A stretch of DNA of 40,276 bases, taken from the NCBI GenBank assembly GCA_913047395.1, contig CAJWUF010000004.1:1-40276 (forward strand), in the 5' to 3' direction. Positions 1-40,276 of the stretch are shown one piece after another. This stretch comes from an uncultured cyanobacterium (lineage in GTDB: Bacteria > Cyanobacteriota > Cyanobacteriia > PCC-6307 > Cyanobiaceae). The translations under genes were made by a program, and so were the position numbers. Below the pieces are notes generated by a model, which was not told the origin of the DNA, made no database searches, and worked only from the letters and a program-made list of their open reading frames with translations. Every line of letters starts with the position of its first letter. The stretch's first letter is position 1.

Positions 1-208
1 GATTTGACCTTACCTTATGAGGAAGATCCTTAGGTTGAGCACACCATACCTACCTCTTTTCGTAAATCAAGTACCATCTATAAGTCACATGAACACTTAG
101 AGATAAATCTCAGGGTTTAGTTTACCTGTTAGGGCCTCAAAGGATGATCAAGCTATCATCAGAGCATTTACACCTATGGCTGGCTCAAAAGAGGCAGGCG
201 AAAAGGAA

Positions 209-268
209 TCAGTCGAGGATGGTTAGTTGGAGAATGTTTCTGGTGGTTCCAATTCCACCAACATAAGT
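209..268 (+). pseudogene. Possible remnant of a third GG leader (SVEDG*LENVSGG|SNSTNIS*)
   Basis: Hand translation: tca gtc gag gat ggt TAG ttg gag aat gtt tct ggt ggt tcc aat tcc acc aac ata agt tga. LENVSGG matches the ELExVxGG leader end; in-frame TAG at 224-226. Confidence 0.35.
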
Positions 269-471
269 TGAATCTCACGGAAGTTCCCTTGGGTAAACCT
301 TTTACTGATGATGAAGTTGAAGCAGTTAGTGGTGATGGTACAGAAAAGGCCGGTGGTGGTTGTCGACCGTTCGTTTCAGATGAACGTGAATGTAATGTCT
401 CAGATCGATCAACAGGCCATCGGATACCACCTTTTGGTTTGGGTCTTGTCTTAGATTTATATGATTGTTGA
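268..471 (+). CDS. Putative double-glycine-type RiPP precursor or remnant (FTDDEVEAVSGDG...AGGG|CRPF...)
   Basis: Provided ORF of 67 aa (TTG start). The segment FTDDEVEAVSG resembles the C-terminal end of Nif11/GG leaders, followed by GGG and a Cys/Ser/Thr-containing tail. The N-terminal half of a leader is missing. Confidence 0.4.
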   Translation: MNLTEVPLGKPFTDDEVEAVSGDGTEKAGGGCRPFVSDERECNVSDRSTGHRIPPFGLGLVLDLYDC

Positions 472-560
472 TATTTAGTTTGCCAGCCTCCAAGAGTCTA
501 ACTGTCAGCATCTGTGCCAAATAAGCATAGCGTTATTGCAGTAAAAGCCACTTAAAGCAA

Positions 561-836
561 ATATCAGAAGAACAACCCAAGGCGTTCATTGTCAAGGTTC
601 AAGTCGACAGCACTCTTCTGGAATAGCTCAAAGCAGAATGTGCTGATATTTCGGAGATTGCTAAGGCTGTTGGGTTTTCAATTATGACTGAGCAACTCAA
701 TTTACATTGTCAAAACCTTTCTGATGCAGAGCTTGAGAATATTATTGGTGGTTCTACTAATTCTGTTTGGTAATCATGTGAGTATCCAGACACTGAAGGC
801 TGCACATACTGGAAGCCGTGCCCACCTAGGCGCTGA
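561..836 (+). pseudogene. Degenerate Nif11-leader lanthipeptide (prochlorosin-like) precursor
   Basis: Frame from 561 reads (ATA)SEEQPKAFIVKVQVDSTLLE*LKAECADISEIAKAVGFSIMTEQLNLHCQNLSDAELENIIGG|STNSVW*SCEYPDTEGCTYWKPCPPRR*. Layout matches a Nif11 leader (SEEQ-KAF--KVQ-D-L-E-LKAE-AD---IAKA-GF-I---LN-H-QNLSD-ELE---GG) followed by a Cys/Thr core. In-frame TAG at 624-626 and TAA at 771-773; ATA where ATG is expected. Confidence 0.8.
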
Positions 837-929
837 AGGTTGCACCTACTTGCTGTAATGCAACTTCAGGTATTACTGTGCATTGGTCTGCAACTTCTGA
901 GATATAGCTTGTCATCTTTTGATCAATAA

Positions 930-2003
930 TTAAGCTGAAGTTTCATGCAATGATGTGCTAGTACGCCTGCCGACTAATATCATTGCTGCCAGGAAAGCAA
1001 ACACCTGTAAAGGCAGTCCTGCATTAAGTCCAAATATTTGTGTGAACATACCCATGAGAAGGCTGCCTGCTAGGCCGCCGGCCGAGCTTGAACGGATTAG
1101 AACCTGCCATCGAAGTGGGGCATCTCCTCCCATTGGCGCCATACTTTCTACTAGCGCAGCATCTGTACTTGCAGCAAGGGCTCCAAATGGTACGAAGAGA
1201 ACTGCTGCGCCGATACCTGAAGTGAATTGAGTCAGAATTAGTAGAGCTGCCATTAGTGGATACTTTATTGTTTGCGAGAAGGTTGGCAGTACCCTATTAA
1301 CGCTACGCCCAATACCATAAGCAGCTAATAGCATCCCGAAGTCAAAGCAGTTCCCCTCTCCAATACTGCGAACCCATAGTGCTAGAAGTGCAAAAAGACT
1401 GCCGAATACCAAACCTTGTAGAGCACACAATTTGTTGAAGGGAATCTCAGTCCTTATTTGACTTATTGATCCGACTTGCGAAGTCTCTTGTTTGTTTCGG
1501 TAGGCTAATTGACCCAAAGGTAGAAGTAGTAGTAGTGCTGGAAAATATTGTCTGATAGCCGGAAAAAGCATACCAGTTAGGATATTACCTGAAAGCGATC
1601 CCAGCTCGCTACTTGTGCGTAAGCGATTTACAGGAAGGCCTTTTTCATTAACAATTCTTCTTTGAATTGTCAGCTGGCTCATTTCATTGCCAATACCAAA
1701 AAGGAATGTTGCAATAAACGAAATTAATAACAGGAATTGGACTTTGACTATGGCTATTGATTGCAGATAGCTAACTATTAAAAGAAGAATCAAAGCTATT
1801 AGTATAAGTCCATAGCCACTGCTTTTCCTCTTCAGAGGTAGCAAAACAGGTAGAGTCGCAATCGCTGGCAAAAGACTGTTGATCATTGGAGATACGCTCA
1901 GCCCACTGATGAGCCAAGACGTCGAGGCCATGGTTAGGCTCCTTCCGGCCTGAAAACTTCCCCATCGAATAGAGGAGCCAAGATGATCCTGGCTTGGATT
2001 CAT
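930..2003 (-). CDS. MFS-type transporter / multi-TM permease
   Basis: 357 aa ORF with many hydrophobic TM segments and an MFS-like permease layout. Confidence 0.6.
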   Translation of the reverse strand: MNPSQDHLGSSIRWGSFQAGRSLTMASTSWLISGLSVSPMINSLLPAIATLPVLLPLKRKSSGYGLILIALILLLIVSYLQSIAIVKVQFLLLISFIATFLFGIGNEMSQLTIQRRIVNEKGLPVNRLRTSSELGSLSGNILTGMLFPAIRQYFPALLLLLPLGQLAYRNKQETSQVGSISQIRTEIPFNKLCALQGLVFGSLFALLALWVRSIGEGNCFDFGMLLAAYGIGRSVNRVLPTFSQTIKYPLMAALLILTQFTSGIGAAVLFVPFGALAASTDAALVESMAPMGGDAPLRWQVLIRSSSAGGLAGSLLMGMFTQIFGLNAGLPLQVFAFLAAMILVGRRTSTSLHETSA

Positions 2004-2223
2004 GTCACCACCACAATGTTTCTCTTCTCAATCACTTTGGCACTAACCACAATGATGTGCCATCAATACCTTGGACTCCCTCGGCTCCAAAGCCTTGCTA
2101 TATGACGATATAAAATATAGACATATAAACACCATAACAATACGAACTAGGGCTAAATAGAAGGCCCAGCGTTTAAAGTCAACAAATTAGGCTACGAGAA
2201 ATGCCCTCAAAAGCAATAGATAG

Positions 2224-2349
2224 TCAAGACATAGAGAAGCTCAACCGCCTCTACCTCCATCACACTCATCTGCCGATGAGCTAGAGATTGTTGCCGTCGG
2301 CCCTTGTGGCAATTCAGCTCTGCATGCTCTGTGCTCAAGGGTGTGCTAA
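2224..2349 (+). pseudogene. Possible degenerate prochlorosin-like precursor end (SADELEIVAVG|PCGNSALHALCSRVC*)
   Basis: Frame through 2269-2349 reads SADELEIVAVGPCGNSALHALCSRVC-stop, similar to SDDELE-VAGG plus a Cys/Ser core. Upstream leader similarity (DIEKLNRLYLHHTH) lies in another frame, which implies a frameshift. Confidence 0.4.
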
Positions 2350-2549
2350 TTACACTGAAGGTCAATGTTGTTAACTATTGCGCGAAAACCACAGCCTAAA
2401 TGTCAATGCAATGGCAAGGCTTTTTACGTTATTCGACATCCCAAATCCACTTAAGTATGCCAACCTATACCTTGCTCCTTAAACTTACAGGCAGCAACCA
2501 CCAGCTAAACTAATGGCAGAATCTAGGCCAACCGCAGTAATCTTCTGAA

Positions 2550-3038
2550 TTGACGCCTGTGACGAAAAGGCTCACACTTGCTTATACCTGTAGCAAGCAT
2601 TTTTCTGGATATCCATGCTGCCATAGGCAATGGCGCCATCCTGGTCACTGCCGATTTGTGCATGGCTATAGCCGTAGTTTTACTTTTTGGTTTGCCGCTC
2701 AGCAGCTTGATAGCTACGGATTTGTCGTCGACTTTTCCAGCCTTAGGCCTTTAGAGCAACAACTTCGTGACCAATTTGATCACACCTTCCTAGCCAATGC
2801 GGATGATCCGCTCCTGTCTGAGTGGCAGGAACTGCATGAGCAGGGTGCTGTTGATCTGAGGGTTATGGACAATGTCGGTATGGAGTCCAGCGCTGAACTT
2901 GTTTGGCAATGGGCTAACGCACTTTTACTTGATCGAGATGCTGGACGCACCTGTTGTTGGCGAGTAGAGGCGCGGGAGAATGAAGCTAATGCTGCTTGCT
3001 TTGAAGAACTACCTGAGTGGTTTCAAGCAACTACTTAG
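2550..3038 (+). CDS. 6-pyruvoyl-tetrahydropterin / 6-carboxytetrahydropterin synthase family (QueD-like)
   Basis: CSKHFSGYPCCHRQWRHPGHCRFVHGYSRSF...GFVVDFSSLRPLEQQL...FDHTFL pattern typical of PTPS/QueD. TTG start likely. Confidence 0.75.
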   Translation: MTPVTKRLTLAYTCSKHFSGYPCCHRQWRHPGHCRFVHGYSRSFTFWFAAQQLDSYGFVVDFSSLRPLEQQLRDQFDHTFLANADDPLLSEWQELHEQGAVDLRVMDNVGMESSAELVWQWANALLLDRDAGRTCCWRVEARENEANAACFEELPEWFQATT

Positions 3039-3089
3039 CCCAGATCAAGTTTCATTCTCTCTCTTTGGCAATCTTTGCGCCGATCAGGA

Positions 3090-5681
3090 TTAACTCAATA
3101 CAAGCCTTTCATCTCTCACATCCACACGCACAGTTTGGCTGTCTCCGTATTGACCAGCCAGGATGCTTTTGGCAATAGGGGTTTCTAGCTCGCGTTGGAT
3201 GGCTCGTTTAAGCGGTCTTGCTCCATAAACAGGGTCATAACCTGCATTTGCTAGCCAATCAGCAGCTGTTTCACTGATTTCAAGGTTGAGTTTGCGATCC
3301 TCAAGACGCTCACGTAGCCGATTCACCTGGAGGGCAACAATTTTACGTAGTTCCTCGCGCCTGAGGCTGTGGAAGATAATAGTTTCATCAAGTCTGTTAA
3401 GGAATTCGGGCCTAAAATGAGCATGCAAAGCATCATTAACTCGTCGTTCCATTTCTTTGTATTTTCCTTGATCTCCAGCCAGTTCAAGTATTGATTGGCT
3501 GCCAATATTGCTGGTAAGGATTAGCACTGTATTTGTAAAATCAACGGTGCGACCCTGGCCGTCGGTGACACGTCCATCATCGAGAATCTGTAGCATCACG
3601 TTGAACACATCTGGGTGTGCCTTCTCCACTTCATCGAAGAGGATTACCGCGTACGGGCGTCTGCGTATGGCTTCTGTGAGCTGTCCACCAGCCTCATAGC
3701 CGACATAACCAGGAGGTGCTCCGATCAGTCTGCTTACGGTGTGCTTCTCCATGTATTCCGACATATCGATTCGCACCAAGGCTGCTTCGCTATCGAATAG
3801 TTGAGAGGCCAATGCCTTGGATAGCTCCGTTTTGCCGACTCCTGTAGGGCCAAGAAACAGAAAGCTTGCAATTGGGCGATTTGGATCGCTTAGGCCTGCT
3901 CTGGAACGTTGAATGGCATCAGCAACAGCTTTGACAGCAGGTTTTTGCCCAATCACCCGCTCATGGAGCTCGGCTTCAAGTCCGAGCAGTTTTTCCATTT
4001 CCGATTGCACAAGTTTGGCAACGGGGATACCGGTCCATTTGGCGATAACTTCAGCTATATCGTCTTCTGTGACCTCTTCTCGCAGCAATGATTTGTCTCC
4101 TTTATCACCTTCTTGGGCTAGGGCAGTTTCTTTTTCGATAAGTCGTTTCTGCAATCCCGCCAAAGTTCCATACTCGAGTTCTGCTGCTTTGTTTAGGTCG
4201 TAGCTGCGTTTGGCTTGCTCAACTTGTAATTGCACCTTTTCGATCTCTTCTTTGAGCGAGGAAAGCTCATCAATCGCACCTTTTTCTTGTTGCCACTGGG
4301 CATTTAGGGCGCTCTGTTGCTCTGCTAATTCAGCAAGTTCGCGTTCTAATTTCTCCAGCCTTTCCTTGCTGGCTGAGTCGGATTCGCGTCCTAGCGAAAG
4401 CTTTTCCATTTCAAGCTGCAAAATCTTGCGATCAATTTCATCAATTTCCTCTGGCTTGGAGGTGATTTCCATTTTTAGTCGTGCAGCAGATTCATCCATC
4501 AGATCGATAGCTTTATCTGGTAGAAAACGATCGGCTATATATCGGCTGCTGAGTACGGCTGCTGCTACCAGGGCGTTGTCGGCGATCCGCACACCATGAT
4601 GAACTTCGTAGCGCTCTTTGAGACCACGCAGGATAGAAATGGTGTCTTGCACTGTGGGTTGATCCACAAGTACTTGTTGGAATCTTCTCTCTAGAGCTGG
4701 ATCTTTTTCGATGTGCTGCCGATGCTCATCGAGTGTTGTGGCACCGATGCATCGCAGTTCCCCTCTAGCCAGCATTGGCTTGAGCAGGTTGCTGGCATCC
4801 ATTGCACCACCGGTTGCACCAGCACCAACAACAGTATGGATTTCATCAATAAAAAGTACTATTTGTCCTTCAGAGGCGGTGACTTCTTTGAGCACTGCTT
4901 TGAGTCGCTCTTCGAATTCACCTCGATACTTTGCACCTGCAATTAAGGCACCCATATCGAGAGCTATTAATTGTCTGTTCTGTAGAGCTGCTGGTACATC
5001 ACCGTTGACTATCCGTTGAGCTAATCCTTCAACAATCGCGGTTTTACCAACACCTGGCTCACCGATTAGGACAGGGTTGTTTTTGGTGCGACGGCTGAGA
5101 ATTTGAATGGTGCGCCGGATTTCATCATCCCGTCCGATCACCGGGTCGAGTTTGCCTTCTCGGGCTGCAGCGGTAAGGTCTCTGCCATATTTCTCGAGGG
5201 ACTCGTAGGTTCCTTCTGGGTTCTGATCAGTCACCTTTTGGTTCCCACGTACCGCATCAATTGCGACCTTTAGTTTGCCTGCATCCACGCCGGCTTGACT
5301 GAGCAGTTGACGACCGCAACGGTTGTCTTTGGCTAAGGCCAGGAGAAGGTGCTCTATAGAGATGAAGCTATCGCCGAAGGCTTCTTTGTGTTGTTCTGCC
5401 TGATCGAGAAGATGATTAATCCCTTTACCTACATAGACAGACTCTGGTGCTGCTTGCAGGGTGGGCTGTTTCTGGAGGTGAGCTTCAAGGTCTGTTTGCA
5501 GATTGCCGATCAATACACCGGCTTTCTCAAGGATTCTGCCCGCCAAGCCATTTTGATCAAGCAATGACAGGAATAAATGTTCTGTTTCAAGTTGCTGCTG
5601 TTTGCGTTGAAGGGCTAGTTGCTGTGCCGAAACAATTGCGGCCCAGGCTTTTTCGGTAAATTTCTCCGCAGTTGGTTGCAT
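3090..5681 (-). CDS. clpB: ATP-dependent chaperone ClpB
   Basis: 863 aa with Clp N domain, two Walker A motifs ([27 protein letters not shown]), a coiled-coil middle domain and [36 protein letters not shown]. Confidence 0.98.
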
Positions 5682-5929
5682 GTGTTTTTTTCGTTGATTA
5701 AACCGTATGTCGATTGATCACTGAGGCCAAGCGGTTAACCGTTCTAATTAGTTCGGCTTTTTCGGCAGAGTAGGGTTTGCCACACTCTGTCTATAGAACA
5801 TCTTGCTATTTAGTTGCTAATGGATGTTTATAAGTTTTTTAAAGGTTGATTTTTGAATATTATCTTCTGCTAACTGCTTTCTGTAATAGTTGATTCTTTC
5901 AATCAAACTTGAAGAGTTTAATCTATTTG

Positions 5930-6175
5930 TTATTTGCGTATTGGAGGGATTTTGCTATTTTCAAACCAGTCCTCTATCCGTTGAGAGCTGTTTTCATTTT
6001 CAAGGTCACAAAGCTTGATAGAAAAACCATATCGTGAAGCTAAGTTTAATAGATCCTGATGACTAGAGCAATTCCTTAATTCAAGTCGCAAGGATAAGCT
6101 GTGCTCAGCAGCTTGCAGAAGATCAATCAGCCCTTGGCGTGACATTAGGCTTGTAAATATGATCGGATGATACAT
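5930..6175 (-). CDS. Small Nif11-domain-like protein without GG motif
   Basis: MSRQGLIDLLQAAEHSLSLRLELRNCSSHQDLLNLASRYGFSIKLCDLENENSSQRIEDWFE resembles the Nif11 domain (LxxFLxxxxxxxxLxxxLxxxxxxxxxxxxAxxxGFxIxxxDL). Likely start is the internal ATG at 6145. Confidence 0.55.
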   Translation of the reverse strand: MYHPIIFTSLMSRQGLIDLLQAAEHSLSLRLELRNCSSHQDLLNLASRYGFSIKLCDLENENSSQRIEDWFENSKIPPIRK

Positions 6176-6249
6176 CCGCTCTTTGATGGTGGCAATATCG
6201 CTAGAGCTCTTTGTCAGTTCACAGGAGTGAGACGATTATTGCGATAAAA

Positions 6250-6293
6250 AAAGGGAAGAGGAGATGATTGTTTGATCATCTCCTCTTCCCTTT
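6250..6293 (-). terminator. Rho-independent terminator downstream of petE
   Basis: 19-bp perfect inverted repeat aaagggaagaggagatgat/atcatctcctcttcccttt with 6-nt loop; on the minus strand it runs into TTTTTTT (A-run 6246-6252 on plus). Confidence 0.92.
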
Positions 6294-6350
6294 GGAGGTT
6301 TTAAGAAATCTCTAGTATCTATTGATACATCCTCTTTATTAATCTCAATC

Positions 6351-6710
6351 TCACTCGACAACTACTGTGCCAACCATTCCTGCACCGCGATGGGGCTCGC
6401 AGTAGAAGTCATAATTTCCCGCGGTTGAGAATGTTTCTTCCCAGGATTCGCCAGGGGCAAAGGCCAGATCTGTATGGCTCAACTCGTCATGGCCTTCAAA
6501 GACCGCGTTATGTGGGGCCAAGTTGTTGTTGACGAACTTTATCTTGTCTCCGGCTTTGATTTTGATGTTGCTGGGTTCGAACGCCAGCATGCCTGAATCG
6601 CTGCCAAGCTTCACTTCAACAGTGGCAGCTTGGACGGAAGATACTCCGATGCCAAGCACCAAAAGTAGGGCGCAGAAAGCTCCAGCCATGGAGCGAAGCA
6701 TTGAAGGCAT
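6351..6710 (-). CDS. petE: Plastocyanin
   Basis: 119 aa with signal peptide and type-1 copper ligands: NNNLAPHNAVFEGHDELSH...NYDFYCEPHRGAGMVGTVVVE. Confidence 0.97.
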   Translation of the reverse strand: MPSMLRSMAGAFCALLLVLGIGVSSVQAATVEVKLGSDSGMLAFEPSNIKIKAGDKIKFVNNNLAPHNAVFEGHDELSHTDLAFAPGESWEETFSTAGNYDFYCEPHRGAGMVGTVVVE

Positions 6711-6739
6711 GAGGGTTTAATAAGGGCTATTTGTACACA

Positions 6740-7747
6740 TTAACCCTGATTGGGAATTTTTCCTCGCTTTGGCAAACGTGAATCAGCTAACACTGCTTCA
6801 AGTGTGCTGGCAATGCTTTGGCCTCCGAATCGTTCTGGAGTGGTGATTGGATCATGTACAAAGTGACGCTGTTTGATGCTGAAGCGATCCCAAGCATTGA
6901 TTTCGATCGGTAGGACCTTAATTAGGGCCTCAATTAGCCAACCCCAGAGGGGTAGGCCAGGAGTTCGCCTCACCCCTCGCCAGCGGCAGAGAGTTGCCAC
7001 AGCTTCATTTACAGAGATGGACGGTTGGCCCATGACTAAACGCCGAACAGCTCCTTGGCCAGCTTCTCGGTTAGGTCGCTGAGGTGACGTTGCTAGGTGG
7101 CCACAGATGAATGCAATGTCTGCTGCGTGAATGAAATGAAAGCTGGAGTCTGCTCTTAGCCAGCGTGCCAGCCATAGCCAGCGGCTTGCTTCTGCCAACC
7201 CTTCGGTTAGATAGCTGGTAGGGAAAGGGCTCGAACCATCGACTCTTCCCCCGAAAACGAGTGTGGGAAAAACTGCCACGATCCGTTCTGCTAAAGGATG
7301 GTGCTCAAGGTCATCGAGGCACTTGGCTTTAGTTTGAATGTACTCAGTGCCATAAGCCAATGCTTCAGGCAATGGTTGGAGAGTCTTGTTGAGGATGCTT
7401 GCGGTAGAGAAATAGGTGATCTGTTCAATAATTGCTGGATTTAAAAGCTCTAGAAGAGCTTTGACGGCTACAACATTTACTTGGTGGGCTCGCTCTGGAT
7501 CTCCCCATGCCGTTGCCGTATGAATCACGCGGGTGACTGTTGCTAGTTGATTGGCAAAACAATGTGGTTCACGCAGATCTCCAACCAGTAGTTGGACTCG
7601 GGGGTGTTGCGGTGAGATGGCCGTTAGTTTTGCTGGATCCCGTAGCCATAGCAGTAACTCGGCATCAGAGTTTTCAAGAAGCCAGGCGGCTGTGTACTGA
7701 CCAACACAGCCGCTAGCTCCTGTGATCAGAATGCGAGCTTGGGTCAA
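6740..7747 (-). CDS. NAD-dependent epimerase/dehydratase family protein (SDR)
   Basis: N-terminal [20 protein letters not shown] Rossmann motif; extended SDR length. Confidence 0.85.
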
Positions 7748-8802
7748 GCGGCGGATCCGATCAGATCGTTGACAGTTTTGCCGGTTTCAAAGAAGACCCT
7801 GGCATTGTCTTCTGGGGTTCCAGGAAGAATGCCATGGCCAAGGTTGAGGATGTGACGACGGCCGCGAGCCTTGCGGACTGCATCAACAATTCGCTCGCGG
7901 ATGGCTTCAGGAGTGCCAAATAAAAGGCCAGGGTCAACATTGCCTTGCACTCCTAAGTGCTTAGGAAGACGGGCGCAGCCATCAGCCATATCAACAGTCC
8001 AATCTAAAGAGACGATGTCGACTCCAGTGCGGCCCATTCGCTCCAACACTCCAGCACTGCCAGAGATGTAGAGGATCATTGGTGTATCTGGATGGGTTGC
8101 TTTTACTAGGTCTACAACTTTCTTTTGATAAGGCGCTGCAAAGGTGTCGTAGTCGATCGGACTGAGCTGGCCGGCCCAGGAATCAAACATTTGCACCACC
8201 TGAGCACCAGCGTCGATCTGATATCGCAAGTAGGTAGCAATTGATTCGGCGAAATGGTTGAGCAAACGATGGAGTAGGTCTGGTTGTTGGAAGGCCATGG
8301 CTTTGATCACGGCATAGTTTTTGCTGCCTTTACCTTCAACTACATAGGCAGCAAGAGTCCAGGGTGCTCCTACAAAACCAAGTACGGCAGCTTGGTTACC
8401 AACGCTTTCACGCAGACGTCCAAGCACCTCACCTACAAAAGGCATCGTTGCTTTGGGTTCCAGTGGACGCAGCGCTTCAATTTGGCTGAGATTACGGATT
8501 GGTTCTTGAATTAAGGGGCCTTTGCTTTCGACGATGTCGAAGTCGATGCCCATACCGGGCAAAGGAGTGAGGATGTCTGAGAAGAGGATTACCCCATCGG
8601 GCTGGAATGCCTCGAACGGTTGCATCGAGATCTCGTAAGAGAGATCAGGGTTTTCGGAACGCTCTCGAAAGCTGGGGTAGCGGTCCCGGAGATCCCGGTA
8701 GACCTTCATGTAGCGGCCCGCCTGGCGCATCATCCAAACAGGGGGACGCTCCACTGATTCACCACGCGCAGCGCGGAGCAACAAGGGCAGTGAGTCGCTC
8801 AT
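7744..8802 (-). CDS. hemE: Uroporphyrinogen decarboxylase
   Basis: [51 protein letters not shown]; overlaps the epimerase by 4 nt. Confidence 0.98.
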
Positions 8803-8912
8803 TACACGGGGTCAGGATCAATCAGAAAACTTACCTGAAGGCCGTTGTTGTTAAGGCCTTTAAAGATGTGGAAGCAGCAGTTTCGTCACATGTTCTTTGG
8901 TTGTGGCTGAAC

Positions 8913-11183
8913 TTAAAGGTTTTGTTTGGGGTCATGGCGGAAGACCTGCACGCTCAGTGCTGGTAGGCAGAGATCAAGGGACTGCTCATATCCATGGATG
9001 TTGTATTCATCTGTTGTCTTGCCACCCATGTTGCCAAGGTTCCTGCCGCCGTAACGGGCGCTATCTGTGTTGAGGATTTCCTCGTAGTAGCCCTTAACAG
9101 GCACTCCAACCCTGTATTGGGAATGACTTTGTGGGGTGAAGTTGGCGATAACAACAAGCCAGCTTCCACAACTGCTTTCACGACGCATAAAGCTGATTAC
9201 CGAATGGCGATTGTCATTGCAGTCGATCCATTGGAATCCGTATTGATCGAAATCATCTCGCCATAAAGATGGCTCTGCTTTGTAGAGAATATTTAGGTCG
9301 TCAATTAGTTTTTGTAGGCCCTTATGCGGCTCATGCTGCAGTAACTCCCATTGAAGATCTCCCCATACGTTCCATTCTGAGCGTTGACCAAATTCCATTC
9401 CCATGAAAATGGTTTTCTTGCCTGGGTGAGTCCACATATAGGCAAGTAACGCACGAACATTTGCGTATTTCTGCCAATCATCTCCTGGCATTTTATGAAG
9501 AAGATGACTTTTGCCATGAACAACTTCATCATGACTAAGTGCCAACATGAAGTTTTCAGTGTAGGTATACCAGATTGAGAAGGTAATGTTGTTCTGGTGA
9601 AATTGCCTAAACCAAGGATCAAGCTCGAAGTAATCGAGCATGTCATGCATCCAGCCCATATTCCATTTGAGGTTGAACCCTAGACCTCCTATATCCGTGG
9701 GTTGGGTAACCATTGGCCAGGTTGTTGACTCCTCCGCAATTGAAAGTGCACCAGGGAAGTGTTGAAAGAGAACGTGATTTGCCTGTTGCATGAATAGAAC
9801 GGCTTCGGTGTTTTCTCGCCCTCCTTCTTCATTGGCAAGCCACTCTCCGTCAGGGCGAAGGTAGTCGCGATAGAGCATCGAGGCGACTGCATCAACACGA
9901 ATGCCATCAATGTGGAATTGCTCAAACCAATAGACAAGATTGGCAACTAGGAAGTTGCGAACTTCGTTCCGGCTGTAGTTAAAGATCAGTGTGCCCCATT
10001 CCTTGTGTTCACCGATGCGTGGGTCGGAATGTTCGTAGAGATGGGTCCCATCAAAGAAGGCAAGACCATGACTATCTTTCGGGAAATGTCCAGGTACCCA
10101 GTCGAGGATTACTCCGATGCCTTCGGCGTGGCAGTGGTCAACAAAGCTACGGAATTCATCGGGTGTTCCATATCGACTTGTGGGGGCATACCACCCAGTT
10201 ACTTGGTATCCCCACGAACCATCAAATGGATGTTCCGAGATTGGCATTAGTTCGATATGGGTAAAACCTCGATCCTTCACGTATGGAATCAGTTGATCGG
10301 TTAGTTCGGGATAGGTCAGTAGCCTGGCTCCAGGCTTCATGTCTGCAGCGGGTACTGGTCTGCGATGAGTGCCATCCGCCTCGATATACGGTTCATCGGC
10401 AGCAGCATGCATCCAGCTGCCCAGATGTAATTCGTACACTGAAATTGGCTGGTCCAGAGCATTGCGGCTGTCTCTTTGCCGCATCCAGTGCTCGTCTTGC
10501 CATTGATAGCGATCTAGCTTTGCTACTAAGGAACTGGTTGCGGGGCGTACCTCGTGTTGGAAACCGTAGGGATCAGCCTTCTGATAGCAATGACCGTTTT
10601 GGGCTCTGATCTCGTATTTGTAAAGGCTCCCTTCCTCTATCCCTGGGATAAATAACTCCCAGAGGCCCCCCTGGCGTTTTTGCATCGGGTGATGACGTCC
10701 ATCCCATGAATTCAAATCGCAAAGCACAGAAACACTGCGGGCGTGGGGAGCCCAGAGGCAGAACATCACACCTTCAACACCCTGAAGCTCGATTAGGTGA
10801 GCCCCCATGCGTTGCCAGATGTGGTGATGGTTGCCTTCTGCAAAGAGGTGACGGTCCATCTCCCCCATCCATTCCTCTCGAAAGGCCCATGGATCGTGTT
10901 GTTTGTGCTCGAGTCCTCCTCGGTTAATGCGAACTTGGTATTTGCTGCCAGGGTCTTGGTCAAGAACTGCTTCGAAGATCCAAGGGTGATTAGGTGTGGT
11001 CATGGCAGTAGTACTGCCATTAATTAGTAGCTCTACTTGGCTGGCCTCCGGCATCCAGATGCGTACTATCCATTTCCCCTCATGGGGCTGTGGACCAAGC
11101 ACCGAAAAGGGACTCTCGTGGCGGCATTCAGCAAGCTTTTGGCTGTCCTGAACCATCCAGTCGAGGGCAAAACTGGTGGTCAT
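8913..11183 (-). CDS. glgB: 1,4-alpha-glucan branching enzyme
   Basis: 756 aa GH13: [61 protein letters not shown]. Confidence 0.98.
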
Positions 11184-11283
11184 CAGCTAAAGGCATTGTT
11201 GGCCGGGAGCTTAGATCGGTTCGTGGGCTTGAAGGGCGAACTAAGCGCCAGTAGTGCAAGTTGAATCAGGGAATGCTGATTAA

Positions 11284-12012
11284 TCAGACAAGATCAGCGG
11301 AGAAGTCCACGTTGATGATCTCTCCTTGGTCGTTAAAAATCACGAAAAGGTTGTCTGTCAAATTTCCGAATTCAATAGTCACGAGAACCAGCTGCTGCTC
11401 ACCACCTTGGCTGGCAACGATCGCAGTTTCGATCTTTTTAAACCCTCCAGTGACGCGGTCGAGTTTTGTCCATTTGCGTTGTATGTCTTCTGGTTTTAGT
11501 TCCTGTTGGAAGCTCAGTTCAAGCAGGGAACGTGCAGATACCCAGCGCTTGGAAGCTAGATCGTTGACGAAGTCAATAGCCGATTGTTCGATCGGCAGTG
11601 CCTGGCCAGTCCATTTCCATGCAATCAGTTTTCCACTTTCATCGAGAACCATTATCAGAGGGACTTCTCCCTTTGCGCTCATGACCATTGCTTCAACAGT
11701 GGTGTCGTCTAAACCTGAACTGACTTCGACAATGCGACTTCCGGAAACTTGATGAGGCCGACTTTCTAGGCGCTGCTGGATTCGTTCGGTGGTAGTAGTG
11801 CTATGCAGAGGTTCTGACAGCTGGCTATAGATGGTTTTGGCATCTTTATTGGCTAATGCCTTTAGAAGGATTTGAGCTGCTTTTGTCGCCTGAGCGGGGC
11901 TAAGAGGGGTCCTTTGAATGGACGCATCTGCTGCAAAAGTTGGCAGGGGTAGTGCACCCAGGCTGCAAGGGAGCCCAAGGGATAGGGCTATTAAGCAAGC
12001 AGATAGCTTCAA
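11284..12012 (-). CDS. Secreted/lipidated protein of DUF3887 type
   Basis: Signal-peptide-like N-terminus; repeated DUF3887-like segments (ALANKDAKTIYSQLSEPL..., DLASKRWVSARSLLELSF...). Confidence 0.55.
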   Translation of the reverse strand: MKLSACLIALSLGLPCSLGALPLPTFAADASIQRTPLSPAQATKAAQILLKALANKDAKTIYSQLSEPLHSTTTTERIQQRLESRPHQVSGSRIVEVSSGLDDTTVEAMVMSAKGEVPLIMVLDESGKLIAWKWTGQALPIEQSAIDFVNDLASKRWVSARSLLELSFQQELKPEDIQRKWTKLDRVTGGFKKIETAIVASQGGEQQLVLVTIEFGNLTDNLFVIFNDQGEIINVDFSADLV

Positions 12013-13652
12013 GGCTCTTGGGAGAAATCGTTATTCATTTTGCCGGAGTCGAGTGGCAAGAGCAGCAACTTTGATCCATAAAGCTGCAAAGTCAGAGTCA
12101 CCACTTTGCAGTGGGCCGATGGAGGTCCACAGGGCTGTTGATCGTGGCCTGGGTTTACTCCTATCGCCGGCCAGGCAGCGCCGGCTATAGATAATCGCAA
12201 CTGCTCTCCTGGTTGCAGGTCGGCAAGTATTGGTTGCAAAAGCACCATTCGCGGTAGAAGCCGCAGGGCACTTTCCCCTTGTACACGCAGAACTCCGGTT
12301 GAGATCTGTTTTGCTTGGCTTTGGCTTCGATTGACAATGGAGAGGGCGACACAGAGGTCAAATCCAGGTTGATCTGACTGCATGGTTAGTTGCAGTGACG
12401 GGATCCCATTTAGCTGCAGGGATTCTTGCAATGCTTGGCTGGTGAAGGTGGCTACATCGGCACGCTGGTCTACGGCACTTCGCTCTACTAGGCCTGGTTG
12501 TGGGCTCAAATGTCCTCCGACTGCTTGAACAGGTCGCCAAGGGTCATGGACCACATGAACCAATCCGCTCCCTTGTTTATTGCGATGAAGGATGCCTTCT
12601 GAGGGATCAAGGCAGGCCAATCCTTTACTTGAAAGCCCCCAGCTTGAGATTGGTGAGCTTGAGTTCTTAGTGGTGTATGTGATTTCCTGCCATTGATTGG
12701 TTGTGATGTTCCAGCCCCGCAAATGTCTTTTTTGATTAGTTGAGACTTGCGAGGTTTGAAGGTGGCGATCGAAAAATCTCAGCAGGAGTTGTTGTGTTTC
12801 TGGCCACCACTGAAGGTGGGTTGCTGGACCGATATGAAGTTCAGGACTACCACCTGCTTGGCTCGATTGCTGATATAGGTCAAGCAGGCCGTTTAGATGG
12901 GGGTCCCACCAGCCACCTATAAGCAACATCGGCTTACGCAGCCAGGATTTCAGTGGCTGGTGAACGGTCCAGGCGTTGTCGCTCTGGCTCGAGCGATTTA
13001 GCCATGACAGGGCCATTCCCTGAGGATCATGGCGTTTTAGGAGTGCAGGCCCCTCATGTAGATAGCTACCGTCTTCCAGACTGCGGCGTAGTTCCATCCA
13101 GCCTTCTTCATTGCCACGGCGACGAGCTTGTAGTGCTGCGAGTTGCAGGCCCCAGGCAAGACCAATGTGCCACCAATAGGCACCGCCTTCACAGCTCCAG
13201 TGATTTCGTTCATCGACTCCAGCCATGGCTGGCGCCAGGCAGTCCGGTGGTGGTGTCCCGGATTCAGCAAGTAGCTGGGTTAGGCCCTGATAGGAAAAGC
13301 CATAGGTTCCAAGGCGGCCATTGCATTCTGGTAACGCTCGCACCCAAGCATGAGTCTGGCTGGTGTCAGTCGCCTCTTGAGAGAAGCCATTGAATTGGCC
13401 TTCCGAATCACCCTGCCCACGTACGTCCTGGATCACCACCAAGTAGCCATGACTTGCCCACCAGGCCGGATGGCTGTAGGTCACAGTTGAGGCGATATCG
13501 CGTCCGTAGGGCTGACGCATCAATAGAGCTGGCCATGTTCCCTCTCTTTTGGGTAGCCATAGCCTGGCAACGAGCTTGACGCCGTCAGTGAGAGTCAGGC
13601 TGGCATCGCGCCAGTAAACGGATCTATCGTTAATTTGACCTTCAGAACACAT
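12009..13652 (-). CDS. CocE/NonD (X-Pro dipeptidyl-peptidase S15) family hydrolase
   Basis: DGVKLVARLWLPKREGTWPALLMRQPYGR, VIQDVRGQGDSEGQF, GTYGFSYQGLTQLLAE. Confidence 0.88.
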   Translation of the reverse strand: MCSEGQINDRSVYWRDASLTLTDGVKLVARLWLPKREGTWPALLMRQPYGRDIASTVTYSHPAWWASHGYLVVIQDVRGQGDSEGQFNGFSQEATDTSQTHAWVRALPECNGRLGTYGFSYQGLTQLLAESGTPPPDCLAPAMAGVDERNHWSCEGGAYWWHIGLAWGLQLAALQARRRGNEEGWMELRRSLEDGSYLHEGPALLKRHDPQGMALSWLNRSSQSDNAWTVHQPLKSWLRKPMLLIGGWWDPHLNGLLDLYQQSSQAGGSPELHIGPATHLQWWPETQQLLLRFFDRHLQTSQVSTNQKRHLRGWNITTNQWQEITYTTKNSSSPISSWGLSSKGLACLDPSEGILHRNKQGSGLVHVVHDPWRPVQAVGGHLSPQPGLVERSAVDQRADVATFTSQALQESLQLNGIPSLQLTMQSDQPGFDLCVALSIVNRSQSQAKQISTGVLRVQGESALRLLPRMVLLQPILADLQPGEQLRLSIAGAAWPAIGVNPGHDQQPCGPPSAHCKVVTLTLQLYGSKLLLLPLDSGKMNNDFSQEP

Positions 13653-13908
13653 CAGGGCAGGTCATTCCGATCACGTAAGTGATCACAATGTCTGCGTCTT
13701 TGGAGTTGAGATTTCGTTGTTTGGCTACTTTGGAGATTGATTGACCTGAGTGGGCTGAAATCCCTTTGGCATTAAGAGCTTTGAATTGATTGCACAGTGA
13801 AATACGTTCAGCTTTGTTGTTTTTGACGCTTTCAAATAGGCCGGATTGCGCCTTGACATCCGAAGTAATAGCAAGGGCCATAACTAGTAGCGCTGGAAGA
13901 TAGCGCAT
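13642..13908 (-). CDS. Small secreted hypothetical protein
   Basis: 88 aa with signal peptide (MRYLPALLVMALAITSDVKAQ); overlaps the downstream CocE-like ORF by 11 nt. Confidence 0.6.
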   Translation of the reverse strand: MRYLPALLVMALAITSDVKAQSGLFESVKNNKAERISLCNQFKALNAKGISAHSGQSISKVAKQRNLNSKDADIVITYVIGMTCPDVF

Positions 13909-13976
13909 GGGACCTCGAGATCTGCTGCTTCCTTATATTTGAGACATCGTTACCGGGTATGTGGGGCTTAGTAGGG

Positions 13977-14381
13977 TCAGTTTTGCAGTTGCCTGTTCTT
14001 GGCAAGTTGGATCCAACGGCTTGCCGTAGCAAGGTTCACGAGTGATTGTTGATTGCTATTGAGTTGGCGTTGCAGTCGTCCTGTTTGGCGCACAACATCA
14101 TTTGGACTGGCTGCAGCTAAAACAGCTGTTGTTGCAAGCCCTGAGTGGACTAGTAATGCAGCATTTGCTGGATTTAAATTTAGCTCGCAAACAAGTGCAG
14201 CTATGCCTTGCAATCGTTTGAGGTTGCGGACAGTGGCAAGGCTGCCTTTGGTGAGATTGTTTAGTTCATTACCCTCGAGATGTTTAAGAGCAATCCACGT
14301 TGTGATTCCTGCATTTATGAGCTGGGCATGTTCGTGACGAAAGCTCTGAGGCAGATTTTCCAGAGTTTGATCAGTCTGCAT
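13977..14381 (-). CDS. DUF4332-like (helix-hairpin-helix type) protein
   Basis: 134 aa; repeated HhH-like L-NAGI--W-ALKHL / L--LQGIAALVCELNLNPANAALLVHSGLAT pattern. Confidence 0.5.
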   Translation of the reverse strand: MQTDQTLENLPQSFRHEHAQLINAGITTWIALKHLEGNELNNLTKGSLATVRNLKRLQGIAALVCELNLNPANAALLVHSGLATTAVLAAASPNDVVRQTGRLQRQLNSNQQSLVNLATASRWIQLAKNRQLQN

Positions 14382-14850
14382 AGCTTGTTTCTGGCAATGG
14401 CAGCGTGATGTTCTGACGCAAGTCGCGAATTACTTCGCCGAGAATTACTGGTTGGCTTACACCATTCCCGATTGGTTCGAGTTTGCGCAGTCGAACATGC
14501 ACCACTGAGCCGTTGTAACCACCTCCATGCAGGTTCCCTGCCAATTGTTCCAAAGTTGGTTTTATGGCCTCATTTGGAAAGTCTTCAAACGCCTGTGCGA
14601 CTAGAAGGTTAGTGCTGTTGTCATATACAACCGGGACGGAGAGAGCTCCTTCAACAGCCAGTGGAGGGGTATAGCTGACGTTAAAAGCCCAACAGCTTGC
14701 TAAAAGCAGAAGGTTAAAGCTGGTCACACCAATTAAGCGGAACCGTTGATTCCATCGCAGCAAGAAAGCAATTAAGGTGACTCCGCTTAGGGCTAGGCCT
14801 GACCAGGCAAGCCATCCGGTAGCGGTTTGAATTAACTCTGGAATGGACAT
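14371..14850 (-). CDS. Ycf51/DUF2518 family membrane protein
   Basis: Two N-terminal TM segments, then NVSYTPPLAVEGALSVPVVYDNSTNLLVAQAF; length and layout fit Ycf51. Confidence 0.65.
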   Translation of the reverse strand: MSIPELIQTATGWLAWSGLALSGVTLIAFLLRWNQRFRLIGVTSFNLLLLASCWAFNVSYTPPLAVEGALSVPVVYDNSTNLLVAQAFEDFPNEAIKPTLEQLAGNLHGGGYNGSVVHVRLRKLEPIGNGVSQPVILGEVIRDLRQNITLPLPETSYAD

Positions 14851-14919
14851 GGATGGGCTGGTGAACTGCGAGGGAACTACTTATATTTCGCATGCTCCCG
14901 GTAAGTCTGACTCAAATCG

Positions 14920-17900
14920 ATGGGAGTAAGGATTCCATCTTTGGCCAAAGCACGATGGAAGCGATCAGCTGTTTTATTGCTCAGTGGCAGTCTGATTGTT
15001 TGGGTTGGCGCAGATCGACTCGTTGCTGCCCTTTTTGAGCGTCTACGTCCAGAGCTGGAGCAGAAGCTTTCAGAACCTCTCGGTCATCCGTTGAAAATCG
15101 GAGATTACCGGGGTTTGCGGCCCTTGGGACTAGCAATTGGTCCGACTGAAGTGCTGCCGGGGCCTAAGGACAACTCAAGGGCTTCACTTGAAGGTTTAAC
15201 GGTAAGCCTCGCACCACTGGCCAGTTTGATCCGTCTCAGGCCTGTTGCTGTAGTCACTCTTGAGGGATCGCGGTTGACGTTGCGTCGTAACAACAGCGGT
15301 TCTTACTGGGTCCCTGGACCAACTAAAGGTGAACCGCCGCCAAAGATTGATCTTCGGTTGCGGTTTACTCAGCCGGCGAGGGTAAATATTCAGCCAGCCA
15401 ACCTGAAGTTCACTGCCAATGCTCGCGCAGACGTCCAATTAGCGCAGGGGTGGGTCAAAGGGGCTGCCCAGCTTGGTTTGCCTGATCAAGGACGGCTCTT
15501 TTTGGAAGGCAGTGGGCGCTGGGATCGTTTGGAGTTAGATGCCCGTGTTCGGTTGGAGAAGATCAGACTTAAACAATTGCAGGGGCTTTTGCCTGGGAAT
15601 GAGCCCCTGCAATTGCAGGGGCAGATTGGTGGAGATTTTCAATTAAGTCTTCAGCAGGGGCGTGTGGGCTGTGATGGAGCCTTATCACTGGTCGGTTTTC
15701 AACTGCGGGGTGGTTCTTTCACCGAGTCACTCTCTTCTCGTGAGGCCAGGATCAGCTGTCGCGAAGATCAACTGCAGCTGCCTTTGAGTCATTGGCGCTA
15801 TGGACCCTGGACAGCTTCTGTTCAGGGGGGGGCTCGACTCAATAATTCCTATGAGATCGATTTAAAGGTCAACCAAAAGCATCAAGGACATGCCTTCCAG
15901 GCTCGTATTGATGGGCCTTGGCATGAGCCTCGTTTGAGAGCCAGTGGTCGCTGGAGTCTTGATCCGAAGAGTCCGGTGGATGGCCCGCTGCAAATGAAAT
16001 TGCAGATGCGCACTAACTGGCGTAATCCAAAGACCGTTAAAGCCATTCTTGACAGCCTTGAAGTTAATTCTCCAGGCCTTAAGGTCCGCGCCAGGGGGCC
16101 TTTATATCCTCAGTTAGGGGTAAGTACTCAGCGCCTGGAGTTGGCGGGGACTGGATGGAAGAGTATTCCTTTGCTTTCAGGACTCCTCGGTAACCAATCT
16201 TTAGTCAAGGGGAGGGTCCAGCTCGAGGGGGCTTCATTTACTCCCAAGCTTCAGCTAGCCCTTGCTCAACAACGCAATCCTTTGCTGGAGCATTGGTCGT
16301 TGCAAGCGGGATGGTCGGCAGAGTCAGGCTTACTTCGCATAAAGCAGTTCAGCAGTCCTCAGCTGAATGTTGTGGCTGATATGCCGTTGTCAGTTGATCA
16401 GGGGCGCTTGCTCATTGGAGAACTGCAGGCCGAGCTGAATTTGAGTCCTTTCCCTCTGGCTCGTGTTGGTTCTCTACTCGACACTTCAATGGCCGGAACC
16501 CTTGCGGCTTCTGGTCAGGTGAGGGGACCTCTCTGGTCTATTCGTCCAAACCTTTTCATCCGGGTGGTAAATCCAGAGGTGGGCCGGCTGCGGCTGCGGG
16601 AAGCTTGGCAGGGGAACTTGAGCGGACTCCCTACTGGTGGCGGCATCCTGCGGATGACCTCTGCAGGGGCGGTTATTCCAGGTCAGCTCTCTTCTCAGCT
16701 TGGTCGCAATTGGCTGCCTAAGGAGTTGACGATTAGTCGTGGCGCTGGAGAGCTCTCTTTAGATGGCACTCCAGCAAGCTATCGCTGGCAGCTCAATAAC
16801 TTCAGCGTGGAGGGAGTTGAGGTTGCGATGGCTGCTAAGCAGCGCTTTGAAGGCATTTACGGTCAGTTCAGCGGTTCAGGCAGCCTTGGTCTCCAGCCTC
16901 TAGCTGTGGATGGCCAAGTCACCATCAGCCATCCGGGATTGATGGGTATTCAATTGCGACAGGCTTTGCTTCAAGGGAAGGTTGCTAACCATTCCTACGA
17001 GCTGACTGGTGAGTTTTTGCCACCGGATACAGGTCAAATAACCCTTGATGCTCAAGGTCAGCTTGGAGGTGAACTTTCTGCAAAGGCAGAGGCTCGCGGA
17101 CTGAGCGCTCGTTGGCTGACGTCAACTGCACAGCAACTTGCAACGATTAATGATGTTGCTCCACCTGCGGTCGGTGATGCCCGAGACCTGGGCACGTTGT
17201 TGGTGCAGACCTTTGGCGGCTCTTTGGACGGCCAACTTAAGGCCCTAGTGGCGGCCCATTCATCTCTAAATGATTTCAATCAACGCAATCGTCAGAGCAA
17301 GGTCATCCATCCGGAAGATTTGCAAGGGCAGATGGATGCGGTGATTGATTTAAAAGGTCCGGATCTAGCCAAGCTGAAGCTGGAGTTAAAGGCAAAGGGA
17401 CATCTCTGGAGGGAAGGTGAAGATCAGGACCATGCTTTACAAATAAAACCCCTTTTCGTCACCATTCAGGGACCACTGCATGGTGGTGGAGGGACGTTCT
17501 CATTGCTTCACGTCCCCTTCTCTCTGCTGTCATTGGTTGCACCTCTACCTACCTCATTGAGAGGTGCCCTTGGACTTTCTGGTCGATACAACCTGGGAGA
17601 TGGAAGCCCTCAGCTCACGGCTGATTTGGTTTTAGAGAACGCCAAGTTGGCTGATAGCACCTTGAACTTTGATAAAGGGCAGATTTCCCTTGCTGACTCC
17701 CTCTTGAAACTTGATCTCGCGCTGCGTAGCTCATCTTCTCAAGAGCCTGTAACGGTGATAGGTCAAGTGCCTCTTGATCCCTCCTTACCGATAGACGTCA
17801 GGGTTGAAAGTCATGGAGATGGTCTTCGCTTTTTGGATGGTTTTGCTGAAGGTGCGCTCACTTGGAAGGGGGGTAGTTCCGATCTTTCGTTGTTGTTAAG

Positions 17901-19383
17901 CGGCAGCCTTAGCTCTCCACAAGCGAATGGCTTTTTAGTGATGGAGAACGGCGAGTTCGTCTTCATGGATCAGGCTTTTAAGGAGTTAGAGGCGAAAATG
18001 TTTTTCGACTTCAATCGCCTTGAAGTGCAGCACCTCAAGGCAAAGATTGGCGCTAATGGCATCTTGCAAGGTGCTGGAGCTATTGCCTTGCTTCGCCCTG
18101 CAGCAGAGGAGCATCCTCTGACTATTGAGATTAGTAAGTCTCGTTTTAAGTTGCCAATGGCTGATGTGGCGGTGGACGCCAATCTCAAGCTTAGAGGTGC
18201 ATTGCTAAAACCACTACTTGGCGGTGAGGTCACTATTGATGATGGTGCTATTACTCCTGCTGGTTCAGGATTAATGCGACCAATTACCTCTGTTGTTAAA
18301 TCAACCAAGAGGTCTGGTTCTGGATTGGCTTTAGTGGCTTCCAGCAGCAGCAAAGTTGTTGATGCCAACACCTTGCTCGAGCAGCAGTGGGATTTCAAGA
18401 AGCCTTTGGTATTGCTCGGACCGGATGTAGATGTCAACCGGAGTGAGATGTTGCGCTCTGTTATGCCAAATATTCCTGCCGTCAGATTCGATAATCTTCG
18501 ATTGAAGTTGGGGCCAGATCTGCGCATTTCGGCTAAGCCTCTAGCCAATTTCCGTACGCAAGGTTTGCTCACCTTGAATGGGTCTCTTGATCCAAACCTT
18601 CAGGTTCGTGGTGTGGTTTGGATGCTAAGCGGACGATTAAATCTATTTACGACTACCTTCAGCCTGGATCGACGAACTCCGAATGTGGCTGTGTTTACGC
18701 CATCTCAAGGTCTAATCCCCTACGTTGATGTAGCCATGACAAGTCAGGTTTCCGACAGCGTTAGCTTGGGCACCGATAGCGATGCTGCATCTTCGAATGT
18801 ATTTGATACCAATGGAACAGGTGCGTTGGGAGTCGGAGGACAGCTTCGGATGATCAAAGTAATGGTGAATGCAGAGGGCCCTGCAGATCGACTCTGGAGT
18901 CGTCAAAAAGGCAGCCAATCTCGACAGTACATTCAATTACGCAGTTCGCCGTCATTGCCTCGTGCTCAGTTGTTGGGATTGATTGGTGGAAATTCCTTGG
19001 CGGGGTTATCGGGAGACGATAGTGGTGCGGCATTGGCAACTGTGATTGGTCAATCTCTTCTTACTCCGTTGCTGGGAACGATCTCTGATGCTTTTAGTCA
19101 ACGAATGCAAATCACCCTTTCCCCTACATATGTCTCGCCAGAGGTGACAAGCAAAAGAGAACGAGTCTCTGGGCAGGTACCACCTTCGCTTGAACTGGTC
19201 ACCAATATTGGCATTGATGTCACTGAGCGACTTAATCTCTCGGTTTTAACGACACCAGACCGTAGCGCTATTCCTCCTCAGGGGACTCTTACCTATCAGA
19301 TCAGTCCCAACATTGATCTCTCCGGTTCTGTCGATAGTCAGGGAACCTGGCAAAGCCAGTTGCAATTGTTTTTTCGTTTTTAA
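14920..19383 (+). CDS. Translocation/assembly module TamB (DUF490) family protein
   Basis: 1487 aa with N-terminal TM and repetitive beta-rich AsmA/TamB architecture; C-terminal LSPTYVSPEVTSKRE...GTLTYQISPNIDLSGSVDSQGTWQSQLQLFFRF typical of cyanobacterial TamB. Confidence 0.9.
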   Translation: MGVRIPSLAKARWKRSAVLLLSGSLIVWVGADRLVAALFERLRPELEQKLSEPLGHPLKIGDYRGLRPLGLAIGPTEVLPGPKDNSRASLEGLTVSLAPLASLIRLRPVAVVTLEGSRLTLRRNNSGSYWVPGPTKGEPPPKIDLRLRFTQPARVNIQPANLKFTANARADVQLAQGWVKGAAQLGLPDQGRLFLEGSGRWDRLELDARVRLEKIRLKQLQGLLPGNEPLQLQGQIGGDFQLSLQQGRVGCDGALSLVGFQLRGGSFTESLSSREARISCREDQLQLPLSHWRYGPWTASVQGGARLNNSYEIDLKVNQKHQGHAFQARIDGPWHEPRLRASGRWSLDPKSPVDGPLQMKLQMRTNWRNPKTVKAILDSLEVNSPGLKVRARGPLYPQLGVSTQRLELAGTGWKSIPLLSGLLGNQSLVKGRVQLEGASFTPKLQLALAQQRNPLLEHWSLQAGWSAESGLLRIKQFSSPQLNVVADMPLSVDQGRLLIGELQAELNLSPFPLARVGSLLDTSMAGTLAASGQVRGPLWSIRPNLFIRVVNPEVGRLRLREAWQGNLSGLPTGGGILRMTSAGAVIPGQLSSQLGRNWLPKELTISRGAGELSLDGTPASYRWQLNNFSVEGVEVAMAAKQRFEGIYGQFSGSGSLGLQPLAVDGQVTISHPGLMGIQLRQALLQGKVANHSYELTGEFLPPDTGQITLDAQGQLGGELSAKAEARGLSARWLTSTAQQLATINDVAPPAVGDARDLGTLLVQTFGGSLDGQLKALVAAHSSLNDFNQRNRQSKVIHPEDLQGQMDAVIDLKGPDLAKLKLELKAKGHLWREGEDQDHALQIKPLFVTIQGPLHGGGGTFSLLHVPFSLLSLVAPLPTSLRGALGLSGRYNLGDGSPQLTADLVLENAKLADSTLNFDKGQISLADSLLKLDLALRSSSSQEPVTVIGQVPLDPSLPIDVRVESHGDGLRFLDGFAEGALTWKGGSSDLSLLLSGSLSSPQANGFLVMENGEFVFMDQAFKELEAKMFFDFNRLEVQHLKAKIGANGILQGAGAIALLRPAAEEHPLTIEISKSRFKLPMADVAVDANLKLRGALLKPLLGGEVTIDDGAITPAGSGLMRPITSVVKSTKRSGSGLALVASSSSKVVDANTLLEQQWDFKKPLVLLGPDVDVNRSEMLRSVMPNIPAVRFDNLRLKLGPDLRISAKPLANFRTQGLLTLNGSLDPNLQVRGVVWMLSGRLNLFTTTFSLDRRTPNVAVFTPSQGLIPYVDVAMTSQVSDSVSLGTDSDAASSNVFDTNGTGALGVGGQLRMIKVMVNAEGPADRLWSRQKGSQSRQYIQLRSSPSLPRAQLLGLIGGNSLAGLSGDDSGAALATVIGQSLLTPLLGTISDAFSQRMQITLSPTYVSPEVTSKRERVSGQVPPSLELVTNIGIDVTERLNLSVLTTPDRSAIPPQGTLTYQISPNIDLSGSVDSQGTWQSQLQLFFRF

Positions 19384-19387
19384 CGCG

Positions 19388-20302
19388 TTGGCAACTGAAC
19401 CTCCTCAGTTCATTGGTGTCGATCTGGGCGGCACCGCGATCAAGGTGGCTCGATTTGATCGACTGGGCCATCTGCTGGCAGAAACCCAGTTACAAACTCC
19501 TCAACCCTCAATGCCGGGTGCTGTCACAGTTGCTCTTTGCGAGGCTATTGAGGCCGTTGATCCGAACCATCAGGCGGCGTTTGTCGGAGTGGGATTGCCA
19601 GGACCAATGGATGCCGAAGGGAGGGTGGCCAGAGTCTGCATCAACTTGCCTGGATGGTTGGAGGTTCCTTTAGCTGATTGGTTGGAACTACGTTTGAATC
19701 GGCAAGTTACCCTGGCAAATGATGGCAACTGTGCTCTTGTTGGAGAGGCATGGCAAGGTGCGGCTAGGGGCTTCCGCGACGTAGTTCTGCTCACTCTTGG
19801 GACAGGGGTTGGTGGTGGCGTAATGCTTGGTGGTCAGCTATTTACAGGTCATAACGGTGCTGCGGCTGAACCTGGGTTGATTGGTGTGGATCCCGAGGGC
19901 CCCAGTTGTAATAGTGGTAATCGGGGATCTTTGGAGCAGTACGCCAGCATTGGTGCTCTTCATCGTCTTTGGGATGGAGATCCAGAAGAGCTTTGCTGCC
20001 GTGCTGCTTCCGGAGATCGGGAAGCTCTTGAGATCTGGGAGGCTTATGGTCGGACCCTTGGTGTGGGCATCAGTTCCCTCGTGTATGTGTTTACGCCTGA
20101 GTTGGTGTTGGTCGGAGGGGGACTGGCGGGTGGTGCAGTGCATTTTCTGCCAGCGGTCCGTCAAGAGGTAGAGAAGCGGGTACAAGCTGTAAGTAGAGAG
20201 GGTTTGCAGATCCGTTCCTGCGCTCTCGGTAATGGGGCTGGCCGTATGGGTGCAGCACGGATTGCCTGTCTACGTCTCATGAGTGTCGGTAATGCCCCTT
20301 GA
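19388..20302 (+). CDS. ROK family sugar kinase / transcriptional-regulator-type protein
   Basis: [46 protein letters not shown]. Provided ORF starts 19313; a TTG at 19388 avoids most of the overlap with tamB. Confidence 0.88.
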
Positions 20303-20337
20303 GGCGCAATGATGAGTCACAGTTGAACCATGCTTTG

Positions 20338-21654
20338 ATGACAACTTCTCCTGGAGTCCCTGAGCCTTCGGCAGAGTTGCTTCAACTCGCTGTGAAAGTG
20401 CGGCGAGCAGCCATGGCACTTGGACAGAGCAATGATGATCAGCGGCGTAAAGCCTTGCTGGCTATGGCTACCTCTTTACTGTCTTGTTCAGAGCAGATTG
20501 TTACGGCCAATCGACAGGATTTGGAGAGGGCTAGAGCCGAAGGACTGGCTCCTGCACTATTGGCACGACTGAAGCTTGATGAAGCCAAACTCGTTTCGGC
20601 TATTGAGGGGGTTCGGCAGTTGGCCCAGTTGCCTGATCCCCTTGGGCAGCTTCAGTTGCATCGAGAATTGGATCAAGGTTTGGTATTGGAGCGCATCACA
20701 GTTCCTCTAGGGGTGCTTGGGGTGATTTTCGAGGCGCGCCCAGATGCAGTGATTCAGATCGCCTCACTTGCGATTCGATCTGGCAATGGCGCCATTCTCA
20801 AAGGCGGCAGCGAAGCGAACTGCACTAATGAGGCGATTATGGAGGCCTTGAAAAAGGGTTTATCCGCAACTGAGGTTGATTTCAACGCACTTGCTTTGCT
20901 TACAACCCGTAAGGAGAGCATTGCATTGTTACGACTTGATGGGTTGGTGGATCTAATCATCCCCCGCGGGAGCAACGAGCTGGTGCGATTTATTCAAGAC
21001 AACACGCGAATTCCGGTGTTGGGTCATGCTGACGGCATCTGTCACCTCTATGTCGATGCGTCGGTCGATCTGGAGCAGGCTTTGCAAATTGCGATCGACA
21101 GTAAAACCCAATATCCCGCAGCGTGTAATGCCATTGAGACCCTGCTGATTCATCAGTCCATTGCTCCGTCGTTTTTGGCAATTGCAATCCCTGCCTTCCG
21201 TCAGGCTGGGGTTCGTCTTGTTGGCGATTCGGCCAGCCGTGCTTTGGGCGTAGTAGAGGTTGCTAGTGAGGAGGATTGGGCTACGGAGTATCTCGATTTA
21301 ATCCTCTCAGTGAGGGTGGTTCCAGACATGGATGCTGCCCTGGATCACATCCGTAGCTATGGCTCGCGTCATACGGAGGCGATTGTTAGCAATGATAAAA
21401 AGACGGCCGAATATTTTCTTCGATCTGTCGATAGTGCTGGGGTCTATCACAATTGCTCCACTCGTTTTGCCGATGGGTTTCGTTATGGCTTTGGAGCTGA
21501 GGTCGGCATTAGCACTCAGACCTTGCCACCAAGGGGCCCAGTTGGATTGGAAGGCCTTGTTACCTATCGCTATCGCTTGCGTGGGGAAGGTCACATCGTT
21601 GCGGACTATGCCAATGGCAAGAGCATCTTCTCTCACCGGGATCTGCCGCTGTGA
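20338..21654 (+). CDS. proA: Gamma-glutamyl phosphate reductase
   Basis: [78 protein letters not shown] at 20338 preferred over ORF start 20299. Confidence 0.97.
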
Positions 21655-22034
21655 TTAATCGTCTCCCTTTAGGAGCCATTCATGTTAACGATGTGCGTTT
21701 GTGGGCTCACGTTGGGGTGCTTGACCATGAAAGGCGTGATGGTCAGTGGTTCAGCTTGGATTTCAGCCTTTGGTTAGACCTTGATAAAGCTGCACTGAAT
21801 GATGATCTCAATGCCACTGCGGACTACAGCTTGGCTATTAGTGCAATGCAACGACTTTCCTTCGAACTTACTTGTTTCACCATTGAGCACTTCAGCGAGC
21901 GACTGCTTGCACTCTTGGAGGATCTCTACGGCCCTGTGCCGATGCGAGTGTTAGTGCGGAAATGTGCTGCACCAGTGCCTGGGTTTAGTGGCAGTGTGGC
22001 TGTGGAGAGGCGTCGCCATTGGCCGACACCCTGA
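21651..22034 (+). CDS. folB: Dihydroneopterin aldolase
   Basis: [37 protein letters not shown]...[11 protein letters not shown]. Confidence 0.9.
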
Positions 22035-22046
22035 CTTCTTTTTTGA

Positions 22047-22676
22047 TTGTTTGCAATGCTTACGGATGTCGCATCAGTGGCTCGACCCCATCGTCCGCTG
22101 GTACTTGTGCATGGTCTTTGGGATACCCCGAAGCTTTTTGGACGCTTGGTGAAGGTGCTCGAACAGCATCAGGTTCCTCTGCTGATACCTCATCTGCCTC
22201 ATCGATTGGGGGTTGTTCCGCTTTCTACGTTGGCTAATACGTTGGATGCTCTGATCGTTGAGCAATGGGGGTCTGAAATGGTTATCGATGTGCTGGGCTT
22301 TTCAATGGGAGGTGTGATTAGTCGCATTTGGCTGCAACAGTTTGGTGGTGCACGGCGCACAAGTCGTTTCCTGAGTGTGGGTAGCCCACAGCAAGGAACT
22401 TTCACAGCCCAGTTGATTCCAAGTTGGTTATTTGCTGGCTTGGCAGATATGAAGCGCGGTAGCCCCTTGTTGCACAAGCTCAATAGTGACGTCGCTGCAT
22501 TGCAGGACCTTGACTGCACTAGTTTTTTCTGTCGATGGGACTTGATGGTGTTTCCAGGTTGGCAAGCTGTGTTGCCTGTAGGAAAGCAACAGGAGGTTCC
22601 CGTGATAACTCATCAACAGTTGATGTCGCATCCACGGGCTTTGGAGTTACTGGTCTCAACGCTTTTTGATGATTGA
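22047..22676 (+). CDS. Alpha/beta hydrolase, triacylglycerol lipase-like
   Basis: RPLVLVHGLWDTPKLFGRL and the nucleophile elbow VLGFSMGGVISR. Confidence 0.88.
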   Translation: MFAMLTDVASVARPHRPLVLVHGLWDTPKLFGRLVKVLEQHQVPLLIPHLPHRLGVVPLSTLANTLDALIVEQWGSEMVIDVLGFSMGGVISRIWLQQFGGARRTSRFLSVGSPQQGTFTAQLIPSWLFAGLADMKRGSPLLHKLNSDVAALQDLDCTSFFCRWDLMVFPGWQAVLPVGKQQEVPVITHQQLMSHPRALELLVSTLFDD

Positions 22677-22720
22677 CTTGGCGAACTTGAGTCAAATTGC
22701 CAAACTGAGTTCAAATTCAT

Positions 22721-23437
22721 TTGGAGAGTCCACAAATGTGTTTTTCCGCTTCAGCTAGCTACACGGCATCTGCTCTACTTATGCCTCTAGGTTTATATAC
22801 GCATCATCTTGCTGCGGAAGCAAAGCGTCCCGGTTATAGACCTTTGGCCTTGGTGCCGTTTTTCTTCGGGGTGCAGCAATTGATTGAGGGTATGGTTTGG
22901 ACTGGTTTGGGTCATGGCGCAGAAGGGGTTGCTCCGATCCAGCCGCTCACGACAATTACCTCGGTTGGCTTTTTGTTTTTTGCATATTGCTTCTGGATGA
23001 TATGGATTCCATGGAGCGCTTATTCAATTGCACGTTTTTCAGAGAATGAACAGAAAAAACATATTTTGCGTTGGATTTGGGGCATCGGGACAGTACTTGG
23101 ACTCTCATTCTGGCTACCTTTGTTAGTGCATCCACCGATGGTTCAACCAGCAATTGAAACAGGTGGAAGAATTGTTTATAATGTTGATAGCATCTTCCAT
23201 AATTTTATTAATAACGAGCCTGTTGGTGAGTTGATTTACTGGTGTTGGATTGTTATTCCTTTGATTGCTCTTAAAGATAAGGCAGTTAAGCTCTTTGGGC
23301 TCTTAATTGTCCTGTCAATTATTCTCACTATGATCACCTATAGTATGGCCTTTAATTCTGTTTGGTGCTTCTACAGTGCCATTCTTTCGGTTGTGGTTCT
23401 TTGGATCGTTAACCGCCCTGAGATGCGCAGTGCCTGA
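22721..23437 (+). CDS. DUF6629-like multi-TM membrane protein
   Basis: MCFSASASYTASALLMPLGLYTHHLAAEAKRPGYRPLALVPFFFGVQQLIEGMVW; multiple TMs; internal ATG at 22736 likely. Confidence 0.65.
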   Translation: MESPQMCFSASASYTASALLMPLGLYTHHLAAEAKRPGYRPLALVPFFFGVQQLIEGMVWTGLGHGAEGVAPIQPLTTITSVGFLFFAYCFWMIWIPWSAYSIARFSENEQKKHILRWIWGIGTVLGLSFWLPLLVHPPMVQPAIETGGRIVYNVDSIFHNFINNEPVGELIYWCWIVIPLIALKDKAVKLFGLLIVLSIILTMITYSMAFNSVWCFYSAILSVVVLWIVNRPEMRSA

Positions 23438-23495
23438 AGCTCTTCAGAGCTGCTTGGTCAGTTTAAGTGATTTTCTTGATTTCTTAGTTCAATCA

Positions 23496-23996
23496 ATGAT
23501 CAAGATGGAAGCTGGATTATGGCTTCTACTGGGAGTCGGCTTTTCAATGTCGGCTTCCCATCTTTTTTCATTGCTGGCCAATCGCCTTAAGCCTATTCAA
23601 ATCGCTGTGCATTTGGCAGTTGATGCACTTGGTCTTTGCCTGGCATTTTTATTGGGGATTTTTTGTGACAGCTTGATTCTTACTTTGATGGAGTCAGTAC
23701 CGCTGCAGCCTATTACCTTTGCCAGTCAAATGACGGCAGCCTTATGGCCTGGACTTTTTTATGTGCTTGTTGGTGCTCCCTACGTTAGTGATTTGATCGC
23801 TGTGACCATTTTTGCTTGGATTCATCTTAATGCACTTCTTTTGCTAAGGGCTTTTTACTCTATTCCTCTTCAAGAAGGATTGATAATCACTTTCCCTGGT
23901 TTTGTTTTGGCCCTTGTTATGATCGCACTTCTTTTTGCTCAGCGTTGGCGATCAAGTTATGCCGAGTTGGCACGTGAAGCTCCTGCTAAGTACTGA
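23496..23996 (+). CDS. Hypothetical multi-TM membrane protein
   Basis: Hydrophobic ORF; the given start at 23376 overlaps the previous gene, so ATG 23496 (MIKMEAGLWLLLGVG) is more likely. Confidence 0.6.
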   Translation: MIKMEAGLWLLLGVGFSMSASHLFSLLANRLKPIQIAVHLAVDALGLCLAFLLGIFCDSLILTLMESVPLQPITFASQMTAALWPGLFYVLVGAPYVSDLIAVTIFAWIHLNALLLLRAFYSIPLQEGLIITFPGFVLALVMIALLFAQRWRSSYAELAREAPAKY

Positions 23997-24015
23997 TTTA
24001 AGGATTTCCTAGATT

Positions 24016-25107
24016 ATGCTTTTATCACGCTCTTGGCTTCGACATCGGCGAGAACAGCTTCGTTTAAGCCGCAGATTGGTAGTTGTCTTGCTTGTAGCAG
24101 GTGTAATTGCATCCTCTTTCTGCGTGGCTGCTATACGTCACGATGCCATGGCATTGATTAGTGGTGAATCTTTTTATGAGTTGCTGAAGTTTGCGGTTCT
24201 TGTACTGGCCATCCTGATTCCCTTGTCAGGAATCTATTCGGTGATGCTTGACTTCGTTTTTTGGGAAGGATGGTTGGATGGTCTGCCAGATCCCAAAGAA
24301 CTGTTTACAGATGTTCCGCCGAAAAATTCTGGACATCTTAACTATATTATTTATCTAGATGGGATTCACCAGAGCGAAGAAGATCACCCTCCCAGAGTCA
24401 GTCAATTTCTTGCCAAGCTAGAAGAAGGTATTGATGCAGATTCAATGTTAGTAAAAGGAATTGAGGCTTATACGGTTATGCCTGTTGCACTTCGCTCAGT
24501 TTCTTATAGTCAGTGGTTCTGGCGATGGCTATTTTCATTGCAGGAGGAGCACCCTAATGCATTGGTTAGCTTTATAAGTAGCTTTTTTGTTCAGGCGAAT
24601 AATGTTATCAAGGTGGGCATTTCTTCTGATCGACGCTATGGGCCAGTGATGAATTATGAGCTTTCTTTGAAGATTGCACGGCGTTTAGAGTCTGTTGGCT
24701 TTCATCCCAGCAGTGCTGAGCGTTTGGTTTTGGTTGGTTATAGCGGAGGAGGAGAGATGGCTATCGGTACAGCGGAGATGTTGCAAAGGTTATGTCGGGT
24801 TCCGGTACAGGTGATCACTGTCTGCGGTGTATTTAGTGGTAATGGTTCTTTGGATGATATTGATCGTGTAGCGATGGTTGTTGGTAGTAAAGATCCTGTT
24901 GCTGCTTTTGGTCGATTGGCTTACCCAGGGCGTTTACCAATGCTGCCGCTTTCAAACTGGAATCGATGGCAGCGTCATCGGAAGTTGGCGCGTTATCAAA
25001 TTACTGATATGAGCCATAGTGGATCTTCTGGACCATTTAGTGATTGTTTTAGTCCACAGGTAGTCGGTGCAATTTGTCGTGAATTGGTTTGTTCGGCTCC
25101 TAACTGA
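24016..25107 (+). CDS. Membrane-anchored protein with alpha/beta-hydrolase-like GYSGGG motif
   Basis: Two N-terminal TM segments; YIIYLDGIHQSEEDHPPR; RLVLVGYSGGGEMAIGTAEML nucleophile-elbow-like motif. Confidence 0.6.
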   Translation: MLLSRSWLRHRREQLRLSRRLVVVLLVAGVIASSFCVAAIRHDAMALISGESFYELLKFAVLVLAILIPLSGIYSVMLDFVFWEGWLDGLPDPKELFTDVPPKNSGHLNYIIYLDGIHQSEEDHPPRVSQFLAKLEEGIDADSMLVKGIEAYTVMPVALRSVSYSQWFWRWLFSLQEEHPNALVSFISSFFVQANNVIKVGISSDRRYGPVMNYELSLKIARRLESVGFHPSSAERLVLVGYSGGGEMAIGTAEMLQRLCRVPVQVITVCGVFSGNGSLDDIDRVAMVVGSKDPVAAFGRLAYPGRLPMLPLSNWNRWQRHRKLARYQITDMSHSGSSGPFSDCFSPQVVGAICRELVCSAPN

Positions 25108-25144
25108 ATTTTCTATTACTTAGAAGCTGTTGTATGTAGCGATT

Positions 25145-26647
25145 CTATTTAAGAGTTTCTCCGTTGAGTTCTCTGACTAGCTCAAAAGGGCTATGGCTTG
25201 GTTGAGTGCTTACAAGTCTTTGTCTTGCTGCCTTTCGTGCAGATCCCTGAAGGCACAGATCCTGAGGCAATGTGTCTAGAGACCATCGGTAGCGATCTGC
25301 CACGCTGCTGTTGATAATGAATCCCTGCCCAAGAAGTGTTTCGAGGCTTCGGCGAAGCCTTTCTCGCCATAGACCTCCGAGTGTTATAGGAAACAAACTA
25401 GAGGAACCATTTAGGCCATGCTCGAGCAGAGCTGTTGAATCAATGCAATAGCCCAGAGCCCCATAGCCACCAAGGTGTAGGTGATCTGTGCTGGCTGCCA
25501 AGTTATGCACTGCTGCCATTAATTCGGTGAACTCCATTGCATCGCTGAGACGTTGACCAGTGAATGGCTCGCCTGGGTATGCGACTGTCCCGTTATGGCG
25601 ATCGTTCTGCCAGGGACGGTGCAGATCATTCATGGCGGCCCAGCCATTTACTCCTTCTATTCCCTGGTAGTACTGCAGCAGAATGTTGTCGCCCTTTTGT
25701 GGCTTGAGCTCCATTTCGAAGCTGCAATGCGGTAGCAGCGCGAGGATCTCCTGATTGTGCTCATCTTCAAGGCCGGTTCGATATGGCACTGCTAGAGGAA
25801 TCTGTCGCCAACCCCCGCTTTCAACTGGCTGGCTGGCTCCCAGTCCGAAGCTGGCAACACTGGCTCTGATTCTTCCACGACATTGCCAACCCTGATTGAT
25901 CAACAGATCAATTAGAGATTGCCCTGAGGGAAGACCCTCGAAGACAAAGGCTTCTGAGGGGTTCCATTGCGCTGGAAGGCGATTGGCGGCAAGGCGGTTG
26001 AGCACTTGGGCCAGGATTTTATTCATTCTCTGCGATGACTTGTTTTGAATCATTGCCAACCCTTCGTTATGCCAGACCAGTGCATTACCGAGTGCGGCAA
26101 GGCGTTCCTTTAAAGGGGGTGGGCAAGCACCCTTTCCCTTGTCATGTTGAGTTGTCCCTGCTGTGGATGGTAATTGTCGATTCGCTAGCGCTTGGCAGCT
26201 GTTTAGATCGTTTGGCAGGGCTATGTCATGACCTGGTTCTAGGGCGATTGATTCTTGACGCCAGCGTTCAATGGCATTTGGCTGTTGGCTTTCTCGAGGG
26301 GGTATTAGATGCTGGAGGTCATCTGCAAGGGCTGCCAGTAGCAAAGGACTTAGTAGGCCATCTCCTAATAGGGCGGCAATTCCTCTTAGTCGCTCTGGCA
26401 GGTAGGCGGGAGCCATTCGCCAGCCCCTCGGAAGGATGGCCAGTAGTGGTATCAGGCGTTGATGGTTTAGATCACGCAACAACTCACTAAGTAGTTGGTC
26501 ACGGCGGATGCCCTGCCGCAGGCAGCTGGTCTCAAGTACGTTCTGCAGTCCGATGAGTGCTGCAATGTGCGTCTGGTCATGCTCGTCTATTCCCCAGTTT
26601 TGAGATAGGCCGAGGGGATCTTTAGACAGCGGTATCTTTTCAGTCAT
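25145..26647 (-). CDS. Hypothetical cyanobacterial protein
   Basis: 500 aa continuous ORF directly downstream of the M3 peptidase (8-nt overlap); no family recognised. Confidence 0.6.
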   Translation of the reverse strand: MTEKIPLSKDPLGLSQNWGIDEHDQTHIAALIGLQNVLETSCLRQGIRRDQLLSELLRDLNHQRLIPLLAILPRGWRMAPAYLPERLRGIAALLGDGLLSPLLLAALADDLQHLIPPRESQQPNAIERWRQESIALEPGHDIALPNDLNSCQALANRQLPSTAGTTQHDKGKGACPPPLKERLAALGNALVWHNEGLAMIQNKSSQRMNKILAQVLNRLAANRLPAQWNPSEAFVFEGLPSGQSLIDLLINQGWQCRGRIRASVASFGLGASQPVESGGWRQIPLAVPYRTGLEDEHNQEILALLPHCSFEMELKPQKGDNILLQYYQGIEGVNGWAAMNDLHRPWQNDRHNGTVAYPGEPFTGQRLSDAMEFTELMAAVHNLAASTDHLHLGGYGALGYCIDSTALLEHGLNGSSSLFPITLGGLWRERLRRSLETLLGQGFIINSSVADRYRWSLDTLPQDLCLQGSARKAARQRLVSTQPSHSPFELVRELNGETLK

Positions 26648-28784
26648 TAGCTCGGCTATCCGCTGTATTTGCGGAAAGGCCGGAATGGCGAATTAATGCT
26701 TCGCTGGTAGCTGATCGTCCGCGGAATTCCTTAAATATGGCTGCGGGGGGTCGGCTTCCTCCCAGGCTGAGCACTGTGTCGCGAAAGCGTGTTCCGGTGC
26801 TCTGAACTTGATCCTCGAGTTCTAGACCAGCGTCTTCAAAGGCGGCAAAGGCATCAGCGCTGAGGACTTCTGCCCATTTGTAGGAGTAGTAACCAGCGGC
26901 ATAACCTCCGGCAAATATGTGGCCAAAAGCGCAGAGAAATCTATCTTCAGTTATCGGGGGGATGACTGTTGTTGTTCTGGCTAGTTTGCGGCGTAGCTCA
27001 TCGGGCTCTAGATCTAGTTCTGGTGTCCAATCACTGTGAAGTCGCAGGTCAGTGATCGCTAAATGCACCTGACGCAGAGTGTCCCACCCTTTCATGAAGG
27101 TACGACTTCTGCATAACTTCTGAAACTCTTTATCCGGTAGAGGGGCTCCGGTTTGCCAGTGACGGGCTATCCCCGCCAATGTTGCTTGATCGAGGCACCA
27201 GTTCTCCATGAACTGACTGGGGAGTTCAACTGCGTCCCATTCCACATTGTTGATACCTGCAGCCTGGGGGTGCTCAACCGTAGTGAGCATGTGCTGAAGT
27301 CCATGGCCGAATTCGTGAAACAGAGTCTCTACTTCTTCGAAGCTCATCAGACTTGGTGTATTTGCTTGTGGTGGGGTCTGGTTACAGATCAAATAGGCCA
27401 CAGGCAAAATGGTTTTACCGTCGATGTCTTTGCTTCGTACTAGGCATTCGTCCATCCATGCCCCCCCTCTCTTGCTGGCTGGTCGGCTGTAGGGATCTAG
27501 GTAGAAAGCTGCTAGGTCTGATCCATCTCTGTCCAAGACACGGAAGAAGCGCACGTCCTCATGCCAGATCGCAGCCTCGCCGTCGGCTGGCTTAATGCGA
27601 ATACCGAAGAGACGTTCACAAAGGCCGAATAGACCATTCAGTACTTGTGGGAGAGGAAACCAAGGCCGCAATGCTTCTTGATCGAGATCAAAGCGTTCTT
27701 TTCTTAGTTGTTCAGCCCAGAAGCTCACGTCCCAGGGAGCGAGATGACTCGCTTCTGGCGCTCCATGCTTTTTGGCGCAAGCCTGCAGCTCAATCAACTC
27801 TTTTTGGGCTGCCGGTAGAGCTGCAGCCCGCAACTCCTCTAGCAACTCTTCTACGGCTACAACTCTCTCGGCCATTTTGTTGGCCAGGCTGAGTTCAGCC
27901 CAGTTTGAGTAGCCAAGTCGCTGAGCCTGTTCAAGTCTGAGGCTTAGCACTTGCTTGATTAGTGGCTCGTTATTTGATTCGCCCGAACTGGCTTTACTTA
28001 CTTGAGCCTTATAGAGAGTTTCGCGCAGTTCACGATCTTTGGCATGGGTGATAAATGGGATGAAGCGGGGCATGTCCAGACCCAGTCGCCAGGGGCCTTT
28101 ATCAGCTGTGGGTTCTTCACCATTTTCGCAGTGATCCCCGGCTTCTTTGGCCGCGAAAGCCAAGGCCTCAAGTGTTCGTTGAGGTAGGCCTTCTACTTGC
28201 TCTGGGTTGCGTATGAGTAGGTTCCATTCCTGGGTTGCATCCAGTACGTGGTTGCTGAAGCGGGTTGATAGCTCGGCTAGCTGTTCACTAGCGGCATTGA
28301 AGGCTTCTAGGACTGAGCCATTGAGGCCGACGCCTCGGTGATCCATTGAGAGTAATTCTGCTTTGAGAATTCTTTGTTGGGTCGAATCCAGTGGTCTTGA
28401 TGGCTTTTCTTTCAGTCGACGTAGGGCGCGGTGAAGTATTTGGCTTTGGCCCATAAGGTTTCCTAAGCGCACCACCTCTGGCTGTTGAGCAGCATGGGCT
28501 TCTCGCAGTTCGGGGGTATTGCAGACGCCGTTCAAATGGGACACCACGCCCCAACTCCAGCGCAATTGCTGCTCCAGTTGGTAGAGGGGGGACATGACTT
28601 GTTCCCAAGCGATGCTTGTGCTGGATGCGAGCAGTTGCTCTAGATCTTTCTCGAGCTGGCTGAATTGTTTGTTGAGGGCTTTGAGAAGGGTGGGAATGTG
28701 CTCTTGAACTTGTTCAGGAGTAATTGCACTGAAGTTCGGGATCCCTTGGCCCTGGAGTAGAGCAGGTGTCTTTGATTTGCTCAT
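26640..28784 (-). CDS. prlC: M3 family metallopeptidase (oligopeptidase A / oligoendopeptidase-like)
   Basis: HEXXH zinc motif in VETLFHEFGHGLQHML; FAGGYAAGYYSYKWAEVLSADAFAAFE. Confidence 0.93.
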   Translation of the reverse strand: MSKSKTPALLQGQGIPNFSAITPEQVQEHIPTLLKALNKQFSQLEKDLEQLLASSTSIAWEQVMSPLYQLEQQLRWSWGVVSHLNGVCNTPELREAHAAQQPEVVRLGNLMGQSQILHRALRRLKEKPSRPLDSTQQRILKAELLSMDHRGVGLNGSVLEAFNAASEQLAELSTRFSNHVLDATQEWNLLIRNPEQVEGLPQRTLEALAFAAKEAGDHCENGEEPTADKGPWRLGLDMPRFIPFITHAKDRELRETLYKAQVSKASSGESNNEPLIKQVLSLRLEQAQRLGYSNWAELSLANKMAERVVAVEELLEELRAAALPAAQKELIELQACAKKHGAPEASHLAPWDVSFWAEQLRKERFDLDQEALRPWFPLPQVLNGLFGLCERLFGIRIKPADGEAAIWHEDVRFFRVLDRDGSDLAAFYLDPYSRPASKRGGAWMDECLVRSKDIDGKTILPVAYLICNQTPPQANTPSLMSFEEVETLFHEFGHGLQHMLTTVEHPQAAGINNVEWDAVELPSQFMENWCLDQATLAGIARHWQTGAPLPDKEFQKLCRSRTFMKGWDTLRQVHLAITDLRLHSDWTPELDLEPDELRRKLARTTTVIPPITEDRFLCAFGHIFAGGYAAGYYSYKWAEVLSADAFAAFEDAGLELEDQVQSTGTRFRDTVLSLGGSRPPAAIFKEFRGRSATSEALIRHSGLSANTADSRAND

Positions 28785-28799
28785 GTCAGCAGTGATTAA

Positions 28800-30371
28800 T
28801 CAGCCCAGGGGCAGCAGGAGGCTCTGAGCTGTGAGGCTATGGCTTAGAAGTTGCTCGGCCAGGGCATTGGTTGAAGCTTCGTAGAGATCGATGGCGATTC
28901 GAGGCCAAAAACCAATTACCAGCGTGGGCACTAACAAGCTAAGGCCGATAGTGAGTTCTCTTGGATTGATGTCGTCGATCATTGCCAGGGCTGGAATCCT
29001 GGGGCCAAAGAAGACCCGTCGACACATGGACAGCAGATAGACAGGGGTCAGCACCAGGCCAATGGCTGCAATCACGATCGTGATGGCCCTGAATAAAGAG
29101 GTGAATCCTTCTTGACTAATGATGCCAAGGAAGACAGTTATCTCGCTGACAAATCCGCTCATCCCTGGTAGCGCAAGGGATGCAAGGGAGCTTGCTAGGA
29201 AAAAAGCAAAGGTGATGGGCAAAACTTTGGCCAGGCCGCCCATGTTGGGTATTGAGAGTGTTTGCGTGCGTTCGTAGAAAGTTCCGGTAACAAAAAACAT
29301 CGCTGCTGCAATTAGGCCATGACTGATCATCTGCAGCATGGCGCCACTGATTCCGAGGGCATCGACTGCGCCGATTCCCAGTAGGACGAAGCCCATGTGG
29401 CTCACAGAACTGCAGGCAATTCGTCGTTTTACGTTGTCCTGGGCGAAGGCGTTTAGTGCTCCGTAGACGATATTGACTATCCCAATCACGATTAGGGCTG
29501 GCGCCATCTGAAGATGGGCGTCAGGCAGCATTTGCACGTTGAAGCGTAAAAGTGCATATCCACCCATCTTCAGTAAAACGCCTGCCAAAAGCATCGATAC
29601 TGGTGCGTTGGCTTCTCCATGGGCATCAGGTAGCCAGGTATGGAGAGGAAACATCGGTAGCTTTACTCCGAAGCCCACTAAAAAACCCAGGTAACAGAGC
29701 AATCCAAAGCTGCCCTCTGGCGATCTTTGTGCTAATTCGCTGAGGTTGAGCGTGAACTCTCCTCCCGAGAGTGCCAGAGCAAGGCCGCTGATCAAGATCA
29801 GTAAGGACGCTAATGCGGTGTAAAGAATGAATTTCGTGGCGGCATATATGCGCCTATTCCCACCCCAAATTGCAATCAGCAGATAGACGGGAACCAGTTC
29901 CAGTTCCCAGGCCAAGAAAAACAGCAGGAAATCTTGGGAGAGGAAAACCAGACCCTGGGCAGAAGCCTGAACTAACAACAGAGCGAAATAGAGCCTTCTC
30001 TTGCTTTGCACGTTCCAGCTGGCTGCTACGGCAAGCAGGGTTATTAGTCCGCTAAGAACAACTAAGGGGGCTGAAAGGCCATCTGCACCAAGGGACCACT
30101 CCAGGCCAATGGAAGGGATCCAGCTGGCCCTCTCCACCAGCTGTAGAGCGCTTTCCTTGTTGTCAAAAATGCGGCCAAAGACAGCCAGCATCAGCAGGAA
30201 ATCAACCAGCAGAAAGGCCAGAGCAAGGTTGCGCGCTGCCGGGGATTTACCCATCTCATCCCGCGGCAACAGGGGCATGAGTAGTGCGCCCACTGCTGGC
30301 AGCAGCACGATTAGGGAAAGCCAGGGGAAGGAGGCCTGGGACGCAGCCGTTAGCGGCAGATTGGCGTCCAT
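28800..30371 (-). CDS. ndhD: NAD(P)H-quinone oxidoreductase subunit 4 (NDH-1 chain D)
   Basis: 523 aa; [74 protein letters not shown]. Confidence 0.97.
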
Positions 30372-30427
30372 GGCAGACGAGAGAATTCGAAAGAACTTAT
30401 CAGCCCCAGGAGACCACCTGGGTACAT

Positions 30428-31375
30428 TTACTCATCAGATTGAGGTTGCCAGTGGCTACCCGCTGTCTGAATGCTAAGCAGTGGTGCCCTGCTGGCCACG
30501 CCTGCAGCCTCCCAAGCTTTAACCATTGCTTGGCTTACTGCCGAGCCGTGCTCCTCCGGGCAAAGGGCCAAAACACTGGGGCCAGCTCCGCTGATTGCGC
30601 ATCCCCAGGCTCCTGCGTTTAGAGCGGCATCTCTAACATCCAGGCCCCCTTTGATTAGTGGCCATCGATAGGGTTCATGCAGCCGATCGTGCATTCCATC
30701 GGCAATAAGTTCGCCACTCCCTGTGCGCAGCCCTTGCAGGAGCAGGGTAAGAGCTCCGAGGTTTTCTACGGCATCGCTGATTGGAATTTCTTTGGGCATG
30801 GCGCGCCTTGCTTCGCTTGTGCTTAGGCGAATAGAGGGTATTGCTACCACAGCCTTCACAGAATTGACCCATAAGCAACGAACCACTCGCCAGCGCTGCG
30901 AGGCGGTCTTGGCTGTTAGGCAAAGGCCCCCAAGTAGGGATGGAACCACGTTGTCAGGATGCCCCTCAATTTCGATGGCTAGTTCAAGTAATTTTTCTTT
31001 GCTGAGTGGTTCTCCCACTAAGGCATTGGCTCCTACCAGTCCGGCCACGATTGCACTAGCACTGCTTCCAAGGCCTCTTGCCGGGGGTACGGCCAGTCTC
31101 ACCCTGGCTTCCATTGCTACTGGCTCGACTCCTGCAGTCTTCCAAACCCTTTGGGCAGCTCGATAAATCAGGTTGTTGGGGCCACCGCGTAGGTGGCTTC
31201 CCTCATTGCCTTCGATGATCAGTTCAAAGCGTTCGCTGTCACCTTCAATTCGCCGCATGGAAAAGCGGTTATTGAGATCTAGAGCAGCACCGAGGCAGTC
31301 AAAACCAGGGCCAATGTTGGCGGTGGTCGATGGCACGTCAACCACGATTTCCTGGCCGATACTCGGCTGCACCAT
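30428..31375 (-). CDS. thrB: Homoserine kinase
   Basis: GHMP kinase: [55 protein letters not shown]. Confidence 0.96.
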
Positions 31376-31377
31376 CC

Positions 31378-32451
31378 CTACCTGTCTAGTTGGTTCAGTT
31401 TCCCACCTTGCTCTGTGAATGTGTGAGCTCTACATGCTGCACTGAACAAGCCGGCATCGGGGTCGACTATCGCCATTACTGGCAATTGCTCTAGAAATGC
31501 TCGGAATCGCCCCTTATTACGGAAAGCTTCAAGGAAGGTGCTTGAACGAAGTCCTTGGAGTTGTTTTGCGGCGGTGCCCCCAGCCACCCAGAGGCCTCCA
31601 GTGCATAGTTCCTGCAGAGCTAAGTCCCCTGCGGCAGAGCCATAAGCACTTAGCCAGAGCTGCACAGCTTCGTTGATAACTAAATCACCATCTTCAGCGG
31701 CTTGGCTAGCGAGGGCAGGTAGGTCTGGCTTATCGCAATGGTCATCTGCACCATGGCGCCAAAAATCGGCTATTTCGCGTAGAGGATGACCCTCGGCATC
31801 GCTTTGCTGTAGGCGCCAGCGCACTACATGGCCTAGACCGGTACCGCTGACAATTCGCTCCACTGAGAGGCGTTTGAGCTGCAGGTCAGCCTTGAGCCAC
31901 TCAGATAGCCGCCATTCACTTTCTGAGCGGGGGGCAAATTCACGATGTCCTCCTTCACTGGGGAGAGCAATTATTCCTTCTTTTGTTGTCAGGCCACGGG
32001 CCATTCCAAGTCCAGTTCCTGCACCAAGAATCGCCACTGGACCTTGTTTGGGGGTGTCTTTCTGCGCGGGCTGCAGCTCTACTTGCTGTGTGGTGTTTAG
32101 AAAGGGCAGGCCGTAGATCAGTACGCCAAAGTCGTTTATCAGTTCAAGTTGTTTTAGTCCCACCGTTGCGCATAGGTCTTTTTCCTTCAAGCTCCAGGGA
32201 AGATTGGTGATTTGAGCCTCACCATTACTAACTGGTCCTGCCACGGCTATGCAGCCGTTTTGGGGCTTCTCCATCCCTGTTGGTAGATGGGCGATGAAGT
32301 CGCCAAGCATGGGCCCAAGTGAAGACCATTCAGTGGATACATACCTTCGCTGATGCTGGGTAGTGAGTTGATTTTCGTCCCAGCGATATAGCGCAAGTAG
32401 GGTTTTTGTACCCCCTAAATCCCCTGCTAGAAAGGTTTTCGGGGCCACCAT
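31378..32451 (-). CDS. glk: Glucokinase
   Basis: FLAGDLGGTKTLLALY, IAVAGPVSNGEAQITNLPW, LELINDFGVLIYGL, AILGAGTGLGMARG. Confidence 0.95.
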   Translation of the reverse strand: MVAPKTFLAGDLGGTKTLLALYRWDENQLTTQHQRRYVSTEWSSLGPMLGDFIAHLPTGMEKPQNGCIAVAGPVSNGEAQITNLPWSLKEKDLCATVGLKQLELINDFGVLIYGLPFLNTTQQVELQPAQKDTPKQGPVAILGAGTGLGMARGLTTKEGIIALPSEGGHREFAPRSESEWRLSEWLKADLQLKRLSVERIVSGTGLGHVVRWRLQQSDAEGHPLREIADFWRHGADDHCDKPDLPALASQAAEDGDLVINEAVQLWLSAYGSAAGDLALQELCTGGLWVAGGTAAKQLQGLRSSTFLEAFRNKGRFRAFLEQLPVMAIVDPDAGLFSAACRAHTFTEQGGKLNQLDR

Positions 32452-32527
32452 GGTGACGATTAAGGGATGATGATTCCCCCAGATTGCATAGGCAGCAAGT
32501 GATCTGCAACCTTTGCCGTGTTTGCTT

Positions 32528-32926
32528 TCAACTACTGAATAGCTCCAGGGGTAGTGGTCCCCAGGTTTTGACTGCTCCGCCGGGAGTTGACTGATGACTA
32601 CTGATTAGTACCCCTTTCCCTAAGCCGTGCTCTATACGGATTCGGATCTTGCCCGTGTTTTGGTTGGCTTTGAGATAAACCGGGCCTTTGTTTTGAGGGT
32701 TTTCTACAAGTTGCATTGGTGCCCAGGCGAAACTCTCTTCGATCTTGCGCAGTACAGAAAGGGCTTGCTCTGCTGAGGGGGCCATTACACCCAATGTGAA
32801 CCAGGCGGCCTCCGCCATCACTAGGTGGAGTTCGCTGAGCAGTTGCTTGTTTTGATTGATAGTTAGCTTTGGCGCGCTACGTAGATTTTTAAGGTCTGAG
32901 AGAGATTGAATCGATAGGTTGGCCAT
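32528..32926 (-). CDS. DUF1824-like conserved cyanobacterial protein
   Basis: 132 aa; LMAEAAWFTLGVMAPSAEQALSVLRKIEESF...GPVYLKANQNTGKIRIRIEHGLGKGVLIS. Confidence 0.6.
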   Translation of the reverse strand: MANLSIQSLSDLKNLRSAPKLTINQNKQLLSELHLVMAEAAWFTLGVMAPSAEQALSVLRKIEESFAWAPMQLVENPQNKGPVYLKANQNTGKIRIRIEHGLGKGVLISSHQSTPGGAVKTWGPLPLELFSS

Positions 32927-33043
32927 GGTCAGCCGTTGTTGGTCAGCAAGTGTTCCCCAGGGAAAGTGATGCCATTATTTTGTTAGCCCAGTCGGTGCTT
33001 GATTGGAGGCTGTAAGCCATTATTAATTACAGATAGTTATATG

Positions 33044-33082
33044 CTCAGAAGTAGCCATTGATAATCAATAGTTGCTTCTGAG
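33044..33082 (-). terminator. Stem-loop downstream of thrS (candidate terminator)
   Basis: 18-position stem ctcagaagtagccattga/tcaatagttgcttctgag with a 3-nt loop, 17 of 18 paired including 2 G-U; no strong U-tract. Confidence 0.55.
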
Positions 33083-33161
33083 TGCCGGAAGTTTTTAGTC
33101 TGCTTGATTGCTATCAGTTAGAGGAGCAAGGCGACTCTGTTGTCAGATAGATTAGTCAGTC

Positions 33162-35090
33162 TTATTTATCATTTTCTTCAATCCTTCCTCGAAGAGAAAT
33201 AGCACTGTTCAAGAGTGATATAAAACCCTCTAGGGGCATGCTGCCGAGGTCTTTACCCTCTCGCGTGCGTACAGACACTTCTCCATTCTCTTGTTCTTTG
33301 TCGCCAATGATCAGTAAAAATGGTACGCGCTGAAGCGTATGTTCACGCACTTTAAAGCCAACTTTTTCACTTCTAAGATCTACCTCAACTCGATACCCTT
33401 GAGTTGATAGTTGGTTGCAGATTTCCTGACAGGTTTTAGCATTGCGATCTGTAATTCCCATCACTACTATTTGTACTGGCGCTAGCCATACAGGGAAACG
33501 CCCGGCATAATGCTCAATTAAGATGCCAACAAAACGTTCAAAAGAACCCAGGATTGCTCGATGCAGCATTACTGGAGTTCTACGTTGACTATCTTCATCT
33601 ATGTAGGATGCATTTAAACGTTCTGGCATCGAGAAGTCAACCTGGATTGTCCCGCATTGCCAAACTCTGCCAAGACAGTCCTTTAATGAGAATTCAATTT
33701 TCGGTCCGTAAAATGCACCTTCTCCGGGTAGTAAATCCCACTGTAAATCTTTTGCATCTAGTGCATCTGACAAGGCCTTCTCCGACTTGTCCCATACTTC
33801 GTCACTGCCGACACGTTTTTCGGGCCTGGTTGATAGCTTTATGAGTACCGAGTCAAAACCGAATGACCGATAAATTTCAAAAACCAAATCAATAAACTTC
33901 GAGACTTCTTCTTGAACCTGGGACTCAGTGCAAAAGATATGGGCGTCGTCTTGAACAAAGTTGCGAACACGCATTAGTCCATGAAGTGATCCCGAGGGTT
34001 CATTCCGTAGGCATGATCCGAATTCAGCCAACCGAATTGGTAAATCACGGTAGCTTTTTAGGCCTTGATTGAATACCTGTATATGACAGGGGCAGTTCAT
34101 TGGCTTGATCGCATATTCTCTGTTTTCGGATGTTGTTGTAAACATGTCATCTTTGAATTTTTCCCAATGCCCAGACTTTTCCCATAAGCCACGATCCACG
34201 ACTTGAGGTGTTCGAATTTCCTCGTAACCCCTTAAACTAAGGATTCCTCGGATATATTGCTCTAATACTTGATATATAGTCCATCCCTTGGGATGCCAGA
34301 AGATCATCCCAGGTGCTTCTTCTTGAGTATGAAATAAAGACATTTGCTTGGCGATCTTGCGATGATCACGCCGTTCTGCTTCTTCAAGTCGACTCAGATG
34401 GGCTTTTAGTTCTTTTGCTCCGCCCCAGGCCGTGCCATAAATACGCTGTAGCATTTCATTGTTCGAATCACCTCGCCAATATGCACCTGATACCTTCATT
34501 AATTTGAATGAGCGCAAATGTCTCGTGTTGGGCACATGCGGTCCTCTGCACATATCAGTATATTCTTGATGTCGATATAACTTGATGATTTCGTCTTCGG
34601 GAATAGTCTCTACGATCTCTACCTTATAAGGCTCAGAGCGGTTGATAAATTCTTTGCGAGCTTCTTCACGCGAAACAACTTCTACATTTATATCGTAGTC
34701 AAGCTTTACTAACTCTTTCATCCGGTCTTCTATGGCTTCTAAATCTTTAGGAGTAAAGGGCTCTTTATATGAGATGTCGTAATAAAATCCATCTTCAATA
34801 ACCGGACCAATCGCCATTTTTGCTTCAGGATATAGTTGCTTAACAGCGTGGCCTACTAAGTGAGCAAATGAATGGCGAATTGTCTCAATACCTTCAGGGT
34901 CTTTGGCGGTGATGATGTTTATTTTAGAGTCGTCCTCAATAGGCAAGCAGGTATCAATCAGAATGCCATCTACTCGACCTGCTATAGCAGCTTTGGCTAA
35001 GCCAGGTCCAATACTTTCAGCTACCTCCATAATAGTAACTGGATGATCAAACTCTTTCTTATTTCCGTCAGGGAGCGTAATGACAGGCAT
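33162..35090 (-). CDS. thrS: Threonyl-tRNA synthetase
   Basis: TGS domain; [16 protein letters not shown]; class II motifs [45 protein letters not shown]. Confidence 0.98.
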
Positions 35091-35830
35091 GATTAAGCGT
35101 TTTCTTTGATGATTTGCAATGTCGATCTATGTAGTCGGTCTATATAAGCCACAATCTTGCCACCACTGAGTTCTGAAGTAGAGCATATTCCACTTTGGGC
35201 AAACCGTAGTGGCAGGTTGCAAAAGTGGAAGCAGAGCAAGCCTTTGTAGCAAGTTGAGCAAATAAGGCTGACATTATCAGGGGTACTGGCTTGATTTGAT
35301 TTGTGTTAGCTAATCCCCATTATGTCAAGGCGCCGATCCACTCCACTGGGCTACCTCCCTAAACCGTTTTGCCTCCTGCGAGCTGATGTGGGCACAATCT
35401 CCCGTTGCCAAATGCTTTGCATTCTCAGAGGCCAATACGAGTAAATCTTTATTCACAATATTTGCGCTTATGTGAATTGCTTTAATTGGTCTAGTCTATT
35501 AGGACCTCTCCTTTGGATAGAAGCTTGGTAGTAAAAACAATCTAGGTCTAAGGGTTTAGGCGCCAGATGTTTACTTGTAATGTTGCCTATTGGACATAGT
35601 TTAAACGTGCAGATACATCGGCTGAACCTTTCTCCTGATCTACTAGATGTATCTCTGCTTATCTGATCGGATGAACTCTGTAGGTTGACGATGTCAAGAT
35701 ACTTTCCAGGAGTCCTTTCCCATGATGGATATGCGTTCAGAGGCCGTCTAATGATTTCGCTTGCCTGTGCCTTGGCAGATGCAGATTTCCAGCTTTGATT
35801 TGATTTCTAAGGCAGCTATCTGTGGCTCAA

Positions 35831-36517
35831 TCAGGCTTGCTGTTGGAGTAAGCGTAAATTTGATGTATAAAACTTGGCCAATTCGGTATGGCTTTTAACG
35901 GGTTGTCCGTAGCTGCTTCTGCCAGTTAAGTTGGGGAATGAAGCCCATTCCGGTGCAAGACGGGCCATGGCTGATCGAGTTAGGCCAATGTTATCTATTT
36001 CTTTGAGGGCGCCACGCTTGTTAGCTAAATGCAGCGCAGCCTGGTCTTGATGTTGTGGTTGGAAGTTGGGCAGATTTAATTCCTTGGCAACAACCATCCA
36101 AGTAGTGGGTATGAATTGGTAGGCCCCGGCGGCTGCACTGCTATAGAGATTCACTACAACGCGATCAGGGTGCCGCGAAAGATCCTTGAAGACCCCACCA
36201 CCAAACATTGTGCGGTAGCCCAGATCTTTGCCCTCTTTCCATGTGCCTTCGGCATATCTAATAGTGTTCAGCAGAGCACGACGTTCAGGGGTTATTAGAT
36301 ATTTCAGCTTTTCGGCATCATTGTTTTGATCGATGTTGCTCACCCTGAAAGCATGCTCTTTAGCTTGCTGATGAGGCACCTGAGCTCTTTCTGCTTGAGA
36401 GGTCAGGCCAGTGCCCATAGGAACGCTCAGACTGATCATTACGGCAGTCGCCGAGAGCCAATTCGAATTACTCGAATGACTTGATAAGCCAAATGGCGAC
36501 GTGAACGATCGAAGCAC
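35831..36517 (-). CDS. Secreted lysozyme-like muramidase of the phage lambda R (endolysin/transglycosylase) type
   Basis: RRALLNTIRYAEGTWKEGKDLGYRTMFGGGVFKDLSRHPDRVV...SAAAGAYQFIPTTWMVVAKELNLPNFQPQHQDQAALHLANKRGAL aligns in layout with lambda R (EGT..GY...GG..F.D...HP...AGRYQ...W......LGL.DFSP..QD..A). Confidence 0.82.
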   Translation of the reverse strand: MLRSFTSPFGLSSHSSNSNWLSATAVMISLSVPMGTGLTSQAERAQVPHQQAKEHAFRVSNIDQNNDAEKLKYLITPERRALLNTIRYAEGTWKEGKDLGYRTMFGGGVFKDLSRHPDRVVVNLYSSAAAGAYQFIPTTWMVVAKELNLPNFQPQHQDQAALHLANKRGALKEIDNIGLTRSAMARLAPEWASFPNLTGRSSYGQPVKSHTELAKFYTSNLRLLQQQA

Positions 36518-36759
36518 CTAAAAAAGCAAAAGGGCCTGTCACCTTGGTCAATGCCTTAGCTATTTGGCGAGATGGCCATTGCTCACCTTGACTCGCGGTT
36601 CACTGTGTGCATAAGTCTGAAGTGACCATTGACAAGGTCCGCTGTGTCTTATGAGACCCCTGATGAGGCTTTGGATGGCTAGATCACAGCGCAGCGGCAA
36701 GGCTTGCCCTCTTTGCGAGCTTCTATGATTAGAAAAACTTTTCTTTCAGCCTCTATTGA

Positions 36760-37773
36760 TTAGTTAGTTGCCAGGAAGCCAAGGGCCTGGCGGACTCGTT
36801 TTAGCGTTGTTTGGGCAGTGTCTTCGGCTCTATCTCTGCCTTCTCTTAGTACTTTTGCTAGTTCGTCGCGATTGTCCATCAGCTGCGCATAGCGATGCTG
36901 AATCGGTTCAAGGGCTGAGACCGTGGCGTCTGCAAGAAGAGGCTTAAAGGTTCCCCATCCCATATCTGCGCATTCCAGGGCGGCAGCTTCTCTGCCACGG
37001 CCGCTAAGGATCGAGTAGATGCCAAGCAAGTTGTCGGCCTCAGGGCGCTCTGGGTTGTCGAATTGCAAGCCCATTTGCGGGTCAGTCTTTGCTCGCTTGA
37101 TTTTCTTTGTGATCAGTTCCGGCGGATCCAGCAGTGTTATGCGACTTGCGTCATTGGGGTCGCTTTTGCTCATCTTGCTGCGTCCGTCGCAAAGGCTCAT
37201 CACCCTTGCTCCTTCTTTGGTGATCAGGGGAGCTGGAACCTTAAGCACAGGATTTTCTTCGCTCCCGAAGCGAGCATTGATGCGTTGCTGGGCAATGTCA
37301 CGTGCGAGCTCCAGGTGCTGTTTTTGGTCTTCGCCTACGGGCACTAAATCGGCGTCATAGAGAAGAATGTCGGCTGCCATCAGCACCGGGTAGTCCAGTA
37401 GTCCTACAGAGACATTGTCCCCCTGTTTGGAGGCCTTTTCTTTGAACTGGATCATTCGCTCTAACCAGTTCAGCGGTGTAATGCAGTTCAGCAACCAACA
37501 GAGCTCGCTATGAGCTGACACCTGGCTCTGCACAAATATGCAGCAGCGCTCTGGATCCATGCCGCAGGCCAGGTAGAGGGCTGCTGTGGAGAGGGTTTCC
37601 TCCGCCAGTCGAGCCGGGTCGTGGGGCACTGTGATCGCATGTAGGTCAACCACGCAGACGTAAGTCTCATGGCTGTTCTGAAGATCTACCCAGTTGCGTA
37701 TGGCCCCCAGCCAGTTGCCCAGATGGAGGGCACCTGTCGGCTGTACGCCGGAAAGAACCCGTGGGCGTTGCAT
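36760..37773 (-). CDS. trpS: Tryptophanyl-tRNA synthetase
   Basis: SGVQPTGALHLGNWLGAIRNWV (HIGH-type), MSKSDPNDASRI (KMSKS), VGEDQKQHLELARDIA. Confidence 0.98.
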   Translation of the reverse strand: MQRPRVLSGVQPTGALHLGNWLGAIRNWVDLQNSHETYVCVVDLHAITVPHDPARLAEETLSTAALYLACGMDPERCCIFVQSQVSAHSELCWLLNCITPLNWLERMIQFKEKASKQGDNVSVGLLDYPVLMAADILLYDADLVPVGEDQKQHLELARDIAQQRINARFGSEENPVLKVPAPLITKEGARVMSLCDGRSKMSKSDPNDASRITLLDPPELITKKIKRAKTDPQMGLQFDNPERPEADNLLGIYSILSGRGREAAALECADMGWGTFKPLLADATVSALEPIQHRYAQLMDNRDELAKVLREGRDRAEDTAQTTLKRVRQALGFLATN

Positions 37774-37776
37774 TAA

Positions 37777-38460
37777 TTAGTCCTCGCTAGCTGTGTTGTC
37801 CTCTGCCTCCAGATCCGTAGGGGTGCTGGCCGGTGTTTCCTTCTCTAGCTCAGTCTCTTGAACTGGTTCTGCTGCATTGCTCTGTTCGTTCTCAGGAGCT
37901 ACTTGCTCATGTTCTTGGGCTGATTCTGCTGCTGCTGCATTGGTCTGCTCGCTATCAGCAGCTTGTTCTTGCTCTTGGAGTGATTCTGGTTCTGTTGCAT
38001 TGCTCTGTTCGTTCTCAGGAGCTACTTGCTCCTGTTCTTGGGCTTGTGGTTGGGGTTTTGCGGGACGCGCAAAGGGATCAGGTTTGGCGCCTCGGTTGGT
38101 TGATTGTCTTTCTGGATTAGAGCGATCACTACGATTTCGCTGATTCCCGTCTTCTCTTCGCCTGTCAGTACGAGGTGCTTTAGAGCGTTCCTTGGCGATT
38201 AGTTCATCTAGCTGGCCGTCTTCAAGCATCTGACCTAGGGCCCGCAGGGCAAAGCCCAGCACAGCCACAGTCGAGCGCAGTTGAAAGGCTTCTTGAAGTG
38301 CGCGGGCGGAGCGCATCTCGTTATCGCTTAGGCGAATACGAAATCCGCCGGCGTCACGGTTCCCAGAACCACGCCCACCACGGAATTCACCCTTGCCACC
38401 TTCCCGGTGACCATCCCCGTGCCTTTCTTGTCTTTGTGGATCGCTGTAGGAATCGGTCAT
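37777..38460 (-). CDS. Conserved protein with Gln/Glu-rich repetitive C-terminal tail
   Basis: 227 aa; RIRLSDNEMRSARALQEAFQLRSTVAVLGFALRALGQML domain, then QEQEQVAPENEQSNATEP-type repeats. Confidence 0.75.
   Translation of the reverse strand: MTDSYSDPQRQERHGDGHREGGKGEFRGGRGSGNRDAGGFRIRLSDNEMRSARALQEAFQLRSTVAVLGFALRALGQMLEDGQLDELIAKERSKAPRTDRRREDGNQRNRSDRSNPERQSTNRGAKPDPFARPAKPQPQAQEQEQVAPENEQSNATEPESLQEQEQAADSEQTNAAAAESAQEHEQVAPENEQSNAAEPVQETELEKETPASTPTDLEAEDNTASED
37873..37921. repeat. 49-bp direct repeat, copy 1
   Basis: tgcattgctctgttcgttctcaggagctacttgctcatgttcttgggct; one mismatch to copy 2 at 37996-38044. Confidence 0.95.
37996..38044. repeat. 49-bp direct repeat, copy 2
   Basis: tgcattgctctgttcgttctcaggagctacttgctcctgttcttgggct. 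Confidence 0.95.
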
Positions 38461-38659
38461 GGCCTGCGGCCTGTAATCAGGCGCAAGTGTGACGCATCGT
38501 CGTATCTCACGGCATGCTTGGGTCTTAACTACAAGATAAAAATTTCACTGCTCTTCATTGATAGCCAGCCTCTCACTGGTTCCGTACAAGATCTGAATGC
38601 AATTAAATATCTTCTTGAGGCGCAAATTGAGCCAAGTTGTTCACGTAGGGTGACATTGC

Positions 38660-40045
38660 TTGCACGAATGGTGGTACCCCGTGAAGCTTCATAGCCTTCT
38701 TCTCGATCTTGTTCCTCGCTCTCCTGCCTTGATTGGTCGGATTGCACTGTTTACAGGGATTCTCGTCCTGGGTCAGTGGGTATTCACAGATTTAATTCCA
38801 GTACCAGGCGGCGGGCTTGGTTTGATGGCTGCTGGTGCAGGGGTCTGGTGGTTATCGAGGCCTACTTTGCCGGCTCGATTTGAGAAGCCCGACTCTGTGC
38901 AGGGTTGGATTCGTCGCTGCAAAGAGGTTCTTGATCAGTTCGAAGATTTAGAAGATGAGGTAGAAGCGGTTGGGCTACGCCAGCAGCGCAGTAAGGCCCT
39001 TGATCTTGTACTCGAGCGTTCCGAACCTCAAAGACTTGCATTGGTTAGTTCTGGAGAGAACTCTTCTGCTAATCATCCCGATGTGAAGTCAGCCATTTCG
39101 GCTGCCACTCCACTCACGATTAGCCTTGCTAAACCTCTCTCGCATACAGATCAGTCCTGGATTTGGCCCACGGCTCTAGATGAGCAGGATGTCTTGCTTT
39201 ATGTCTTGCCTTTGCCATTGATGGCAGCGGACCTTCTTTGGTTAGAGAGGGTTCCAGTCGATCAACCAACCTGGATGATCGTTTCTTGGCAGGATTCATC
39301 TAGTTGGGTTGATCAACTACAAGCGCTTCAGGCTCAGTTGCCACAACGATTCAGCGATCAGGTGCTTCGTTGGACAGGCAATCAAGAGGACCTCTGTGAA
39401 GCCCTTGCACCGGTCAGGAGTCTTCTAGACCATCCCCAGCGAAACTTGGAGACCACCCGTAAGCGTTTACTGGGCAGCCTGCACCGCAGCTGGCAAGCAG
39501 AACTAGAGCAGTTGCGTAGGCAGCGGTTCCTTGGCATCCAAAAGCGCACTCAATGGTTGGTTGCAGGGGCTGTTTTTGTTTCTCCTGTACCGACGACTGA
39601 TCTTTTGGCCGTAGCTGTGGTCAATGGATTGATGATTAAAGAAATGGCAGGCATTTGGGGATGCTCCTTGAAACCGGAAGTCCTGCAGTTGGCTGCTCGG
39701 CAGTTGGCAGGGGTTGCCCTGGCTCAAGGGGTGGTGGAATGGAGTGGCCAGGCCCTCTTGGGAGTAGCCAAGTTGGATGGCAGTAGCTGGTTTGCAGCGG
39801 GTGCTCTTCAGGCGCTTAGTGCTGCTTATCTCACTCGTGTTGTTGGACGTTCGATGGCCGATTGGCTGGCGTTGAACAGCGGTGTCGCTGAGCCAGATCT
39901 GGAAGCCTTGAAGTTGCAGGCACCATTGCTGGTGGCTAAGGCTGCAGAGCAGGAGCGCCTTGACTGGTCAAGCTTTTTGCAACAGGGAACCAGCTGGATA
40001 AAGGATTTTGCAAGCCAGCGGGCCATCGAATCAAGCCCTGCTTAG
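38660..40045 (+). CDS. DUF697-type membrane protein
   Basis: N-terminal TM pair; C-terminal FLGIQKRTQWLVAGAVFVSPVPTTDLLAVAVVNGLMIKEMAGIWG...GQALLG typical of DUF697. TTG start. Confidence 0.7.
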   Translation: MHEWWYPVKLHSLLLDLVPRSPALIGRIALFTGILVLGQWVFTDLIPVPGGGLGLMAAGAGVWWLSRPTLPARFEKPDSVQGWIRRCKEVLDQFEDLEDEVEAVGLRQQRSKALDLVLERSEPQRLALVSSGENSSANHPDVKSAISAATPLTISLAKPLSHTDQSWIWPTALDEQDVLLYVLPLPLMAADLLWLERVPVDQPTWMIVSWQDSSSWVDQLQALQAQLPQRFSDQVLRWTGNQEDLCEALAPVRSLLDHPQRNLETTRKRLLGSLHRSWQAELEQLRRQRFLGIQKRTQWLVAGAVFVSPVPTTDLLAVAVVNGLMIKEMAGIWGCSLKPEVLQLAARQLAGVALAQGVVEWSGQALLGVAKLDGSSWFAAGALQALSAAYLTRVVGRSMADWLALNSGVAEPDLEALKLQAPLLVAKAAEQERLDWSSFLQQGTSWIKDFASQRAIESSPA

Positions 40046-40052
40046 ACCTTAT

Positions 40053-40084
40053 GCAAACTTCATGGAGCACTTCATGAAGTTTGC
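40053..40084 (+). terminator. Stem-loop 3' of the DUF697 gene (candidate terminator)
   Basis: 12-bp perfect inverted repeat gcaaacttcatg/catgaagtttgc with an 8-nt loop, 8 nt after the stop codon; weak T-rich tail (ttgttc). Confidence 0.55.
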
Positions 40085-40276
40085 TTGTTCACGATTTCGC
40101 AGTGTGTCGCTGTGTAAGGAAAGCGAAGGTCGTTCGGGTGCTTTGAAGCTCTGTTTTCTTAACCTGATGAGCGAGTTTCTTCTTCCTATGGGTTGAGGCT
40201 CGTCAACGTCCTCTTAATCGTTCATGACCACCACCATTCGCAGTGGTCGCCTTAGTGGCTGGGAAAGCTTCTGTAA

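Follow-up and report, generated by a model that had tools for sequence, protein, structure and literature searches.

Prochlorosins are ring-forming peptides made by some deep-living marine cyanobacteria. On the stretch of cyanobacterial DNA analysed here (40,276 nucleotides, hereafter the window) we identified a pseudogene of the prochlorosin precursor gene procA, three further relic pieces and one intact transporter-like gene between the contig end and about position 2527, followed by a conserved segment with a PTPS-family gene and clpB (Table 1). The window derives from a draft genome (G000; 1.76 Mb, 151 contigs, 86% complete) that was compared with the congeners AG-412-I05 (G001), the MIT9313-type G002, MIT 0701 (G003) and G004.

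Table 1. Features between the contig end and clpB, with positions in the window.
Feature	Position	Strand	Details
Relic A, procA-like leader end (LENVSGGS), frameshifted and stop-interrupted	199–339	+	blastn 4e-9, tblastn 5e-6
Conserved upstream element of one procA subfamily	542–560	+	AAAAGCCACT(A/T)AAAG(T/C)AA
procA (prochlorosin precursor) pseudogene	561–836	+	Nif11 leader 561–752 with GG end, remnant core 753–833, TGA 834–836
Start position	561–563	+	ATA; ATG, GTG or TTG in aligned intact homologues
Nonsense codon TAG	624–626	+	Gln in intact leaders (alignment)
In-frame TAA	771–773	+	seven codons past GG
MFS-like membrane protein, intact, lineage-specific	930–2003	-	within decayed island
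Relic C, fragment of small ORF beside procA arrays in G002	2098–2271	+	blastn 2e-12
Relic D, procA upstream region and first codons	2407–2521	+	blastn 6e-7 to 3e-5
Conserved flank, PTPS-family gene and clpB	2527–5681		syntenic in G002, G003 and G004
PTPS/QueD-family gene	2550–3038	+	adjoins clpB in relatives too; TTG start as called
clpB	3090–5681	-	open; protein 93–94% identical to relatives

The procA relic

The translation, the GG end, the ATA at 561, the stops at 624 and 771 and the frame to 836 are exactly as described in an earlier note on this DNA, and its reading of the locus as a prochlorosin-like precursor gene that has decayed and escaped ORF calling was borne out by both profile and DNA matches. 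Residues 2–64 of the conceptual protein matched TIGR03798 (leader_Nif11) at 8.3e-14 and 51.6 bits, against a curated cut-off of 32.3 bits, and the protein matched Pfam Nif11 more weakly (4e-4). The leader end ELENIIGG aligns to ELEGVAGG, and the double-glycine site is present. At the DNA level, 542–736 is ~75% identical to intact procA genes (E 9e-34; best of 300 dinucleotide shuffles, 7e-4), 561–736 aligns to many intact procA genes with 65–76% identity, and the relic leader protein is 61–67% identical to the closest intact leaders. Homologous DNA extends 19 bases upstream of the relic start and covers an element found ahead of intact genes in L063, L064 and L013 as well, with a close variant in L011; AAAAGCCACTAAAAGTAA stands before GTG or TTG in the intact homologues of MIT 0701 (L063) and AG-412-I05 (L064). 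As this upstream element is common to intact homologues, the relic can be assigned to a recognisable procA subfamily.

As assembled, the gene is neither intact nor translatable. Its ATA aligns to the GTG of L063 and the TTG of L064, both with the same upstream sequence, the stretch from the upstream in-frame stop (528) to 561 has no in-frame ATG, GTG or TTG that could provide an alternative start, and the first in-frame ATG (684) is already within the leader, which is also altered at residues that are otherwise invariant. Because the start is lost, two stops interrupt the frame and an alternative start is lacking, the gene was filed solely as a pseudogene. The remnant core reads STNSVW, a stop and SCEYPDTEGCTYWKPCPPRR. 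Of the Cys/Ser/Thr core proposed earlier, three Cys are present, but only in the 20 codons past the TAA at 771, which have no homologue and whose open frame could be due to chance; the call of a core is accordingly weaker than that of a leader. Likewise, of the 92 codons over which the frame was said to be intact, only the ~64 of the leader make a convincing case. An imperfect direct repeat, CTGAAGG(C/T)TGCAC(A/C)TACT, 40 bases apart, spans the end of the relic core (793–851).

The dN/dS of the relic versus intact leaders is ~0.15–0.34, similar to that of intact leaders versus their consensus and thus no sign of relaxed constraint relative to intact pairs; the ratio does not tell recent decay from weak ongoing constraint, and it was used only as an argument for a long functional past. 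Values like those of intact leaders point to such a past and to late inactivation, so that the recent inactivation previously suggested is probable.

Decayed island and conserved flank

Because 199–339, 2098–2271 and 2407–2521 match MIT9313-type prochlorosin islands, the DNA from the contig end to ~2527 is a decayed prochlorosin island at a breakpoint beside the conserved PTPS–clpB segment. The precursor, which had been taken for a lone one, sits amid this debris. In G002, the DNA matching relic A lies 1.1 kb upstream of procM; relic A also repeats 723–754, the leader end of the 561–836 relic, which suggests that it is itself a decayed procA. Relic C is 69% identical to two places in G002, and relic D, truncated near the synteny breakpoint, matches the upstream regions of several procA genes in the same genome. 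As a control for relics A, C and D, 300 shuffles of either flank were searched, none of which reached 1e-3. Two candidates were discarded: a second procA core at 2250–2340 (SADELEIVAVGPCGNSALHALCSRVC), where the DNA matches another small ORF, read in a different frame, and relic A as a separate peptide family, which was unsupported beyond G002 among 300 genomes of the family. The protein encoded at 930–2003 has its sole relative (35%) in AG-412-I05 and gave a weak hint of Pfam MFS_3 (E 0.06).

The synteny match to the relatives stops at about 2527–2549. The order PTPS–clpB–Nif11–plastocyanin is kept in G002, PTPS–clpB–Nif11 in G003 and the region from PTPS through clpB in G004. Beyond PTPS, all three genomes have a gene that, going by its sequence, we take to be hisIE-like, while the window has the decayed island up to the contig end. 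The PTPS/QueD-family protein scores far under the QueD equivalog cut-off. Two intact Nif11 proteins without GG are encoded in the genome, one of 81 residues adjoining clpB (5930–6175) and conserved genus-wide, the other at G000:C43:2578. Both share the Nif11 domain with the relic and differ from it in being intact, lacking GG and having counterparts in relatives across the genus; by these criteria, neither is a RiPP precursor.

Prochlorosin genes in this genome and in relatives

In this precursor family, the GG site is cut by a C39 peptidase. Searches for LanM and its LanC-like domain with PF13575, PF05147 and full ProcM gave nothing significant in the assembled 86% of the genome and were positive in G001–G003; nor was any PF03412 match to a C39 peptidase found in the same 86%, whereas the peptidase is present in all four congeners. 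A possible LanM remnant at G000:C15:6806–6952 (E 0.046) was dropped, there being no blastn DNA match and no LanM-profile match at this place. The three Nif11-GG leader genes found are all broken, namely the 561–836 relic, a fragment at C2:15483 and C2:18390–18587 (L001), whose sole lesion is a TAG in a Gln codon (codon 5). The L001 leader is otherwise complete and its core contains Cys (KCVEGITDMGDSFWCCHVSTN), so that it is better preserved than the relic of the window. The genome search for lanM and other Nif11-GG leaders proposed in the earlier note thus returned two such leaders, both broken, and no lanM in the assembled 86%; nor was the C39 peptidase found there, and the note's view that the precursor is served in trans by ProcM did not hold.

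The LanM-positive congeners each have 13–38 Nif11-leader matches, mostly intact and scattered over the chromosome. In G004, nearest to this genome by clpB among the genomes with that gene (88.5% vs 84%; no orthologue available from G001), LanM was not found; its single GG-type leader (C51) no longer has the N-terminal motif and shows GR instead of GG, and C39-peptidase matches are retained. Assembled sizes are 2.1–2.6 Mb for the LanM-positive and 1.5–1.8 Mb for the LanM-negative genomes.

The relic resembles ProcA of MIT9313-type Prochlorococcus (G001–G003) in its Nif11 leader, GG end, upstream element and an island setting that includes a small companion ORF, and differs in its missing start, its two in-frame stops and a genome in which no LanM was found. 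Its leader is 66% identical to that of SyncA of Synechococcus (e.g. UW105), whose leader gene is open, unlike the relic. Strain UW105 has additional putative tailoring enzymes (PMC10783134). In intact members a ProcM-like enzyme, guided by the leader, carries out dehydration and cyclisation, and the GG motif takes part in cleavage and transport (PMC10783134). Within Prochlorococcus, prochlorosins have been recorded in clade LLIV (PMC10783134), for which specific islands with lanthipeptide genes have been described (PMC7522525), and LanM occurs in nine of twelve precursor-bearing strains (PMC10783134). Given these islands and the known strains with precursors and no LanM, a decayed copy is to be expected.

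Probable loss of the pathway and alternative readings

Because LanM, the C39 peptidase and an intact precursor are all lacking in G000 as assembled, the whole pathway has most likely been lost, and we consider it very probable that 561–836 is a dead procA gene of a prochlorosin system that disappeared entirely and recently in a small-genome lineage. The ancestral gene would have coded for a class II lanthipeptide precursor whose Nif11 leader was recognised by a ProcM-type LanM and whose GG site was cleaved by a C39 peptidase-transporter. Purifying selection would have acted on the gene through most of its history, before the start codon was lost and two stops arose. The DNA up to ~2527 would once have been a prochlorosin island, the pieces of which now lie as relics around one intact transporter-like gene. 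As to the order of events, we infer that the enzyme or its benefit was most likely lost first and that precursors and islands decayed afterwards. With no start, two stops and no enzyme, the modification, cleavage and transport steps cannot, on present evidence, occur for the relic.

Alternatively, a single gene may have died in a functioning system through the normal birth and death of procA genes, with lanM and intact precursors in the unassembled 14%. LanM could lie in this missing part, and pseudogenes are common in the procA family, judging from LanM-positive AG-412-I05 with its broken copies L076 462 (TAA in the leader) and L077 33 (ATT start plus TAA), so that one broken copy alone is no proof of pathway loss. 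A set like that of the congeners should, however, mostly fall in the assembled 86%, where just three broken genes were seen and where both LanM and the C39 peptidase are missing, and we regard this alternative as unlikely. Much less probable still is an error of assembly or amplification that placed the lesions in an intact gene. The lesions are read from the assembly of a draft genome, <1 kb from a contig end, but three of them, together with changes at invariant leader residues, fall within one short gene, and debris adjoins the relic, yet clpB, with its protein 93–94% identical to relatives, and the remaining long genes of the window are uninterrupted. We give equally little credence to a residual expressed prochlorosin system with an unassembled LanM, in which single-stop precursors like C2:18390 would be made by TAG read-through. 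That the stops of 561–836 are read through, as had also been considered, or TAG is recoded, so that a peptide is still made, is the least credible reading: the leader is otherwise continuous and C2:18390 has one lesion only, but here two different stops accompany an ATA start, TAG normally terminates the window's ORFs 25145–26647, 31378–32451 and 38660–40045, and no LanM was found to modify the product.

Taken as a trace of whole-pathway loss, which it mainly documents, the relic itself is an ordinary pseudogene of mild evolutionary interest, and alone it matters little. The addition made here is one genome whose detected prochlorosin parts are all gone or broken. A lineage near the producers that is without the system, with its fragments still recognisable, provides a natural comparison, in ecology, particle association and genome size, for what prochlorosins are for.
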